64,000 nucleotides of DNA from Flavobacterium plurextorum (GTDB lineage: Bacteria; Bacteroidota; Bacteroidia; Flavobacteriales; Flavobacteriaceae), in the NCBI RefSeq assembly GCF_002217395.1, contig NZ_MUHD01000002.1, positions 56,592-120,591 on the forward strand. Reading direction: 5' to 3'. Position 1 is the first letter of the stretch. Each line of letters starts with the position of its first letter. The position numbers were made by a program, and so were the translations under genes. Below are positions 1-64,000 of this stretch, one piece after another. The notes under the pieces are model-generated. The model worked only from the letters and a program-made list of their open reading frames with translations, had not been told where the DNA came from and made no database searches.

Positions 1-27
1 CCTTTGCCACTCTGAACCTTAGAACCT
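1..27. repeat. Partial copy of palindromic repeat family A (left edge)
   Basis: Read on the minus strand, the bases just after the stop codon of the neighbouring lipoprotein gene begin GGTTCTAAGGTTCAGAG. This resembles the right arm of the complete palindromic element near 50.35-50.42 kb, whose minus-strand arm starts AAGGTTCTAAGACGCC. The copy is cut by the window edge, so its other arm cannot be seen and the assignment stays tentative. Confidence 0.4.
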
Positions 28-883
28 ATAATTTAAACTCATAAACATTTCCTCCTGTCTTGTTCGCTTTTTCATCAGCGATAAGCAAAGTGGCATTGTC
101 TTTAAAAGCAACGGCTTCTTTTTGAGAAAAATGATTGAGATCAATTTCAGTATGAGTTCCTTTGTGAAATAAATCTCCTTTAAAATCTTTAAATAAAACA
201 ATTTTGTCATGGCTTAGCAAAACCACTTTTTTCCCGTCAGGACTAATTGCTGCACTGGTAAGAACGCAATGATTATAGTTATCGCAGGTCTTAAACTCTC
301 CTATTTTGACTGCTTTTTGAGTTCCTTTTGCATTTTTTACTTTATAGATAAAAGCAGTTCCATCAAAACCTTTACTTCTGTTCTTGGTAAAAAGATAAAA
401 ATAGCCGTTGTGCTCAAAAAAACCTTCAACATCATAAAACATTTCTTTTTTCTTTGGAGGAAATTCAGTCTGTTCTGGATAAGAGAATGAAATTTTATAT
501 TCGGCGGAAGCCACATCTTTTTCCAATTGAGTTTTATCTAATTTGTAAATACATAAATCTTTACGTTCGTTATCATTATTTCCAAAATCACCAATATAAA
601 GATTCCCTCCTTTATCTTTTGTTATGTCTTCCCAATCTACGTTTACTGCATTTGAAATCGTAATTGTTTTGGCTAATTTCCCGTCAGCATTTAATGCATA
701 AACCTCATTTTTGTTTCCGCTGTCTTCTAAAGTATAAAGTAAATTTGTCTCAGGGAAATAAGTTATTCCAGATACCTCTTTTAACTTTTTTGGAAGTGAA
801 TAAAGCGTTTTTAAATCACTATTTGATTGTTGCTGGCATGCTAATAAAACAATAGAAGCTGCTACTAAAAAAGACTTTTTCAT
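26..883 (-). CDS. Lipoprotein, predicted beta-propeller (SdiA-regulated/SMP-30-like)
   Basis: A 285-residue protein with a lipoprotein signal peptide (LLAC, Cys16 as likely lipidation site). It has the repeated blade-like pattern of extracellular six-bladed propellers. Conserved stretches are VSGI (37-40), NVDWEDI (81-87) and YIGDFGNN (96-103). The same stretches recur in the same order in the protein at 57.3-58.3 kb (ETSGL, NDWEEI, YIGDFGNN), so the two are paralogues although both lie alone in their surroundings. The family resembles SdiA-regulated proteins, often guessed to bind metal or act as esterases. No catalytic role can be shown from sequence alone. A family B repeat lies just upstream of the start. 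Confidence 0.75.
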   Translation of the reverse strand: MKKSFLVAASIVLLACQQQSNSDLKTLYSLPKKLKEVSGITYFPETNLLYTLEDSGNKNEVYALNADGKLAKTITISNAVNVDWEDITKDKGGNLYIGDFGNNDNERKDLCIYKLDKTQLEKDVASAEYKISFSYPEQTEFPPKKKEMFYDVEGFFEHNGYFYLFTKNRSKGFDGTAFIYKVKNAKGTQKAVKIGEFKTCDNYNHCVLTSAAISPDGKKVVLLSHDKIVLFKDFKGDLFHKGTHTEIDLNHFSQKEAVAFKDNATLLIADEKANKTGGNVYEFKL

Positions 884-898
884 AAGACTGTTTTTTTT

Positions 899-956
899 GA
901 ACCATATAAGTGATATAAGAAAATTTAAGTTTTGCTTTGTGAACTTATCTGGTTTA
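899..956. repeat. Palindromic repeat family B, short copy
   Basis: The stretch starts AACCATATAAGTGATATAAG and ends ACTTATCTGGTTT, so the ends form an imperfect inverted repeat (AACCAnATAAGT). The left arm is almost identical to both arms of the longer element at 43.52-43.63 kb. It sits between the stop of the unknown gene at 962 and the start of the lipoprotein gene at 883. It could form a hairpin in the leader of that lipoprotein transcript. Confidence 0.6.
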
Positions 957-961
957 TTCTT

Positions 962-2014
962 TTAAACTAAGTTTGTATTTTTAAAATTACGGGTAATAAA
1001 TTCGAATGCTGCATGCATAATATGCCCCATGGATTTGGCGTTTTTAAATTTCATATCGTTTGTATATCGATACAATTCCATTTTCAATTGATTCAAATGC
1101 TCTTCAGTTGAAATGGTATCGTGACACATTATATTCAGCAATTTATGTATTCTCGTTTCGGCTGAATGTATACGTTTTGCCAAAATAGCTCTTTCTTCGT
1201 CTTTATATTGAATAATGGAACGATCTTCTAATTTCTCTTTTATAAGCTGCATCATCGGATAATTTTCTTTAAAAAACTGCGGACGATACACTTTAAAATT
1301 TCCTTCGTAACACTGCTGATCGAAATCAATAGGACGAATTTTATACACTACTTGATCAAAATCGTGAATAGGCACAATTACATAATTATAAGCTCGCATA
1401 TCTCCCAAAAGCCTGATCATACAACGTTCATTAAACTTTACAAACTCTTTTGCAATCTGAGATTTTTCCGTTTCAGTACAATTGTGCAGTAAAGTATCCA
1501 TAAAAACATCACCCGGAATCCCTATAATATGTTCTTCGATCAAGGTATCTTTATAGACCAAAAAGTTTATTTTATCCGGTGAAAGAATATCTTCCAATTC
1601 AAGTCCGTAAATCCTAGAAGCATCTGCTTTTTTAATGTAAAAATGAACATAATTGTCATTCAGAATATTTCTAACCTTAATTCGAAACGGTTTTGAATTT
1701 CCAAAAGTACAATAGTCAATTGCATCAATATTTAGAAACTGAATGATATCACTATTTCCATCAGAATGTAAAAGCGAATAAATTTTCTTTAGATTCAAAT
1801 CGATTTCATTTCTTTCGAACTCGCTGTAATAAACCCGAATCCACAAAGTATCCGTTTCATTTTTATCATATACATTGACCGAGCCGGAAAAACGCAATAA
1901 GTCATCATAGAACACAGATACTTTCGAAATACGTTCGTATCGTTCTAAATAACTTAATAATGGACGTGTTAAAGGATAAGTAGGTTTCTTTAACACCATT
2001 AAAGGTTCGCTCAT
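962..2014 (-). CDS. Unrecognised conserved-looking protein, about 350 aa
   Basis: I do not recognise a named family. The ORF extends 23 codons further upstream, but I chose the ATG at 2014 (MSEPLMVLKK) because an exact TAnnTTTG box lies 17 bases before it and the longer form shows no signal sequence. The protein is soluble, with no membrane segment or signal peptide. The centre has charged alternating stretches; around residue 250 of this form is a KIRPIDFDQQ motif after MRAYNYVIVP. This loosely recalls the metal-binding DFD/DFG loop of kinase-like folds, and no other kinase motif is clear. The C-terminal third looks helical. It is divergently transcribed from the ABC exporter genes at 2123. 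Confidence 0.7.
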   Translation of the reverse strand: MSEPLMVLKKPTYPLTRPLLSYLERYERISKVSVFYDDLLRFSGSVNVYDKNETDTLWIRVYYSEFERNEIDLNLKKIYSLLHSDGNSDIIQFLNIDAIDYCTFGNSKPFRIKVRNILNDNYVHFYIKKADASRIYGLELEDILSPDKINFLVYKDTLIEEHIIGIPGDVFMDTLLHNCTETEKSQIAKEFVKFNERCMIRLLGDMRAYNYVIVPIHDFDQVVYKIRPIDFDQQCYEGNFKVYRPQFFKENYPMMQLIKEKLEDRSIIQYKDEERAILAKRIHSAETRIHKLLNIMCHDTISTEEHLNQLKMELYRYTNDMKFKNAKSMGHIMHAAFEFITRNFKNTNLV

Positions 2015-2031
2015 TTTGAATATCTTTATTA

Positions 2032-2039
2032 CAAATTTA
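2032..2039 (-). promoter_or_regulatory. -7 promoter box (TAAATTTG) for the unknown gene
   Basis: The minus strand reads TAAATTTG, an exact match to the Bacteroidota sigma-A -7 consensus TAnnTTTG, 17 bases before the ATG at 2014. A clear -33 TTTG at the usual distance is not present, so support rests on the -7 box and its placement. Confidence 0.4.
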
Positions 2040-2122
2040 CACGAATAAGATGATAAAAATAAATTTGGCGTAACAATATCCAACTTGCTTCGTCTTACTA
2101 AAAAACTAAAACCACAATTAAC

Positions 2123-3034
2123 TTGGAAACCATATTAACTATCGAGAATCTCAGTAAAAGATACGGACGCATTCATGCGCTTCAAAATGTATCTTTTAGC
2201 ATTAAAAAAGGACATGTTTACGGAATTTTAGGTCCAAACGGAAGCGGAAAATCAACGACTTTAGGAATCGTTTTGAATGTTGTAAACAAAACTTCCGGCG
2301 ATTACAAATGGTTTGACGGCAAAGTGCAAACGCATGAAGCTCTAAAAAAAGTTGGCGCTATTATAGAACGTCCCAACTTTTACCCTTACATGACTGCCGA
2401 AGAAAACCTTAAACTGGTTTGCAAAATAAAAAGCATTGATTATTCTAAAATAAATGAAAAACTTACCCTTGTAGGTTTAACCGAAAGAAAAGACAGCAAA
2501 TTCAGCACTTTTTCTTTAGGAATGAAACAACGTCTTGCAATTGCATCGGCATTATTAAATGATCCAGAAATTCTAATTTTAGACGAACCTACAAATGGCT
2601 TAGATCCACAGGGAATTCATCAGATTAGAGATATTATTAAAGAAATTGCATCGCACGGAACAACCATTTTATTGGCTTCGCATTTACTAGACGAAGTCGA
2701 GAAAGTATGCTCGCATGTTGTTGTTTTACGCAAAGGCGAAATTTTATATTCAGGCTCAGTTGATGGCATGTCTGCCAATGAAAGTTTCTTTGAACTGCAG
2801 GCAAATGACAATTTAGCTTTAAAATCAGTTTTAACAGAGCATCCAGCTGTAGATAAAATCAAGGAATCCGATGGGAAAATTTTGGTACATCTGAAATCCG
2901 ATTTATCAGCTTCTGAACTGAATTTGTATTTGTTTTCTAAAAATATTGCTTTGAGCCATTTGGTAAAACGTAAAAATAGTTTAGAAGCTCAATTTTTAGA
3001 ACTTACACAAAAAGCCACTATCAAAAAAAACTAA
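2123..3034 (+). CDS. ABC transporter ATP-binding protein (DrrA/CcmA-type exporter)
   Basis: The nucleotide-binding subunit of a two-gene ABC exporter, 303 residues. Walker A is GPNGSGKST (37-45), the signature SLGMKQR (131-137), Walker B LILDEP (151-156), and the switch His is in LLASH (His187). The start is TTG: the frame begins TTG GAA ACC and gives the usual METILTIENLSK beginning, with no nearby in-frame ATG. The roughly 100-residue tail after the ATPase core is usual for ABC-2 exporters such as bacitracin, antibiotic or gliding-type transporters. The permease starts 3 bases after its stop, so the two form an operon. Substrate unknown. Confidence 0.92.
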   Translation: METILTIENLSKRYGRIHALQNVSFSIKKGHVYGILGPNGSGKSTTLGIVLNVVNKTSGDYKWFDGKVQTHEALKKVGAIIERPNFYPYMTAEENLKLVCKIKSIDYSKINEKLTLVGLTERKDSKFSTFSLGMKQRLAIASALLNDPEILILDEPTNGLDPQGIHQIRDIIKEIASHGTTILLASHLLDEVEKVCSHVVVLRKGEILYSGSVDGMSANESFFELQANDNLALKSVLTEHPAVDKIKESDGKILVHLKSDLSASELNLYLFSKNIALSHLVKRKNSLEAQFLELTQKATIKKN

Positions 3035-3037
3035 GCC

Positions 3038-3874
3038 ATGAACAGACTTGTCTCTATAGAATTACAGAAAATCTGGAAAAACAAAGCCAGTAAAATTCTT
3101 ACTTTAACTTATTTTATCCTTCTTTCATTTATAGCATTAATTGCATCTATAAAATTTGACTTGGGTGTTTTTAAATTTCATTTGGCAGAAATGGGAATCT
3201 TTAACTTTCCTTTTATCTGGCATTTTAACACTTATATCGCAGCATGGTTGAAATTTTTTCTAGCTATTGTAATTGTTTCAATGATGGCAAATGAATACAG
3301 CTATGGCACATTAAAACAAAACTTAATTGACGGTTTAAGCAAAAAAGAGTTCATTTTATCTAAGTTTCTTACGGTTGTACTTTTTGCATTATGCTCTACC
3401 ATTTTTGTTTTTATAATGAGTTTATTGCTTGGATTAAGTTTTTCATCGTACACTGAATTTGATGTCATTTTCATGGATTTAGATTATTTGCTTGCCTTTT
3501 TTGTAAAACTAGTTGGATTCTTTTCTTTCTGTTTGTTTTTAGGAATCTTGGTGAAACGATCTGCATTTGCTTTGGGATTTTTATTAGTCTGGAGTATTCT
3601 TGAAGGTATCGCAAAAGGTTTATTAGTTTTCAAACTATTTCCTGAAAGTACAACAGGATATACCATAATGAAGTTTTTCCCGCTGGAAGCGATGTCAAAT
3701 TTAATTATAGAACCCTTTTCAAGACTTTCAGTTATCAAAAATATCGGAGCACAAATGGGCGTAAATGATGTTAAAGATTACAGCGTAAGTTATACTTCGA
3801 TATTGATTGTTTTAATCTGGACTTTCTTGTTTATATACTTTTCTTACAAACTATTAAAAAATCGAGATTTATAG
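3038..3874 (+). CDS. ABC-2 type exporter permease
   Basis: A 278-residue integral membrane protein with about six hydrophobic helices (near residues 18-38, 70-85, 110-135, 148-170, 175-195 and 250-270), the layout of ABC-2/ABC2_membrane_4 permeases. It begins MNRLVSIELQKIWKN, the typical amphipathic N-terminus with a basic helix before the first membrane span. It follows the ATPase gene after 3 bases and is presumably its translocation partner in the inner membrane. The transported substrate cannot be inferred. The T9SS adhesin gene starts only 15 bases downstream. Confidence 0.88.
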   Translation: MNRLVSIELQKIWKNKASKILTLTYFILLSFIALIASIKFDLGVFKFHLAEMGIFNFPFIWHFNTYIAAWLKFFLAIVIVSMMANEYSYGTLKQNLIDGLSKKEFILSKFLTVVLFALCSTIFVFIMSLLLGLSFSSYTEFDVIFMDLDYLLAFFVKLVGFFSFCLFLGILVKRSAFALGFLLVWSILEGIAKGLLVFKLFPESTTGYTIMKFFPLEAMSNLIIEPFSRLSVIKNIGAQMGVNDVKDYSVSYTSILIVLIWTFLFIYFSYKLLKNRDL

Positions 3875-3882
3875 TATATTTG
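3875..3882 (+). promoter_or_regulatory. Possible -7 box (TATATTTG) before the T9SS adhesin
   Basis: TATATTTG matches TAnnTTTG exactly, starts directly after the permease stop codon and ends 7 bases before the ATG at 3890. If used, the mRNA would have almost no leader. No good -33 TTTG is seen at the expected spacing, and the box could be chance in AT-rich DNA. Confidence 0.3.
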
Positions 3883-3889
3883 TTATACT

Positions 3890-6235
3890 ATGATTCCAGT
3901 AAAACGTTTTTTATTTATTCTATTTTTATGCTGTTTATCTGCAAAGATGAATGCGCAGGTAATCACTATTGACGACACAAAAACACCAACTCAGTTAATT
4001 GAAAATATCTTAATTAATAGTTCTTGTGCCAATGCCTCGAATTCGACAGGTCGCGGCGATACTTTTAGACTTGGAAAACAGAGTTTTGCTTATTTTAACA
4101 GTAACGGAAGCAGTTTCCCTTTTAGAGAAGGAATCGTTTTAGCCACTTCAACAGCTCAAAGTGCAATCGGCCCCTTTGTTAGTAACCCAAATGATGGTTC
4201 TGATGATAGTATTTCATGGGGTCGTGACACCGATTTGGATCAAACACTTGGCATTAATTCAATAAATACAACGGTTCTGGAATTTGATTTTATTGCGAAC
4301 ACAAGTTCCTTGAGCTTTAATTATATTTTTGCTTCTAATGAATATCAGTATGATTTTCCATGCAGATATTCTGATGGATTTGCTTTCTTAATCAAAGAAG
4401 CTGGAACTGCTGATCCTTATAAAAATTTAGCCGTAATACCTAATACAAATACGCCGGTTTCTTCTGTAAATATTCATCCAAAAATTGATCCGGGATCAAG
4501 TGTTGGAGGCATTAGTTATCCTGGTTGTGCAGCTTCAAATGAAAGTTACTTTAACGGGCGAAATACAAATACAAGTCCAATAAATTTTGCTGGACAAACT
4601 GTCGTAATGACTGCTAGCAGTACAGTAACTGCAGGAAAAAAATATCATGTAAAACTTGTAATCGGCGATGCTGACGTTAGATACCAAACTTCAGCAATTT
4701 TCCTTGAAGCAGGAAGTTTTGCTTCTAAAATTGTTCTTGGAGAAGATCGAACAATTGCAAATAATAATCCTGCCTGTTTTGGAGAAAGAATTACTTTAGA
4801 CAGTAAACTATCAGCTGCAGATTATACTTTTAAATGGTATAAAAAAGACAATCCTTCTGTTACACTAAGTACAAATCCAACTTATGAAGTTACAGACGCA
4901 GGAAATTATGTAGTTGAAGCCACTGTAATAAGTACAACGTGCATATTATCTGGAGAGATAAAAATAGACTATGCTTCAGAAATCCAGTCAACAGATACCT
5001 CTTTACTACAATGTGACGATAATACAGACGGTATTTCTATTTTTGATTTAAGCAAAGTAAACAATATTGTAAAAAATAATGTTGCTTCGATTTTAAATGA
5101 TGGCTTTTATGAAACACTGACTGATGCTCAGAACAAAACAAATAAAATTGCAGTACCAAACCGATATGTAAATAATGCCCCTAATCAAATTGTTTACGCC
5201 CGTCTTGAAAATCAATTTGGATGCTCTAAAATTGCTCAAGTAACTTTAGAGATTGCAAATACATCTATGGCTGATCCAAATCCGATAAGCATTTGTGACC
5301 AAGATCAAATTCAAGATGGATTGTATCAATTTGATTTGAATAATGAAGTTACTCCGCAGCTTGGTCTTGCAACTGGATTAACTATTAATTACTATGCAAC
5401 CGCAAATGATGCTGTAACAGAAACAAATCAGCTGCCAAATATTTTTAGAAACACGACTGCATTCAATCAAACTATTTATGGCAGAGTTGTAAATGGACCA
5501 GATTGTTACGATATTATTCCAGTTCCTCTTGTGGTAAACACATTTGACCCGCCAAATTTTGCAAATGAATCTGTTTTTATATGTAAAAATAGTGATGTGA
5601 CACTAACTGTAGATTCTGGTTTTAGCAGTTATTCTTGGAATACGGCACCTGGAAACACCACAAATTCATTAACTGTTACTGCTCCGGGAGATTACGCTGT
5701 AACTGTAACAAATGCAAATGGCTGTAAAAAAACTAAAACCTTCAAAGTAATTTTATCAGAACCTGCAACATTGACAGGAGCGACTGTAAAAGATTTTTCA
5801 GGAAACGATAATTCAGTTTTGTTAGAATATACTGGAGTTGGAGACTACGAATTCTCATTAGACGGTGTTACGTTTCAAGATGATCCGTTATTTACCAGAG
5901 TAGCTGCCGGCACTTATAATGCTGTTGCCAGAGACAAAAATGGCTGCGGATTATCAAGCAATATTACTATATATGTATTAGATTATCCAAGATTTTTCAC
6001 ACCAAACGGAGACGGATATAATGATTTATGGTTTATCAATGACATCGAACATCTTCCTAATTTTAAAATTTATGTTTTTGATCGCTACGGAAAATTACTA
6101 AAAGAAATGAATCAAAACAGCATTGGATGGAATGGAATTTTTAATGGCCAGCAGCTTCCATCTGATGATTACTGGTTTACTTTGACTTTTGTAAACGGCA
6201 AAAGCGTGAAAGGCCACTTTACTTTAAAAAGATAA
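3890..6235 (+). CDS. T9SS type B secreted protein, choice-of-anchor L domain
   Basis: A 781-residue secreted protein. Residues 1-22 are a signal peptide ending AKMNAQ. Residues of about 30-275 match the choice-of-anchor L pattern (TPTQLIENIL, REGIVLATS, FNYIFASNEY, DGFAFLIK). The middle has Ig/PKD-like repeats with paired cysteines (about 280-640). The C-terminus is a type B sorting domain: PRFFTPNGDGYNDLW, IYVFDRYGKLL, GWNG, and the end GHFTLKR. Type B domains direct export through the outer-membrane T9SS and surface attachment or release, and are linked to SprF-like partners in Flavobacterium. The gene is likely a surface adhesin. It sits 15 bases after an ABC permease, which could be co-transcription or chance. 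Confidence 0.9.
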   Translation: MIPVKRFLFILFLCCLSAKMNAQVITIDDTKTPTQLIENILINSSCANASNSTGRGDTFRLGKQSFAYFNSNGSSFPFREGIVLATSTAQSAIGPFVSNPNDGSDDSISWGRDTDLDQTLGINSINTTVLEFDFIANTSSLSFNYIFASNEYQYDFPCRYSDGFAFLIKEAGTADPYKNLAVIPNTNTPVSSVNIHPKIDPGSSVGGISYPGCAASNESYFNGRNTNTSPINFAGQTVVMTASSTVTAGKKYHVKLVIGDADVRYQTSAIFLEAGSFASKIVLGEDRTIANNNPACFGERITLDSKLSAADYTFKWYKKDNPSVTLSTNPTYEVTDAGNYVVEATVISTTCILSGEIKIDYASEIQSTDTSLLQCDDNTDGISIFDLSKVNNIVKNNVASILNDGFYETLTDAQNKTNKIAVPNRYVNNAPNQIVYARLENQFGCSKIAQVTLEIANTSMADPNPISICDQDQIQDGLYQFDLNNEVTPQLGLATGLTINYYATANDAVTETNQLPNIFRNTTAFNQTIYGRVVNGPDCYDIIPVPLVVNTFDPPNFANESVFICKNSDVTLTVDSGFSSYSWNTAPGNTTNSLTVTAPGDYAVTVTNANGCKKTKTFKVILSEPATLTGATVKDFSGNDNSVLLEYTGVGDYEFSLDGVTFQDDPLFTRVAAGTYNAVARDKNGCGLSSNITIYVLDYPRFFTPNGDGYNDLWFINDIEHLPNFKIYVFDRYGKLLKEMNQNSIGWNGIFNGQQLPSDDYWFTLTFVNGKSVKGHFTLKR

Positions 6236-6302
6236 AATATTAAAATCCATTACTTAAATTCCGAATTCAAATTGCTTAAAATTCGGATTTAGACCATAAA
6301 GA

Positions 6303-6337
6303 AAATCCCAAACTCTATAATGGAATTTGGGATTTTT
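6303..6337. terminator. Bidirectional terminator between the adhesin and typA
   Basis: AAATCCCAAA and TTTGGGATTT form a perfect 10-base stem with a short loop and T-rich flanks on both strands, between two convergent genes. A weaker CCGAATT/AATTCGG hairpin lies just upstream at 6261-6286. Confidence 0.8.
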
Positions 6338-6357
6338 TATATTGAAATTTAAAATTA

Positions 6358-8154
6358 CTAAACTTTAAATCTTTTTCTATCAGTTTCAGTCAAATAGATT
6401 TTTCTTAAACGAATAGATTTTGGTGTAACCTCTACGTACTCATCTTTTTGAATGTACTCTAAAGCTTCTTCAAGAGAGAAAATAATTGGAGGAATAATTC
6501 TAGCTTTTTCATCATTTCCAGATGAACGAACGTTAGATTGTTTTTTCTCCTTAGTTACGTTTACACACATATCATCACCACGTGAATTTTCTCCAATTAC
6601 CTGACCTTCATAAATTTCAGCATTTGGTTCAACAAAAAACTTACCACGATCTTGTAATTTATCGATAGAATAAGGAATAGCTTTTCCTTTTTCCATAGAA
6701 ATCAATGAACCTTTGTTACGTCCAGAAATTTCTCCTTTGTAAGGCTCATATCCAATAAAACGGTGTGACATAATAGCTTCACCAGCCGTAGCTGTAAGCA
6801 ATTGATTTCTTAAACCAATAATTCCACGAGAAGGAATATTGAATTTAATGATCATACGCTCGCCTTTAGTCTCCATACTTAACATTTCACCTTTACGAAC
6901 TGTTACGAATTCAACTGCTCTACCTGAAAGATTTTCTGGTAAATCGATTGTTAATTCCTCAATTGGCTCACATTTTTTACCATCAATTTCTTTGATAATA
7001 ACTTGCGGCTGACCAATTTGTAACTCATAACCTTCTCTTCTCATTGTTTCAATAAGAACAGATAAGTGAAGTACTCCACGACCAAAAACCATGAATTTAT
7101 CTGCAGAATCAGTTTCACCTAACTTCATCGCTAAGTTTTTCTCTAATTCTTTTGTCAATCTTTCTCTAATATGACGAGAAGTTACAAATTTACCTTCTTT
7201 ACCAAAGAAAGGTGAATCATTAATTGTAAACAACATACTCATTGTAGGCTCATCAATAGCAATAGAAGCTAAACCTTCAGGGTTTTCGTTATCAGCAATA
7301 GTATCACCAATTTCAAAACCTTCAATACCAACTACAGCACAAATATCACCTGCAATTACTTCTGCAACTTTTTTACGTCCAAGACCTTCAAAAGTATGTA
7401 ATTCTTTGATTCTTGATTTTGTAACAGTACCATCTCTCTTTACTAAAGATATTGCCATACCTTCTTTCAAAATACCTCTTTCTAAACGACCAATAGCGAT
7501 ACGCCCAGTAAAAGCAGAGAAATCTAAAGATGTAATTAACATTTGAGGAGTACCTTCAGAAACTTTAGGAGCTGGTACATTAGCAATAACCATGTCTAAT
7601 AAAGGCTCAATGTTTTCTGTTTGGTTTTTCCAATCGTCAGACATCCAGTTGTTTTTAGCAGAACCGTAAACAGTTGGGAAATCTAACTGCTCTTCTGTAG
7701 CACCTAATTCAAACATTAAGTCAAAAACTTTTTCATGAACTTCTTCAGGAGTACAGTTTTCTTTATCAACTTTATTGATAACTACACAAGGCTTCAAACC
7801 TAAATCGATAGCTTTTTGTAATACAAAACGAGTTTGCGGCATTGGCCCCTCAAAGGCATCCACTAATAAACATACACCATCGGCCATGTTCAATACACGT
7901 TCTACTTCACCTCCAAAATCCGCGTGGCCAGGAGTATCGATAATATTGATTTTTGTTCCTTTATATTGAACAGAAACGTTTTTAGAAGTAATAGTAATAC
8001 CTCTCTCACGCTCTAAATCGTTATTATCAAGAATTAAATCACCTGTATTTTCGTTGTCACGAAATAATTGACAGTGATACATAATTTTATCAACCAAAGT
8101 GGTCTTACCGTGATCGACGTGGGCAATAATTGCAATATTTCTAATAGATTCCAT
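6358..8154 (-). CDS. typA: Translational GTPase TypA/BipA
   Basis: A 598-residue ribosome-associated GTPase of the EF-G/LepA superfamily that helps 50S assembly and stress adaptation. All G motifs are visible: AHVDHGKTT (11-19), RGITI (51-55), DTPGHAD (73-79), NKVD (127-130) and a GSAK G5 near 165. The EF-G domain II/III/V order follows and the C-terminal TypA domain ([16 protein letters not shown] region) is intact; length is normal for the family. An exact -7 box TACTTTTG lies on the minus strand at 8174-8181, about 20 bases before the ATG. The gene is convergent with the adhesin and divergent from the histidine kinase at 8323. Confidence 0.97.
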
Positions 8155-8173
8155 TTGTGTTTTTTAATGGGTG

Positions 8174-8181
8174 CAAAAGTA
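8174..8181 (-). promoter_or_regulatory. -7 promoter box (TACTTTTG) of typA
   Basis: Exact TAnnTTTG on the minus strand, 19 bases before the typA ATG. About 20 bases further upstream lies a T-run (TTTT rather than TTTG), so the -33 element is imperfect. Confidence 0.5.
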
Positions 8182-8285
8182 CACTTTATTTTCTAAAAAA
8201 AAACGTTTCTGTGATAGTTTGCGTATATACAAGTAATTAGTTCATTAAATCAATGTTAAATTAGGCATCAAAATGAACTTTACTT

Positions 8286-8318
8286 ATTGTTTAGTTATGG
8301 TTAATTTAACTATATTTG
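8286..8318 (+). promoter_or_regulatory. Promoter of the histidine kinase gene (ATTG ... TATATTTG)
   Basis: TATATTTG at 8311-8318 is an exact -7 box, and ATTG at 8286-8289 is a near -33 element with a 21-base spacer, inside the usual range for Bacteroidota promoters. The -7 box ends 4 bases before the ATG, so the predicted transcript would be leaderless or nearly so. Confidence 0.5.
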
Positions 8319-8322
8319 AGTA

Positions 8323-10032
8323 ATGAAAAGTAAAACTCTCCTAATTACTCTTGTTTACGTTATCATATCACTAATTATGGCAACAGTGTGCCATAACCTA
8401 CTCATTAAATACTTTTTTCAGTCAAAATATTCTTATTTATTTTATTTAAAGGACATTTTTCTTATCCTTACTACAGGACTTATTTTCAAATACATACTCA
8501 CCAAAAATGAAAATAGAAATATTTCTATTTTTAAAAAATTAAAAAAAACAAATCAAGAAATTAAAGAATCTAACGAAAAATATGATATCGTTGCAAAAGC
8601 AACAAGCGATACCATTTGGGATTGGAAAATACAAGAAGACAGTATAAATTGGAACAAAGGAATTGAAGGCGTTTTTGGATATAACCCTGAAGAAGTTGGA
8701 AAAACTTCAAAATGGTGGTTTGACAAAATTCATCCTGAAGACAGCATTAGAATGTCTATTAAATTATACTCTTTTATTGAACAAAAAACAGAAAAATGGC
8801 AGGATCAATACCGTTTTAGATGCGCTGACGGAAGCTACAAATATGTTTTAGACAGAGGTTTTTTACTAAAAGATGAAAACGGAAGAGCCATCAGAATGAT
8901 TGGTGCCATACAAGATATCACTAAACAAAAAGAAGAAGAACAGCGATTAAAACTTTTAGAAACTGTAATCACACAATCAAAAGATTCAATTTTAATTACC
9001 GAAGCCAATTCTGTCGATCGAAAAATACCAAAAATAGTTTACGTTAATCCAGCTTTTTCCCAAATGTCTGGTTACCAATCAAATGAAATAATCGGAAAAT
9101 CGCCAAATATTTTCAAAGGACCAAAATCAGACTCAGATGAACTAAAAAAACTCTTAAGAGCCATAAAAAATGAAGAAGAATGTTTGATAGAGACAATCAG
9201 TTATACTAAGAAAAAAGAAGAATACTGGGTACGCTTCTCTATGATTCCAATTTTTAACAATGAAGGCTTAATATCACACTGGATTTCTATTCAAAGAGAT
9301 ATTACCGACGAGAAGACATTGGAAACTGAAAAAGAACATTTAATTCGCGAATTAACACAGAATAATAAAGACTTAAAACAATTCTCGTACATTACATCAC
9401 ATAATTTAAGAGCTCCATTATCTAACTTAATCGGACTTTTAAATCTTATCGAAGATATTCCTATTGAAAACATTGAACTTCAAGAGATTTTAGGAGGCTT
9501 CACAAAATCAACTCATTTATTAAACGAGACTATTAATGATTTAGTAAAAGTCATAATCATAAAAGACAATCCTTCTATGCAAAAAGAAGAAGTTTCGTTA
9601 AAAGAAGTTTTTGAAAACGTATTCAGTCAACTTTCTTTTCAAATTGAATTACACAAGCCAATTATTAAATTGAAATTCGAAAAAGTACCTTTACTAAATA
9701 CAAACAAAGCTTACATCGAAAGTATTTTACTTAACCTGCTTACGAACTCAATAAAATACAAGTCTGAAAACCGTAAACTAAAAATATCAATAACTGCAGA
9801 ACAAATTGATCAACAAGTTACATTAACCTTTAAAGACAATGGAATTGGAATAGATCTAGACCGAAATCGCGATAAGGTTTTTGGCCTTTACCAGAGATTT
9901 CACAACTATCCAGACAGTAAAGGATTAGGTTTATATCTTGTAAAATCTCAAGTAGAAACCATGGGAGGAACGATTAGTATTGAAAGCGAAGTTAACAAAG
10001 GCACAACATTTACGATAACATTTAAAAACTAA
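8323..10032 (+). CDS. Membrane histidine kinase with two PAS domains (second LOV-like)
   Basis: A 569-residue sensor kinase. Two membrane helices lie at about 5-28 and 38-60. They are followed by PAS1 (about 86-205, PAS_3-like), PAS2 (about 212-330), a HisKA region with the phosphoacceptor His360 (ITSHNLRAP), and an HATPase with LLTNSIKY, KDNGIGID and KGLGLYLVK boxes. PAS2 follows the LOV pattern closely (GYQSNEIIG ... KGPKSD ... ISIQRDIT) but where photoactive LOV domains carry NCRFLQ it reads SPNIFK (about 260-265), so the flavin-binding cysteine is absent. Cytoplasmic sensing of an unknown cue is likely. The response regulator follows after 6 bases and is the probable phosphate acceptor. 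Confidence 0.92.
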   Translation: MKSKTLLITLVYVIISLIMATVCHNLLIKYFFQSKYSYLFYLKDIFLILTTGLIFKYILTKNENRNISIFKKLKKTNQEIKESNEKYDIVAKATSDTIWDWKIQEDSINWNKGIEGVFGYNPEEVGKTSKWWFDKIHPEDSIRMSIKLYSFIEQKTEKWQDQYRFRCADGSYKYVLDRGFLLKDENGRAIRMIGAIQDITKQKEEEQRLKLLETVITQSKDSILITEANSVDRKIPKIVYVNPAFSQMSGYQSNEIIGKSPNIFKGPKSDSDELKKLLRAIKNEEECLIETISYTKKKEEYWVRFSMIPIFNNEGLISHWISIQRDITDEKTLETEKEHLIRELTQNNKDLKQFSYITSHNLRAPLSNLIGLLNLIEDIPIENIELQEILGGFTKSTHLLNETINDLVKVIIIKDNPSMQKEEVSLKEVFENVFSQLSFQIELHKPIIKLKFEKVPLLNTNKAYIESILLNLLTNSIKYKSENRKLKISITAEQIDQQVTLTFKDNGIGIDLDRNRDKVFGLYQRFHNYPDSKGLGLYLVKSQVETMGGTISIESEVNKGTTFTITFKN

Positions 10033-10038
10033 AACATC

Positions 10039-10455
10039 ATGCTTGAGCAAATTTTATGCATTGACGACGACCCAATTACATTAATGTTATGCAAAAAAGT
10101 AATTTCAAAATCATCATTTTCACATGAAATTATCACTGCTCAAAATGGTGAAGAAGCACTACTCCATTTCAATACCTTAAAATACACCAACAATAAAAAT
10201 AAGGTAAATAAAAAACCAGAACTGATTTTTTTAGATTTAAACATGCCCGTTATGAGCGGATGGGAATTTCTAGATCATTTTATTTCGGCTGACTATAAAG
10301 AATTCAACAGCGCAAAAGTCATAGTACTATCTTCTACAATTGATCCTGACGATTTAGCCAAAGCTAAAAAATACCCTATAATAATCGATTTCCTTTCAAA
10401 ACCAATTACCCTAGCTATGTTAGAATATCTCAAAAAGAAAATAGACATCGCTTAA
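10039..10455 (+). CDS. Single-domain response regulator (receiver only)
   Basis: A 138-residue CheY-like receiver. Acidic pocket Asp10-Asp11, phosphoacceptor Asp66 (LIFLDLNMP), the Ser/Thr switch in VIVLSST (about 95-101), and Lys121 (FLSKPI) are present. No DNA-binding or enzymatic domain follows. It lies 6 bases after the kinase gene and is co-transcribed. Such receivers act as phosphate shuttles or by protein contact; an orphan Hpt protein at 49.4-49.7 kb is a possible partner, but this link is only inferred. A basic, Asn/Lys-rich insert (about 50-58) lengthens the loop before strand 3. Confidence 0.9.
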   Translation: MLEQILCIDDDPITLMLCKKVISKSSFSHEIITAQNGEEALLHFNTLKYTNNKNKVNKKPELIFLDLNMPVMSGWEFLDHFISADYKEFNSAKVIVLSSTIDPDDLAKAKKYPIIIDFLSKPITLAMLEYLKKKIDIA

Positions 10456-10571
10456 ATCCTTACCACTACTAACTCCTAAGACCCAACAAAAAACATATTT
10501 AAAAAGTATGAAATTCAAAAATTCAACATTCAAGTAAAACTGAATTTAAGATTTTCATTTTTAAACAACAA

Positions 10572-10600
10572 AAAAGTCCTCTAAAAGAGGACTTTTTTAA
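10572..10600. terminator. Bidirectional terminator between the response regulator and rpsT
   Basis: AAAAGTCCTC, a TAAAA loop and GAGGACTTTT form a perfect stem flanked by A and T runs, between convergent genes. Confidence 0.88.
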
Positions 10601-10621
10601 TATTTAGGAAATTGTAATTAA

Positions 10622-10873
10622 TTACAATTTAGCAACATGTTTCGTTAATTTAGACTTCAAGTTAGAAGCTTTATTATCATGAATGATGTTCTTTTTAGCT
10701 AATTTATCAATCATAGAAATTACAGTTGATAATTTTGCAGTAGCATCAGATTTATCAGTAGCTAATCTTAATGCTTTAATAGCGTTACGAGTAGTTTTGT
10801 GTTGATATCTGTTAAGAACTCTTCTTTTTTCGTTACTTCTGATTCTTTTTAATGCTGACTTATGATTTGCCAT
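10622..10873 (-). CDS. rpsT: 30S ribosomal protein S20
   Basis: An 83-residue highly basic helical protein starting MANHKSALKRIRSNEKRR, the hallmark of S20, which binds the 5' domain of 16S rRNA during early 30S assembly. Length is typical. The gene is downstream of three tRNA-Glu genes on the same strand and may be co-transcribed with them. An imperfect stem-loop (TAGTTAAAA at 10911 pairing with TTTTAACTA at 10958) sits in the leader between the tRNA and the start codon. It could be a processing site or an attenuating structure; this is a guess. Confidence 0.97.
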   Translation of the reverse strand: MANHKSALKRIRSNEKRRVLNRYQHKTTRNAIKALRLATDKSDATAKLSTVISMIDKLAKKNIIHDNKASNLKSKLTKHVAKL

Positions 10874-11026
10874 TTTTTTTAATTTTAGATGTAATAATTA
10901 TTATAAATACTAGTTAAAAAAGAAAAACCTCCCACAATTGCAAAACAATCACTTTGGTTTTAACTAATAAAACAAAAACCGAGACACCAATTTTCATTTT
11001 ACAAAACTTATTTACAACTAATTTTG

Positions 11027-11098
11027 TAGTCTGTAAGGGAATCGAACCCCTGTTACCAGGACGAAAGCCTGGAGTCCTAACCCCTAGACGAACAGACC
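11027..11098 (-). tRNA. tRNA-Glu (anticodon TTC), divergent copy
   Basis: The minus strand reads GGTCTGTTCGTCTAGGGG at the 5' end and GGTTCGATTCCC in the T arm, with an anticodon stem CCAGG/CCTGG around the loop CTTTCGT (anticodon TTC). The acceptor stem closes with the G1-U72 wobble seen in Bacteroidota tRNA-Glu. CCA is not encoded. It differs from the two copies upstream in the acceptor, D loop, anticodon loop and T stem. Confidence 0.95.
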
Positions 11099-11142
11099 AG
11101 CTCTCTTCTAAGTTTTCTTCAATTTAAAACAAATTGAAATTG

Positions 11143-11214
11143 TAGTCCGTGGGGGAATCGAACCCCCCTTACCAGGATGAAAACCTGGCGTCCTAACCGA
11201 TAGACGAACGGACC
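11143..11214 (-). tRNA. tRNA-Glu (anticodon TTC)
   Basis: The minus strand reads GGTCCGTTCGTCTATCGG, then CCAGG-TTTTCAT-CCTGG (anticodon TTC), a GGGGG/CCCCC T stem around TTCGATT and a 7-base acceptor stem. It is identical in the visible 72 bases to the next copy. CCA is not encoded. Confidence 0.96.
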
Positions 11215-11253
11215 AATACATCAAGTTAAATAACTTATTCGCAGAAAAAAAAG

Positions 11254-11325
11254 TAGTCCGTGGGGGAATCGAACCCCCCTTACCAGGATGAAAACCTGGC
11301 GTCCTAACCGATAGACGAACGGACC
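11254..11325 (-). tRNA. tRNA-Glu (anticodon TTC), identical second copy
   Basis: Same 72-base sequence as the copy at 11143-11214, lying 39 bases upstream of it on the minus strand. Being first in the row, it is closest to the presumed promoter in the roughly 80 bases between it and the end of proS. All three probably come from one precursor. Confidence 0.96.
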
Positions 11326-11405
11326 ATGTATTTCTCTAATGCGGATGCAAAGATACATCTATTTTTTAGTTGCACAATAGCTGATGCAAAAATTTTTATT
11401 TTTTT

Positions 11406-12884
11406 TTAATACGCCTTAGCAAAAAGCACTCTTTTCGAAGATGGATTACCAGTAAACACACAGACTCCCGCCTCTTCAACAGCGTCTAAAGGAATACAAC
11501 GAATCGTCGCTTTTGTCAAATCTTTTATCTTCTCTTCGGTCGCTGCAGTACCATCCCAATGAGCAGAAACAAATCCTCCTTTTCCTTCTAAAACTTCTTT
11601 AAATTCCTCAAAACTATTTACTTCCGTAATATGAGTATTTCGATACTCTAATGCCTTATTAAATAAATCCGTTTGAATCTGCTCAAGCAAGTCGTTTACG
11701 TACTCAACAATTTTCTCACCAGCAACAACTTCTTTTGTCAAGTTATCACGTCTTGCAACTTCAAAAGTTCCGTTTTCTAAATCTTTCGGACCAACTGCAA
11801 TTCTTACCGGAACACCTTTCAACTCCCACTCTGCAAATTTAAACCCAGGTTTTTGAGTTGTTCTATCATCATATTTCACAGAAATCTTAAGCTTTCTTAA
11901 CTTAGCCGTTAACTCATTAACTGCCGCTGTAATTTCAGCCAACTGCTCATCTGTTTTGTGAATTGGAACAATCACCACTTGTATTGGTGCTAAATTAGGA
12001 GGAAGCACTAATCCTTGATCATCTGAATGCGTCATAACCAAAGCTCCCATCAAACGAGTAGAAACCCCCCAAGAAGTTCCCCATACGTGTTCTTGCTTTC
12101 CTTCGGCATTTGCAAACTTTACATCAAAAGCTTTCGCAAAATTCTGTCCCAAAAAGTGAGACGTTCCAGCTTGTAAAGCTTTTCCATCCTGCATCAATGC
12201 TTCAATGCAATACGTTTCATCCGCACCTGCAAAACGCTCTGTTTCGGTTTTAAAACCTTTTACAACCGGAATTGCCATGAAGTTTTCTGCAAAATCAGCA
12301 TAAACATTCATCATTTTTTCAGATTCTTCTAGAGCTTCTTCTTTTGTCGCATGAGCCGTATGCCCTTCTTGCCACAAAAACTCTGCAGTTCTCAAAAACA
12401 AACGCGTACGCATTTCCCAGCGAACTACATTTGCCCACTGATTAATTAACAACGGTAAATCTCTATAAGATTGCACCCATCCTTTATATGTAGACCAAAT
12501 AATTGCTTCACTTGTAGGACGAACAATAAGTTCTTCTTCTAATTTAGCATTTGGATCAACCATTAATTTCCCTGGTTTATCAGGATCATTCTTTAATCTA
12601 TAATGCGTAACAATAGCACATTCTTTTGCAAATCCTTCTGCATTTTTTTCCTCAGCCTCAAACATGCTTTTAGGAACAAACAGAGGAAAGTAAGCATTTT
12701 GATGCCCTGTTTCCTTAAACATTCGATCTAACTCAGCCTGCATTTTTTCCCAAATCGCATAACCGTATGGTTTGATTACCATACAGCCTCTAACTCCTGA
12801 ATTTTCAGCTAGATCCGCTTTCACAACCAGCTCGTTATACCATTTCGAATAATCTTCTGATCTTGTAGTGAGGTTCTTACTCAT
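11406..12884 (-). CDS. proS: Prolyl-tRNA synthetase, archaeal/eukaryal type
   Basis: A 492-residue class II synthetase charging tRNA-Pro. It begins [20 protein letters not shown] and carries class II motifs: [14 protein letters not shown] (motif 1 region, about 34-47), the RPTSE...W sequence with [10 protein letters not shown]-type motif 2 (near residue 150), and the C-terminal anticodon-binding domain ending in FAKAY. The lack of the long editing insertion and the tyrosine C-terminus mark the short archaeal/eukaryal ProRS type that Bacteroidota use. It is divergently transcribed from the Gly/Tyr-rich lipoprotein gene, and the tRNA-Glu genes follow downstream on the same strand. Confidence 0.97.
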
Positions 12885-12985
12885 ATTATATAGTTTGGCA
12901 CAAATTTTGTTTTAATTATTTTAACTAAATAGTTTGACAAAACTAACTATTTTTGTAATGTGCAACAATAAAAAACACCACAGAT

Positions 12986-13990
12986 ATGAAAACTTATATT
13001 ACTCTACGTCAAAACTCAAGTCATTTTTACTTAATTGGACTATTGAGTTTTCTGCTTGCGTCATGTGGTTCTTACCAAAACACATCTTATAATGATAATG
13101 ACGGAGTCTATGGTAATTCCAGTACTAGATACGTTCAAACAAACACATCTAACGCAAACAACCAATACAAAGATTATTTCAGATCTCTTCAAGACGACAA
13201 CCAGCCTACGGAAATTTTTACAGATGTAGACAGCTACGGAAACTACTCTCAAAACGACAGTACACAAGTTGCCGCAAATGTTTATCCAGCATGGGGAAGC
13301 AGTCCATCTGAAGTTTCTGTAAATGTATATTCTGACCCAACATGGTCACTTGGATTTGGTTTTGGTTTTGGATACCCATACTATGGCGGATACTGGGGAT
13401 ACCCAGGTTACGCTTGGGGCTACCCAGGATACTGGGGACCTGGATGGGGCTATCCTGGATGGGGTTACCCTGGATATTGGGGACCACGTTATTACGGAAA
13501 CTATTCTTACAATTACGGAAGAAGAGGTTCTGCAGCATACTACGGAAGCGGCAGAAACTATAGCTCAAACAGAGATTTTTCATCCGGAAGAAACTATTCT
13601 TCAAACAGAAATTATACTGACAGAAGTTTCAACAACCGAAGTTATAACAACAGAAGCTATACAACAGATAGAAACTACACGAACAGAACAAACAGCTATT
13701 CTGACTACAGAAGAAGCTCTAGTACAAACGGCAGAAACTACACTACAAGCCCAACGTTTACAAACAGAAGAAGTACAACACAAGGACAAAGTAACAGCTA
13801 TGATTATTCAAACAGAAGATCAAGCTCTACAACTAATAGAAGCTACAACAACACCAATAGCAGCCCATCTAGAACCTACTCTCCTAGCCCATCGCGCTCA
13901 ATGAACAGCAGCGGCGGAAGCATGAGATCATCTGGCGGCGGAGGCGGTGGCGGAAGATCTTATGGCGGAGGCGGAGGAGGAAGAAGATAA
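12986..13990 (+). CDS. Gly/Tyr/Asn/Ser-rich lipoprotein of low complexity
   Basis: A 334-residue lipoprotein with lipobox LLASC (about residues 23-27). After a polar stretch it has a Trp/Gly/Tyr/Pro block (about 115-172; GYWGYPGYAWGYPGYWGP pattern), then Asn/Arg/Ser/Tyr repeats of the type RNYSSNRDYTNR (about 185-290), and a Gly-rich C-terminus (GGGGGGGRSYGGGGGGRR). I recognise no named family, only a recurring Bacteroidota surface-protein style. A role in surface stickiness or phase separation would be a guess. A TATTTTTG -7 box lies at 12948-12955. The coding repeats create overlapping false ORFs in other frames. Confidence 0.85.
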   Translation: MKTYITLRQNSSHFYLIGLLSFLLASCGSYQNTSYNDNDGVYGNSSTRYVQTNTSNANNQYKDYFRSLQDDNQPTEIFTDVDSYGNYSQNDSTQVAANVYPAWGSSPSEVSVNVYSDPTWSLGFGFGFGYPYYGGYWGYPGYAWGYPGYWGPGWGYPGWGYPGYWGPRYYGNYSYNYGRRGSAAYYGSGRNYSSNRDFSSGRNYSSNRNYTDRSFNNRSYNNRSYTTDRNYTNRTNSYSDYRRSSSTNGRNYTTSPTFTNRRSTTQGQSNSYDYSNRRSSSTTNRSYNNTNSSPSRTYSPSPSRSMNSSGGSMRSSGGGGGGGRSYGGGGGGRR

Positions 13991-14037
13991 CCTCCTTCTC
14001 CCTTTACCAATCTAAAATCACACAAAAACGTACCAAA

Positions 14038-15543
14038 ATGAAAAAAATATTTTTCCTATTAATTACAGGACTAACTGTCAGTATCTTACATTCTCAGGAA
14101 GTTTCTGACGCTTTACGCTTTTCACAAGACAACTTAACTGGAACAGCGCGATTTAGAGCAATGAGCGGAGCATTTGGAGCTTTAGGAGGCGACCTATCTT
14201 CTATTAGCGTTAACCCTGCGGGATCTGCTATTTTCATAAACAACCAGATGGGAGTAACTTTTAGTAATCAAAATATTAAAAACAACTCTAATTACTTTGG
14301 AACTCAAACTTCAGACAAAGACAATTCATTTATCCTAAATCAAGTGGGCGCGATTTTTGTTTTTAATGACAGAAATCCAAACAACAATTGGAAAAAAATT
14401 GCCATTGGAGCAACCTATGAAAACACCAACAATTTCAACAACAATGTTTTCTCAGCTGGAACAAATCCAACTAATTCAATAGACAACTATTTTCTAACTT
14501 ATGCAAACGGAATTCCATTAGGAGACATCACTGGAATACCTTATAAAAATCAGTTTTACGATGAGCAGCAAGCCTATTTTGGGTATTATGGTTTTGTCAT
14601 AAACCCTGTAAATCCATTAGACAAAAACAATACTCAATACACTTCTAATGTTCCTGCAGGCGGAAACTACTATCACGAAAACGAAATTTACGCTAGAGGA
14701 TACAACAGTAAATTAAGTTTCAACATTTCAACTTCTTACAAGGATCGTATTTATTTTGGAGCAAATTTAAACGCACATATTACTGATTATAGAAGATCGA
14801 GCAGCTTTTATGAAGACAATTCAAACCCATTAGAACCGACTGAAACCATTTCTAATCTACGTTTCAACAACGAACTTTACACATACGGAAACGGATTCTC
14901 TTTTCAACTTGGTGCAATTGCTAAAGTAACTGATTCTTTCAGACTTGGATTAGCCTACGAATCAAATACTTGGTACGAACTTTATGATGAAGTTTCACAA
15001 AGCCTTCACACTACCACACAAGCCGCAAATGGACCTGAGAAGTACGCAGATATAAATCCTAAAATCATCAATGTTTACGAATCATACACTTTACAAACTC
15101 CTGGAAAAACAACTTTTAGTGCAGCGTATATATTCGGAAAATCAGGTTTAATCAGTGTTGATTATGCTATTAAAGATTATGGAAACACAAAATACAAACC
15201 TACTAACGATCCAGGCTTTAGAGGTGTAAATAATGAAATCAGTAATCAGCTGACTAATAATGGAGAATTAAGAGTTGGAGCTGAATACAAAATAAATCAA
15301 TTGAGCTTAAGAGGCGGATACAGATATGAAGGAAGCCCGTATAAAAACAAAACTACTATTGGAGATTTAAACAGTTATTCTGGTGGATTAGGTTATAATT
15401 TTGGAGGTACAAAACTAGACTTAGCTTATTCTTATGCTGAAAGAAAATCAAACCAAGGTTTCTTTTCGAAAGGTTTTACAGATGGCGCCAACATCACATC
15501 AAAACTTAACAATGTCACATTGACTTTATTATTTGAATTGTAA
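14038..15543 (+). CDS. OMPP1/FadL-family outer membrane transporter
   Basis: A 501-residue outer-membrane beta-barrel with a signal peptide ending at about residue 19 (LHSQ). Residues 20-70 contain the family hallmark (DALRFSQDNLTGTARFRAMSGA, FGALGGDLSSISVNPAGSA). These residues plug FadL-type barrels and take hydrophobic substrates such as long-chain fatty acids. The C-terminus ends in Leu (LTLLFEL), suiting BAM insertion. It starts 47 bases after the Gly/Tyr-rich lipoprotein and is on the same strand, possibly co-transcribed. Substrate inferred only from the family. Confidence 0.9.
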   Translation: MKKIFFLLITGLTVSILHSQEVSDALRFSQDNLTGTARFRAMSGAFGALGGDLSSISVNPAGSAIFINNQMGVTFSNQNIKNNSNYFGTQTSDKDNSFILNQVGAIFVFNDRNPNNNWKKIAIGATYENTNNFNNNVFSAGTNPTNSIDNYFLTYANGIPLGDITGIPYKNQFYDEQQAYFGYYGFVINPVNPLDKNNTQYTSNVPAGGNYYHENEIYARGYNSKLSFNISTSYKDRIYFGANLNAHITDYRRSSSFYEDNSNPLEPTETISNLRFNNELYTYGNGFSFQLGAIAKVTDSFRLGLAYESNTWYELYDEVSQSLHTTTQAANGPEKYADINPKIINVYESYTLQTPGKTTFSAAYIFGKSGLISVDYAIKDYGNTKYKPTNDPGFRGVNNEISNQLTNNGELRVGAEYKINQLSLRGGYRYEGSPYKNKTTIGDLNSYSGGLGYNFGGTKLDLAYSYAERKSNQGFFSKGFTDGANITSKLNNVTLTLLFEL

Positions 15544-15570
15544 TTTAAAAATAAACCGAATAATAAAACT

Positions 15571-15602
15571 TCCGTCAGGTTATTGCTTGACGGATTTTTT
15601 TT
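15571..15602 (+). terminator. Terminator after the FadL-like gene
   Basis: TCCGTCA and TGACGGA form a 7-base stem followed by a run of T (from 15595), about 30 bases after the stop codon. Confidence 0.85.
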
Positions 15603-15744
15603 TACTCCTGACAAAAGAAGCCTATTTCAACAGGAAAAAACACAGTATAAAGCGCAATTTGCTTCACAAAAAACACCTAAATAGAACCGAAACAAGCGCT
15701 GTTTGAATAAAAAAGTGTAATTTTGCACTCCAATTTATAAAAGT

Positions 15745-17055
15745 ATGAGAACCAAGTCTTTAAAAAAGAACAAAATTAACGTAATCACTCTTGGGTGTTC
15801 AAAAAATGTATATGATAGTGAAGTGCTTATGGGACAACTTCGTGCAAACGGTAAAGAAGTTACTCATGAAGCCACTAAGGATGAAGGAAACATTATTGTA
15901 ATTAACACTTGCGGGTTTATTGATAATGCAAAAGCAGAATCAGTTAATATGATTTTGGAATATGCTGACAAAAAAGACAAAGGGTTAGTTGATAAAGTTT
16001 TTGTAACTGGATGTTTATCGGAACGTTACAGACCAGATTTAGAAAAAGAAATCCCGAATGTAGATCAATATTTTGGCACAACTGAATTACCTCAGCTGTT
16101 AAAAGCTTTAGGAGCCGATTATAAACATGAATTATTAGGCGAAAGATTAACAACAACTCCTAAAAATTATGCATATTTAAAAATTGCCGAAGGCTGCGAC
16201 AGACCTTGCAGTTTTTGTGCTATTCCGTTGATGCGTGGATCACATATTTCACAACCAATTGAAAAATTAGTTAAAGAAGCACAAGGTTTAGCAAAAAATG
16301 GCGTTAAAGAATTAATACTAATCGCTCAAGACTTAACATATTACGGCTTAGACCTTTATAAAAAGAGAAATCTTGCCGAATTATTAGAAGAATTGGCTAA
16401 AGTTGAAGGCATTGAATGGATTCGTTTGCATTATGCTTATCCTACTGGTTTCCCGATGGATGTTTTGGAATTAATGAAACGCGAACCTAAAATTTGTAAT
16501 TATATTGATATTCCATTACAGCATATTTCAGATTCTATTTTAAAATCAATGCGTCGTGGTACAACACAAGCTAAAACAACTCAATTATTAAAAGATTTCA
16601 GAGCTGCTGTTCCAGGAATGGCAATTAGAACAACTTTAATCGTTGGATATCCAGGTGAAACTCAGGAAGATTTTGAAATTTTGAAAGATTTTGTTCAGGA
16701 AATGAAATTTGACAGAATGGGATGTTTTGCTTATTCTCATGAAGAAAACACGCATGCATATTTATTAGAAGATGATGTTCCAGACGACGTGAAACAAGCA
16801 AGAGCTAATGAAATTATGGAATTACAGTCTCAAATTTCATGGGATTTAAATCAAGAAAAAGTAGGACAAGTTTATAAATGTATTATCGACAGAAAAGAAG
16901 GTGCACATTTTGTAGGAAGAACGGAATTTGACAGCCCTGATGTTGACAATGAAGTTTTAATAGATGCATCTAAACATTATGTAAAAACAGGAGAATTTGT
17001 TAATATACGCATAATTGAAGCTACAGAATTTGATTTATACGGAGAACCTGCTTAA
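15745..17055 (+). CDS. rimO: Ribosomal protein S12 methylthiotransferase
   Basis: A 436-residue radical SAM enzyme that adds a methylthio group to an Asp of ribosomal protein S12. The N-terminal UPF0004 cluster Cys are 18, 56 and 90 (LGCSKN, INTCGF, VTGCLSE). The radical SAM cluster is C151-x3-C155-x2-C158 (GCDRPCSFC). The C-terminal TRAM domain occupies about 370-436. RimO rather than MiaB is indicated by the sequence around GCSKNVYDSE and the AIPLMRG that follows the cluster. A TAATTTTG -7 box lies at 15718-15725, 19 bases before the ATG. Confidence 0.96.
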   Translation: MRTKSLKKNKINVITLGCSKNVYDSEVLMGQLRANGKEVTHEATKDEGNIIVINTCGFIDNAKAESVNMILEYADKKDKGLVDKVFVTGCLSERYRPDLEKEIPNVDQYFGTTELPQLLKALGADYKHELLGERLTTTPKNYAYLKIAEGCDRPCSFCAIPLMRGSHISQPIEKLVKEAQGLAKNGVKELILIAQDLTYYGLDLYKKRNLAELLEELAKVEGIEWIRLHYAYPTGFPMDVLELMKREPKICNYIDIPLQHISDSILKSMRRGTTQAKTTQLLKDFRAAVPGMAIRTTLIVGYPGETQEDFEILKDFVQEMKFDRMGCFAYSHEENTHAYLLEDDVPDDVKQARANEIMELQSQISWDLNQEKVGQVYKCIIDRKEGAHFVGRTEFDSPDVDNEVLIDASKHYVKTGEFVNIRIIEATEFDLYGEPA

Positions 17056-17097
17056 ATTTACCTAAATAATTATCAATTTTAGATAAAACCTTTTTAT

Positions 17098-17664
17098 ATG
17101 AAACCTACACAATCTTTATTTCTTTTGGTTTTCACCATATTCTGTTTCAATTCTGTTTCAGCTCAATACGGAAACGGATATAATAATGGCTATGGAAATG
17201 GTTACGGAAACGGTTATGGAAATGGCTACGGACGAGGCGGCGGAATGGGAATGGACAGAAGTATGATGCAAGGACCACAAAGCACCCCAAGCAAACCTAA
17301 AGAAGTTCCTGTAGAAGAAACTGCTTCACTAATTGTTGAGCAAATGAAACCAGCTGTTAACTTAGATGAATTGCAAGTAATTGCAATAACAAATGTTTTA
17401 GCAGACAGTATGAGAGAGCAAGGTATTCTTTTAAAAAATGAAAGCAGCAGTCAAGATGTAAAGATTGAACAAATAAAAGCTTTAAGAGACAGTACAAATA
17501 AAAAAATAGCTGCTTTTTTAAATCCTGATCAAGTTACAAAGTACACTACTTTCATGGAAAACTTTAAAGAGATCAAAAAACCTTCTAAATCAAAAAAGAA
17601 AAAAGATTCAAAAGATAACAAAGAAAAAGAAGAAGATAAACCTGTAGAAAAAGCGCAAGAATAA
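17098..17664 (+). CDS. Periplasmic protein with Gly-Asn-Gly-Tyr repeats, LTxxQ/CpxP-like helix
   Basis: A 188-residue secreted protein: signal peptide (1-22, ending VSAQ), then GYGNGYGNGYGNGYGRGGG repeats (about 23-50). A helical domain follows (about 65-150; LNPDQVTKYTTFMENF resembles the LTxxQ segment of CpxP/Spy-like proteins), then a Lys/Glu-rich tail. I cannot name it. It lies 42 bases after rimO, and the amidase lipoprotein follows at once. Confidence 0.72.
   Translation: MKPTQSLFLLVFTIFCFNSVSAQYGNGYNNGYGNGYGNGYGNGYGRGGGMGMDRSMMQGPQSTPSKPKEVPVEETASLIVEQMKPAVNLDELQVIAITNVLADSMREQGILLKNESSSQDVKIEQIKALRDSTNKKIAAFLNPDQVTKYTTFMENFKEIKKPSKSKKKKDSKDNKEKEEDKPVEKAQE
17169..17232 (+). repeat. 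Tandem repeat encoding (Gly-Asn-Gly-Tyr)n
   Basis: A 12-base unit (GGN AAY GGN TAY) repeats about four to five times with silent third-base changes. The variation suggests selection on the peptide rather than fresh slippage. Confidence 0.75.
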
Positions 17665-17697
17665 TTGCTCATCCTTCATCATAAAATGCAACTAACC

Positions 17698-18603
17698 ATG
17701 GCAAAAAAACATTTTTGTTATCTATTTTTAGCAATTATAATTACTTCTTGCTCAACAAACCCATACAAGAATACCGAAAAAGTTTATGATCAACAGCTTA
17801 AAACACTGGAGAATCAAATTACAAGCAAGGAACCACAATCTATTCCGCCAATAACACCCGTAATCATTGATACTTCGTATGCTGCTCAACTAGGCATCAT
17901 TAAAGATACTTTATCAAAAACCGGATCTACTGCTTTACAAAATGGAATAAATACAGAATGGGTTGGTACGGTAAACTTCAATTTAAGAAAACCCAGCTTT
18001 ATTATTATTCATCACACTGCTCAAGATTCACTTCAGCAAACGATAAATACGTTTACAAAAGTTAAAACACAAGTAAGCGCACACTATATTATTTCTGAAA
18101 ACGGAAAAGTAGTTCAAATGCTAAACGATTATTTAAGAGCTTGGCACGCAGGAAATGCTACTTGGGGGAAAAATACTGATTTGAATTCGACTTCAATTGG
18201 GATCGAACTTGACAACAATGGATTCAAACCGTTTACGGAAGCTCAAATTAGCAGTTTAGTTGCTCTTTTAACAAAGCTTAAAAAAGATTACAATATTCCA
18301 ACTCAAAACATATTAGGACATGCAGATATTGCTCCTGGCAGAAAACAAGACCCAAGTGCATTGTTTCCTTGGAAAACTTTAGCTGAAAAAGGTTTTGGAA
18401 TTTGGCCGGATGCTGTATTAGAAGAAGCCCCTTTTGACTTTAAAATAGAGCCTGCACTAAGAATAATAGGATATAACACTAAAAATCTTTCGGCGGCTAT
18501 TATGGCATTTAAACTGCATTACATCCAAACTGATGTGACTGCCACTTTAGACCGAAAAACAATAGACACTATTTATTCGATTTATAAAAAACAAGTTCAA
18601 TAA
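17698..18603 (+). CDS. N-acetylmuramoyl-L-alanine amidase, lipoprotein (Amidase_2)
   Basis: Cleaves the amide bond between N-acetylmuramic acid and L-Ala in peptidoglycan; likely anchored in the outer-membrane periplasmic face. The 301-residue form starts at MAKKHFCYLF, chosen because it gives a clean lipoprotein signal (IIITSC, Cys18). Longer in-frame starts (ATG at 17686, TTG at 17665) add residues before it. The Zn ligands of the Amidase_2 fold are His105 (FIIIHHTAQD), His208 (LGHADIAPGRKQDP) and Asp218. A linker (20-90) separates the lipid anchor from the enzyme. Close to AmiD-like enzymes. A strong terminator follows 18 bases after the stop. Confidence 0.88.
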   Translation: MAKKHFCYLFLAIIITSCSTNPYKNTEKVYDQQLKTLENQITSKEPQSIPPITPVIIDTSYAAQLGIIKDTLSKTGSTALQNGINTEWVGTVNFNLRKPSFIIIHHTAQDSLQQTINTFTKVKTQVSAHYIISENGKVVQMLNDYLRAWHAGNATWGKNTDLNSTSIGIELDNNGFKPFTEAQISSLVALLTKLKKDYNIPTQNILGHADIAPGRKQDPSALFPWKTLAEKGFGIWPDAVLEEAPFDFKIEPALRIIGYNTKNLSAAIMAFKLHYIQTDVTATLDRKTIDTIYSIYKKQVQ

Positions 18604-18621
18604 ATAGTATTCACAAAATAC

Positions 18622-18662
18622 AAAAGCGCATTTCTACAATTTTAGAAATGCGCTTTTTTTTA
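18622..18662 (+). terminator. Strong terminator after the amidase gene
   Basis: AAAAGCGCATTTCTA and its complement TAGAAATGCGCTTTT form a 15-base stem with a 6-base loop, followed by a T run. It can act on both strands. Confidence 0.92.
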
Positions 18663-18866
18663 TTTCTTTTATTCGTCATTATTCGCCAGCATTAAAAACA
18701 ATTAGCAAAACCTAAAAAATGAGTTTAAGTACAGATTAGAAGTCCTCATACTATGTACTTTCTTGATTACCTATAATTAACGTACTACGATAAAACATCA
18801 AATAAAGCATGTACAACTTTTTCAATTCTTTGATCTGCAGTAAAAGGGAAAGACATCCAAATAAAA

Positions 18867-18899
18867 AAGCTGCCAAAACATTAATATGTTTCGACAGCT
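18867..18899 (-). terminator. Imperfect terminator after the BBP2-like porin
   Basis: AGCTG...AAACAT pairs with ATGTTT...CAGCT with two mismatches and is followed by TTTTTT on the minus strand. A 16-base A tract (18902-18917) lies just beyond the stem on the gene side. Confidence 0.6.
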
Positions 18900-18932
18900 C
18901 CAAAAAAAAAAAAAAAATATCAATCTTTATCT

Positions 18933-20003
18933 CTAGAAAGAGTATGTTGTTGCAAGGAGAGCGTAGAATGATCCGCCAGTTGGAGCAGCATCTTTATCTA
19001 AAAAGATATCCTCTGACGCAGCATCGTATCTTATCTCTGGAATAATAGTTAGTTTTCCAACTTTATAATTTAAAGAAGCTGTATTAGCAAAAACATTTGA
19101 TCCTGTAAGAGTTCCCAAACTTGGAGCAGCACTTTTCGCATCAAAATATTCCATTCTATAAGCTAAAAGTAATGATGGAGAAAATGCATAGTTTGCATAA
19201 CCTACTAAAGAAAACCACTCACCATCATCTACACTTGAAATATCATTTGTAGTTTTAGCGTAAGTTGCATTAAACCCAAGTCCAAAGCTGTCACTTATTG
19301 TTTTTGACGCAACAAAATCAAATTGTGTTTTATTCTCTAAAGAAGATGGATTACTGCTTCCTGAAGTAAAATTCAAATAAGCACTTCCAGTTTCACCAAT
19401 ATAACCCAATTGGCCTATATAAGTTTTTTGAGTAGAACCTGCATCCATTGCCGATTTAAAATCAGTAGGATTTGTTATACCAAACATCGCTGTAAACTTT
19501 CCTGAAGTATATTGTGCTTTTACACCAGTATTAAAAAATGGACCATAAGAAAAAGCATAAGACATACTGTAGTTTTTATTATCGACAGCATCTAAAACTT
19601 CGTATCCAATATGAGTTCCAAAACTACCTGCTACCACTTTAAATTTATCTGTGATTTGGTAAGTAAAAAACAATTGTTTTATCAAAAATTTTGCTGTTAT
19701 ATCTTTATCAGTTGTTTCATTATAGGAGAACTCTCCTGCTCTTTTTCCAAATCCTAAGTCTACAAAAACAGAAGCTTTTCCAAATGTATGCCCCGCCTCT
19801 ATCGACGCCATTCCTAATTCAAACGAATCCTGTGAGTTGGTAAAGCTCGTTAATCCGTTCATTTGTTTCGAAAAATCATATTTATAGTAAGCATCTGCAG
19901 ACCCTCCCCAAGTTGTTGCCGGTGAAGTTTTCGTTTCATCATCTTGGGCAAAAGCAAAAGAACTCGTTAACGTCGCGGCTAAAATGTAAAATACTTTTTT
20001 CAT
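18933..20003 (-). CDS. BBP2-like outer membrane porin
   Basis: A 356-residue beta-barrel with a signal peptide MKKVFYILAATLTSSFAFAQ and regularly alternating aromatic/Gly strands. It closes in an aromatic Phe (LLATTYSF), as BAM substrates need. The strand order (GGSADAYYKYDF near the start, GSFGTHIGYE near 130, KTQFDFVASKTI near 230) resembles the BBP2/OmpL-like porin family, which in some Bacteroidota adjoins ammonium transport genes; no such genes lie here. It probably lets small solutes diffuse through the outer membrane. It is followed by a weak hairpin and preceded by the 800-base gene-free region. Confidence 0.85.
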   Translation of the reverse strand: MKKVFYILAATLTSSFAFAQDDETKTSPATTWGGSADAYYKYDFSKQMNGLTSFTNSQDSFELGMASIEAGHTFGKASVFVDLGFGKRAGEFSYNETTDKDITAKFLIKQLFFTYQITDKFKVVAGSFGTHIGYEVLDAVDNKNYSMSYAFSYGPFFNTGVKAQYTSGKFTAMFGITNPTDFKSAMDAGSTQKTYIGQLGYIGETGSAYLNFTSGSSNPSSLENKTQFDFVASKTISDSFGLGFNATYAKTTNDISSVDDGEWFSLVGYANYAFSPSLLLAYRMEYFDAKSAAPSLGTLTGSNVFANTASLNYKVGKLTIIPEIRYDAASEDIFLDKDAAPTGGSFYALLATTYSF

Positions 20004-20537
20004 GTGTTAATTGGTTTTTAGTTATTAATTGATTTTGGTTAGTTAATCTTTTATATATCTATTTAATAGTATAAGTCATTTTTAAAACCCTGAATCTGCC
20101 TCTAAAACCTCCTCATTTTCATTAGCGAATTTATTAACTTTTGTATGAGTAGAATAATTGAAAACTACTTTTTTGGCTTTTTAAACGAAGAATTACGGAT
20201 TACAAAAATTAAAACATCAATAATCATTATTTGACATTTATAAGGTTTCGTTTTTAAAAATTCAATAACCACATTTCACAAATTATAACGTAAAAACAAT
20301 AGTAAAAACCAAAAACATCAAAAATTAAACACCAAAAACAACAATTTTAAACATCAAAAAGCAATTATACCCATTAAAAAATAGGGGTACTAAAAAAATA
20401 ACTAAAAACAAGAATAAAAAGTCATTTTTATAAAACAACACAATAGGTAAAAAACAAATCGTAAAAATTCCTACAAAATCAAAAGACTTTAATACTTAAA
20501 AAAACACTTTTTAAAAGACCAAATCTCCTTTGAAAAC

Positions 20538-20568
20538 AAAAAACCTGTCCAAGATTTGAACAGGTTTT
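20538..20568. terminator. Orphan terminator-like hairpin
   Basis: AAAACCTGT and ACAGGTTTT form a 9-base stem with an 11-base loop and an A-rich upstream side. No coding gene ends here on either strand, which raises the option of a small RNA ending at this point. Confidence 0.5.
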
Positions 20569-20750
20569 CACATCGCAAAAAACAACTTTATTCTTAGCTA
20601 TTATACTTATTTAAATTTCACTCCATTTTATTCTATACTCTTTGTCTCTGCAAAAAACAGAAACAGTATTAAAACGAAAAGTCTTCAAAACTTAAACAGC
20701 AACAACGGAAATGCAATTAAATAAAGTAGATCATATTATACCAATAACCA

Positions 20751-20778
20751 AAAACGCACTGCTATTGCAGTGCGTTTT
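20751..20778. terminator. Terminator of the YghZ-like gene
   Basis: AAAACGCACTGC, loop TATT, GCAGTGCGTTTT: a perfect 12-base stem 25 bases beyond the stop codon of the minus-strand reductase gene, with TTTTTGG following on the minus strand. Confidence 0.85.
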
Positions 20779-20803
20779 ACTTTTATCTAAATTAAATATT
20801 TTT

Positions 20804-21760
20804 CTATGCTAGTATTTTTTCAATGGCATTCAATTCATCAGATGTAAATTCTAATTTTTGCAAACAATCTATATTATTATTTAATTGTTTTACTGAACTC
20901 GCACCAATCAAAACAGACGTAATTCGTTTGTCTTTTTGCAGCCAAGCCAATGCCATCTGTGCCAAAGATTGATTTCTATTTTTAGCAATTTCATTTAATT
21001 GAATCAGTTTTTGAATACGTTCCTGTGTAACCTCATCTTCCTTCAAATGTCCGTTTGGATTGTGGGCTCTAGAATTTTCAGGGATTCCGTTTAAATATTT
21101 GTCCGTTAAAAGTCCTTGTGCCAAAGGCGAAAATGCAATACAGCCTACTCCTTTCTCTTCTAAAACATCCAACAATCCATTTTCAACCCAGCGTTCTAAC
21201 ATGGAGTATTTTGCTTGATGAATTAAACATGGTGTGCCTAATTGCTTTAAAACATCGACCGCTGCACGAGTTTGCTCTGCCGAATAATTACTAATTCCAA
21301 CATAAAGTGCTTTCCCGCTTCTTACAGCATAATCAAGCGCCATCATTGTTTCTTCAATTGGTGTTTCAGGATCTGGACGATGAGAATAAAAAATATCTAC
21401 ATAATCAACTTTCATCCTTTTCAAACTTTGATCTAAACTTGACAACAAATATTTTCTAGATCCCCAATCACCATAAGGACCATCCCACATTGTATAACCT
21501 GCTTTTGTCGAAATGATAATCTCATCACGCAAATTCCCTTGAAAGTTATGCCACAAAATTTTACCAAAATTTGTTTCAGCAGAACCCGGAACTGGTCCGT
21601 AATTATTAGCCAAATCATAGTGTGTAATTCCTTTATCGAAAGCTTCTACGGCGATGCTTTCAGCATTTTCAAAATTATCTACCGACCCAAAGTTATGCCA
21701 TAATCCTAAGGAAATTTCAGGCAGCAATAAACCGCTTTTTCCACATCTGTTGTATTTCAT
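20804..21760 (-). CDS. gpr: Aldo-keto reductase, YghZ/Gpr-like
   Basis: A 318-residue NADPH-dependent aldo-keto reductase of the AKR14/YghZ group; E. coli YghZ reduces L-glyceraldehyde 3-phosphate and methylglyoxal. Residues are well matched to YghZ: CGKSGLLLPEISLGLWHNFG (6-25), ITHYDLANNYG (45-55), IISTKAGY (82-89), FYSHRPD. The catalytic tetrad is Asp49, Tyr54, Lys86 and His127. The C-terminal SVLIGAS motif binds NADPH phosphate. It probably detoxifies aldehydes. The symbol is by similarity only. Strong terminators flank it on both sides, so it is monocistronic. Confidence 0.9.
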   Translation of the reverse strand: MKYNRCGKSGLLLPEISLGLWHNFGSVDNFENAESIAVEAFDKGITHYDLANNYGPVPGSAETNFGKILWHNFQGNLRDEIIISTKAGYTMWDGPYGDWGSRKYLLSSLDQSLKRMKVDYVDIFYSHRPDPETPIEETMMALDYAVRSGKALYVGISNYSAEQTRAAVDVLKQLGTPCLIHQAKYSMLERWVENGLLDVLEEKGVGCIAFSPLAQGLLTDKYLNGIPENSRAHNPNGHLKEDEVTQERIQKLIQLNEIAKNRNQSLAQMALAWLQKDKRITSVLIGASSVKQLNNNIDCLQKLEFTSDELNAIEKILA

Positions 21761-21865
21761 TATTCAAAATTGAAATTAAAAATTCTATCAAATAAACTTA
21801 AAAAACTTTTAAACCCTTTTAAGTTTAACCATCGAAAGATACTTATTTTTTTATTTCGACTCAAA

Positions 21866-21906
21866 AAACAAACGCGACAGATTTACAAAAATCTGTCGCG
21901 TTTGTT
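21866..21906. terminator. Strong terminator between the HdeD-like gene and the reductase gene
   Basis: AACAAACGCGACAGATTT and its exact complement AAATCTGTCGCGTTTGTT (18-base stem), loop ACAA, T-rich on both sides. It ends the HdeD-like transcript on the minus strand and isolates the reductase gene. Confidence 0.93.
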
Positions 21907-21930
21907 TTATCCTTAAGAATTAAGATTTTC

Positions 21931-22497
21931 TTAATGCATATCGTGTATTCTCTTTAATTTGAAAGAAAAATAAATATAAAAAATTCCAAGAGCAATAAAA
22001 GCAAAAGCTGTCCAATACACTAAAGAAAGCCCGGCAAAAACAGGATTCCATAATAATACAAACGAAAATATAGTTCCGAGTATTCCTAGAATCAAAAGAT
22101 TTCCCCAATCAGAAACGGCATAACTCTTTAAATTAAAAGCAATAACTATAGCCATTATAGAACGAAATAAAATTACAAAACCCACATAAAGCGGCAGCAA
22201 AGTAATTGAGATCAGCGGATTAATAACCAACAATATTCCCACTACTAAACCTATAATCCCTGATGCTAATGTCCATCCCCAATTATCGATTTTCTTTCTG
22301 TTTGAAAGAGCAAAAATGATTTCAAAAATTCCGCTTCCCAAAAACGAAACACTAAAAAGAAATGCAAGAGTTAAATAAGCTGCCAACGGTGTCATAAATG
22401 ACCAAATTCCGATTCCAACAAACAGTAATCCTACCAATAAAGGAATATACCAGTAATCAATAGCTTTTTTTACTTTTTTAAATAAAGAATTTTCCAT
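21931..22497 (-). CDS. HdeD-family (DUF308) membrane protein
   Basis: A 188-residue protein of about six transmembrane helices in three pairs. The helices are typical of the DUF308/HdeD family: YIPLLVGLLFVGIGIWSF, LAFLFSVSFLGSGIFEIIFA, WTLASGIIGLVVGILLV, LPLYVGFVILFRSIMAIVIAF and so on. It begins MENSLFKKVKKAIDYWYIP and ends with a positive tail (FKLKRIHDMH). HdeD in E. coli is linked with acid resistance, but members of the family are widely distributed and functionally unclear. The ORF is monocistronic, with a strong terminator directly downstream. Confidence 0.85.
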   Translation of the reverse strand: MENSLFKKVKKAIDYWYIPLLVGLLFVGIGIWSFMTPLAAYLTLAFLFSVSFLGSGIFEIIFALSNRKKIDNWGWTLASGIIGLVVGILLVINPLISITLLPLYVGFVILFRSIMAIVIAFNLKSYAVSDWGNLLILGILGTIFSFVLLWNPVFAGLSLVYWTAFAFIALGIFYIYFSFKLKRIHDMH

Positions 22498-22730
22498 AAG
22501 TATACTTTTAAAATCGTGCCTACTCTATAAAGTTTTCAGCTTACCTTTAAAAATCAACGCTATAAAACTGCTTTTCAGACTTTCTTACATCGTTGTTTCT
22601 CAAAGATATAAATAAAAAACTGACAAATAAGTATTATTCACTGCCAGTTTCAACTTCATCTTAGCTTTCAAAAAACAAACAACGAATTCATTCTAATTCC
22701 TTAAATCTGCAAAAAACCTTTAAATTTCTT
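22498..22730. other. Gene-free gap of 233 bases
   Basis: I see no coding frame. It should contain the upstream control region of the HdeD-like gene and the 3' end of the esterase transcript; I could not assign a convincing promoter or terminator. Confidence 0.4.
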
Positions 22731-24059
22731 CTACTCTGTAATAAAACAAGAAGCTGGCAGATTTGCTGCATTAAACAGGTCAGATTGTATTGTATTTCCC
22801 CAAGCAAATCTCACTTTCACAGGACTCTTCACTTTTTTGCATACCAAAATAACTTGATTGTTTTTAATTGATGCTTTGGCAAAATAGAAAACTCCATCAG
22901 CACCAGCGACTTCAAATTGTTTCGAATTTTCATTCTTGAAATACAACCCTTCAGCATAGTCAAAAAAAACTTCTATTGTATTTTTCTCCATTTTAATTTC
23001 TTTAAAAAGCGGCCCGTTAACTAAATCCGAATTGATTTTATACGTTTCAGCCAAGGCTAAATTTGCTAAACGGATTCCAACTTCCTTTTTATTTTTTGGA
23101 TGAATATCAATTACATCTGAAATGTCAGAAGTCAGAACCATTCCCGTTTTCGAAACTTCTTTTAGAATTTTTCTTTGAGAATTTCTAATTATAACATTAG
23201 AAAAGTTATTTGCTCCTGATTTAAAAGGAGCGATTTGTACAAAGTAAAAAAGAAATTCGTTATTCCATTTCTTTCTCCAAGAATCGATCAAAGCTGATAA
23301 TGTCTTATCATAAACCAAAGAACCAACATTTGATTCTCCTTGATACCAAAGTGTTCCCGCAATTTTAAATCCTGTAAAAGGATGAATCATTGCATTGTAA
23401 GCGCGTCCAGGCAAATGTGGATCGTATTCTTGCTGATTTAATTTCTTAGCGTTTTCCAATAAAATTGGATCATTCTGCACGACTTCTTCCGGCATCCAGA
23501 TCTCGGCAGGAGTTCCTCCCCAATTTGAAGAAATCAATCCGATTGGAATATTTTTTAAATCTTCCTGCAAGCGTTTGGCAAAGAAATAACCGATAGCACT
23601 AAAATTTCTCATGGTTTCTGGAGTCGATTCAACCCAATTTCCAGATAAATTATGCTGCGGAGTTGCGGCTGTTGATTTTGGAACAGTATAAAAACGGATA
23701 TTTTTATTTGCGGCATTCTGTGCTTCTTCCTCGCCGTCATCGATTCCCCAATTTACAGACATTTCCATATTTGATTGTCCTGAACAAAGCCAGACTTCAC
23801 CAATCAAAATATTTTTTAAAACAACTTCACTATAACCTTTTATTGAAATTGTAAAAGGTCCGCCAGCTTCGGGTGTTTTAATATAAAGTTCCCATTTAGC
23901 CTGATTATCAGCAACAGTTTTATACTCTTGATTATTCCAACTCGAAACCAATTTGATTTCTTCTTTCGGATTTGCCCAGCCCCAAATTTTTATTTCTGAA
24001 CTGCGCTGTAAAACCATATTATCACCAAAAATATTTGGTAGTGTAACGTTTGCCATCAT
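22731..24059 (-). CDS. Sialate O-acetylesterase-like (SASA/DUF303) with suspect N-terminus
   Basis: An SGNH-type esterase of about 440 residues. GVWLCSGQSNMEMSV-type block I (here EVWLCSGQSNMEMS), the GTLWYQGESN block and a DVIDIHPKNKKEVG block are all present, the order of sialic-acid or xylan acetylesterases in polysaccharide degradation. Such enzymes are normally secreted, and mature ones begin like this one does (ANVTLPNIFGDNMVLQR). Here the longest ORF begins with a TTG directly after an in-frame stop, so no signal peptide is encoded in frame. I chose the ATG at 24059. A hydrophobic stretch in the next frame just upstream would supply a signal peptide if one base were added (see findings). 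It may be a frameshifted gene or a sequencing artefact. Confidence 0.72.
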   Translation of the reverse strand: MMANVTLPNIFGDNMVLQRSSEIKIWGWANPKEEIKLVSSWNNQEYKTVADNQAKWELYIKTPEAGGPFTISIKGYSEVVLKNILIGEVWLCSGQSNMEMSVNWGIDDGEEEAQNAANKNIRFYTVPKSTAATPQHNLSGNWVESTPETMRNFSAIGYFFAKRLQEDLKNIPIGLISSNWGGTPAEIWMPEEVVQNDPILLENAKKLNQQEYDPHLPGRAYNAMIHPFTGFKIAGTLWYQGESNVGSLVYDKTLSALIDSWRKKWNNEFLFYFVQIAPFKSGANNFSNVIIRNSQRKILKEVSKTGMVLTSDISDVIDIHPKNKKEVGIRLANLALAETYKINSDLVNGPLFKEIKMEKNTIEVFFDYAEGLYFKNENSKQFEVAGADGVFYFAKASIKNNQVILVCKKVKSPVKVRFAWGNTIQSDLFNAANLPASCFITE

Positions 24060-24124
24060 AATATTGGGAATCAACTAAAATGAAACAAACTTATAAAACT
24101 AAATTGATTTACATATTTTATCAT
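24060..24124 (-). other. Out-of-frame candidate signal peptide of the esterase gene
   Basis: The ATG at 24124 opens a 17-codon frame encoding MIKYVNQFSFISLFHFS, ended by TGA at 24071-24073. Continuing after one added base it would join LIPNIMMANVTLPN, giving a hydrophobic leader with an Ala-Asn cleavage site. This suggests a one-base deletion (or an error) at about 24073. I cannot test it without raw reads or a close relative. Confidence 0.4.
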
Positions 24125-24198
24125 TCTTAAAAGTATTCTTTTGATTTACAAAATTTAGAGGTTATCTTTATCGATTAACTTTTTCTTAGTCACAAAAA

Positions 24199-24708
24199 AT
24201 GAAATCGCACCTTTTTACAGCTTTATTATCTATTCTTTTATTTTCTTCTTTTACTTTTAAAAAAAACGAGCCCAAAAGTGTTGTTTCTAATCCAAAAATA
24301 CAAACAGAAATTAACCGAGATTCAATCATTGAATACGCTAAGAAAAACTTAGGCATACCATACAAATATGCCAGCAATGATCCTAAAAAAGGATTTGACT
24401 GTTCTGGTTTTGTCGGTTATATTTTTAAAAATTTCGGTATGACTTTACCAAGAAGCTCCAGCGGTTACAAAAATTTAGGAACTTCTTTAAAACCTGAAGA
24501 ATTTAAAGTTGGTGATGTTTTAGTTTTTTATGGATACAAGAACAAAAATATAGTTGGCCACGTTGGAATAATATGTGAAGCAAACGGAATGCAGTCTAAA
24601 TTTATTCACGCTTCATCTGGAAAAGCGCAAAAAGTTACCATTACAGCTTTGGATACAGAACATTATACAAAACGCTTTTATAAGTGTATTGATATCTTGA
24701 GTAAATAA
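24199..24708 (+). CDS. NlpC/P60 (C40) peptidoglycan hydrolase
   Basis: A 169-residue secreted endopeptidase cutting peptidoglycan peptides. A hydrophobic signal segment (1-20) precedes a short spacer. The catalytic triad reads Cys68 (GFDCSGF), His121 (VGHVGI) and His137 (FIHASSG). The domain begins at SIIEYAKKNLGIPYKY (42-57) and ends at the C-terminus, so the protein carries no additional SH3 or LysM module. It faces the esterase gene across a divergent region. A family C palindromic repeat starts right after the stop. Confidence 0.9.
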   Translation: MKSHLFTALLSILLFSSFTFKKNEPKSVVSNPKIQTEINRDSIIEYAKKNLGIPYKYASNDPKKGFDCSGFVGYIFKNFGMTLPRSSSGYKNLGTSLKPEEFKVGDVLVFYGYKNKNIVGHVGIICEANGMQSKFIHASSGKAQKVTITALDTEHYTKRFYKCIDILSK

Positions 24709-24775
24709 TTTTTACTGCGAATTGCGCTGATTTACAGGCCACAATTTAGTTTTAAATCATCTGATTCGCAGCTTG
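24709..24775. repeat. Palindromic repeat family C, copy 1
   Basis: CTGCGAATTGCGCTGATTTA (24715-24734) and TAAATCATCTGATTCGCAG (24753-24771) form an imperfect inverted repeat. The left arm resembles the arm CGCAAATTGCGCTAATT of the element at 42.04-42.12 kb. It lies in the gap between convergent genes and may also act as a terminator. Confidence 0.6.
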
Positions 24776-24792
24776 AACTTTTATATTTATTC

Positions 24793-26373
24793 TTATTCTT
24801 CGGTCAATAGTTTTATCAAACTTTCATCTCTTTGATAAATATCTTTATAAAAATTCATATTACCATCACGATCAACCCAAGCTGTAAAATATCCGATGTA
24901 AACAGGTATTTTATTTTTTAGTGTGTACCAGCTTTCTTTGCCAGCGTGCATGGCTTTGTCTATTCTTGCAGGAGTCCATGAAGGATCTTGCTTTAATAAT
25001 TCAATTGCCAGTTCACGAGGTTTTGCAACACGCACGCATCCATGGCTGAACGCTCTGCTTTCTCTTTCAAATAAACTTTTTGAAGGTGTATCATGCAGAT
25101 AAATATTACTGGAATTCGGAAATAAAAACTTCACTAAACCTAATGAATTGTTTTTCCCAGGAAGCTGACGAACAGCACCATTATTCCATTCTAAATTTTT
25201 CTCTTTTAAATAATTTTTATTTTTGGCCATTCCCGGTTTTATCTCTTTATTGATAATACTTGTTGGAACGTTCCAATAAGGACTAAAAACAATATTGTTC
25301 ATCATTCCGCTAAAAATAACCGTTTTTGTCATTGCTTTTCCTACTACAACAGCCGATGTAAAAGCAATTTTACCATCCCGAATTAAATACAATTTAAACT
25401 CTGGAATGTTCACCTCTAGATATTCTTTGCCTTTTTCTAATTCTGGATCAATCCAGCGGCAGCGTTCCATGTTGGCAATTATCGTTTTAATTCTATCTGA
25501 TACAGGAACATTCATTTCATCAATATGTTCTCGTAAGATTATATTTTTGGGAGATAAGCCATGATGCAATTCGTAATTTTTAATCGATTTTATTAAAACA
25601 GAATCGCATATTGCACTTTTCGTATCCTCTTTAAGATCTTTTGTAATATAAAGTCTTTCTCTAATTTGAGCTATTACTTCAGACGAATCTCCTAATTTAA
25701 GATTTTTATAATTTTCATCTATTTCAATAGTTTTCCAGCCTCCTTTTTTTTCAATTTCTCTATATTCACGAAGAACATCACGCAGTTTATAATACTGACT
25801 GAACATTTTACTTTTTCGATCGTCGTTTATGGCAGATTTTTGAAAAATAGAATCCGAGAAAACCTGATAATTCATTTTTTTTCGAGGAAGAAGCCACTCT
25901 AAAGATCTAGTTGTTTTTTCATCAAAACCACGATATACTTTTTCTCCGTAATAAAAATACAAATTGGTTATCATCAAGTCAGTATTCACCTGCGACAACT
26001 TGTTATCGGCATTGCCTTCAAAAATAAAATTGAGTTCTTTGTATGGAAAATTAGCTTTTAAACCTTCATTATCTAATCCTTTGTATTTGTTATACAACGT
26101 GTTTCCAAACTCTACCACACCTTTATTATCAAGCCATAATTGTCTCGATTCCTTATTTTTATATAAAGAAAGAACTTCTTCTTGAAAATTCTTTAATTTC
26201 GGATAGGTTTCGTAAAAATCAGCAATTGCAGTGCTGTCGATAGTAAGTTTAAGTTCAGGAACAACCACCTTTGCTGTTTTTGTTTGATTTTCTTCTTTTT
26301 TATCCGCTTTAGAATTACAAGAAACAACAACTGCAAGAAGCATAACTGCAATAAAAGAATACCAAATTTTCAT
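24793..26373 (-). CDS. L,D-transpeptidase (YkuD) lipoprotein, LdtD/YcbB-like
   Basis: A periplasmic enzyme forming 3-3 peptidoglycan cross-links or attaching proteins to the wall. I chose the start at MKIWYSFIAVM because it gives a lipoprotein signal (LLAVVVSC). A longer form with 14 extra residues exists from the first start codon. The 526-residue protein has a helical scaffold domain (about 90-290), a short peptidoglycan-binding-like region (KLGDSSEVIAQIRERL, about 240), and a YkuD domain near the end (HDTPSKSLF ... AFSHGCVRV). The catalytic His444-Cys446 sits in SHGCVR. The size and domain order match the LdtD/YcbB group. Confidence 0.9.
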   Translation of the reverse strand: MKIWYSFIAVMLLAVVVSCNSKADKKEENQTKTAKVVVPELKLTIDSTAIADFYETYPKLKNFQEEVLSLYKNKESRQLWLDNKGVVEFGNTLYNKYKGLDNEGLKANFPYKELNFIFEGNADNKLSQVNTDLMITNLYFYYGEKVYRGFDEKTTRSLEWLLPRKKMNYQVFSDSIFQKSAINDDRKSKMFSQYYKLRDVLREYREIEKKGGWKTIEIDENYKNLKLGDSSEVIAQIRERLYITKDLKEDTKSAICDSVLIKSIKNYELHHGLSPKNIILREHIDEMNVPVSDRIKTIIANMERCRWIDPELEKGKEYLEVNIPEFKLYLIRDGKIAFTSAVVVGKAMTKTVIFSGMMNNIVFSPYWNVPTSIINKEIKPGMAKNKNYLKEKNLEWNNGAVRQLPGKNNSLGLVKFLFPNSSNIYLHDTPSKSLFERESRAFSHGCVRVAKPRELAIELLKQDPSWTPARIDKAMHAGKESWYTLKNKIPVYIGYFTAWVDRDGNMNFYKDIYQRDESLIKLLTEE

Positions 26374-26486
26374 ACTATTTTTTGTATAAAAATAGAAAAG
26401 TTTTACTGAAAACAAACCAATTGCAAAAAAATAAATTTCATTCTTTTTAATGCTGCTTTTATAAAAAAAGTAACAGAATTGAAAAC

Positions 26487-26521
26487 AAAAAAAAACTCCA
26501 AATACTTAATGTATTTGGAGT
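26487..26521 (-). terminator. Terminator of the DUF1573 gene
   Basis: On the minus strand ACTCCAAATAC, a short loop and GTATTTGGAGT are followed by eight or more T. The stem lies about 40 bases beyond the DUF1573 stop codon. Confidence 0.9.
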
Positions 26522-26559
26522 ATCCACTTTATATAACTAACCTCTAAAAATAAACTTAT

Positions 26560-26973
26560 TTAAATAACAGTTCCTTTTAATGTAAGCACTTTTGGAGCTG
26601 TTTCAGCACTTGTTGTTACTGTAACTGTTTTTGTAAATCCTCCTTTGTTTGCAGCATTGTAAGTTGCAGTAACTTTTGCAGATTTACCAGGTAAAATTGG
26701 CTCTTTTGTATAATCTGTTGCAGTACAACCGCATGAACCTTTTACATCTGTGATTACTACAGCTGTTTTTCCTGTATTTTTAAATTCGTAAACAATCGCT
26801 TTTGGAGTACCTTGAGGTATCTGTCCAACATCTATTGTTTCTGCTTTCCAAACAATTGTTGAAGCTGCTTCAATTACTGTTGTTTCAGAAACTAATGATT
26901 GTACTGGTGCAATAGCTGAAAAAGACATTAAGCCTAAAGCCAAAGCAAGCATAGAAATTTTAATGATTCTCAT
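26560..26973 (-). CDS. Secreted DUF1573 protein
   Basis: A 137-residue periplasmic or outer-surface protein. I chose the ATG at 26973 (MRIIKISMLALALG), which gives a normal signal peptide; the longer form would prepend 29 unrelated residues. The DUF1573 Ig-like fold is plain: IDVGQIPQGTP, YEFKNTGKTAV, then the CGCT motif (KGSCGCTATDY). DUF1573 proteins are abundant in Bacteroidota, related to ASPM-SPD-2-Hydin-type Ig domains, and their role is not firmly known. The gene is monocistronic with its own terminator and faces an outward pointing kinase gene. Confidence 0.88.
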   Translation of the reverse strand: MRIIKISMLALALGLMSFSAIAPVQSLVSETTVIEAASTIVWKAETIDVGQIPQGTPKAIVYEFKNTGKTAVVITDVKGSCGCTATDYTKEPILPGKSAKVTATYNAANKGGFTKTVTVTTSAETAPKVLTLKGTVI

Positions 26974-27074
26974 AGTCAAATATTTTAAATGGTTTATAGT
27001 TCTAATTTTATATTTCAAAAGTAATCCAGACAAAAACAAATCGCTGTTAACCAGTTTCAAATCTTTGTTAACGA

Positions 27075-27106
27075 CTTGTTAATAGCTGTTTTTAACTGTA
27101 ATTTTG
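27075..27106 (+). promoter_or_regulatory. Promoter of the RprX-like kinase gene (CTTG ... TAATTTTG)
   Basis: TAATTTTG at 27099-27106 is an exact -7 box. CTTG at 27075-27078 is a near-consensus -33 element with a 20-base spacer. The TTG start codon of the kinase lies 32 bases further on. Confidence 0.55.
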
Positions 27107-27138
27107 ATTAATATTACACTTTTTTAAAGTCTCTTTTC

Positions 27139-28401
27139 TTGAAAATAAACAAACTAAATAGCATTATAATATTAGGATTGGTTGCCATAATCAGCATTTT
27201 GGTCGCGCAATTGCTTTGGACGAAAGAAGCTTTTACTATTGAACAAAAGAAACTCAACCAAAAAGCACATATTGCCTTGCTGGAAGTGGCAAAAAAACTA
27301 TACGAAGGCACAAATCATGAAATGCCAACCCAGATCTCGGTTCAAAAAATTGCAAATGATTATTATATCGTAAATGTTGAGAATGATTTTGAACCTGATA
27401 TTTTAGAATTCTACCTAAAATCTGAATTCAAAAAAATGAATATTACGACTGATTTTGAATACGCGATGTACAATTGTCAAAGCGACGAAATGGTTTATGG
27501 AAATTATATTTCACTATCACAAAAAGGTAAAGAGAAAAAAACGGTTCATTTTCCTAAACACAAAAATTTAGTTTACTATTTTGCTGTTCGTTTTCCCAAT
27601 GAAACCAGCTATTTATTTAGCTCAATGCGATTTTGGTTCGTTCTTTCGATTGCCTTAATTTTGGTTTTACTAATTTACGTTTATTCTATTTTTACACTCT
27701 TACAGCAAAAAAAATATTCTGAGCTCCAGCGGGATTTCATTAATAATATGACTCATGAGTTTAAAACGCCTTTATCTTCCATTTTAATTGCCTCAAAATA
27801 TCTGAGCGATCAAAATCCGATTAAGGAAAATAAAAAACTTCATACTTATACGGAGATCATTATCAACCAAAGCAATAAGTTGAATCACCATATCGAAAAG
27901 ATTTTAAATATTGCTAAATCTGATTACAGACCTTTAGAATTAAAAAAGGAAACTGTCCTGATTGTTCCGATTATTGAAGAAGCAATTGAAAACATTCAGC
28001 TGAAATATCCTGAAGCGGTCATCAAAATCGAAACGCTTTCAAAGGAATACTTATTAGAAACAGATGTTTTTCATTTTTCTAATATCATCTATAATCTTTT
28101 AGATAACGCGGTAAAATACTGCAATAAAAAACCAGAAATCACAGTTAGAATATCAGACGAAAAATCAATTTTACGAATTGAAGTGATTGACAACGGAATT
28201 GGAATTTCTTCTAAAAAAATATCCTTTATATTTGATAAGTTTTATCGGGTTCAAAATGAAAAAAGCAATGAGGTTAATGGTTTTGGACTTGGTTTATATT
28301 ATGTAAAAGAAATTTGCGGATTGCAAAACTGGAAAATAAAAGCCGAAAACAATACAACAAACGGAGTTACTATAACTTTATCTATTCCTTATAAAAAATG
28401 A
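27139..28401 (+). CDS. Sensor histidine kinase, RprX-like
   Basis: A 420-residue two-membrane-span kinase. TM1 lies at about 8-26, a periplasmic sensor at 27-162, TM2 at 166-186. HisKA has His206 (MTHEFKTPLSS), and the HATPase has N box LLDNAVKY, G1 DNGIGIS and G2 GFGLGLYYVKE. The start codon is TTG (TTG AAA ATA), as no in-frame ATG precedes residue 62 and the protein needs the first membrane helix. The regulator gene overlaps its stop by 4 bases (ATGA). The arrangement and architecture resemble RprX/RprY of Bacteroides, which affects oxidative and envelope responses; function here is inferred. Confidence 0.92.
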   Translation: MKINKLNSIIILGLVAIISILVAQLLWTKEAFTIEQKKLNQKAHIALLEVAKKLYEGTNHEMPTQISVQKIANDYYIVNVENDFEPDILEFYLKSEFKKMNITTDFEYAMYNCQSDEMVYGNYISLSQKGKEKKTVHFPKHKNLVYYFAVRFPNETSYLFSSMRFWFVLSIALILVLLIYVYSIFTLLQQKKYSELQRDFINNMTHEFKTPLSSILIASKYLSDQNPIKENKKLHTYTEIIINQSNKLNHHIEKILNIAKSDYRPLELKKETVLIVPIIEEAIENIQLKYPEAVIKIETLSKEYLLETDVFHFSNIIYNLLDNAVKYCNKKPEITVRISDEKSILRIEVIDNGIGISSKKISFIFDKFYRVQNEKSNEVNGFGLGLYYVKEICGLQNWKIKAENNTTNGVTITLSIPYKK

Positions 28402-29084
28402 AACATTATAAAATACTTTATACCGAAGATGATGAAACATTAGCCTTTTTGACCAAGGATAATCTCGAACAAAACAATTACGAGGTTGTTCATTGTATTG
28501 ATGGCAAGTCTGGCTTGGAAACTTTTAAGAAAGAGAGTTTTGACATTTGTATTTTTGATATTATGATGCCAAAAATGGATGGTTTTGAACTGGCTTCAGA
28601 AATAAGAAAAATAGATTTAGATGTGCCTATTATTTTTTTATCGGCAAAAACTTTAAAAGAAGATCGTATAAAAGGACTTCGTTTAGGAGCTGATGATTAT
28701 TTGGTAAAGCCTTTTAGTATTGAAGAATTAATGCTTAAAATTGAAATTTTTCTAAAACGCTCTCAGCGAAATATCACGGTCGAGAAATCGATCTACGAAA
28801 TTGGAAAATACCAATTCGATACTAAAAATTTCATTCTCTTTAATGATGGTGAAAAAATTGGACTTACACAGCGTGAAGCCGAATTATTAAAACTTTTTCT
28901 CGACAATAAAAACTCCGTATTAAAAAGAGAACAAATCCTAACCTCGCTTTGGGGAACTGATGATTATTTTATGGGACGCAGTCTTGATGTTTTTATTTCG
29001 CGGCTTCGTAAAATTCTATCAAATGAAAAAGGTATTTCGATCGAAAATCTTCACGGAATTGGTTTCAGATTTTCTATTGAATAA
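28398..29084 (+). CDS. OmpR-family response regulator, RprY-like
   Basis: A 228-residue DNA-binding regulator. Receiver: Asp11-Asp12 pocket, phosphoacceptor Asp54 (CIFDIMMPKMDG), switch Ser82 (FLSAKT) and Lys104 (LVKPF). The C-terminal winged helix (about 130-228) has the GLTQREAELLKLF recognition start and the final HGIGFRF. It overlaps the kinase stop by 4 bases, so it is translationally coupled. Targets are unknown. RprY-like by its kinase partner and receiver sequence. Confidence 0.94.
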   Translation: MKHYKILYTEDDETLAFLTKDNLEQNNYEVVHCIDGKSGLETFKKESFDICIFDIMMPKMDGFELASEIRKIDLDVPIIFLSAKTLKEDRIKGLRLGADDYLVKPFSIEELMLKIEIFLKRSQRNITVEKSIYEIGKYQFDTKNFILFNDGEKIGLTQREAELLKLFLDNKNSVLKREQILTSLWGTDDYFMGRSLDVFISRLRKILSNEKGISIENLHGIGFRFSIE

Positions 29085-29193
29085 ATTCCCGAAAATTCTG
29101 AATTTAAACGCTAACAATTTTATTAAAAACAAAGAGAAATCTATAAATTAAATTTGAAAAATCTTTGTATTTTTAATATCTAATTTTCCAGAT

Positions 29194-29958
29194 ATGAAAA
29201 TACATCATTTGCGAAATGCGACTTTAGTTATTGAAACAGAGAAGCATGTAATTTTGGTTGATCCAATGTTAGGAAAAAGAAAAACGATTCCTCCATTTAC
29301 AATCTTTCGATACAAACCAAAAAGAAATCCCTTAGTTTCTCTGCCTAAAAACAGCCGAGAAATTTTGAGCAGAGTAACTCATTGTTTAATTACTCATTTA
29401 CATCCTGATCATATAGACAAAGCTGGTGAAGTCTTTTTAAGACGAAAAGGAATATCTGTTATTTGCAGCACAAAAGATGAAAAAGAGTTAACGAAAAGAG
29501 GACTTAACATTGTTCAAACTTTAAATTACTGGGAACCTCAATCTTTTTTAGATGGAAAGATTATTGGCATTCCGGCGCTTCATGGTTATGGTTTTGTTGC
29601 AAAATTAATGCGCAGCGTAATGGGATTTTACATCGAACTCGAAAATGAGAAATCTGTTTACATAAGCGCTGACACCATTTTTACCAATGATGTACAAAAA
29701 GCTCTCATAGAACTAAAACCTGATATTGCAACTGTTGCCTGCGGAACTGCCCGATTAGATTTTGGACAGCCTTTATTAATGCGAATGAATGATATTTTGA
29801 AATTTACAACACTTGCTCCTGGAAATGTTTTTGCAAATCATCTTGAAGCTTTAAATCATTGTCCAACAACTCGTGAAGAACTGAAAACAGCTCTTGCTGA
29901 AAACAACCTTCTCTCTAAAACTGCAATTCCAAGCGACGGAACTTTTGTCGAATATTGA
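29194..29958 (+). CDS. Metallo-beta-lactamase fold hydrolase (UlaG-like)
   Basis: A 254-residue soluble hydrolase with the di-metal motif HLHPDHID (His68, His70, Asp72, His73). Other ligand candidates are a His near 131 (ALHGYGF), an Asp in ISADTIF (about 170) and a His late in the chain (NHLEALNHC). It belongs with the UlaG/beta-lactamase-like L-ascorbate phosphate lactonase group rather than glyoxalases. Substrate unknown. It starts 110 bases after the regulator and ends 1 base from the convergent radical SAM gene. Confidence 0.85.
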   Translation: MKIHHLRNATLVIETEKHVILVDPMLGKRKTIPPFTIFRYKPKRNPLVSLPKNSREILSRVTHCLITHLHPDHIDKAGEVFLRRKGISVICSTKDEKELTKRGLNIVQTLNYWEPQSFLDGKIIGIPALHGYGFVAKLMRSVMGFYIELENEKSVYISADTIFTNDVQKALIELKPDIATVACGTARLDFGQPLLMRMNDILKFTTLAPGNVFANHLEALNHCPTTREELKTALAENNLLSKTAIPSDGTFVEY

Positions 29959-29959
29959 T

Positions 29960-32176
29960 TTATAAAACTAATAGTCCAAACTCGCGTAAAGTGTTTATTG
30001 GTTTTGAATACCAAAACAATTCAAAATCTTCTAAATGAGTTTCAAAGTCATTTTTCACTTCTTGAAAAGTACAACTTTTAGAATTTGAAACTGAAATTTT
30101 AGTTAAAATTTCGATTAACCATTTACCTTCTTCATTACTGGTTTGAATAGTAAAACTTTGTTTTTTGTCATGAAAAGTCAGCGACATCATTTCCCAGCTT
30201 CTGCCTTTTTTAGATTTAGTAAAAATCTCCGTTGAAGGTTTTCCACCAAGCCAAACCACTTTTGCATTTGGCTTCGTACTGAAATCATTTTGCTCTTCAA
30301 GTGCATTAAATATAAAATCGGGATGAATTTTTGTCTTCGGAATTTTGAAATCAAACCAATCTTGAAGCTCATAATCAAAACAAATTCCATGCATGAAATT
30401 AAAAAGTGATTTCTTTAACCCAAAACTAAATTTATCGTGATTGATTCCTGTTGAATCTGTGTATTCAATATCATTATTAGCAAAAGTTCCAATAGCTTCA
30501 GTAGCCTTAGTTACACCAAATTTTTCAGGATATAATCCAACAGGACTATGAGCCGTTAATGCAAACTGATGCCAAAATCCAGATTGCAAAACTCCCGCTT
30601 CAAACAACTGACGAACCATTTCAAGACTATCAACTGTTTCTTGGATCGTTTGTGTTGGATATCCATACATTAAATACGCATGAACCATAACTCCTGCTTC
30701 AGTAAAATTGCGGGTTACTTTTGCAACTTGCTCCACGGTTACACCTTTGTCTATTAATTTCAATAATCGATCTGAAGCAACTTCTAAACCGCCTGAAACG
30801 GCAATACAGCCAGAGGCTTTTAAAAGAAGACAAAGATCTTTAGAAAAACTTTTTTCAAATCTAATATTCGTCCACCATGTAACTGCAAGTTTTCGCTTTA
30901 TTATTTCAAGCGCCAAAGCGCGCATTAAAGCTGGCGGCGCAGCTTCATCGACAAAATGAAAGCCATTTTGACCTGTCTGCAAAATCATTTCTTCCATTCG
31001 ATCACAAAGTAAACTTGCCGCAACTGGTTCGTAAACTTTAATATAGTCTAATGAAATATCGCAAAAAGTACATTTTCCCCAGTAACAGCCGTGTGCCATG
31101 GTAAGTTTATTCCAACGTCCATCGCTCCACATTCTGTGCATTGGATTCACAATTTCAATTACAGAAATGTATTTATCCAAAGGCAGATCTGAGTAATCTG
31201 GAGTTCCTACTTGTGATTGTTTATAATCGTGTTTTAAAGAGTTATTTTTATAAACTACTTCTCCGTTTTCTAGTAAAAATGTTCTTTTATAATGCTTCTC
31301 GTTCCTCGACTCCGCTCGGGATGACATATTTTCAATAAGTTCTTCTATTGGAACTTCACCATCGTCTAAAGTGATGAAATCGAAAAATTCAAAAACACGT
31401 TTATCTGAAAGGGATCGCAGTTCCGTATTTGGGAAACCACCGCCCATTGAAATCTTAATTTCGGGATGATTTTGTTTTACCCATTGAGCACTTCTAAATG
31501 CGCTGTATAAATTTCCTGGAAAAGGAACAGAAATCAAAAAAAATGTAGGCTTTACAGCTTCAATTTTTTCTTTTAGAATAGAAATTAAAACAGAATCAAT
31601 ATAAGTTGGTTCTTGTTGTAAAGCATTGTACAATTCATCAAAAGAATTGGCGCTTCGACCTAAACGTTCTGCATATCGGCTGAAGCCAAAATTTTCGTCA
31701 ACACATTCTACAATAAAATCCGAAATATCTTCAAGATATAAAGTCGCCAAATGTTTGGCTTTATCTTGAGTTCCCATTGTTCCAAAAGCCCAATCTAGTT
31801 CTTCCAACTGTGCAAAACGAGAAGCTTCGGGCAGAAAATCTTCCTGACAAATCTGCAAAGCCAAAGTTGGATTTTTTCCCTGCAAAAACTGAATGACAGC
31901 ATCAATTGTTTTGATGTATTCATCCTGTAAAGCAAAAATACGTTTGGAGTTATCTGAGATTTCAAAACCAGAAGTCTCAAACTTAAAACTTGAAGTTTTA
32001 AACAAATTATTTAATCCTTTCTTCGAAAACAATTCCAAAATCACATCAATACCCAAATCTGCCTGAACCGACTCGATATTTTTGGTATTCAAAAAACCTT
32101 TTATATAAGCCGTTGCCGGATACGGAGTATTCAGTTGTGTAAAAGGCGGCGTAATTACAAAAAGTTTCGTTTTCAA
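29960..32176 (-). CDS. B12-binding-type radical SAM protein, CX4CX2C cluster
   Basis: A 738-residue radical SAM protein. The N-terminal half (about 1-275) looks like a B12-binding Rossmann region (PPFTQLNTPYPATAYIKG near 10-28, SVPFPGNL, SMGGGFPNTE at 243-252, DDGEVPIEEL at 271-280). The radical SAM core follows: GCYWGKCTFCDIS places the cluster cysteines at 364, 369 and 372, a CX4CX2C spacing instead of the canonical CX3CX2C. The VSGGLEVASD motif (about 450) and the helical C-terminal half are in order. Substrate unknown; related enzymes methylate or rearrange unactivated carbons. An in-frame repeat-like insertion adds residues 284-295. The gene abuts the MBL gene convergently. Confidence 0.85.
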   Translation of the reverse strand: MKTKLFVITPPFTQLNTPYPATAYIKGFLNTKNIESVQADLGIDVILELFSKKGLNNLFKTSSFKFETSGFEISDNSKRIFALQDEYIKTIDAVIQFLQGKNPTLALQICQEDFLPEASRFAQLEELDWAFGTMGTQDKAKHLATLYLEDISDFIVECVDENFGFSRYAERLGRSANSFDELYNALQQEPTYIDSVLISILKEKIEAVKPTFFLISVPFPGNLYSAFRSAQWVKQNHPEIKISMGGGFPNTELRSLSDKRVFEFFDFITLDDGEVPIEELIENMSSRAESRNEKHYKRTFLLENGEVVYKNNSLKHDYKQSQVGTPDYSDLPLDKYISVIEIVNPMHRMWSDGRWNKLTMAHGCYWGKCTFCDISLDYIKVYEPVAASLLCDRMEEMILQTGQNGFHFVDEAAPPALMRALALEIIKRKLAVTWWTNIRFEKSFSKDLCLLLKASGCIAVSGGLEVASDRLLKLIDKGVTVEQVAKVTRNFTEAGVMVHAYLMYGYPTQTIQETVDSLEMVRQLFEAGVLQSGFWHQFALTAHSPVGLYPEKFGVTKATEAIGTFANNDIEYTDSTGINHDKFSFGLKKSLFNFMHGICFDYELQDWFDFKIPKTKIHPDFIFNALEEQNDFSTKPNAKVVWLGGKPSTEIFTKSKKGRSWEMMSLTFHDKKQSFTIQTSNEEGKWLIEILTKISVSNSKSCTFQEVKNDFETHLEDFELFWYSKPINTLREFGLLVL
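31294..31327. repeat. In-frame repeat-like insertion in the radical SAM gene
   Basis: A GC-rich block, plus strand TCTCGTTCCTCGACTCCGCT with CGGGATGACAT after it, stands out in an AT-rich gene. Its minus-strand reading codes MSSRAESRNEKH in frame between IEELIEN and YKRTFLLENG. Sequences like GAGCGGAGTCGAGGAACG are recurrent dispersed repeats in Flavobacteria as I recall them. The identity should be checked in the whole genome. Confidence 0.55.
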
Positions 32177-32311
32177 AGGGAATTATTTTTTTGCAAAAAT
32201 ACGAGATATTTAGTGACTTTTATGGGAAAGATTTTATAAGCACACGTTTTAATTTTTTGATTTTGTTTTGTAAGATATTTAATTAATTTTACTTCTATCC
32301 AAAACAAACCT

Positions 32312-35300
32312 ATGAAACACAAATTACTTTTATTTTTTTTGTTCATTGCAATTCAATTATATTCTCAAAACAAAAACCAATCTATAGGTTTTAAAGAAAA
32401 TAAAGGTCAAATTGTAGATCAAAAAGGAAAACCCAATACAGCTGTAAAATATTTATTGAATTCTAATGGATTAAATGTTCAATTAAAGAAAAATGGATTC
32501 TCATATGATATTTACGAAGTAAAGAAAACACCTATTGTTTGTTCTAAAACAGCAAAAACACTTCCAGATTTAACTTCTGACAAGGAAAATAAAGAAAACC
32601 AAGAGTTTAGTTTAGAATATACATACCATAGAATCGATATTGAATTTGTAAACTCAAATTCAAAAGTAGAATTAGTTACTAAACAGAAGTTAACCGATTT
32701 TGACAACTACTACAATATTCCTAATAAACCTGAGGGAATTACCAACGTATATCAATTCAAAGAAATTACGTATAAAAACATTTATCCAAATATCGATATT
32801 GTTTTTACAATTCCTGCCGATCCTCAAAAAACAGTCGAATATAATTTTGTAATTCATCCAAAAGGAAAAATTTCTGACATTCAATTAAAATTTACTGGAG
32901 CTGAAACTAATTTAGTTGATAATAAAATCCAAATGAATGTTCGTTTTGGAAAAATGGAAGAAACGCTTCCTGCGAGTTGGATTGAAGACGGAAATAGTAA
33001 AAGGGAGATTGAGGTTGGATATAAAAAAATAAATAAAAACACTTATGGATTTAATTCAGTAGATTGTTCTAATGAAAAAACGATTGTAATTGATCCTGTG
33101 CCAATAAGATTGTGGGGAACATATTATGGCGGTGCAGAGTTCGATTATGCAACCTCAATTTTCACAAAAGACGATTTTGTCTATATGGCTGGAGTAACCT
33201 ACAGCATCAGCAATATTGCTTCTTCTGGCTCCTTTCAAACATCTTATTATTCAAGCACAGACTATGATGCTTTTTTTGTTAAATTTAATCCTGATGGCAC
33301 TCGTATTTGGGGAACTTATTTTGGCGGGAATTTTGCTGATCAAATTATGAAAATTAAAGTCTCAAATAATGACAACATCTATATAGCTGGTAAAAGTCTA
33401 AGCCCTACAAATATTTCAACTTCAGGAACTCACCAACCAGTAAAAAATCGTTATTTTGATGGTTTCGTGGCAAAATTTGATTCGAACGGCATTAGAAAAT
33501 GGGCAACTTATTATGGAGGAGCAAAGAACGAATCTATAAATAGCATTTTAATTGATTCAAATGAAGACTTTTACATTTGTGGAGAAACTAATAGTATCGC
33601 AGATATTGCGACACCCAATTCTCATCAAAGTAATGCTGGAAATACATCAGATGATACACAAGATGGCTTCATAGCTAAATTTAATATTGCAGGTGTTCGT
33701 CAATGGGCAACATATTATGGAGGAAGTAAAGCAGATGCAATTTTTGATGCCGAATTTGATTCAGATGGAAATATTATTATTCTTGGCTCTACAGGAAGCA
33801 GCAACAATATATCAACAGTAAATTCTTATCAAGAAACAAATCTTAAATCAGATGGCTTCTTAGCAAAATTCACACCAAATGGAAGTATACTATGGGGAAC
33901 CTATTTTGGTGGAGAAGGTGATGATTATTTTGTCAACATAGGAGTAGACTCAAATCATAACATTTATTGTTTTGGAAAAACAAACAGTATCCAAAACATA
34001 AGCACTTCAGGTGTTTTTCAGGAAACCTATCTTCGAACTCAAATTTCAATTAATCAAAATACTAGTAATGGTTGCATTTTTAAATTCAACGATAATGGTC
34101 AAAAGATCTGGGGATCTTACTTTTTTCCAGAAACATTAGGAGGATCTGTTTCAAAAAATGGCTCTATTTACTTTGCAGGACGGGCTGAAAATGGATTTTT
34201 ACCTACAATAAATGCTTACCAAGAAACCCGTAATCCCGGAACAGAGTCCTATCTTGTAAAATTCAATACAAATGGACAAAGAGAATGGGCAACATACTTT
34301 GGCGGAGAAATGGCAGATAATGCATTGATCACAGATGTAGATAACAAGTCAAATATTTATTTGGCAGGAGCAACAAATAGTACAACAAATATTGCAACCC
34401 CTGGTACATATCAACTAAATCTATATCCTAAAATTAATAGTTATACACCAAATATTGGAGATGCTTTTCTAGTAAAATTTAAAGATTGCCAATCGAACTT
34501 AACGGCCTCTAGTAACTCACCTGTATGTATTGACAAAACATTAGAACTTACAGCCTCAGGAGGAACAAACTATTCTTGGACAGGACCAAACGGATTTGTA
34601 TCTACTGATCAAAACCCAAAAATTACAAATGCAACAACTTCAAACTCCGGTGAATATTCATGCACAATTACGGGAAGTGGAGACTGTGATGACATTAAAA
34701 AAATCAATGTTATAATTGGTGATATAGAAGCTCCAGTTCCTAACATAAATATTTTACCAATAATAACTGGAGATTGCAACACTGTAATAAATACAATTCC
34801 AAGTGCTATAGATGCATGTGCCGGACAAATTACTGGAACAACTACAAGTCCATTATCTTACAGCTTATCTGGAACTTACACAATTGTTTGGAATTATAAC
34901 GATGGAAATGGAAATTCATCAACTCAAAATCAAGTTGTAGAAATTACAAGTGCTCCTATTCCTACAGCAAATTCTACTCAAGACTTCTGTATACAGCAAA
35001 ATGCAACATTAGCCAATATTCAAATTACAGGAAATACTATAAAATGGTATAACGCCCTAACGGCTGGAACACTTTTATCAGATACAACTTTACTTCAAAA
35101 TGGAATAACGTATTATGCATCGCAAACCATTAACGGCTGTGAAAGCGAAAGGACTCCTGTAACAATTACAATTCAAAATACTCTAGCACCAACAGCAACT
35201 GCAAATCAGCCTTTTTGTACAAGTCAAAATGCCACAATTGCCAATATTCAAGTCATCGGAACTTCAATAAAATGGTACGATGCATCAACTAATGGTTCTT

Positions 35301-36379
35301 TGTTAGCAGAAACAACAAATTTGATTAACGGAAAAACCTATTATGCTTCACAAACAATTAATAATTGTGAAGGTCCGAGATTTGGAGTTACTGTTTCAAT
35401 TGTAAATACACCTTCTGCTCCAACAGGAAACGGCAATCAGTCTTTTTGTAAAAACGAAAATGCAAGCTTAAACAGTGTTCAAATTTTAGGGCAGAATATA
35501 AAATGGTATGATACCAATATGTCTGCAGCCACTTTACCAAACACTACTTTATTAGAGGACAACAGAACGTACTACGCTTCTCAAACTATTGGATGCGAAA
35601 GTGATAGAACTCCTTTTTTAGTTAGAATTTATGAAACCTCATTGCCAACAGGAAGCAGTAATCAACAATTTTGTATAGATGAAATTGCTACTATCGAAAA
35701 TTTAAGTATAAATGGAACCAATATTAAATGGTATGATGCTGCAACAAGCGGAAATATTTTACTAGAAACCACTTTATTACAAAATGGTATTTATTATGCA
35801 ACTCAAACATTAAATAACTGCGAAAGTCAGCGGCTTGCCATTACTGTAAAAATACAAGACACTCAAATTCCAATTGCTGATTCACCGCAAAAATTTTGTA
35901 TTCAAAAAAATGCTGTAATAGATGATATTGATATTATTGGACAAAATATAAAATGGTACGAAAATACATCTTCAAATATAACTTTGGGTAAGTCAACAAC
36001 TCTACAAAACGGAATCACCTATTACGCTTCACAAACTGTAAATAATTGTGAAAGTGACAAAATACCTATTATCATCAATATACTTGAAGCAACAACTGGA
36101 GATTGTATCAATTTTGTTGATGAACTACCTTTTCCAAAATTCTTCACCCCAAACAATGATGGCTATAATGATTATTGGACAATTGATTTTGCTTATTTGG
36201 CGCCAAATACAGAAATCAAAATATTTGATCGTTACGGAAAATTCATAAAAGAACTAAATAGCAATACTGGCTGGGATGGAAATTATTTGGGACAACAACT
36301 CCCTACATCTGATTATTGGTTTGTTGCTACCCGATTAAACGGGAAGGAATTTAGAGGACATTTTAGTTTAAAAAGATAA
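32312..36379 (+). CDS. Giant T9SS type B protein with SBBP propeller and Ig-like repeats
   Basis: A 1355-residue secreted protein with a signal peptide (about 1-19). The N-terminal region (20-260) resembles the DUF7948-type domain (GFKENKGQIVDQKG, DFDNYYNIPN, IDIVFTIP). A propeller of SBBP repeats follows (about 265-720; repeated W(G/A)TYxGG, AGxTxS and IxTxGxxQ blocks). Next come at least six Ig-like repeats of about 75 residues (about 890-1270; FC...NATLANIQITG..IKWY..., QTINxCES). The type B sorting domain ends at FSLKR, with FFTPNNDGYNDYW and FDRYGKF. It is exported by T9SS and probably surface-bound or released as an adhesin or matrix protein. Ig units share near-identical motifs, showing duplication. 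Confidence 0.92.
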   Translation: MKHKLLLFFLFIAIQLYSQNKNQSIGFKENKGQIVDQKGKPNTAVKYLLNSNGLNVQLKKNGFSYDIYEVKKTPIVCSKTAKTLPDLTSDKENKENQEFSLEYTYHRIDIEFVNSNSKVELVTKQKLTDFDNYYNIPNKPEGITNVYQFKEITYKNIYPNIDIVFTIPADPQKTVEYNFVIHPKGKISDIQLKFTGAETNLVDNKIQMNVRFGKMEETLPASWIEDGNSKREIEVGYKKINKNTYGFNSVDCSNEKTIVIDPVPIRLWGTYYGGAEFDYATSIFTKDDFVYMAGVTYSISNIASSGSFQTSYYSSTDYDAFFVKFNPDGTRIWGTYFGGNFADQIMKIKVSNNDNIYIAGKSLSPTNISTSGTHQPVKNRYFDGFVAKFDSNGIRKWATYYGGAKNESINSILIDSNEDFYICGETNSIADIATPNSHQSNAGNTSDDTQDGFIAKFNIAGVRQWATYYGGSKADAIFDAEFDSDGNIIILGSTGSSNNISTVNSYQETNLKSDGFLAKFTPNGSILWGTYFGGEGDDYFVNIGVDSNHNIYCFGKTNSIQNISTSGVFQETYLRTQISINQNTSNGCIFKFNDNGQKIWGSYFFPETLGGSVSKNGSIYFAGRAENGFLPTINAYQETRNPGTESYLVKFNTNGQREWATYFGGEMADNALITDVDNKSNIYLAGATNSTTNIATPGTYQLNLYPKINSYTPNIGDAFLVKFKDCQSNLTASSNSPVCIDKTLELTASGGTNYSWTGPNGFVSTDQNPKITNATTSNSGEYSCTITGSGDCDDIKKINVIIGDIEAPVPNINILPIITGDCNTVINTIPSAIDACAGQITGTTTSPLSYSLSGTYTIVWNYNDGNGNSSTQNQVVEITSAPIPTANSTQDFCIQQNATLANIQITGNTIKWYNALTAGTLLSDTTLLQNGITYYASQTINGCESERTPVTITIQNTLAPTATANQPFCTSQNATIANIQVIGTSIKWYDASTNGSLLAETTNLINGKTYYASQTINNCEGPRFGVTVSIVNTPSAPTGNGNQSFCKNENASLNSVQILGQNIKWYDTNMSAATLPNTTLLEDNRTYYASQTIGCESDRTPFLVRIYETSLPTGSSNQQFCIDEIATIENLSINGTNIKWYDAATSGNILLETTLLQNGIYYATQTLNNCESQRLAITVKIQDTQIPIADSPQKFCIQKNAVIDDIDIIGQNIKWYENTSSNITLGKSTTLQNGITYYASQTVNNCESDKIPIIINILEATTGDCINFVDELPFPKFFTPNNDGYNDYWTIDFAYLAPNTEIKIFDRYGKFIKELNSNTGWDGNYLGQQLPTSDYWFVATRLNGKEFRGHFSLKR

Positions 36380-36390
36380 ATTCAGTTACA

Positions 36391-36450
36391 AGTTTACATT
36401 GATTAAGAAATTGCAAATAAATATAAGTTCCTTTTTAATCAATGTAAACT
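36391..36450. terminator. Long stem-loop between convergent genes
   Basis: AGTTTACATTGATTAA and its exact complement TTAATCAATGTAAACT (16 bases) flank a 28-base AT-rich loop. It lies between the adhesin stop and the alpha/beta hydrolase stop, so it probably terminates both transcripts, though T runs are short and the loop is longer than usual. Confidence 0.6.
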
Positions 36451-36468
36451 TTAATTAGTAATGTGATA

Positions 36469-37833
36469 TTATTTAATCTGCAATAAAACCCAGCTTGATA
36501 TTTCTTCTAAAGCTATTGGAGAGAAAGTCTGTTCAATTTTTTCATATTCATCTGGCGAACCTGTTTTACACTCCTGAAATAAATGGTTTAAATTAGGTAA
36601 AATTTTAGCCGTGACTATTTTATTTCCCGCTTTTGCTAAAGTCTTTTCTATAACTTGTAAATTAACTTCTGCCGGAACTTGCAAATCTTTACTTCCATTA
36701 AGCGCTAAAACTGGGCATTTTACTTTTGCTAAAGCAACTGCTGGATCCATTTTTATAAAAGTGTACCACCAATTACTTGTAATTTGGTTCGTCGCCGCTT
36801 TTGCTTGATTCTCATCAAATTTTGAATTAAAATAAGTGCTTACACTATTTTTGAAATTTTCATCATTTGCAGAAGAAGCCACAACAAGATCGTAAGCCCC
36901 TTTTAAAATCTCTTGTCTTTTTTTAATTTCCTCGTTAGAAACACCACTTTGTCTCTCTATTAATTCAGTTTGCAAAAGCAATAATGTGTCGCCGCGAAGG
37001 CCCGGACCTGCCAATAAAACAATAAAATCGATATCTTTAGAATTTCCAGCTATAATAGGTGCAATTAGTCCACCTTCACTATGACCAATTAATCCAATTT
37101 TCTTTTTATCAATTTCTTTTCTTGTTTTTAAATAATCAACTCCAGCCTGAACGTCTTTTGAAAAATCAATTGTGGATGCTTTTGAAAAATCTCCTGTTGA
37201 TTCGCCTGCACCACGATCATCAAAACGTAATACCGCAATGCCTTTTTTAGTCAAGTAATCCGCTAAAACGAGAAACGGTTTATGTCCCAAAAGTTCTTCA
37301 TCTCTATTTTGTCTGCCGCTTCCTGTAATTAAGATCACAGCTGGAAAATTACCCTCTTTTTTAGGAAGAGACAAAGTTCCTGCTAAAACGACGTTATCTG
37401 TTTTATTCTCAAATTTAACCTCTTCAGTATAATATGGATAAGGCTTTTGCGGTTCCTGAGGTCTTGCATAAACTTGTTTTTGAATAGTTTCCTTTGATAA
37501 ATCCAGTTCTAAAGATTGTCCGCCCTGCGTAAATTTTCCAACAACAATATTATCTTTATTCAAGGCACCTTCATAAGAAATTTGAGCACTTGGAATTTCC
37601 AATTTTAAAATCGAATTTTCAAAGGCAACTTTCCCCAAAGGAATTCCTGTTACTTTCTGATCCGGACTATCCATTGTCCCATTATATCCATTTTCTGTTT
37701 TGTTGACATGAAAAATCACTCTTAACTGTCCGTTCTGAACCTTCAAAAGTCCATTCCATTGTCCTGTAATTTCTTGTCCGTTCATTATAAAAGAAATTAA
37801 AGCTGTAATTAGAATAAGTATTGTTTTTAACAT
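36469..37833 (-). CDS. Secreted alpha/beta hydrolase with N-terminal beta domain
   Basis: A 454-residue secreted hydrolase. Signal peptide 1-19 (SFIMNGQ), a beta-rich domain (about 20-125; ITGQWNGLL and SYEGALN) and an alpha/beta-hydrolase domain (about 140-454). The oxyanion region VILITGSGRQNRDE (167-179), nucleophile Ser252 (GLIGHSEGG), Asp383 (LALNGSKDLQVP) and His417 (LPNLNHLF) form the triad. It likely cleaves an ester or peptide substrate. The N-terminal domain plus hydrolase architecture is common in Bacteroidota, but the substrate is unknown. It lies upstream of and convergent with nothing else on its strand until the SdpI-like gene. Confidence 0.86.
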   Translation of the reverse strand: MLKTILILITALISFIMNGQEITGQWNGLLKVQNGQLRVIFHVNKTENGYNGTMDSPDQKVTGIPLGKVAFENSILKLEIPSAQISYEGALNKDNIVVGKFTQGGQSLELDLSKETIQKQVYARPQEPQKPYPYYTEEVKFENKTDNVVLAGTLSLPKKEGNFPAVILITGSGRQNRDEELLGHKPFLVLADYLTKKGIAVLRFDDRGAGESTGDFSKASTIDFSKDVQAGVDYLKTRKEIDKKKIGLIGHSEGGLIAPIIAGNSKDIDFIVLLAGPGLRGDTLLLLQTELIERQSGVSNEEIKKRQEILKGAYDLVVASSANDENFKNSVSTYFNSKFDENQAKAATNQITSNWWYTFIKMDPAVALAKVKCPVLALNGSKDLQVPAEVNLQVIEKTLAKAGNKIVTAKILPNLNHLFQECKTGSPDEYEKIEQTFSPIALEEISSWVLLQIK

Positions 37834-37874
37834 TTTTATTTGAATAAGTGAATGATTTAATTGATTTTCAACTG

Positions 37875-38537
37875 TTACAGTTTTTCTTCCTTTTTCTCTA
37901 ATTGCTTGAATTTTATAAAAGAATATGCGATCGGTACAAATGCTAAAACAACTCCGATAGCAATGAAAGCTTTAGCGAAAATAGGACCTGAAAAAATAAG
38001 TGCTCCTAAAATGATAATAAGACCGCCGCAAAACCAAAGCTTACCTGCAAATACATGAGTAGCTTTCCAAACTTCAGGATTTTCTAAGGTCCATGGTGTT
38101 CTAATTCCGATAAAATAATTGGGTTGAATTACTTTAAAATAATTCCCTAATGCCATTAATAAAGCACCAATCAAAACGTACATTAAATTCGGGTTTGAAA
38201 AAGTTTGATTTTTTGAGATGTATATTAAGAACAATGCAAGCAAAGACATAATCAAAACCAGAAAAAACTTCAATTGATAAAATTTAGAACCCATTAAAGA
38301 AATCCTTTTTTTAGGATCAAACTTTGCAGCAGCAATCGTAATAAGATACATTAAGCCCGGCAGCATAAAAACCAGTACAATCAAGAAAGATTTATTTCCC
38401 CAATCGTCAATTTGTCCATTAATATTCCAATGTATTGGAACTCTTTCGGGAAGACTGTTCCAAATCACACCTAAATACACAAAAGGAGCCAATACAATTC
38501 CAATAATTGGAAGCTCTTTTTTCAATTCTAAATTCAT
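37875..38537 (-). CDS. SdpI-like membrane protein (DUF1648 plus SdpI)
   Basis: A 220-residue membrane protein with about six helices. The DUF1648 start (NSLPERVPIHWNINGQIDDWGNKS, about 27-50) is followed by the SdpI-type tail (NYFIGIRTPWTLENPEVWKATHVFAGKLW, about 138-166). In Bacillus, SdpI gives immunity to the SdpC killing factor and also sequesters the repressor SdpR. Here it follows an SdpR-like ArsR gene after 3 bases, the same gene order as in that system (sdpR, sdpI). No SdpA/B/C homologue is visible near it, so a toxin-immunity function is not shown. The pair may serve general envelope-stress control. Confidence 0.88.
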   Translation of the reverse strand: MNLELKKELPIIGIVLAPFVYLGVIWNSLPERVPIHWNINGQIDDWGNKSFLIVLVFMLPGLMYLITIAAAKFDPKKRISLMGSKFYQLKFFLVLIMSLLALFLIYISKNQTFSNPNLMYVLIGALLMALGNYFKVIQPNYFIGIRTPWTLENPEVWKATHVFAGKLWFCGGLIIILGALIFSGPIFAKAFIAIGVVLAFVPIAYSFIKFKQLEKKEEKL

Positions 38538-38540
38538 TTT

Positions 38541-38795
38541 TTATTTTTTAAAAGTTAATATCCATTGCAAGACATCCTCCATTATGGTGGTATTGATGGA
38601 ATAAATGATGAATTGCCCTTTTTTTTCGGATGTAATTAAATCCGCTCGTCTTAAAATATCTAAATGATGCGAAATACTTGGTTTTGAAATATTAAAAGCA
38701 TCTGCAATTTCGCCTGCAGACATATCTTTCTGTCTTAAAAGCTCAAGAATCTCTCTTCTTGTTGCATCATTTAATGCTTTAAAAATATCGTTCAT
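38541..38795 (-). CDS. ArsR-family repressor, SdpR-like
   Basis: A winged-helix repressor of about 84 residues. I chose the ATG at 38795 (MNDIFKALNDATRREILELL), since the longer reading begins at a TTG and has no counterpart in SdpR. The helix-turn-helix AFNISKPSISHHLDIL is the standard ArsR recognition element, and no Cys metal-binding site (CxC) is present, so it is not a metal sensor. It lies 3 bases before the SdpI-like gene and a perfect inverted repeat covers its own promoter region (38806-38827), fitting autorepression. Confidence 0.9.
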   Translation of the reverse strand: MNDIFKALNDATRREILELLRQKDMSAGEIADAFNISKPSISHHLDILRRADLITSEKKGQFIIYSINTTIMEDVLQWILTFKK

Positions 38796-38805
38796 TCTAT
38801 TTATA

Positions 38806-38827
38806 TATTTAGACAAATATCTAAATA
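38806..38827 (-). promoter_or_regulatory. Probable operator of the SdpR-like repressor
   Basis: TATTTAGA, a 6-base spacer and TCTAAATA form a perfect inverted repeat directly upstream of the repressor start, as autoregulated ArsR family promoters have. Binding is inferred. Confidence 0.6.
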
Positions 38828-38840
38828 CTTTTTAAACTGA

Positions 38841-38880
38841 CAAAAAAAAGCAGTAATTTTTAAAATTACTGCTTTCATAT
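38841..38880 (-). terminator. Terminator of the MFS gene
   Basis: AAAGCAGTAATTTT and AAAATTACTGCTTT form a long stem with a tight loop, followed on the minus strand by a T run (TTTTTTTG). It lies 15 bases after the MFS stop codon. Confidence 0.85.
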
Positions 38881-38895
38881 ATCTTTAAAAAGATT

Positions 38896-40173
38896 CTAAA
38901 ACTTATGCTCCTCTTTACTGATTACTAAAAATGAAAATAATGAAATACAAGCAGCGGCTGTTAAATACAACCCTACATAACTTACACTATAAGTAGACGC
39001 TAAATAAATGGCAATCATTGGAGCAAAAGCAGCTCCTAGAATTCCTGCCATATTAAAAGTCAAAGAAGCACCGGAATAACGAACATTTGTTGGAAACAAC
39101 TCTGATAAAAATGTTCCTAGAGGACCATAAGTAAACCCCATTAACCCCATTCCGATGCAAGCAAAAGTGGTAATTAAAGCAATATTTCCAGTACTCAGAA
39201 AGTACGAAAAGAAAAAACCAAAAACTGCAATAGCTCCCGTAGCAATAATAAGCATTTTACGACGTCCAATTTTATCAGCAACTACCGCTGAAACTGGAAT
39301 AAAAGCGGCGAAAAACAGCACCGAGAATAATTGAACCAATAATGCATCTCTCTTTACGATACCTAAATCTGAAGTCGCCCAGCTCAATGTAAAAACGGTC
39401 ATTAAGTAAAAAACTAAAAAAGTTGTAATGGCAGCAAATGTTCCAAAAATCAACTGATTTTTATATGATTTTACAAGTACTAAAAAAGGGATTTTAACTT
39501 CTTCCTTCTCTTTTTTAGAATTTTCGAATGAAGGTGTTTCAGTAATTTTTGTTCGAATATAAAAACCGACTACAACCAAAAGCGAACTGGCAATAAATGG
39601 AATTCTCCATCCATAATCCATAAAATCTTCATTACTCATTGAATCGGTCAGCAATAGAAAAGTTCCTCCCGAAAGTAATAATCCAATTGGAGCTCCTAAT
39701 TGCGGAAACATTCCGTACCAAGCACGTTTGTTTGGCGGTGCATTTTCTATAGCCAGCAAAACTGCTCCACCCCACTCGCCGCCAAGTCCAACACCTTGTC
39801 CAAAACGACAAAGCATCAACAATAATGGCGCCGCAACACCTATACTGGCATAACTTGGTAAAAACCCAATAGTAACAGTCGAAATACCCATTGTTAATAA
39901 TGCTGCAACTAAAGTAAACTTACGTCCGATTTTATCACCATAATGGCCAAAAAAAGCGGAACCTAAAGGACGTGATAAAAATGCAATTGAAAAAGTCGCT
40001 AACGATTCCAGAGTCGCCATAGTCGAATCTGAACTTGGAAAAAATAATTGTGGAAAAACTAATACAGCCGCATTAGCATAAATATAAAAATCAAAAAATT
40101 CAATTGTAGTGCCAATCAGGCTTCCAAAAAGAACGTGTTTTAAAGAGTTCTTCTTTTTTGGGTTCGTTTCCAT
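38896..40173 (-). CDS. MFS transporter, metabolite:H+ symporter group (ProP/ShiA-like)
   Basis: A 425-residue 12-helix carrier. The first half contains LIGTTIEFFDFYIYANAAV (15-33), FLSRPLGSAFFGHYGDKIGRK (67-87; the G(D/K)KxGR loop), and RFGQGVGLGGEWGGAVLL (122-139), all hallmarks of the metabolite:H+ symporter (MHS) family, which carries dicarboxylates, shikimate or osmolytes. Substrate cannot be told further. It lies divergent from bshC with a strong terminator behind it. Start MET-Asn-Pro-Lys; no signal needed. Confidence 0.92.
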   Translation of the reverse strand: METNPKKKNSLKHVLFGSLIGTTIEFFDFYIYANAAVLVFPQLFFPSSDSTMATLESLATFSIAFLSRPLGSAFFGHYGDKIGRKFTLVAALLTMGISTVTIGFLPSYASIGVAAPLLLMLCRFGQGVGLGGEWGGAVLLAIENAPPNKRAWYGMFPQLGAPIGLLLSGGTFLLLTDSMSNEDFMDYGWRIPFIASSLLVVVGFYIRTKITETPSFENSKKEKEEVKIPFLVLVKSYKNQLIFGTFAAITTFLVFYLMTVFTLSWATSDLGIVKRDALLVQLFSVLFFAAFIPVSAVVADKIGRRKMLIIATGAIAVFGFFFSYFLSTGNIALITTFACIGMGLMGFTYGPLGTFLSELFPTNVRYSGASLTFNMAGILGAAFAPMIAIYLASTYSVSYVGLYLTAAACISLFSFLVISKEEHKF

Positions 40174-40442
40174 GTAAAATAGATATATATTTTTCTGCTA
40201 CAAAAATAGGTTTTCACCTCTAATAATTCAATGATATACAAATTAGTTTTAAACCATTTACACATTATTAACAAATTTGATGCATTTTATCATTTTTAAG
40301 AACAGCCAAAAACCGTAATTAAAAAACTGATTTTAAGACATTTATCTTAAAATTTAAAAATCAATTCTTAAGCAATCGTTAAAACCAATTTTGACTGTAT
40401 ATTTTCATTAAATTTACAGCTGTCAAAAATAAATTTCAAATT
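40174..40442. other. Divergent promoter region between MFS and bshC
   Basis: About 270 AT-rich bases without a coding frame. It must hold both promoters; a TAAATTTA stretch at 40409-40416 with a TTTG at 40390 is the best candidate for bshC, but the 15-base spacing is short and I do not call it. Confidence 0.4.
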
Positions 40443-42032
40443 ATGCCTACAGACTGTATAAGCTATCAAACTTCAGGATATTTTTCTAAACTAATACAAG
40501 ATTATTTAGATCAAAAATCAGAATTAAAGCCGCTGTACAATCATTTTCCTGCTTTAGAAAACTTTCAGAAACAAATCGCTGAAAAAACTGCCAACTTTGA
40601 CAATAACAATCGAATTCCTTTAGTTGAGACTTTAAAAAAACAATATCAAAACATAGAAGTTTCGAATTCTACTAAACAGAACATTGAGCTTCTTGCACTC
40701 GAAAACACCTTTACAATTACAACTGGACACCAATTAAACTTGTTTAGTGGTCCATTGTATTTTTTATATAAAATTATTTCGACCATTAATCTTACTAAAG
40801 AATTAAAAGCGAAATACCCATCGCACAATTTTGTTCCGATTTACTGGATGGCAACAGAAGATCATGATTTTGAAGAAATTAATTACTTTAATTTTAAAGG
40901 AAAAAAATTCAGATGGAACAAAGAAAGTAACGGTCCAGTTGGAAGACTTTCGACTGAAGGTTTGGCAGAGTTTTTTGAAATTTATGCTTTAGAATTAGGC
41001 TCAAGTACAAATGCCAATGTATTAAAAAAGCTCTTTGCTGATGCTTATTTAAAACACGACAATCTAGCCGATGCAACTCGATTTTTAGCCAACAGCTTAT
41101 TTGCAGACTATGGTTTAGTAATCTTAGATGCTGATGATGCACACTTAAAACGTGCCTTTATTCCTTATGTAAAAGAAGAATTAGAAAAACAAACTTCATA
41201 CAAAGCTGTTCAAAAAACAATTGAACATCTGGCAGCATATACTGTTCAGGTAAATCCGCGCGAGATTAATTTATTTTATATTGAAGATCACTTACGCGAA
41301 AGAATCATTTTTGAAAATGACAAGTATTTTGTGAACAATACGAAAATCTCGTTTTCAAAAGAAGAGATTTTCAAACTTCTAGAAAGCAATCCAGAAAAGT
41401 TCAGCCCAAATGTGATAATGCGTCCGCTTTATCAAGAAATTATCCTGCCTAACTTATGTTATATTGGCGGAGGCGGAGAAATTGCCTATTGGCTTGAATT
41501 AAAATCTTTTTTTGATGCGGTAAAAATTACATTTCCAATGCTTTTAGTTCGTAATTCAGTTCTTTTAACAACAGAAAAACAAGTTAAAAAAGCAGATCAG
41601 CTGAATTTAAGCTGGAAAGATTTATTTACCAAACAGGAGAAATTAGTCAACACAATCACACATAAAATTTCGACATTTCCTATTGATTTGACTCCGCAAA
41701 AAGACATTTTGAAAACACAATTTCAATATCTTTACGAACTGGCAGATCAAACTGACAAATCATTTTCGGGAGCTGTTAAAGCACAGGAAATAAAACAGAC
41801 AAAAGGTCTTGAAAATTTAGAAAAGCGTTTATTAAAAGCACAAAAACGAAAATTACACAATCAATTACAACGTGTTATTGATTTACAATGCGAATTGTTT
41901 CCAAACAATAGTTTACAAGAACGCCATACCAATTTTTCTGAGTTTTATTTAGAAAAAGGCGAAGAATTAGTACCCCTTTTATTGGAGAACTTGAAACCAT
42001 TAGAAATGAATTTTAACATCATAACAATATAA
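40443..42032 (+). CDS. bshC: Bacillithiol biosynthesis cysteine-adding enzyme BshC
   Basis: A 529-residue protein adding cysteine to glucosaminyl-malate, the last step of bacillithiol synthesis. Family marks: the N-terminal CISYQTSGYFSKLIQDYL (5-22), TTGHQLNLFSGPLYFLYK (94-111), MATEDHDFEEI (140-150), the IGGGGEIAYWLELK substrate pocket (about 340-353), and a long C-terminal coiled coil (about 440-510; LENLEKRLLKAQKRKLHNQL). Length and order match BshC; its partners BshA and BshB must lie elsewhere. It indicates that the organism uses bacillithiol as low-molecular-weight thiol. It is monocistronic and followed by a family C repeat. Confidence 0.95.
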   Translation: MPTDCISYQTSGYFSKLIQDYLDQKSELKPLYNHFPALENFQKQIAEKTANFDNNNRIPLVETLKKQYQNIEVSNSTKQNIELLALENTFTITTGHQLNLFSGPLYFLYKIISTINLTKELKAKYPSHNFVPIYWMATEDHDFEEINYFNFKGKKFRWNKESNGPVGRLSTEGLAEFFEIYALELGSSTNANVLKKLFADAYLKHDNLADATRFLANSLFADYGLVILDADDAHLKRAFIPYVKEELEKQTSYKAVQKTIEHLAAYTVQVNPREINLFYIEDHLRERIIFENDKYFVNNTKISFSKEEIFKLLESNPEKFSPNVIMRPLYQEIILPNLCYIGGGGEIAYWLELKSFFDAVKITFPMLLVRNSVLLTTEKQVKKADQLNLSWKDLFTKQEKLVNTITHKISTFPIDLTPQKDILKTQFQYLYELADQTDKSFSGAVKAQEIKQTKGLENLEKRLLKAQKRKLHNQLQRVIDLQCELFPNNSLQERHTNFSEFYLEKGEELVPLLLENLKPLEMNFNIITI

Positions 42033-42033
42033 A

Positions 42034-42122
42034 AAGTCAGCCGCAAATTGCGCTAATTCAAACTAATTTCTAGTTGTAAAAAAGCAAAAAGTAATTAGAC
42101 AAATTCGAGCAATTCGTGACTA
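42034..42122. repeat. Palindromic repeat family C, copy 2
   Basis: GTCAGCCGCAAATTGCGCTA (starting 42036) pairs imperfectly with AATTCGAGCAATTCGTGAC at the right end (42102-42120). The left arm shares AATTGCGCT with the family C copy at 24.72 kb. It lies between bshC and the HGSNAT-like gene on the same strand. Confidence 0.6.
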
Positions 42123-42242
42123 AAAAACAATAAAGGAATAATTCTGAGAACCAAATAACCACCTTCTTCTCGAAATTATTGCCTCTCTAAACCAAATAGA
42201 AAAATTTTATAAAAGCAAAAATTAACCTATTTACCAAAAATT

Positions 42243-43514
42243 ATGACCAGAGAGCGCTTGATTTCGTTAGATGTCTTTAGAGGACTCACTATTTTATTGA
42301 TGACTATTGTAAACAACCCCGGCGATTGGGGCAATGTCTATCCGCCTTTATTACATGCCGATTGGAATGGATGCACACCTACTGATTTGGTATTTCCGTT
42401 TTTCATTTTTATAATGGGAGTTGCCGTCCCGTTGGCAATGCCGGATAAATTTTATGACGACTCCACTTTTAATAAAATCCTAGTTCGTTCTTTGCGAATG
42501 CTTTGTTTAGGGATTTTCTTTAACTTCTTTGGAAAAATTCAGTTATTTGGATTAGAAGGAATTCCACTTTTAATTGGCCGATTAGCCATTACAATTGCTG
42601 TAGGTTATGCCTTAATGGGAAGTTTCAGTTCCAAAGTCAAAAACATACTAGCCTTTTCAATTCTCTTTATCTATCTATTTCTAGCTTACAGCGGTATTGA
42701 AGCTTATAGCAATGTAAGACTTCCAGGAGTTTTACAAAGAATTGCAATCGTTTATTTTGTCGTTTCTCTTTTATACTTAAAAACGTCTCAAAAAACACAA
42801 ATCATAACTGGAATCCTATTACTATTTGGCTATTGGGCAATCATGACTTTAATTCCTGTACCTGGAATTGGTGAAGCTAACCTTGAAAAAGGAACAAATT
42901 TAGCTTCTTGGATTGACAGTGTTTTACTAGAAGGACATATGTATCGCGGAACCATAACTTGGGATCCTGAAGGAATCTTAAGTACAATTCCATCAATCGT
43001 GAACGGAATTATCGGTTTATTAATTGGGCAGGTTCTACAAGCAAATACTATAAAAATACAAAAAGCACAAAAAATGGGTATCATCGGCACGATACTTATC
43101 TTTTTTGGCTTAATCTGGGACATCGTTTTTCCAATAAACAAATCACTTTGGACAAGCAGTTATGTTTTGTACACTACAGGATTAGCCACCGTATTTCTAG
43201 CGATTTTATATTATATAATTGATATTGCTAATTACAAGAAAGGCTTCAAACCATTTTTAATTTGGGGCGTAAATCCTATGATTGTTTTCTTTACTTCGCA
43301 GATTATTCCGCAGGCTTTAGTAATGATCGAATTTCAGAATCCGCATAATACCTCGGAGAAAATCAACTTATTAAATTACTTGTATAGCTTTGGAATCGCA
43401 CCATTTTTCAGCAATCCAATGACCGCTTCACTGGCTGGCGCGTTGACCTATGTTTGCATTTGGACGTTTATTTTATGGATATTCTACAGAAACAAATTAA
43501 TATTCAAAGTTTAA
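42243..43514 (+). CDS. HGSNAT/DUF5009-like membrane acyltransferase
   Basis: A 423-residue membrane protein with about 10-11 helices. It begins MTRERLISLDVFRGLTILLMTIVNNPG and continues CTPTDLVFPFFIFIMGVAVPLA (42-63), the signature of heparan-alpha-glucosaminide N-acetyltransferase-like proteins. These transfer acetyl groups from acetyl-CoA across a membrane; the bacterial counterparts are uncharacterised. A paralogue lies at 55.9-57.1 kb (SIDALRGITIFVMIFVNE ... VDVVFPAFLFIVGMSIPFA). A family B repeat follows the stop. No clear operon partner, although bshC precedes it on the same strand. Confidence 0.85.
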   Translation: MTRERLISLDVFRGLTILLMTIVNNPGDWGNVYPPLLHADWNGCTPTDLVFPFFIFIMGVAVPLAMPDKFYDDSTFNKILVRSLRMLCLGIFFNFFGKIQLFGLEGIPLLIGRLAITIAVGYALMGSFSSKVKNILAFSILFIYLFLAYSGIEAYSNVRLPGVLQRIAIVYFVVSLLYLKTSQKTQIITGILLLFGYWAIMTLIPVPGIGEANLEKGTNLASWIDSVLLEGHMYRGTITWDPEGILSTIPSIVNGIIGLLIGQVLQANTIKIQKAQKMGIIGTILIFFGLIWDIVFPINKSLWTSSYVLYTTGLATVFLAILYYIIDIANYKKGFKPFLIWGVNPMIVFFTSQIIPQALVMIEFQNPHNTSEKINLLNYLYSFGIAPFFSNPMTASLAGALTYVCIWTFILWIFYRNKLIFKV

Positions 43515-43519
43515 ATTCA

Positions 43520-43626
43520 TTAACCATATAAGTAATAGTAAGTTCACTTAAATAACTGCGCGCAAGAAATCTCCGCGAAGCATAACGTATTTATAAAATG
43601 AACTTATATCACTTATATGGTTTTAA
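43520..43626. repeat. Palindromic repeat family B, full-length copy
   Basis: The left arm TTAACCATATAAGTAATAGT with AAGTTCACTT after it pairs with the right arm, whose reverse complement reads AAAACCATATAAGTGATATA then AGTTCATTTT. The arms are about 27 bases with a few mismatches, around a 45-base GC-richer middle (ACTGCGCGCAAGAAATCTCC). A related arm occurs at 0.90 kb. The layout is that of a small non-autonomous mobile repeat. Confidence 0.7.
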
Positions 43627-43705
43627 AAACTACTTTTCTTAGTTAAAACATCATTCTAATATGTTTTAATTATGAAATTATTAAAATCAATTCATAAAAA
43701 AAGTA

Positions 43706-43713
43706 TACTTTTG
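43706..43713 (+). promoter_or_regulatory. -7 promoter box (TACTTTTG) of ndk
   Basis: Exact TAnnTTTG, 23 bases before the ndk ATG. No clear -33 TTTG at the expected distance. Confidence 0.45.
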
Positions 43714-43736
43714 CACAAAATTTAATAAAATAAAAA

Positions 43737-44156
43737 ATGGCAACAAATAGAACTTTTACAATGATTAAGCCAGATGCTGTTGCAAACGGACACATCGGGA
43801 ATATCTTAGCAATGATCACTAATGGTGGTTTTAAAATCGTTTCATTAAAATTAACTCAATTAACTGTAGCTGATGCACAAGCATTTTACGCAGTTCACTC
43901 AGAAAGACCTTTCTACGGAGAATTAGTTGAATTTATGTCACGCGGACCAATTGTTGCTGCAATTTTAGAAAAAGACAACGCAGTAGAAGATTTCAGAACT
44001 TTAATTGGAGCTACAAATCCTGCTGAAGCTGCTGAAGGAACTATCCGTAAAGCATACGCTGCTTCTATTGGAGAAAATGCAGTTCACGGTTCTGACAGCG
44101 ACGAAAATGCTGCAATCGAAGGTGCATTCCATTTTGCTGGAAGAGAGCAATTCTAA
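43737..44156 (+). CDS. ndk: Nucleoside diphosphate kinase
   Basis: A 139-residue kinase moving gamma-phosphate between nucleoside tri- and diphosphates. It starts [15 protein letters not shown] (Lys11) and carries the active-site [12 protein letters not shown] with phospho-His117. Length is normal. It is a cytoplasmic housekeeping enzyme, usually hexameric. A strong terminator follows. The promoter has an exact -7 box. Confidence 0.97.
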
Positions 44157-44208
44157 TTTATGATTTTAGAGTTCAGTATTAATAATTATTGAACTTTGCA
44201 CATAATAA

Positions 44209-44240
44209 AAAAGCCGTTTCAAATTTGAAACGGCTTTTCT
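44209..44240. terminator. Bidirectional terminator between ndk and the PH-like gene
   Basis: AAAAGCCGTTTCAA and TTGAAACGGCTTTT form a perfect long stem (loop AATT-like) with A/T runs on both sides between convergent genes. Confidence 0.92.
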
Positions 44241-44263
44241 ATTTTATTAATCTATGTAAACAA

Positions 44264-44725
44264 TTAAGCGTTCTCTCTTTTTAAAGTGCTTTCCATTTCG
44301 ACTAAATCGACTAAGTTCTCTTTCAAGTTTGACTTTAAAGCATTGAAATTAGCATGATAAAAACTAGAAACACAACCTACTCTCTTTCCATCTTCAAGAA
44401 TAAAAACAGACTCATAAAGACTGCCTTTTCCAGACTCGAACATAGTAGCAAAACCATCTAATTCAGCGTATTTATATACTTTAGATTTTCCTAATCCAAA
44501 GTAACGTTTCACACTTATACTGTCTTCATACATTTTTATGCTGTTCGCTCTAGTCTTCAATATAGTCAACCAAAAAACAACAATAAACAATAAAAACAAA
44601 ATGGCCAATATTGTATTTTCCTTAGGCGAAATAAAACATAAGTAAAAAGCCAAAAGCGGCAATGCGCTCAAATATGAAATTAAAACAATTGGAAAAATTT
44701 TAAACTTAGATTTTACGACTATCAT
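44264..44725 (-). CDS. Membrane protein with two helices and a PH-like domain
   Basis: A 153-residue protein with two N-terminal hydrophobic helices (about 11-31 and 38-56). A beta-rich segment (about 65-125; KMYEDSISVKRYFGLGKSK, YAELDGFATMF, ESVFILEDGKRVG) resembles bacterial PH-type (bPH/YdbT-like) domains. No enzymatic motif is present. It lies 29 bases downstream of the DUF721 gene on the same strand and may end that operon. I cannot name a function. Confidence 0.7.
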   Translation of the reverse strand: MIVVKSKFKIFPIVLISYLSALPLLAFYLCFISPKENTILAILFLLFIVVFWLTILKTRANSIKMYEDSISVKRYFGLGKSKVYKYAELDGFATMFESGKGSLYESVFILEDGKRVGCVSSFYHANFNALKSNLKENLVDLVEMESTLKRENA

Positions 44726-44754
44726 AATTTAACTCTCTATAACTTTAAAAAAGT

Positions 44755-45051
44755 CTATCTTAAAACTACATCTTTTACAACCTCACGACCTAACTCTTCA
44801 TTAATCATCTTAACGATTTTAGATTTCCCATGACTCAACTCTTCCCTTAAAACGGCTGACCCAAGTTCAACATAAAGCGTGCTTCCTTTTAAAACAACAT
44901 TTCTGGTATATGTATTCACTCCATTTCCCATCAACTGTCTCCAAGCCTCTTTTACATCGATCTGATCCATTCCAGGCTGCAATTTATTCACCTGAATAAT
45001 TTGCTGTAAAACATCCCCAATTGTACTTTGATTATTTAGTCTTTTTGCCAT
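44755..45051 (-). CDS. DUF721/DciA-like protein
   Basis: A 98-residue DUF721 protein. The N-terminal helix (STIGDVLQQIIQVNKLQ), the VKEAWRQLMGNGVNTYT block and the VELGSAVLREEL block match the family. DciA is the ancestral loader of the replicative helicase DnaB in many bacteria without DnaC, and this small Bacteroidota relative fits that role by inference. It overlaps the 3' end of the preceding lipoprotein gene by 20 bases, so the two are coupled. Confidence 0.82.
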   Translation of the reverse strand: MAKRLNNQSTIGDVLQQIIQVNKLQPGMDQIDVKEAWRQLMGNGVNTYTRNVVLKGSTLYVELGSAVLREELSHGKSKIVKMINEELGREVVKDVVLR

Positions 45052-45472
45052 TTTCTAAAATATTAACTGGTCCTGCTTTTTTATAATGATATTCTTTATT
45101 TTGATCGTTCTTTACAACAAAAGTTTCATCTGAAACAGAGATCAACTCCTCACTCCATTTGGCATAATCAGTTTTATAATCCAAAAAAGTTCCTTTATCT
45201 GTAAATCTTACTGCAACATTTTCAAAAGTGTTTGTAGTTAAAAAAGTACCATCTAACTGCGCCATAACTTTCGTACGAGTACCTTTATTTCCTTTTATTT
45301 GAAAATAATCAAAGTTCTCATTCATTCCGTATGCTTTTTCTTCACCTTTATCAAAAACCACCTTTTCAATTTCCCAGTAACCATTAAGTTTTTCAATATC
45401 TGCGGGTTTTATTTCTTGTTTACAGCTTATAAACAAAAGCGATAAAACCAAAATCATAAAAGTGTTTTTCAT
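45032..45472 (-). CDS. Lipocalin-like lipoprotein
   Basis: A 146-residue lipoprotein with lipobox LLFISC (Cys17). The rest is a single beta-rich domain: LNGYWEIEKVVF, FDYFQIKGNKG and KWSEELISVSDETFVVK recall lipocalin_4-like folds of small secreted Bacteroidota lipoproteins. Ligand unknown. It overlaps the DUF721 gene by 20 bases. A structured RNA-like element lies just upstream, on the same strand, at 45494-45579. Confidence 0.75.
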   Translation of the reverse strand: MKNTFMILVLSLLFISCKQEIKPADIEKLNGYWEIEKVVFDKGEEKAYGMNENFDYFQIKGNKGTRTKVMAQLDGTFLTTNTFENVAVRFTDKGTFLDYKTDYAKWSEELISVSDETFVVKNDQNKEYHYKKAGPVNILENGKKTK

Positions 45473-45493
45473 AATAATTTATAATATTAATTT

Positions 45494-45579
45494 GGAGCTG
45501 ATTCCTGCTGTCTGCTATATCTTTTCCTGCCTAAAGAAGCCAGAAAAAGGATACCGCTCCCATCAGGGCTAGGACTCCC
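45494..45579 (-). ncRNA. Family D structured element, copy 1 (leader of the lipocalin-like gene)
   Basis: Read on the minus strand: GGAG at the start pairs with CTCC at the end, CCTG pairs with CAGG further in, and a central hairpin TATCCTTTTTC...GAAAAGATA closes a TTCTTTA loop. Copy 2 at 46986-47061 has the same order (CCC.GA..GGA.CG.TATCCTTT...TTCTTTAGGC...AAAGATA) with compensating changes in the stem. It resembles a recurrent Flavobacteria intergenic motif; the Flavo-1 RNA class is a candidate that I cannot confirm. Confidence 0.6.
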
Positions 45580-45759
45580 ATTTTCAAAAGAAATTTAGTG
45601 AATCACAAAGATAAACTTATATAATTCAAAAGAAGTAAGAAGTAAAAAGTAAAATTAATAAAAACAAAAATAAGATTACCATTAAACCATAAGTACAACC
45701 AAAAAGGCTGTCTATTATAACTTAACGAAATCTTAGATTCTTAAGAATTAATAAAATAC

Positions 45760-45939
45760 TTAATTTTTAGTACGCAGTCTTTTAAGAACTCCCATAAAAA
45801 AGAATCCTATTCCTAGAACAAGCAGAACATAGTAAAAAGAAAGACTGCTGTCTCTTAAAACATTTGCTAAAACAAAACACACCACACTTGCAAAATAAAA
45901 TACAACTGCCGATATATTTTTTAAAGAAGAAAAACTCAT
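45760..45939 (-). CDS. Small membrane protein, 59 aa
   Basis: I chose the ATG at 45939 (MSFSSLKNISAVVFYFASVVC), which lies 7 bases after the ftsY stop. Two hydrophobic stretches (about 10-26 and 34-51) are followed by a basic end (VLKRLRTKN). The longer frame overlaps ftsY and is unlikely. No named family recognised. Confidence 0.65.
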   Translation of the reverse strand: MSFSSLKNISAVVFYFASVVCFVLANVLRDSSLSFYYVLLVLGIGFFFMGVLKRLRTKN

Positions 45940-45946
45940 TATTATT

Positions 45947-46900
45947 TTATTTAAAGAAACTGTCAACGAATTCATATTTATTAAAGACTTGTAAGTCTTC
46001 AATTCCCTCGCCAACACCAATATATTTTACAGGAATTTGAAACTGGTCTGAGATACCAATCACAACACCGCCTTTTGCTGTTCCGTCTAATTTTGTAACT
46101 GCTAACGATGTTACTTCTGTTGCAGCAGTAAACTGCTTAGCTTGTTCAAAAGCGTTTTGACCTGTTGAACCATCTAAAACTAAAAGCACATCATGCGGCG
46201 CATCTTCAACCACTTTCTGCATAACACGTTTCACTTTAGAAAGTTCGTTCATCAAATTAACTTTATTGTGTAAACGTCCAGCAGTATCAATAATTACAAC
46301 ATCTGCATTTTGAGCTACAGCCGATTGCAAAGTATCAAAAGCTACAGAAGCAGGATCACTTCCCATATTTTGTCTTACGATTGGAACATCAACACGATCA
46401 GCCCAAACTTGTAACTGGTCTATTGCAGCAGCACGAAATGTATCTGCAGCACCTAAAACCACTTTGTAACCCGCCTTTTTAAACTGATAAGCTAATTTAC
46501 CTATTGTAGTAGTTTTTCCAACACCGTTTACTCCAACCACCATTAAAACGTATGGTTTTTTATCTTTTGGAATATCAAACTCTGTTCCTTCGCCTGTATT
46601 GGTTTCAGATAATAAACCACCTATTTCATCACGAAGAATTTGATTTAATTCGGCTGTACCTAAATATTTATCTTCGGCAACGCGTTTTTCAATTCTTTCG
46701 ATGATTTTCAATGTAGTATTTACACCAACGTCTGAAGCTACCAAAACTTCTTCAAGATTATCTAAAACGTCGTCATCGACTTTCGATTTTCCTGCAACAG
46801 CTTTGCTTAACTTAGAGAAAAAAGTAGTTTTCGTTTTTTCAAGACCTTTATCTAAAGTCTCTTTTTTTTCGGTAGAGAATAATTTTTTAAAAAAACTCAT
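45947..46900 (-). CDS. ftsY: Signal recognition particle receptor FtsY
   Basis: A 317-residue SRP GTPase receptor directing membrane proteins to the translocon. The N domain (about 30-105) is followed by the G domain: GVNGVGKT (123-130), DTFRAAA insert (153-159), DTAGR (205-209) and TKLDG (269-273). The acidic A domain is very short, the usual state in this group. The small membrane protein follows after 7 bases. Family D copy 2 and a terminator lie upstream; the ribosomal-protein genes beyond them may feed in. Confidence 0.96.
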   Translation of the reverse strand: MSFFKKLFSTEKKETLDKGLEKTKTTFFSKLSKAVAGKSKVDDDVLDNLEEVLVASDVGVNTTLKIIERIEKRVAEDKYLGTAELNQILRDEIGGLLSETNTGEGTEFDIPKDKKPYVLMVVGVNGVGKTTTIGKLAYQFKKAGYKVVLGAADTFRAAAIDQLQVWADRVDVPIVRQNMGSDPASVAFDTLQSAVAQNADVVIIDTAGRLHNKVNLMNELSKVKRVMQKVVEDAPHDVLLVLDGSTGQNAFEQAKQFTAATEVTSLAVTKLDGTAKGGVVIGISDQFQIPVKYIGVGEGIEDLQVFNKYEFVDSFFK

Positions 46901-46985
46901 TTTTTATTTATTGTTAGTTGTAGATTGTTTCTTTAGGGCTTTAAAACAATCCTAATGCTTATAGAATACCTTTTGCTTTTAATTT

Positions 46986-47061
46986 AACCCCGACAGGAAC
47001 GATATCCTTTGCTTGCCTTCTTTAGGCGAGTAAAGATAAAGAGTATGGCGGGAACTAATGT
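46986..47061 (+). ncRNA. Family D structured element, copy 2 (opposite strand)
   Basis: The plus strand reads CCCCGACAGGAACGATATCC, then TTTGCTTGCC, loop TTCTTTA, GGCGAGTAAAGATA. The central stem CTTGCC/GGCGAG and CTTT/AAAG matches the copy at 45.5 kb in position but not base for base, with paired changes. The unit ends in GGCGGGA. It lies between the terminator of the rpm operon and the ftsY start, antisense to the latter's leader. Confidence 0.6.
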
Positions 47062-47118
47062 TTAAAAAAAACACAAATTGTATGGTTTCTACAAATTTTT
47101 AAACAAATATAAAAAATA

Positions 47119-47150
47119 AAAAAGCTACTTCCGAATGAAAGTAGCTTTTC
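47119..47150 (-). terminator. Terminator of the rpmB-rpmG-DUF4295 transcript
   Basis: AAAAGCTACTT and AAGTAGCTTTT form an 11-base stem with an 8-base loop and an A-run on the gene-distal side giving T on the minus strand. It lies about 20 bases after the DUF4295 stop. Confidence 0.85.
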
Positions 47151-47168
47151 TATATATTGTAAATGTAA

Positions 47169-47321
47169 TTATTTCTTTTTCAAGAAATTATCAACTTCTT
47201 CAGGAGCCATAATAGATTCTACGAATGTATATGCACCAGTTTTAGGAGATTTCACCATTTTGATGGCTTTTGATAATCTCTTAGAAGATGTTTGTAACGA
47301 TGCTACGGTTTTCTTTGCCAT
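47169..47321 (-). CDS. DUF4295 small protein
   Basis: A 50-residue protein read directly from the sequence: it starts MAKKTVASLQTSSKRLSKAI, contains SPKTGAYTFVES, and ends FLKKK. DUF4295 proteins lie next to L33/L28 genes across Bacteroidota, and a role on or near the ribosome is inferred from that linkage. It is the third gene of the transcript (rpmB, rpmG, this), 71 bases after rpmG. It is short, so automatic callers with a 60-residue cut-off miss it. Confidence 0.93.
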   Translation of the reverse strand: MAKKTVASLQTSSKRLSKAIKMVKSPKTGAYTFVESIMAPEEVDNFLKKK

Positions 47322-47392
47322 GATTCAAATGTTATTTGAAGTTTTATAAAACTCAAATGGCCAAACCACTGAGACTTATAAATCTCTAATTA

Positions 47393-47575
47393 TTACTTAA
47401 TTTCTTTATGAACAGTTACTCTTTTTAAGATTGGATTAAATTTTTTAATCTCTAATCTGTCTGGAGTATTTTTTTTGTTCTTAGTTGTAATGTATCTAGA
47501 AGTTCCTGGAACACCAGAAGTCTTGTGCTCAGTACATTCTAAAATTACTTGGATTCTATTACCTTTCTTTGCCAT
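47393..47575 (-). CDS. rpmG: 50S ribosomal protein L33
   Basis: A 60-residue basic protein, [20 protein letters not shown], with a typical [20 protein letters not shown] core. The cysteine pairs of zinc-binding L33 are absent except a single ECTEHK, so it is the zinc-free form. It lies 27 bases after rpmB. Confidence 0.96.
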
Positions 47576-47602
47576 CTTGCTATATATTTATTTAGGAAAA
47601 GA

Positions 47603-47839
47603 TTATTTGATAAATCCTTCTGACTGTGCTTTTTTCAAAACAGCAGTGATTCCATTTTTATTAATTGTTTTTATCGTAGATGCTGCTACTCTAAGAGTAA
47701 TCCATCTATCTTCTTCTGGAAGATAAAAACGCTTTTTAACTAAGTTTACAGAAAACTTTCTCTTAGTTTTGTTCATAGCGTGAGAAACGTTATTTCCTAC
47801 CATCGCTCTTTTACCTGTAAGGTCACAAACTCTTGACAT
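47603..47839 (-). CDS. rpmB: 50S ribosomal protein L28
   Basis: A 78-residue basic protein starting [20 protein letters not shown] with the L28 marks [13 protein letters not shown] and [15 protein letters not shown]. First gene of the ribosomal-protein transcript. About 70 bases of leader separate it from the cinA stop. Confidence 0.97.
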
Positions 47840-47910
47840 TATACTTATCTTTTATCGTTATTCAAAATCAGGGTGCAAAGAAAAGAAAAATAAACCATTG
47901 TAGCAAAAAA

Positions 47911-49164
47911 TTATTGCACAATTTTTAAAATTTCTTTCTGTAAAATTTCCAAACTCTTAATCGTGGCTCTATCTATCACTTTTTCACGTGGTTGGCCAAA
48001 GTTAAATTCTTCTACAATTATCTCAGTTGGGGTAGCCAAAGCTATAAAAACAGTGCCAATTTCAGCATCTGAATCACCTTTTGAGGGTCCGGCGTTACCA
48101 GTTGTCGCAATTGCATAGTCCGTTTTCAGTATTTCTTTCACATTCAAAGCCATAGCCGATGCAACCTGCGCACTAACTACCGAATATTCATCTATCAAAT
48201 CCTGCGAAACACCGAGAACATTGACTTTAGCTTCTGTTGCGTACGAAACAACACTTCCTTTAAAATATTTCGAAGAGCCTTCAACCGAAGTCAACAACGA
48301 AGCAATTCTTCCTCCGGTACAACTTTCTGCTGTTGAAATCGTTTTATTTTGTCTGGAAAGAAATTTAGCGATTACAGTTTCTATTGTTTCATTTTCTTCG
48401 TAACCAACTATTATATCATGAATTATAGCATCTAAAGATTTTACATTCTCTTCTATTGCTTTTTCTAACTCGGCTTTATCAGTTCCTCTGGCTGTTAATC
48501 GCAAACGCACTCTGCCCGGATTTGGCAGATAGGCTAATTTTATAAAATCAGGCAGATTATTTTCCCAAGCTTCTATACGTTCCGCAACTAAACTCTCTCC
48601 TTGACCATAGGTCAGAATAGTTTTATGAATGATATAGGGACGCTTATATTCTTTAACTATTTTTGGAATTATCTCTTCTTCGACTAAATATTTCATCTCA
48701 TACGGAACTCCGGGAAGCGAAATAAATACGGTATTTTCTTTTTTCATCCACATACCCGGCGCAGTACCCACTTGATTATGAAGCACTGTACAAGTTGACG
48801 GAACAAGAGCCTGATCTTTGTTTAATTGCGAAATTGGTCTTTTATAAAAACCTTCTATTAATTGTGTTACATGCGCCAAAACTTCTGGATTAACAACTAA
48901 CTCGTCATTAAAATACTCGCAAAAAGTTTTCTTTGTAACATCATCTTTTGTAGGCCCTAAACCGCCAGTCACTATAACAACATCAACTTTGTTTTGCAAT
49001 TGCTCAAAAGTATCTAAAATATGTTTTTTGTCGTCACTGATCGAAATCATTTCCGCAACTTCAACACCAATTCGATCGAGTGATTTAGCAATAAAACCGG
49101 AGTTTGTGTCAATAATTTGACCTATCAAAATTTCATCTCCAATAGTTATAATAGCTGCCTTCAT
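47911..49164 (-). CDS. cinA: CinA family protein (NMN amidohydrolase plus COG1058 domain)
   Basis: A 417-residue two-domain CinA. The N-terminal domain (about 1-170) is MoCF-like, with [23 protein letters not shown] and [16 protein letters not shown] (62-78), an ADP-ribose pyrophosphatase in studied members. The C-terminal domain (about 260-417) has [15 protein letters not shown] and SYATEAK and deamidates NMN for NAD recycling. Full length compared with the usual 400-420 residues. Gene is the first of the rpmB side only by proximity; each likely has its own promoter. Confidence 0.95.
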
Positions 49165-49332
49165 ATAAATATTATTTTCACTTGCCGTACTGCAAGTTGT
49201 TATTAGAAAGTAGATTGCTGTTTTTGCTTTATTTATAAGGAAATAAAAACTGGATTCTTTTCACAACAAATACCAGATGTGTGTTAAACGAAGTTTTTAG
49301 AAACTAAAGAATAACCTCAACAATAGAAGAAA

Positions 49333-49376
49333 TCCTTAATTCTTATTCTTTTCTTAAAAAAAATAAGAATTAAGGA
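49333..49376 (-). terminator. Terminator of the Hpt/FAH operon
   Basis: TCCTTAATTCTTATT and its exact complement AATAAGAATTAAGGA (15 bases) flank a 14-base loop just beyond the Hpt stop. A moderate T-rich tract follows on the minus strand (TTTCTTCT). Confidence 0.7.
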
Positions 49377-49386
49377 AGTTTAAACC

Positions 49387-49731
49387 TTACAAATCAAAAT
49401 CTTTCTTGATTTCTTTGATTGCATCTTTAACTTGTACTTTTATACTTTTAAAAGTCTCTATAATATCTTTTTTCTTCCCCTCGGCTTTTGTCCAAGCTTC
49501 TACTTGCAGAATCTCTTCAAAAGCAACATTTAACCCCATTAAATCTAATGTAGGCTTTATTTTATGAGCATAAGAATAGGCATATTTGTGATCCTTTTTC
49601 TTAATTCCTTCTTTAATCTGTTTTAAATCTTCAGGGACTTCTGTAACAAATAAATTAAGAATTTCGTTTACAAATTCAGGATCGTTATCTGAAAGCGCGT
49701 ACACTTTCGAAAGGTTATACTTTAAGGCCAT
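49387..49731 (-). CDS. Hpt-domain phosphotransfer protein (orphan)
   Basis: A 114-residue Hpt four-helix protein. The phosphorylatable His56 sits in YSYAHKIKPTLDLMG. It has no kinase or receiver domain and no regulator neighbours. The start ATG overlaps the stop of the FAH hydrolase gene (TAATG), so the two are cotranslated although their functions seem unrelated. It may relay phosphate between a kinase such as the one at 8.3 kb and a receiver elsewhere; that is speculative. Confidence 0.88.
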   Translation of the reverse strand: MALKYNLSKVYALSDNDPEFVNEILNLFVTEVPEDLKQIKEGIKKKDHKYAYSYAHKIKPTLDLMGLNVAFEEILQVEAWTKAEGKKKDIIETFKSIKVQVKDAIKEIKKDFDL

Positions 49732-50342
49732 TATTTTACTTGTATTCTAAATAATTTTTTATCTTCTAAAAAGCCTTCTAAAATATCATTAGGCTTAACC
49801 GATGCAACACCCGCAGGCGTCCCAGTAAAAATAATATCTCCAATTTTTAAGGTGAAAAATTGTGATACGTACGAAATCAGTTCATCAATTTTCCAAAGCA
49901 TAAAGCTTGTATTTCCTTTTTGAACGGTTTCATTATTATTCTTGAGTTCAAACGTAAGATTTTCTAACGAAACAAAATCACTTTTAGGCAAAAAATCACC
50001 AATTACCGCAGACCCGTCAAAAGCTTTTGCTTTTTCCCAAGGCAATCCTTTTGCTTTTAATTTATCTTGTAAATCTCTGGCTGTAAAATCAATACCTACA
50101 CTAATCTCTTCGTAATATTTGTTCGCAAACTTTGGCTCAATATATTTTCCAACTTTATTAATCTTCACAATTACTTCTAATTCGTGATGAACTTCTTCAG
50201 AAAATTCTGGAATTACAAACGGATGCTGTTTCAATAAAACTGCCGAGTCTGGTTTCATAAAAACCACAGGCTCATCTGGTCGTTCATTTTTTAACTCCTC
50301 AATATGATTGGTATAATTTCTACCGATACAAATAATCTTCAT
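49731..50342 (-). CDS. FAH-family hydrolase (fumarylacetoacetase-like)
   Basis: A 203-residue FAH fold protein. The N-terminal IICIGRNYTNHIEELKNERP and PVVFMKPDSAV (26-36) plus HELEVIVKINKVGKYI (metal-ligand Glu residues about 53-57) and VGIDFTARDLQDK (78-90) match the acylpyruvase/FAH group (FAHD1-like). It hydrolyses or decarboxylates 2-oxo-dicarboxylates such as acylpyruvate or oxaloacetate. The C-terminal IFTGTPAGVA completes the site. Family A repeat follows upstream. Confidence 0.9.
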   Translation of the reverse strand: MKIICIGRNYTNHIEELKNERPDEPVVFMKPDSAVLLKQHPFVIPEFSEEVHHELEVIVKINKVGKYIEPKFANKYYEEISVGIDFTARDLQDKLKAKGLPWEKAKAFDGSAVIGDFLPKSDFVSLENLTFELKNNNETVQKGNTSFMLWKIDELISYVSQFFTLKIGDIIFTGTPAGVASVKPNDILEGFLEDKKLFRIQVK

Positions 50343-50344
50343 CT

Positions 50345-50420
50345 TTTAAAGGTGCTGAGATCCTGAAGCACTAAGACACTAAGAAGTTCGACTCTTAGAA
50401 TCTTGGCGTCTTAGAACCTT
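50345..50420. repeat. Palindromic repeat family A, full copy
   Basis: AAAGGTGCTGAGATCCTGAA (from 50348) and the right arm CTTGGCGTCTTAGAACCTTA (50402-50421) form an imperfect inverted repeat, with CTAAGA- and CTTAGA-type words repeated inside. The right arm reads TAAGGTTCTAAGACGCC on the other strand, like the fragment at the left edge of the window. It fills the gap between the exonuclease and FAH genes. Confidence 0.65.
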
Positions 50421-51189
50421 ATTTCGTATTTAGTTTTCTTAATTTAATTGCTGTTAAAACTTTTTTGGTATACAAAGGAAAGTCTGCATTTTGAATCCAG
50501 CTGAAGTAACCTGGCTCTGATTCCAGCACTTTCTCTACTTTTGCTCCTTTATGTTTTCCGAAAGTAAAAATCTCTTCATTGTCTTTATCAAAAGCAATCA
50601 TTCCCGCAAAGTCTGCTATTTTTTTTCGGGTTGTAAATTCAGACAATGATTTCATATCATTCTCTAATTCTGGATAACGATCTAATTGTGCTTTTAAAAT
50701 TTCGTAAGTTGCCATTGTATCTGCTTCTGCAGAATGGGCATTTTCAAGACTTTTTCCACAATAAAACTTCAAAGCCGCGCTTAATGTACGCTCTTCCATT
50801 TTATGAAAAATAGTCTGAACATCTACCGAAACTTTATTTTTCATATCAAAATCAACTCCTGCACGAAGCAATTCTTCCGCTAATAATGGAATATCAAAAC
50901 GATCTGAATTAAAACCTCCCAAATCACTGTCTTTAATCATATTGTAAACCTGCGGTGCTAACTCTGTAAAAGTTGGCTCATTTGCCACTTTCTCATCAGT
51001 TATACCATGCACAGCAGTTGTTTGCGGCGGAATTGGAATAGTAGGATTAACTAACCAAGTTTTACTTTCTTTATTTCCGTTTGGAAAAACTTTGAATATC
51101 GAAATTTCTACAATTCGATCTTTACCAATATCAATTCCAGTAGTTTCTAGATCAAAAAAACAAATTGGTTTGTTAAGCTTTAATTCCAT
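50419..51189 (-). CDS. 3'-5' exonuclease (DnaQ-like, DEDDh)
   Basis: A 256-residue exonuclease. Motif I is CFFDLETTGIDIG (Asp13, Glu15), motif II lies at GGFNSDRFDIPLLAEELL, and motif III has the DEDDh His in LENAHSAEADTMATYEILK. The C-terminal part (about 180-256; FGKHKGAKVEKVLESEPGYFSWI) is an added domain known from such Bacteroidota proteins. Action on DNA or RNA is not settled. The stop overlaps the edge of a family A repeat. Confidence 0.92.
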   Translation of the reverse strand: MELKLNKPICFFDLETTGIDIGKDRIVEISIFKVFPNGNKESKTWLVNPTIPIPPQTTAVHGITDEKVANEPTFTELAPQVYNMIKDSDLGGFNSDRFDIPLLAEELLRAGVDFDMKNKVSVDVQTIFHKMEERTLSAALKFYCGKSLENAHSAEADTMATYEILKAQLDRYPELENDMKSLSEFTTRKKIADFAGMIAFDKDNEEIFTFGKHKGAKVEKVLESEPGYFSWIQNADFPLYTKKVLTAIKLRKLNTK

Positions 51190-51350
51190 TTTTAAATTTT
51201 ATAAGTTTACAAATGTAATTTTTAAAGCGGAATTTCCTTTGCAAATTTTTATTTTTTTCCCCTAAATAAGTCCCTTTTTTACATTTTAACATCAAAATTT
51301 AGCAGCGAACAATTTCTTCTTAATCATATCTTCTTATTTTCCTACAAACA

Positions 51351-51382
51351 AAAAACCCGGAAAAACTAATTTCCGGGTTTGT
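51351..51382. terminator. Terminator of the E2 acyltransferase gene
   Basis: AAACCCGGAAA, a 6-base loop and TTTCCGGGTTT form a perfect 11-base stem; the minus strand then runs into T-rich sequence. It lies about 20 bases beyond the E2 stop. Confidence 0.88.
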
Positions 51383-51399
51383 ATCTAAATATCGATCGA

Positions 51400-52707
51400 T
51401 TAAAAATCGCGATCTACATCAAAAGCTTCTAAATACTCTGCTACTCTTTTTACAAAACTTCCTCCCAAAGCTCCATCAACAACTCTATGATCGTAAGAGT
51501 GAGACAAGAACATTTTTTGGCGGATTCCGATAAAATCACCTTCTGGTGTTTCGATAACTGCAGGTACTTTACGAATCGCTCCAAGAGCTAAAATACCAAC
51601 TTGAGGCTGATTGATAATTGGCGTTCCAAAAACACTTCCAAATGTTCCAACATTCGTTACTGTATAAGTTCCACCTTGTGTATCGTCTGGTTTTAATTTT
51701 CCTGCTTTTGCACGGTTTCCTAAATCGTTGACAGCTTTTGCCATTCCAACAAGGTTTAACTGATCTGCATTTTTAATTACAGGCACAATTAGATTTCCGT
51801 TTGGCAATGCGGCTGCCATTCCTAAATTAATATTTTTCTTTTTGATGATATAATCTCCATCAACAGAAATATTCATTCCTGGGAAATCTTTTAATGCTTT
51901 CGCAACTGCTTCCATCATAATTGGCGTAAAAGTAAGCTTCTCTCCTTCTCTTTTTTCAAAAGCAGTTTTAACTCTTTCTCTCCATTTTACGATGTTTGTA
52001 ACGTCAACTTCAATAAACGACTGTACGTGTGCGGAAGTTTGAACTGAAGCAACCATATATCCTGAAATCAGTTTACGCATTCTGTCCATCTCGATGATTT
52101 CATCACCTCCATTAACAGAAACTGGAACTGCCTGCTGACTTTTTTGAACTATTGGCTCTGCAGCTTTTGGTGCAGCTGCAGTTTGCGGAGCAGCAACGCC
52201 TGATTTTCTATTTTCTATAAACTTTAGAATATCTTCTTTTGTTACACGTCCATCTTTTCCCGAACCTGCAATATTGTTCAACTCAGCGACAGAAACACCT
52301 TCTTCTTTTGCAATATTTTTTACTAAAGGAGAAAAGAATTTATCTGATCCTGAAAAATCTTGCGGTACAGAAACTGCTTCTTTAACCGTTTCTATTGTTT
52401 TTTCAATTTCTACTGCTTCTACAGGAACTACAGTTTCTTCAACAGCTTGCGCAGCTGGAGCATCACCTTCTGTTTCAATAATAGCAATGGTTTGTCCTAC
52501 TTGAACTAAATCGTCTTTACCAAACAATAGTTCAATTAAAACTCCTGACACTTCGCTTGGCACTTCGCTGTCAACCTTATCAGTTGCAATCTCTAGTACA
52601 GCTTCATCAGCTTCAATTCTGTCTCCAACTTCTTTCAACCAGTTTGTAATGGTTGCTTCAGCGACACTTTCTCCCATTTTTGGAAGTTTTAATTCAAATC
52701 TTGCCAT
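51400..52707 (-). CDS. 2-oxo acid dehydrogenase E2 (dihydrolipoyl acyltransferase)
   Basis: A 435-residue E2 core enzyme that transfers an acyl group from lipoyl-lysine to CoA. The lipoyl domain (about 1-78) carries Lys44 (EIATDKVDSEVPSE). An Ala/Pro-rich linker with charged stretches (about 80-125), the E3-binding domain (about 130-168; VKNIAKEEGVSVAEL, GRVTKEDILKF) and the catalytic domain follow. The active His407 and Asp411 are in SYDHRVVDG. It is not linked to E1 or E3 genes here; the substrate (pyruvate, 2-oxoglutarate or branched chain) is not told by sequence alone, though branched-chain E2 is plausible. Confidence 0.93.
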   Translation of the reverse strand: MARFELKLPKMGESVAEATITNWLKEVGDRIEADEAVLEIATDKVDSEVPSEVSGVLIELLFGKDDLVQVGQTIAIIETEGDAPAAQAVEETVVPVEAVEIEKTIETVKEAVSVPQDFSGSDKFFSPLVKNIAKEEGVSVAELNNIAGSGKDGRVTKEDILKFIENRKSGVAAPQTAAAPKAAEPIVQKSQQAVPVSVNGGDEIIEMDRMRKLISGYMVASVQTSAHVQSFIEVDVTNIVKWRERVKTAFEKREGEKLTFTPIMMEAVAKALKDFPGMNISVDGDYIIKKKNINLGMAAALPNGNLIVPVIKNADQLNLVGMAKAVNDLGNRAKAGKLKPDDTQGGTYTVTNVGTFGSVFGTPIINQPQVGILALGAIRKVPAVIETPEGDFIGIRQKMFLSHSYDHRVVDGALGGSFVKRVAEYLEAFDVDRDF

Positions 52708-52791
52708 ATTGTTATCCTCAAGGGTGATTTTGATTATCAGATTGCGAAATTACTGAATATTTTAAACATAAATTACATTTAATATAATTTT

Positions 52792-53955
52792 TTACTCAAT
52801 TTCCACAATTTGACCCATGTCATTTCGCGAATCGCTTCCAATTATAAAATTTGTATTTTTAGGGAAAATCTTAAAAGTAATGTTCTTATCTTTAAGAGTT
52901 TCTATGATTTTGATACATTTTTTGAATGAAACATACTGATTATCCAAAATAATCTCAACTCTTTTACCCTTAAAAATCAGGGACGAATTTACCATTTTTT
53001 CTTTTTTTAAATCGAAAAACTGCACTTTATTTTTTAAAATAGAAGGTAATTTTTCAGACAAAATTTGATTTGAGGAGCAAAAAATAAAACTTTTCGGCGA
53101 TGGTTTTACTTTTATTTTCCCTTGAAACATTTTGAAAAATGAAAAAGCAAAACTTCCTATTTGAATAAAAAATGTAAAAAACCAAGATTTCTTAAAGTGC
53201 TTTTGATAAAAATAATTCATCGCTTCTTGAAAACGCTTCAAATATTTTTCATCCTTTACTGTACTTTCTCCTTTATAATGCAAAACAGTGGTTTCATGAA
53301 AATAATAATTTGATTTTTGAATCAAAAGTGCACGATAAGACAAGTCAATATCATCTGCATACATAAAGCAATTTTCATCGAAACCCTTAAGTTCAAGGTA
53401 AAGATCTCGTTTCATAAACATAAAAGCACCCACCAAAATCTCAACTTTTCCGCTTTGATCTTTATTTAAATGCTGCGCATAATAACGGTTAAATATGCTT
53501 GTTTTTGGAAATACTTTATACAAACCAAAAATCTTTGTAAAAGCAACCCAAGGAGTTGGAATACCACGTTTACTTTCTGGCAGAAAACTTCCCGTGCCAT
53601 CAATTAATTTACAGCCTATTATTCCTAAATCTTTTTTTTCTTCGGCGAAAGCCAAAATTTTAGTAAATGTGTCTTCTGCAACAACTGTATCTGGATTTAA
53701 AATACAAATGTATTTTCCAGCTGCATATTGAACTCCAATATTATTGCCTTTTGGAAAACCAAAATTGCGATTGTTCTGAATTAATCTAACGTTAGGAAAT
53801 TTATTTTTCATCATCAAACAACTATCGTCAGATGAATTATTATCTACTACAATAATTTCGGCATCAAGTGTTAAAAGTGCTTCTTGAACACTCAAGACGC
53901 ATTGTTCGAGAAAGTAACGCACATTATAATTAAGTATAACAACCGATAATTGCAT
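52792..53955 (-). CDS. Glycosyltransferase family 2
   Basis: A 387-residue GT2 protein. GT-A marks are VVILNYNVRYFLEQCV (4-19), VVDNNSSDDS (36-45), the acidic DxD-like NPDTVVA (about 89-95) and YADDIDLSYRAL (about 186-197). A C-terminal region with one or more hydrophobic segments (FTFFIQIGSFAFSFFKMF, about 245-262) suggests membrane association. It probably adds a sugar to a surface polysaccharide or lipid; rhamnosyltransferase-like by overall pattern. Its gene follows the BamA-like barrel gene after 31 bases. Confidence 0.9.
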   Translation of the reverse strand: MQLSVVILNYNVRYFLEQCVLSVQEALLTLDAEIIVVDNNSSDDSCLMMKNKFPNVRLIQNNRNFGFPKGNNIGVQYAAGKYICILNPDTVVAEDTFTKILAFAEEKKDLGIIGCKLIDGTGSFLPESKRGIPTPWVAFTKIFGLYKVFPKTSIFNRYYAQHLNKDQSGKVEILVGAFMFMKRDLYLELKGFDENCFMYADDIDLSYRALLIQKSNYYFHETTVLHYKGESTVKDEKYLKRFQEAMNYFYQKHFKKSWFFTFFIQIGSFAFSFFKMFQGKIKVKPSPKSFIFCSSNQILSEKLPSILKNKVQFFDLKKEKMVNSSLIFKGKRVEIILDNQYVSFKKCIKIIETLKDKNITFKIFPKNTNFIIGSDSRNDMGQIVEIE

Positions 53956-53986
53956 GAAATTTTAAGTAATTTGATTTTTGGGGAAG

Positions 53987-55168
53987 TTAGAAATTTTCGG
54001 TCAAACCTAATCGCAGCGACCAATCGTTTTTACTAACTCCAAAATCCAGCACCAAATTACTATTATTCTGTTTATTCCATTTGATACGTAATCCTGTTCC
54101 AACAGCCGGATTCCATTTACTAAACTGATAGGTGTCTAGTTTTGAAACTGAGGAAATATTGGTAAAAAATACGGCGCCCCAAAAACCATTTTTTGAAATA
54201 TCAGTTCGATATTCGGTTTCAAAATAAATAAGCGCATTACTTCTAAATCTATTTCTAGTAAAACCGCGACCCGTTTTCCCATCTCGATCCCAGCCAATAC
54301 TTGGCAGATCAAGATAATGCGGTTTCCCTCCAAAAGTCGACCAATAAAAAGCTCTGTACGCCAGAACTCGATGTTTGTGTTTGTTAAACGAATGATATTT
54401 TCTGGCATCAAAATAAATAGAATTCCATTTTTTACCATCAACTCCACTTGTATTCATTCTGTAATCTGCCTCAACATACAAGCCTTGTTCCGGATTTACA
54501 TTGTTTTCTCTGGAGTCATACAAACCTTGAACCGCAAATCCTAACGAAGTTTCATCTGTAAAATCGCCGTTCATATATTTAGAATAATCCGTTTCTTCAT
54601 CTATATAGGAATCCTCAGAAATATTTTGATAATTATCAAACAACACACCTAATCCCATTCTGAAATTACCAATAACTTTTCGGGTTACAAACTGATAAAA
54701 CCTCCACTGCTGATAATCTAAGGTCGACATTTTATCTTCGGTATTATGCCCGCCCAAACCATAAGTATCTTGCGGATAAATCATATAACGATAATCTCCA
54801 ATAAAATTCCACTTATTATCTGCCGTATAAATATAAGACTGCACTGGAAAGACGTACTGTTTGGTGAAACTAAAATAAGGAGAAAAGGTAATTTGAGACA
54901 TTCGTGTTGTTTTGCTGTCTCCTAAATAAAATGTGGTTAAAAATGACACTACTAATCCGGCACTTTTATTAGCATCTATAGGAACTGGAAGCAAAGAAAA
55001 AGCTACTTTTTTTTCTGATTTTATTCGAATAGAATCGTTTTTATGAAAAAGCTTATACAATACATCTAAAATGTCTTTCTGATTATTCGAAATGGAATCA
55101 TTTTGCGCGTAACAAAATGACATCCCAAAAAAGAAAAATAAAACAAGTACTGATTTTGCTTTTTTCAT
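53987..55168 (-). CDS. BamA/TamA-family outer membrane barrel
   Basis: A 393-residue secreted protein with signal peptide 1-21 (GMSFCYAQ). The barrel region matches the surface-antigen (D15/Omp85-like) C-terminal domain: SLGFAVQGLYDSRENNVNPE, GRGFTRNRFRSNALIYFETEYR, and the last strand SLRLGLTENF ending in Phe. No POTRA domain is present, so it is a short barrel-only member, not the assembly BamA. A role in lipid or protein transport is not shown. A glycosyltransferase gene follows. Confidence 0.82.
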   Translation of the reverse strand: MKKAKSVLVLFFFFGMSFCYAQNDSISNNQKDILDVLYKLFHKNDSIRIKSEKKVAFSLLPVPIDANKSAGLVVSFLTTFYLGDSKTTRMSQITFSPYFSFTKQYVFPVQSYIYTADNKWNFIGDYRYMIYPQDTYGLGGHNTEDKMSTLDYQQWRFYQFVTRKVIGNFRMGLGVLFDNYQNISEDSYIDEETDYSKYMNGDFTDETSLGFAVQGLYDSRENNVNPEQGLYVEADYRMNTSGVDGKKWNSIYFDARKYHSFNKHKHRVLAYRAFYWSTFGGKPHYLDLPSIGWDRDGKTGRGFTRNRFRSNALIYFETEYRTDISKNGFWGAVFFTNISSVSKLDTYQFSKWNPAVGTGLRIKWNKQNNSNLVLDFGVSKNDWSLRLGLTENF

Positions 55169-55256
55169 TTCGTAAAGTTTTCGGAAACAACCTCTTACAA
55201 ATTTAAAATTTTATTTAGAATAGGTAACTCTTTCAAAATAATAAAAAAGAAAATTA

Positions 55257-55264
55257 TATTTTTG
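55257..55264 (+). promoter_or_regulatory. -7 box (TATTTTTG) before the small secreted protein
   Basis: Exact TAnnTTTG, 20 bases before the ATG at 55285. TTTC at 55231-55234 is a near -33 element with a 22-base spacer. Confidence 0.4.
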
Positions 55265-55284
55265 ATGGTGAAACATCTTCATTT

Positions 55285-55875
55285 ATGAAAAACAAACCGT
55301 CGATTATCCTGAACTATTTTCTTTTTTCTTTAATCTTACTGTTATCATACAGTTTTTCACCATTAACCGTTTTTTCGAGCTCAAACTTAGATCTTGTAAA
55401 AACTTCGACATGGTTTATTGCAGGTCCAACAAAAGAAACGCAGGAAACTATTAATAAAATCAGAAAAGAAAAGGGCATAATCAGAGTTACGGCAAAAGAA
55501 AATCCGACGGGTGAAATTGAACTGAATGTGATGATTTCAGAATCTAATTCGAATGATGGCGCTCCCACAAATTTATCCAAAAACTCAAAATACGTTAGTA
55601 TTACCTATAGGTCAAATGAATTGATAAAACTGCAAGCTCGTGAAGGAAATGAAGATGGCATTGGATGTGTACATGGCGGCTCACACCCAAGAGTCGATCT
55701 TCCGATATCGGCTAAAGATTTTACAACAATAAAAATTCCGTGGACAGAATTCAAGCAAGATGGTCTTGCAAACGGAAAGGTTTTAAACATTCATAACCTT
55801 TGTAAATTCAATTTTGTAAACTACAATCCAACATCAAACGCAGTTTTAGAAATAAAATCTGTTCGTATTCATTAA
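55285..55875 (+). CDS. Secreted protein of unknown function
   Basis: A 196-residue protein with an N-terminal hydrophobic segment (about 8-30), likely a signal peptide. The mature part has beta-rich character (TAKENPTGEIELNVMISES, KYVSITYRSNELIKLQ) and a carbohydrate-binding-module-like ending (KIPWTEFKQDGLANGKVLNIHNLCKF and VLEIKSVRIH, recalling CIA30/CBM11-type ligands). I do not recognise a named family. It lies divergent from the barrel gene, convergent with the HGSNAT-like gene. Confidence 0.7.
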   Translation: MKNKPSIILNYFLFSLILLLSYSFSPLTVFSSSNLDLVKTSTWFIAGPTKETQETINKIRKEKGIIRVTAKENPTGEIELNVMISESNSNDGAPTNLSKNSKYVSITYRSNELIKLQAREGNEDGIGCVHGGSHPRVDLPISAKDFTTIKIPWTEFKQDGLANGKVLNIHNLCKFNFVNYNPTSNAVLEIKSVRIH

Positions 55876-55910
55876 CCGTTTATTACAAATAGAATCTCTT
55901 GTTTGACTTA

Positions 55911-57101
55911 CTATAAATGAAGCTGAATTTTATACTTATTACATACTTTCATAACAAAAAGCATAATTGTCGAAAATACAAGTGACCAAATTATTCCTGG
56001 AACTCCTACTCTAAAATAACCCGGAATAATATGAAATCCCAAAGCTTTGCAGAAATAGTAAATTACTCCGGGAAGAATGTAAATCAATAAAGGATTTGCT
56101 GCGGCCGGCATAAAAAACGAACTCCATTTTGTTTGTTTCTTAACTTCCATTAACCAATACAAAAAGTAAAACAGGACGGTACAAATTCCAGCAGAAAACA
56201 TAGTCCAAGACGGAGTTCCTTTTATTTTTGAAATTCCAAAATAAGGGCGTAAAAAGTACCCAATTGCAAAAAACAAAATAGCAAAACCAATTACGGGCCA
56301 GTTTATTTTTTGCTGCGTTTTCCTGTCAAAAAACAATAACGAGATTATTACTCCTGCGCTCACTAAAGCAGCGTGCGTTAAATGTCCGGCAATAAATTTA
56401 AACCAAGGCAAATTTGAAAGTGGAACATCGGCACTTAGATTTATTGAATTTGCAATTACACAAATAAACAAAAATGCGATCATTGCCCATAATCGTCCTG
56501 AAACAAGCCAATAATAAATTACCGAAAATAGATACGCCCAGCCAATTAACCCTAGAATTCCCCACCATTTAGGTGTTATTCCAATTTCTCCAGTATCTTG
56601 TACATACAAAAAGTAAAGAATAACCAGAACGAGCATTCCGCCGTAATGAAGACTGTATTTTAACCAAACTGGAAAATCTTTAGGATATTTATTCCAAATA
56701 GGAATTGGCATTGCGTAGGCCAAAAGTGCCCAAAGCACTGGAGAAATAATCATTTTTGAAGCATCAAAACCATATTCGGCATTAACCATAAAAACGCCAA
56801 TAATGATTAAAGCCAAAGCTCTTTTTAAAGTGTGAATCCAAATTACTTTAGGACTATCTCCTTTTAGCAATCTTGCATTGAAAGCAAATGGAATTGACAT
56901 GCCGACAATAAACAAAAAGGCAGGAAAAACTACATCAACAAAAGTCATCGCATCGGCATCTGCAGGCATATGTCTAAGCCATTGCGGAACTTCTTTTATA
57001 CTAGCCAATTCATTTACAAATATCATTACAAAAATGGTAATTCCGCGCAATGCATCTATCGATATAATCCTTTGATTGTATAAATTTTCTTTAATTTTCA
57101 T
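55911..57101 (-). CDS. HGSNAT/DUF5009-like membrane acyltransferase, second copy
   Basis: A membrane protein of about 396 residues and roughly ten helices. I chose the ATG at 57101 (MKIKENLYNQRIISIDALRG), since the longer frame starts at a TTG. Hallmarks SIDALRGITIFVMIFVNE, FVDVVFPAFLFIVGMSIPFA and KRALALIIIGVFMVN match the copy at 42.2-43.5 kb (SLDVFRGLTIL ... TDLVFPFFIFIMGVAVPLA). Likely an acyltransferase acting on sugars or lipids. It is convergent with the small secreted gene. Confidence 0.83.
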   Translation of the reverse strand: MKIKENLYNQRIISIDALRGITIFVMIFVNELASIKEVPQWLRHMPADADAMTFVDVVFPAFLFIVGMSIPFAFNARLLKGDSPKVIWIHTLKRALALIIIGVFMVNAEYGFDASKMIISPVLWALLAYAMPIPIWNKYPKDFPVWLKYSLHYGGMLVLVILYFLYVQDTGEIGITPKWWGILGLIGWAYLFSVIYYWLVSGRLWAMIAFLFICVIANSINLSADVPLSNLPWFKFIAGHLTHAALVSAGVIISLLFFDRKTQQKINWPVIGFAILFFAIGYFLRPYFGISKIKGTPSWTMFSAGICTVLFYFLYWLMEVKKQTKWSSFFMPAAANPLLIYILPGVIYYFCKALGFHIIPGYFRVGVPGIIWSLVFSTIMLFVMKVCNKYKIQLHL

Positions 57102-57266
57102 AAAGCACTTTGTTTTTGGTACTAACAAATTTAAAATAATAGACGAAATCTCGTTTTATTTCTAAAAAATATTTCAAAAAGAATCTACCTCGAAATAAAA
57201 TCTAGAATTAACTGTAAAATCAAAATGCAACAAAAAAACCTTTTTTATGTTAATCTCTTAATAGTG

Positions 57267-57274
57267 TACTTTTG
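57267..57274 (+). promoter_or_regulatory. -7 box (TACTTTTG) before the second propeller gene
   Basis: Exact TAnnTTTG, 24 bases before the ATG at 57299. Upstream lies a T-run at the -33 distance rather than TTTG. Confidence 0.4.
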
Positions 57275-57298
57275 TTTTTTGTTAATGTCTATTTGTAG

Positions 57299-58267
57299 AT
57301 GAAAAAAGTAATTTTCTTTTTCTTTATAGTTTTCACCTCAGCTTATTCTCAGGTTTCTGGCTGTACAGATCCTCTTTCGAAAAATTACAATCCAAAAGCG
57401 ACTCAAAATGACGGAAGCTGTCTTTATAAAAGCATAAAAGTAAAACCTGAATATTCAATTAAATTAAGCGACTCTGTTAAAGAAACTTCAGGACTAATTG
57501 CATTCGACAATTTATTATGGACACACAATGACGATCATGACAAAACGATCTACGGATTGGATTCTATTGGAAAAATTAGACGAAAAATTATTCTTGAGCA
57601 CACTGTGAATAATGATTGGGAAGAAATATCACAAGACAGCACACATATTTATATTGGCGATTTTGGAAATAATGCAAAGGGAAATCGAACGGATTTAAAG
57701 ATTCTAAAAATAAACAAAACAGCATTTTTGAATGAAAATCCAAGTGTTGAAATAATTTCATTTAAGTACTCTGATCAAACTGATTTTTCTGCAAAGAAGC
57801 CAAACACAACCAATTTTGACTGCGAAGCTTTTATAGTTTCTAAAGACAGCATTTATCTGTTTACTAAACAATGGAAATCTTCACAAACAAATATTTACGT
57901 TTTACCCAATCGCACAGGAAATCATATTGCACAATTTAAAAGCACAATTAACACAAAAGGTTTAGTTACAGGTGCCGTTTTTCTTGAAAACAAAAAAACA
58001 ATTGTGTTATGCGGTTACTCAAAAACAGGAAAGTCTTTTCTGCATTTATTATATGATTTTAAAAATGGAGATTTTTTATCAGGAAATAAACGTCGAATAA
58101 GTCTAAAACTCCCTTTTCATCAAATTGAAGGAATTGCGACAAAAGACGGACTTCATTATTTTATTACAAATGAATCTTTGATTCGCAAACCAATCTTAAA
58201 CAATCCTCAGCAAATGCATTATTTAAATTTGAGTTCAGTATTAAGCCAATATTTTAATCAGCCGTAA
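57299..58267 (+). CDS. Secreted propeller-like protein with GCTDP motif (paralogue of the 0.03-0.88 kb gene)
   Basis: A 322-residue secreted protein: signal peptide (1-18, ending SAYSQ), then GCTDPLSKNYNPKATQNDGS (21-40), a Cys-flanked motif seen in many Bacteroidota secreted proteins. The propeller-like domain follows, with ETSGL (62-66), NDWEEI (105-110) and YIGDFGNN (118-125), the same order as the lipoprotein at the left edge. Same fold, different anchor: lipid there, Cys motif here. The 3' end overlaps the convergent DUF4386 gene by 14 bases. Confidence 0.78.
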   Translation: MKKVIFFFFIVFTSAYSQVSGCTDPLSKNYNPKATQNDGSCLYKSIKVKPEYSIKLSDSVKETSGLIAFDNLLWTHNDDHDKTIYGLDSIGKIRRKIILEHTVNNDWEEISQDSTHIYIGDFGNNAKGNRTDLKILKINKTAFLNENPSVEIISFKYSDQTDFSAKKPNTTNFDCEAFIVSKDSIYLFTKQWKSSQTNIYVLPNRTGNHIAQFKSTINTKGLVTGAVFLENKKTIVLCGYSKTGKSFLHLLYDFKNGDFLSGNKRRISLKLPFHQIEGIATKDGLHYFITNESLIRKPILNNPQQMHYLNLSSVLSQYFNQP

Positions 58268-58943
58268 TTACTTTATCTTTTGCTCCCATTATAAGTAACC
58301 ATAAACAAGTTCCTATTTCTCCCAGACTTGCAGGAAGTCTTACATAAGACGACATTCCTAGTTCTGAATAGTTAGGGAATAGTGCATTTCCGAAAAAATT
58401 AATCAAATAGCCAACGCATCCAAGCATCAATAAAACACCTAAAAATCTAGGAATTATTGCAGATTTAAAAACTAAGTATCCAAAAGGAAATAACCAAAGT
58501 CCCCAAAAAATTTGAACAATTAAATTTCCGAAATCATATTGATTTAAATAAAACATAATCTCTTCTTTTTGCTGTTGACCTGAACTTATAATAGAGAGAA
58601 CTGCAAATTTATTCAGCATATTAACAAAAGAAATCGGCACGCTTACAATGGCTAAAACGACCATATATAAGGCATACGTTTTATTGAAAGATTTAAGCAA
58701 TTTGTATAAAACCAACGGCAGAAACAAAAAGAAAGTATAACAAATCAGACCGCTCACAATTCCGAGTCGAAATAGAAATTCAGCATTAACGATATTTGTT
58801 AAAGTGGCTGGCGGATTATCCCAAACTATTAATTTTGAAGGAACGTATCCTAAACTAAAAATTCCAGTTATTACAACTACAAAATACAATAAGCCAGCAA
58901 TTCTGCCAGTATTTCTAAACGTTATTTTTGATTCTTCAGTCAT
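58254..58943 (-). CDS. DUF4386 membrane protein
   Basis: A 229-residue membrane protein of about six helices. The DUF4386 opening ITFRNTGRIAGLLYFVVVITGIFSLGYVPSK and FLFLPLVLYKLLKSFNK with IPRFLGVLLMLGCVGYL are characteristic. Function unknown across the family. It lies 16 bases after the next gene on the same strand, so the two form an operon. Confidence 0.88.
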   Translation of the reverse strand: MTEESKITFRNTGRIAGLLYFVVVITGIFSLGYVPSKLIVWDNPPATLTNIVNAEFLFRLGIVSGLICYTFFLFLPLVLYKLLKSFNKTYALYMVVLAIVSVPISFVNMLNKFAVLSIISSGQQQKEEIMFYLNQYDFGNLIVQIFWGLWLFPFGYLVFKSAIIPRFLGVLLMLGCVGYLINFFGNALFPNYSELGMSSYVRLPASLGEIGTCLWLLIMGAKDKVITAD

Positions 58944-58959
58944 CTTTTATGTTTTAAAA

Positions 58960-59391
58960 TTAAACTTGTCTTGGCCATTTAACTGCATTATAAACAATTA
59001 TCGAAGTGAGAATACTTTCTACTAATGCCAGAAAAACATAAAAACTCCACCAAGGCGCTATTGAAGTAAAAGCAATCAACAGCATTATTGCCGTATAAAA
59101 AATTCCAAAAACAATATTGAGCCATCTATTTATTCTTGGTTTTAAAACAATCGATGCAAAAATCATTAAAGCCGGAACAGTCATTAAAACTGCCGCAAAA
59201 AATAATTTTAAAGGAGAATCAAGTAGTGTTTCTCCACTTATAAAATCCTCAACTTTTTTTGGAACATAAAGCGAAAAGTAATCTCCATAGATATAACAAA
59301 ACATCACAGAAGTCCACAATGCCGAAAGTTTGATTTTTGTATTTACTTTAAAATCTTCAAAATCGCTGACACTTTTCTCTTTATCACTCAT
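58960..59391 (-). CDS. Four-helix membrane protein (DUF6326-like)
   Basis: A 143-residue protein with about four membrane helices (near 25-45, 62-82, 90-112, 118-135) after a short acidic N-terminus, MSDKEKSVSDFEDFKVN. It resembles the DUF6326 family by size and hydrophobic plan; identity is moderate. It is translated before the DUF4386 gene as one operon. Confidence 0.7.
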   Translation of the reverse strand: MSDKEKSVSDFEDFKVNTKIKLSALWTSVMFCYIYGDYFSLYVPKKVEDFISGETLLDSPLKLFFAAVLMTVPALMIFASIVLKPRINRWLNIVFGIFYTAIMLLIAFTSIAPWWSFYVFLALVESILTSIIVYNAVKWPRQV

Positions 59392-59546
59392 AATTAAGAA
59401 TTTAAGTTTTAAGTATGACGAATATCATCACAAATTGTTACAATCTTTTTATAATTCATTTTAGCAGCACGCTTTTATTCTATTTTACATTAAATCAGGA
59501 AAAACAGGTTTAAAATTGCTCGTTTTTTTTCTCTAATTCAAAAAGC

Positions 59547-59554
59547 TATCTTTG
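59547..59554 (+). promoter_or_regulatory. -7 box (TATCTTTG) of the ABC-F gene
   Basis: Exact TAnnTTTG, 57 bases before the ATG at 59612. The -33 element is not clear. Confidence 0.45.
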
Positions 59555-59611
59555 CGCCGTCTTATTAGAATTTTTAATTAATAAAAACTGAGTTTTCAGT
59601 TAGAAATCTTC

Positions 59612-61474
59612 ATGAATTACTTATCTGTAGAAAATATATCGAAGTCATTTGGCGAAAGAGTCCTTTTTGACAATATCTCTTTTGGAATCAACAAAGACCA
59701 AAAAATTGCTTTTATTGCCAAAAATGGTTCTGGAAAAACAACTATCATGAGCATCATAAATGGTTTAGACGAACCAGATACGGGACAAGTTGTTTTGAGA
59801 AAAGGAATTAGAATGGCTTTTCTGTCGCAAGACAATAATCTTCAGGATGAACTTACGATTGAGGAAAGTATTTTCGCTTCAGACAATGAAACGCTTAAAA
59901 TAATCGAAGCTTATGAAAAAGCTTTAGAAAACCCAAATGACGAAGAAGCCTATCAAAAAGCTTTTGACGGAATGGATCAGCATAATGCTTGGGATTTTGA
60001 AACACAATACAAACAAATTTTATTCAAGTTAAAACTCGAAGATTTTAAACTTAAAGTAAAAAACCTTTCTGGTGGACAAAAAAAACGTCTTTCATTGGCT
60101 ATTATCTTAATTAATCGTCCAGATTTATTGATTTTAGATGAGCCAACCAACCATTTAGATCTTGAAATGATCGAATGGCTTGAAAGCTATTTTGCCAAAG
60201 AAAATATTACTTTGTTTATGGTAACGCACGACCGTTTCTTTTTGGAACGTGTCTGCAATGAAATAATCGAATTAGACAACGGTAAATTATATCAATATAA
60301 AGGAAATTACTCTTATTATTTAGAGAAAAAAGAAGAGCGAATTACGTCTGAAAATTCTAGTATTGACAAAGCAAAAAATCTTTTTGTAAAAGAATTAGAA
60401 TGGATGCGCCGCCAGCCAAAAGCGAGAACAACTAAATCTAAATCGCGTCAGGACGACTTTTATGTAATTAAAGAAAAAGCGCAAAGCCGACGTAAAGAAA
60501 ACAAAGTCGAGCTTGAAATTAATATGGAAAGAATGGGAAGCAAAATTATCGAGCTTCACAAACTTTCTAAAAAGTTCAAAGACCGCGTTATTCTTGACAA
60601 TTTTAGCTTTGATTTTCAGCGTGGCGAAAGAATTGGAATTATTGGTAAAAACGGAACAGGAAAATCTACCTTTTTAAATTTACTAACTGGAACAATTCCG
60701 CCAGACAGCGGTAGAGTTGTAAAAGGCGATACTATTAAAATTGGTTATTATACACAGTCTGGAATTAATCCAAAACCTGGACAACGTGTAATTGATATTA
60801 TAAAGGAGTACGGAGAATATATTCCGCTTGCAAAAGGAAAAATCATTTCGGCTTCACAATTGTTAGAACGCTTTCTTTTTGATGCTAAAAAACAATACGA
60901 TTATGTCGAAAAATTAAGCGGTGGAGAATTAAAACGTTTGTATTTATGTACGGTTTTAATTCAAAATCCAAACTTTTTGATTCTCGATGAGCCAACAAAC
61001 GATTTAGATATTGTAACGTTGAACGTTCTTGAAAGTTTCCTTCTAGATTATCCAGGATGCTTGCTGGTTGTTTCGCACGACCGTTATTTTATGGATAAAA
61101 TTGTTGATCACTTATTTGTTTTTAGAGGAAATGGCGAAATCGAAAATTTCCCAGGAAACTATTCTGATTTCCGCGCTTATGAAGACAGTGCCGATGTTGC
61201 TCAAAAAGAAGAAAACAAAGCTGAAAAGAAAGACTGGAAACAAAACAATCCAACTGGAAATTTGAGCTTCAACGAGCAAAAAGAATATCAAAAAATCGAA
61301 AGAGAAATTAAAGATTTAGAAATCGAAAAAACTAAAATCGAGCAATTATTCTCTGACGGAAAAGTTGCTGACGCCGATATTGAGAAAAAAGCAAACGAAT
61401 TGCAAAATATCATAAACAAAATAGATAAAAAAGAAGAGCGTTGGTTTGAGCTTTCTGCTAAACTTGAAAGTTAA
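59612..61474 (+). CDS. ABC-F ATPase (Uup/EttA-like)
   Basis: A 620-residue soluble protein with two ABC domains and no membrane domain. NBD1 has Walker A AKNGSGKTT (36-44), signature LSGGQKKRLS and LILDEPTNHLD; NBD2 has GKNGTGKST, LSGGELKRLY and LILDEPTNDLD. The inter-domain linker carries the basic RRQPKARTTKSKSRQDDF stretch that inserts into the ribosome in ABC-F proteins. The C-terminal coiled coil (about 540-615) places it nearest Uup. It probably reads or frees stalled ribosomes. No antibiotic target-protection hint. Confidence 0.94.
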   Translation: MNYLSVENISKSFGERVLFDNISFGINKDQKIAFIAKNGSGKTTIMSIINGLDEPDTGQVVLRKGIRMAFLSQDNNLQDELTIEESIFASDNETLKIIEAYEKALENPNDEEAYQKAFDGMDQHNAWDFETQYKQILFKLKLEDFKLKVKNLSGGQKKRLSLAIILINRPDLLILDEPTNHLDLEMIEWLESYFAKENITLFMVTHDRFFLERVCNEIIELDNGKLYQYKGNYSYYLEKKEERITSENSSIDKAKNLFVKELEWMRRQPKARTTKSKSRQDDFYVIKEKAQSRRKENKVELEINMERMGSKIIELHKLSKKFKDRVILDNFSFDFQRGERIGIIGKNGTGKSTFLNLLTGTIPPDSGRVVKGDTIKIGYYTQSGINPKPGQRVIDIIKEYGEYIPLAKGKIISASQLLERFLFDAKKQYDYVEKLSGGELKRLYLCTVLIQNPNFLILDEPTNDLDIVTLNVLESFLLDYPGCLLVVSHDRYFMDKIVDHLFVFRGNGEIENFPGNYSDFRAYEDSADVAQKEENKAEKKDWKQNNPTGNLSFNEQKEYQKIEREIKDLEIEKTKIEQLFSDGKVADADIEKKANELQNIINKIDKKEERWFELSAKLES

Positions 61475-61578
61475 TATTTTAGTTATAAATTTCCGTTTTC
61501 AAAAAAAATGAATTTTCCGACCAAAATATAGAGTAAAAACAAATTTTATATATTTACGACTTTTAAAACAAATACCAC

Positions 61579-62049
61579 ATGAAAAAATTACTAATTGCTT
61601 TTTCGATTCTTACTTTTTTTATTTCTTGCACAAGTGATTCAGGATTAGAAAGAATTCCTGAAAAAATAGATTATAGTGTTGAAAACGAAAAAGAAATCAC
61701 AGATTATCTAGTTAAAAACAATTTAACGGCGAAAAAAACAACGACTGGTTTACATTACATTATTACAGAAGAAGGAACGGGTAAACAACCTATTTCGCAA
61801 TCATCTGTTACGGTAACATACAAAGGTTCTCTTACCAATGGAAAAGTTTTTGACCAAAATGCCACAGGCGCAACTTTCCCATTAAACAAGTTAATTTTAG
61901 GATGGCAGCAAGGATTACCATTTTTTAAAGAAGGAGGAAGTGGTCGTTTGTTTGTTCCAGCACATTTAGGATATGGCAGTACTGCTGTTTCTGGGATTCC
62001 TGGAGGTTCTGTTTTAATTTTTGAAATTAAACTTATTACAGTAAATTAA
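61579..62049 (+). CDS. FKBP-type peptidyl-prolyl isomerase, lipoprotein
   Basis: A 156-residue periplasmic foldase. The lipobox is FFISC (Cys17). The FKBP domain (about 60-155) has TVTYKGSLTNGKVFDQN, LPFFKEGGSGRLFVPAHLGYGS and IPGGSVLIFEIKLI, the usual catalytic pocket. It helps fold secreted or outer-membrane proteins. The methyltransferase gene follows after 28 bases. Confidence 0.92.
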   Translation: MKKLLIAFSILTFFISCTSDSGLERIPEKIDYSVENEKEITDYLVKNNLTAKKTTTGLHYIITEEGTGKQPISQSSVTVTYKGSLTNGKVFDQNATGATFPLNKLILGWQQGLPFFKEGGSGRLFVPAHLGYGSTAVSGIPGGSVLIFEIKLITVN

Positions 62050-62077
62050 TTCGTCTAAAAAACGAAACATTATAAGA

Positions 62078-62881
62078 ATGCTTTCCCAAATACGATCTTA
62101 TCTAAAATTTCTTTGGAATTCTAAAAACGAACATGGTGTTCACTCGCCTTTCGTTTTTAGTCTTCTAACAAAATGTTTCTATGATAAGAAACCTAAACCA
62201 GAATATAAAATTCTAAAAAATTACAGAAAGTCACTTCTTGAAAACAAAAATTTCATTGAAGTAACTGATTTTGGTGCAGGTTCAAAAGTCTTTAAATCTA
62301 ATAAAAGACAGATTTGTAAAATTGCATCAACGGCAGGAATTTCTCCAAAACGTGCCGAACTATTGTTTAGAGTAACTAATTATTTCAAACCAAATAACAT
62401 TCTTGAAATAGGAACTTCACTGGGCTTAGCAACTTCTGCCCTAGCTCTTGGATCCCAAAGTCTCGGAACAAAAGCAAAAGTTACTACTATTGAAGGATGT
62501 GCACAAACTGGAAATATTGCAAAAAATCAATTAGAAAAATTTGAATGCAAAAACGTTGAAAACATAATTTCAGAATTTGAATCTTTTTTAATTTCTGAAA
62601 ATCTATCCCAAAACTTCGGAACTAAAATTTACGATCTAATTTACTTTGACGGTAATCATTCTAAAAAAGCAACTTTAGCTTATTTTGAACTTTTACTGCC
62701 GACAATCGACAACGATTCGGTTTGGATTTTTGATGACATTCATTGGTCTCAAGAAATGGAAGAAGCTTGGGAAATCATAAAAAATCATCCAAAAGTAAAA
62801 GTTACTATCGATACCTTTCAATGGGGATTTGTATTTTTTAGATACGAACAGGAAAAAGAGCATTTTGTAATTAGAGCATAA
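62078..62881 (+). CDS. Class I SAM-dependent methyltransferase
   Basis: A 267-residue methyltransferase with the SAM-binding motif I NILEIGTSLGLAT (108-119), the acidic TTIEG strand end (motif II), and DLIYFDGNHSK (about 188-198), typical of O-methyltransferases of the catechol/caffeoyl type. Substrate unknown. It follows the FKBP gene after 28 bases. Confidence 0.85.
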   Translation: MLSQIRSYLKFLWNSKNEHGVHSPFVFSLLTKCFYDKKPKPEYKILKNYRKSLLENKNFIEVTDFGAGSKVFKSNKRQICKIASTAGISPKRAELLFRVTNYFKPNNILEIGTSLGLATSALALGSQSLGTKAKVTTIEGCAQTGNIAKNQLEKFECKNVENIISEFESFLISENLSQNFGTKIYDLIYFDGNHSKKATLAYFELLLPTIDNDSVWIFDDIHWSQEMEEAWEIIKNHPKVKVTIDTFQWGFVFFRYEQEKEHFVIRA

Positions 62882-62885
62882 AAAA

Positions 62886-62916
62886 AAAAGACGATCAAAA
62901 ATGATCGTCTTTTTCA
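62886..62916. terminator. Bidirectional terminator between the methyltransferase and lipoprotein genes
   Basis: AAAAGACGATCA, an A-rich loop and TGATCGTCTTTT form a 12-base stem with A and T runs on either side between convergent genes. Confidence 0.92.
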
Positions 62917-62936
62917 TTTCAATAAAAACTTAAACT

Positions 62937-63593
62937 TTATTTTTTAGCAGCAGCAGTTTCTTCAGACTTCGCTCCTATTCTGTTTACTGTATACATTGGT
63001 GCAAATTTAAGTTTCAAACCAGCGATTTTTCTGTTATCTTCAGCAGTAAGGCCTTCTTTTTCAACTGTATTTTTACGGCTGTCAAGTGCCTCATACATAA
63101 GTTTAACTTCATCCCAGTCTTCTCTTGAATACTTATCTTTATTATTCTCAACCGTATGAACAAATTGCTGGTAAACACTATGGATATTTTTAGCATTTAC
63201 CCAATCAAAATTCATATCATCACCAATTTTGCCTTCGCCAAATAAGGCATTACGCAATTGTTGTTTTGGGCTCGGACTTGGGGTAAAAAGGACAGTCATC
63301 TTATTTCTAAACTCTTCATACTTTACTTTACTCGTATTTATTTTCTCCGTTGCCGCAGTATTATCTTTAATATCTGCCAAAGCCATTTGAGCTTCTTCGG
63401 CTCTTTTATCATATTCAGTTTCTACACCTTTCCAATTTTCTTTCAAATCATCAGCAGTTACATTTTTAACTGAATCGACGTAAGCCACATAAGAATCAAT
63501 CGTTTTTTGAGCCTTTTCTTGTTTCTCATCTTTACACGACGTAAAAATCAACGCAATAAATGCAATTCCTGAAACTAATTGTATATTTTTCAT
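62937..63593 (-). CDS. Lipoprotein of helical type (DUF6565-like)
   Basis: A 218-residue lipoprotein (lipobox IFTSC, Cys20) composed of long charged helices: DSYVAYVDSVKNVTADDLKENW (32-53), DKRAEEAQMALADIKD and NDKYSREDWDEVKLMYEALDSRK-like heptads. It matches the DUF6565 style, whose role is unknown; stress-linked periplasmic proteins look similar. The gene is convergent with the methyltransferase gene. Confidence 0.78.
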   Translation of the reverse strand: MKNIQLVSGIAFIALIFTSCKDEKQEKAQKTIDSYVAYVDSVKNVTADDLKENWKGVETEYDKRAEEAQMALADIKDNTAATEKINTSKVKYEEFRNKMTVLFTPSPSPKQQLRNALFGEGKIGDDMNFDWVNAKNIHSVYQQFVHTVENNKDKYSREDWDEVKLMYEALDSRKNTVEKEGLTAEDNRKIAGLKLKFAPMYTVNRIGAKSEETAAAKK

Positions 63594-63898
63594 AATTCTG
63601 ATTATTTAAGATTACATAACAAATATAGTTATAACCTTAAGTGTTTTATTACATAATTATCACTTTTACAGCAATATAAACAATATAATTCAATAAAACT
63701 TAAAAAACATGATAATTACACAATAATAATTCAAAATGATATAACAGCATTTTCAATTCTAATTTTATATTATGCAAACAAGCACAAAAACTTAAATCAA
63801 TATAAAAAACTACAATTTGTAACATAATTCAATTTAAAACTACTTATCGTTTATTGAAAAGTGTTTTGTACTTTTAAATCCAAAAATTGTAAAACGAA
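63594..63898. other. Divergent promoter region, 305 bases
   Basis: AT-rich, no coding frame, separating the DUF6565-like lipoprotein gene and the ATPase gene. No full TTTG ... TAnnTTTG pair is seen; candidates such as TACTTTTA near 63870 are imperfect, so I make no promoter call. Confidence 0.45.
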
Positions 63899-64000
63899 AT
63901 GGCAAATCCATTAATTAAAATAACCGACATAAAACGAAATTTTGTTCTAGGTAATGAAATTGTATATGTTTTAAAAGGAATTAATTTAGAAATCAACAAA
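63899..64000 (+). CDS. ABC transporter ATPase, LolD/MacB-like (partial)
   Basis: The first 34 codons, cut by the window edge: MANPLIKITDIKRNFVLGNE and then IVYVLKGINLEINK. The pattern of ITDIKRNF, VLKGIN and a following predicted GEYVAIMGPSGSGKST is that of LolD/MacB-type nucleotide-binding proteins, which power MacB-like or lipoprotein-sorting exporters. The Walker motifs lie beyond the window, so the identity rests on the N-terminus only. A run of unusual promoter-poor DNA precedes it. Confidence 0.75.
   Translation, partial: MANPLIKITDIKRNFVLGNEIVYVLKGINLEINK

Follow-up and report, generated by a model that had tools for sequence, protein, structure and literature searches.

A dispersed GTCA-tagged palindrome that probably entered a permissive loop of a radical SAM enzyme in Flavobacterium

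A dispersed palindrome compared with described repeat systems

The closest described counterparts of the element considered here are the intragenic GTAG and CGTC repeats, treated in what we take to be the 2013 work of Di Nocera and co-workers (the first source cited below), and the Rickettsia palindromic elements (RPE), which, as in the present case, are palindromic repeats lying in frame in functional proteins. RPE-1 insertions, which Ogata reportedly described in 2000, are said to be longer and additive, whereas the 25-nt elements dealt with here usually replace part of the native loop. G. forsetii, mentioned below, is presumably a relative of the flavobacteria. The GTAG and CGTC repeats are described as short dispersed palindromes with a terminal tetranucleotide, mostly intergenic but in some instances in frame within housekeeping proteins (PMC3733652), and intragenic in-frame REPs and RPEs are already established (PMC3733652, PMC12306157, PMC2759123). 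The portion of the first source on which we draw also reports that recB genes of two Xanthomonas species carry different REPs at about the same site, that the CGTC tag can read TGTC, that CGTC repeats lack an association with transposase genes, that RPE-6 and RPE-4 are equated with the CGTC-1 and CGTC-4 repeats, and that G. forsetii is CGTC-positive (PMC3733652). The string "Flavobacter" is absent from its main text. Among the literature matches listed, which came mostly from main texts outside subscription journals, neither this repeat nor a comparable reuse of one loop is reported for Flavobacterium, and six 14-nt core strings of the repeat occur in none of the texts searched.

The window, i.e. 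the whole stretch of 64,000 nucleotides that was analysed, corresponds to positions 56592-120591 of contig C12 in a genome of 5.06 Mb and 65 contigs. It contains, at 31302-31326 on the minus strand, a copy of the repeat with the organization TGTCA-TCCC-GAGCGGAGTCGA-GGAA (minus-strand sequence TGTCATCCCGAGCGGAGTCGAGGAA), which lies in frame in a radical SAM gene and whose stem has one broken pair (C.A). With up to three mismatches allowed, the window contains a single occurrence of the 18-mer quoted in the original prediction. Searches of the whole assembly with the 13-mer core GAGCGGAGTCGAG revealed 20 matches (three exact, including the one in the window, and 17 with one mismatch) and none for the reversed control, while TGTCANNNNGAGCGNAGTCGA gave 86 matches at up to two mismatches and its reversed control two. 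Thus, the claim that this sequence is a dispersed Flavobacterium repeat is borne out, and the lack of further genomic copies, which had been named as evidence against it, is not observed.

The consensus of 85 distinct copies reads TTGTCA-NNNN-GAGCG(A/G)AGTCGA-NNNN, and the stem pairs 5-24, 6-23, 7-22 and 8-21 covary over these copies with z of about 7-10. Predicted hairpin folding energies are no better than those of shuffled sequences, so the assignment as a palindrome rests on covariation. The copies often occur in inverted pairs (e.g. C13:50928/50980), as is also seen for the REPs and REPINs mobilised by RAYT transposases. The family is a GTCA-tagged dispersed palindrome that is REP-like in the broad sense: its length falls within 20-40 nt, many copies are dispersed in one genome, a self-complementary stem is indicated by the four covarying pairs, though not by folding energy, and the location is mainly extragenic, with six of the 85 own-genome copies internal to identified genes and the rest, a few of them near ORF starts, judged by ORF length only. 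Copies near an ORF start (L138, L172, L174, L189, L200) or in a short ORF (L210) were excluded from the coding count, and one locus (L011), which lacks the TGTCA part and matches the 13-mer apart from one mismatch, was set aside as a probable chance match. We noticed post hoc that, of the own-genome copies, four of the eight with C at stem position 8 are coding and two of the 77 with T (Fisher p 0.0005). In another genome of the genus (L193, G029:C1:254098-255833), copies of the same REP are densely arrayed with alternating orientation. The window's genome also contains 35 matches to a second GTCA-tagged repeat, of the GTCATTTCGACGAAGGAGAAATC type, often as inverted pairs about 75 bp apart.

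Compared with the described systems, the family differs from GTAG REPs of the REP/RAYT type, which carry GTAG at the 5' end of the hairpin, in having the tag TTGTCA. It agrees with the CGTC superfamily, including RPE-4 and RPE-6, in that its consensus contains TGTC, one of the two tag forms given for that superfamily in the portion of PMC3733652 used here, and it shares with the GTAG and CGTC repeats described there the dispersal, the terminal tetranucleotide and the in-frame copies in housekeeping proteins. By contrast, the CGTC REPs of that description have a stem of 8-9 bp, a loop of 4-5 nt and a CCA tail, whereas here four covarying pairs surround a fixed 12-nt core and no CCA tail is found; nor does the portion used here include a single loop taking several palindrome types across a genus. 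As to a mobiliser, the genome has four matches to Y1 transposases, two intact and two incomplete, and both intact genes score above the IS200 cut-off and below that of the REP-transposase family (REP_Tyr). No REP copy was found near the two intact genes in the stretches examined, one of the genes being near a contig end. A Y1/IS200-type transposase gene (L051, 1348-2136) is flanked by copies of another palindrome, of the CTGGACTTCAGTCCAG type. Among these genes no support was found for a RAYT as the mobiliser of the repeat: the intact ones fail the REP-transposase cut-off, and the palindrome flanking one of them is not the one studied here.

The host enzyme and its two variable loops

The gene that hosts the element (29960-32176, minus strand) is an uninterrupted ORF of 738 codons with a TTG start; the block lies in frame in a radical SAM gene, as the original prediction had it. 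Pfam places a Radical_SAM domain at residues 361-520 (E-value 3.4e-10), and the 13 NCBIfam matches, all below cut-off, belong mostly to B12-binding radical SAM families, so that by its sequence the protein is probably a B12-binding enzyme of the B12-type radical SAM class. The putative cluster-binding motif C364-YWGK-C369-TF-C372 (31061-31087, minus strand) is invariant in all 31 aligned sequences, which argues that the gene is functional rather than a pseudogene. The motif has the form CX4CX2C, with four residues between the first two cysteines; the usual form is CX3CX2C. Judged by this gene, Flavobacterium sp. YO12 is the closest relative with a name, its protein being 98% identical. Structure prediction yielded a poor model (mean pLDDT 56), which with low confidence puts loop 2, the site of the element, between a helix predicted for the N-terminal part and the strands predicted ahead of the radical SAM core; a PDB sequence search returned only three weak matches, to ELP3 (E-values 0.044-0.049).

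We fetched 80 named homologous loci and could read the loop in 79 of them, which with the window gives 80 rows; locus L115 is in neither the loop table nor the tree. In an alignment of 80 rows, outside the first eight and the last residues, which the listing of gap regions leaves aside, the length of the protein varies internally at residues 61-71, at residues 285-293 and at four sites with one or two differing rows each, and hence two loops account for nearly all internal length variation of the enzyme. Hypervariable loop 1 (residues 60-71, KTSSFKFETSGF; 31964-31999, minus strand) could be scored in 75 of the 80 rows: 28 have at least two heptamer units of the CAAGTTT/CAGGTTT type and 13, including the window, have one. 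The window's loop 1 might, at a guess from this single recognisable unit, be a worn heptamer array. Besides these units, loop 1 holds the REP in L089 and L101 and palC (see below) in L063, the latter looking like a clean insertion accompanied by a short duplication; six rows have yet another element (CSANSASS or alike). Rows with in-frame heptamer arrays or other elements in loop 1 include L058, L063, L070, L073, L079, L089, L101, L102 and L121, and heptamer arrays are also seen in short-ORF stretches of the window's own genome (L138, L140, L145).

Hypervariable loop 2 comprises about residues 280-296 (31289-31339, minus strand), with gap regions at 285-288 and 291-293, and the block within it encodes MSSRAESRNEKH, residues 284-295. 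Its states were assigned by custom regular expressions. The loop is plain (54 nt) in 39 of the 80 rows, in agreement with the expectation that homologues lacking the insert exist; 16 rows carry the REP in the frame that reads VTSSE, nine, with the window, in the frame that reads SRAES, and two have one REP nested in another, while palC and palD (labels coined here, like palF and palG) are found in two rows each, palF and palG in one each, and eight rows are classed as other. Altogether, 33 of the 80 rows bear some element at this loop, namely the REP, read in either of two frames and nested in two rows, or else palC, palD, palF or palG, and some VTSSE copies are well decayed (e.g. L112, with five core mismatches). 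On a gene tree from which the loop was excluded, the states of 72 rows require a minimum of 28 changes, which become 33 if the eight other rows are counted and 26 if the REP classes are merged; these changes comprise losses and possible exchanges between species as well as entries. Ten of 26 sister pairs differ in loop state, five of the ten with support of at least 95/80.

The other palindromes recur as well. The palC sequence (TCCCGAANNTTCGGGA) is found at 22 places in the genome of L103, 16 in that of L105 (loop copies included) and 67 in that of the window (controls 0, 0 and 1), although it might be a common terminator stem instead of a mobile element. Within their own genomes palF occurs at six places and palG at 32, the loop copy included in both cases (controls 0), and palD at eight places in the genome of L119 and two in that of L121 (control 0); in L121 the case for a recurrent element is weak, as one of the two places is the loop copy. 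Both palF and palG begin with the GTCA tag of the REP, and in palF most of the REP core is present as well; the three may thus form one superfamily, and the five types are not five unrelated families; palC and palD look unrelated to the REP. Judged from these sequences, the loop appears to have been rewritten many times in the genus by the REP and by other palindromes, with nesting among the events. One loop of one enzyme thus takes several palindrome types among 80 rows, and the genus-wide reuse of a single loop looks new, as does the near length-neutral replacement described in the last section. The prediction of a rare case was therefore an understatement, and the original interpretation, in part supported, was too narrow, since the SRAES state is one of many and copies of this repeat are also coding in other genes of the genome.

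Nesting may also explain the limits of the window's block. In L108 and L111 a TCCC-type REP is nested inside a CTTC-type REP, the tail of which is GAGAAGC. The window retains the inner copy together with GAGAAGC (31294-31300, minus strand), a putative tail of an older REP of type ...TCGAGAAGC, and lacks the 5' half of that older REP, which fits an older CTTC-type copy into which a TCCC-type one was inserted, followed by deletion of the older 5' half. Of the extent initially proposed, 31294-31327, only 31302-31326 is the repeat proper. The stem pair that is broken in the window is intact in L056, L057 and L059.

Origin and history of the loop copies

In synonymous divergence the repeat codons are among the lowest of the gene. 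Restricting the count to codons whose residue is shared by both sequences, we obtained codon-difference fractions for the REP window of 0.07, 0.13 and 0.11 in three REP classes versus gene medians of 0.34, 0.35 and 0.43, ranking 6th lowest of 714, 8th of 725 and 3rd of 700, with most of the lower windows listed overlapping the repeat. The comparison used nine SRAES rows, seven of eight long VTSSE rows (without L081) and seven of eight short VTSSE rows (without L112, the most decayed), and leaving out these two divergent rows lowers the values of both VTSSE classes. At 10 codons from the REP the synonymous difference is 0.22-0.37, and at 20 codons it is normal (0.35-0.41). The plain loop is itself low (0.23 vs 0.34, in 20 of the 39 plain rows), and the site itself may therefore account for some of the effect. 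Low divergence of the repeat could result from recent or repeated entry, from conversion by other copies, or from a constraint on DNA or RNA.

We consider it very probable that a GTCA-tagged REP-like palindrome entered a permissive loop of this probably B12-type radical SAM enzyme and is translated, and that the same loop was re-entered repeatedly in the genus. Loop 2 would make few demands on sequence, and copies that kept the frame would have survived; the other 79 of the 85 own-genome copies were not found inside an identified gene. Over the history of the genus, the REP family would have entered the loop repeatedly, in two frames, as would other kinds of palindrome; some entries would have been nested, some copies would have been partly deleted, and a plain loop may at times have been restored. 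Entry may have occurred by single-strand transposition or by template switching, and the element would be neutral for the enzyme. The likeness to RPEs holds in that the copy is in frame, repeat-free relatives exist and the host gene is open, translation being deduced from the open frame; both this likeness and the tolerance of the loop had been correctly anticipated.

It is possible, if somewhat unlikely, that loop alleles, repeat included, spread between species by homologous recombination and that true entries were few. The SRAES-type DNA is nearly identical in nine rows scattered over the tree, and this class has a slightly reduced synonymous difference at a distance of 10 codons (0.24 and 0.26; median 0.34); at 20 codons, however, it is normal (0.36 and 0.40), so such tracts would be of the order of 100 bp, and the several distinct palindrome types would require several entries anyway. 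For the same reason of normal divergence at 20 codons, spread of long gene segments between species is unsupported.

Selection on the encoded peptide or on a DNA or RNA hairpin, e.g. for mRNA control or protein contact, appears improbable to us. It would account for the low rank of the REP codons in three classes, for the retention of stem pairs in coding copies and for one synonymous double change that keeps a pair (L093), but 39 of the 80 rows do without the repeat, which elsewhere is read in two frames or replaced by other palindromes, and the copy in the window has a broken pair. Moreover, recent entry yields the same low divergence, the plain loop is also fairly conserved, and two of the three classes owe part of their low values to the omission of L081 and L112. 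That ordinary family residues merely resemble the repeat by chance is hardly credible. The same residues do occur in other species, in nine of the 80 rows including the window, an outcome that the original prediction had regarded as fatal; since every one of these species owes the residues to the repeat, they do not speak against a repeat origin. The genome counts against reversed controls (20 vs 0; 86 vs 2), the exact 13-mer core at three places and the 39 plain loops lead us to reject chance similarity.

Replacement versus addition in this and other genes

Measured against the plain 54-nt loop, which serves as a yardstick rather than as a proven ancestor, SRAES rows gain 12 nt for an element of 25 nt. 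Of the VTSSE rows, eight gain 3 nt and eight gain 18-21 of 25 nt, the latter being nearly additive; palC adds 12 of its 16 nt, palF 6 nt, and palG, the exception, 39 nt. In 32 of the 33 element rows, loop 2 exceeds the plain loop by less than the length of the element, which implies that native loop sequence was lost, and pure addition as a general rule is rejected on this count. The element in the window, with a net gain of 12 nt for 25 nt, is no simple addition between family residues, and since native loop sequence is usually lost, the predicted insertion is only half correct.

Six own-genome copies lie inside genes, namely those for the radical SAM enzyme, PurK, HemW, GltX, a methylmalonyl-CoA mutase-type protein and a cyclase-family protein, the first four of which were compared with repeat-free homologues. 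In a scan of 61 genomes of the genus, at least 29 have a strict match of the C type; 30 of the listed loci were inspected, and six contain internal coding copies: GltX, PurK, the own-genome HemW and, in L188, L206 and L212, HisA, an epimerase-like protein and HsdM. The first-pass coding set comprised 52 rows, some of other palindrome types. In the 40 coding copies with up to two core mismatches, many of which are orthologous and hence not independent, 149 of 160 stem cells are paired (shuffled mean 114.8, maximum 124). These copies span 21 stem versions, which together with the retained pairing suggests that different REP subtypes entered different genes.

For HemW, PurK and GltX we analysed the best 30 loci each among the 61 genomes searched. 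The HemW loop behaves like that of the radical SAM enzyme: it is plain in 18 of its 30 loci, has a clear REP in seven (that of L244 being split by a second palindrome), is palC-like in three and has a decayed REP in two; the stretch measures 42-43 residues when plain, 46-50 with REP, 47 when palC-like and 53-54 with two elements. In GltX, all 20 of the 30 loops that are readable have 43 residues with or without the repeat, which is clear in four, and L275 and L280 are nearly identical on both sides of a stretch of 30 nt, which derives from the REP in only one of them. In GltX loci L273-L282 the repeat occupies the place of 10 loop codons with the length unchanged.

As a quite tentative and on balance doubtful proposal, palindromes may overwrite loops rather than insert into them, in that a length-biased exchange (template switching, or conversion from other copies) would swap native codons for those of the repeat and keep refreshing copies already in genes. 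Overwriting would explain the correspondence of 30 nt to 30 nt in GltX, the gains below element length in 32 of 33 rows of the radical SAM loop and the lowest synonymous divergence in and around the repeat; if true, the repeats would constantly supply housekeeping enzymes with loop peptides. Our survey documents coding palindromes in Flavobacterium together with orthologues that have and lack them, and such natural replicates (the same site, a different element, a close repeat-free sister) can be used to test how mobile repeats rewrite proteins, as they bear on insertion versus overwriting and on homogenisation of in-gene copies.

In PurK, where nine of the 30 loci are readable, the stretch has 38 residues in the two with REP and, without it, 36 in five relatives and 38 in two. 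In the cyclase-family gene (L180, 1122-1919) the REP is seemingly adjoined by a second palindrome-like stretch (STSLNVTLSGSASPEASGP).
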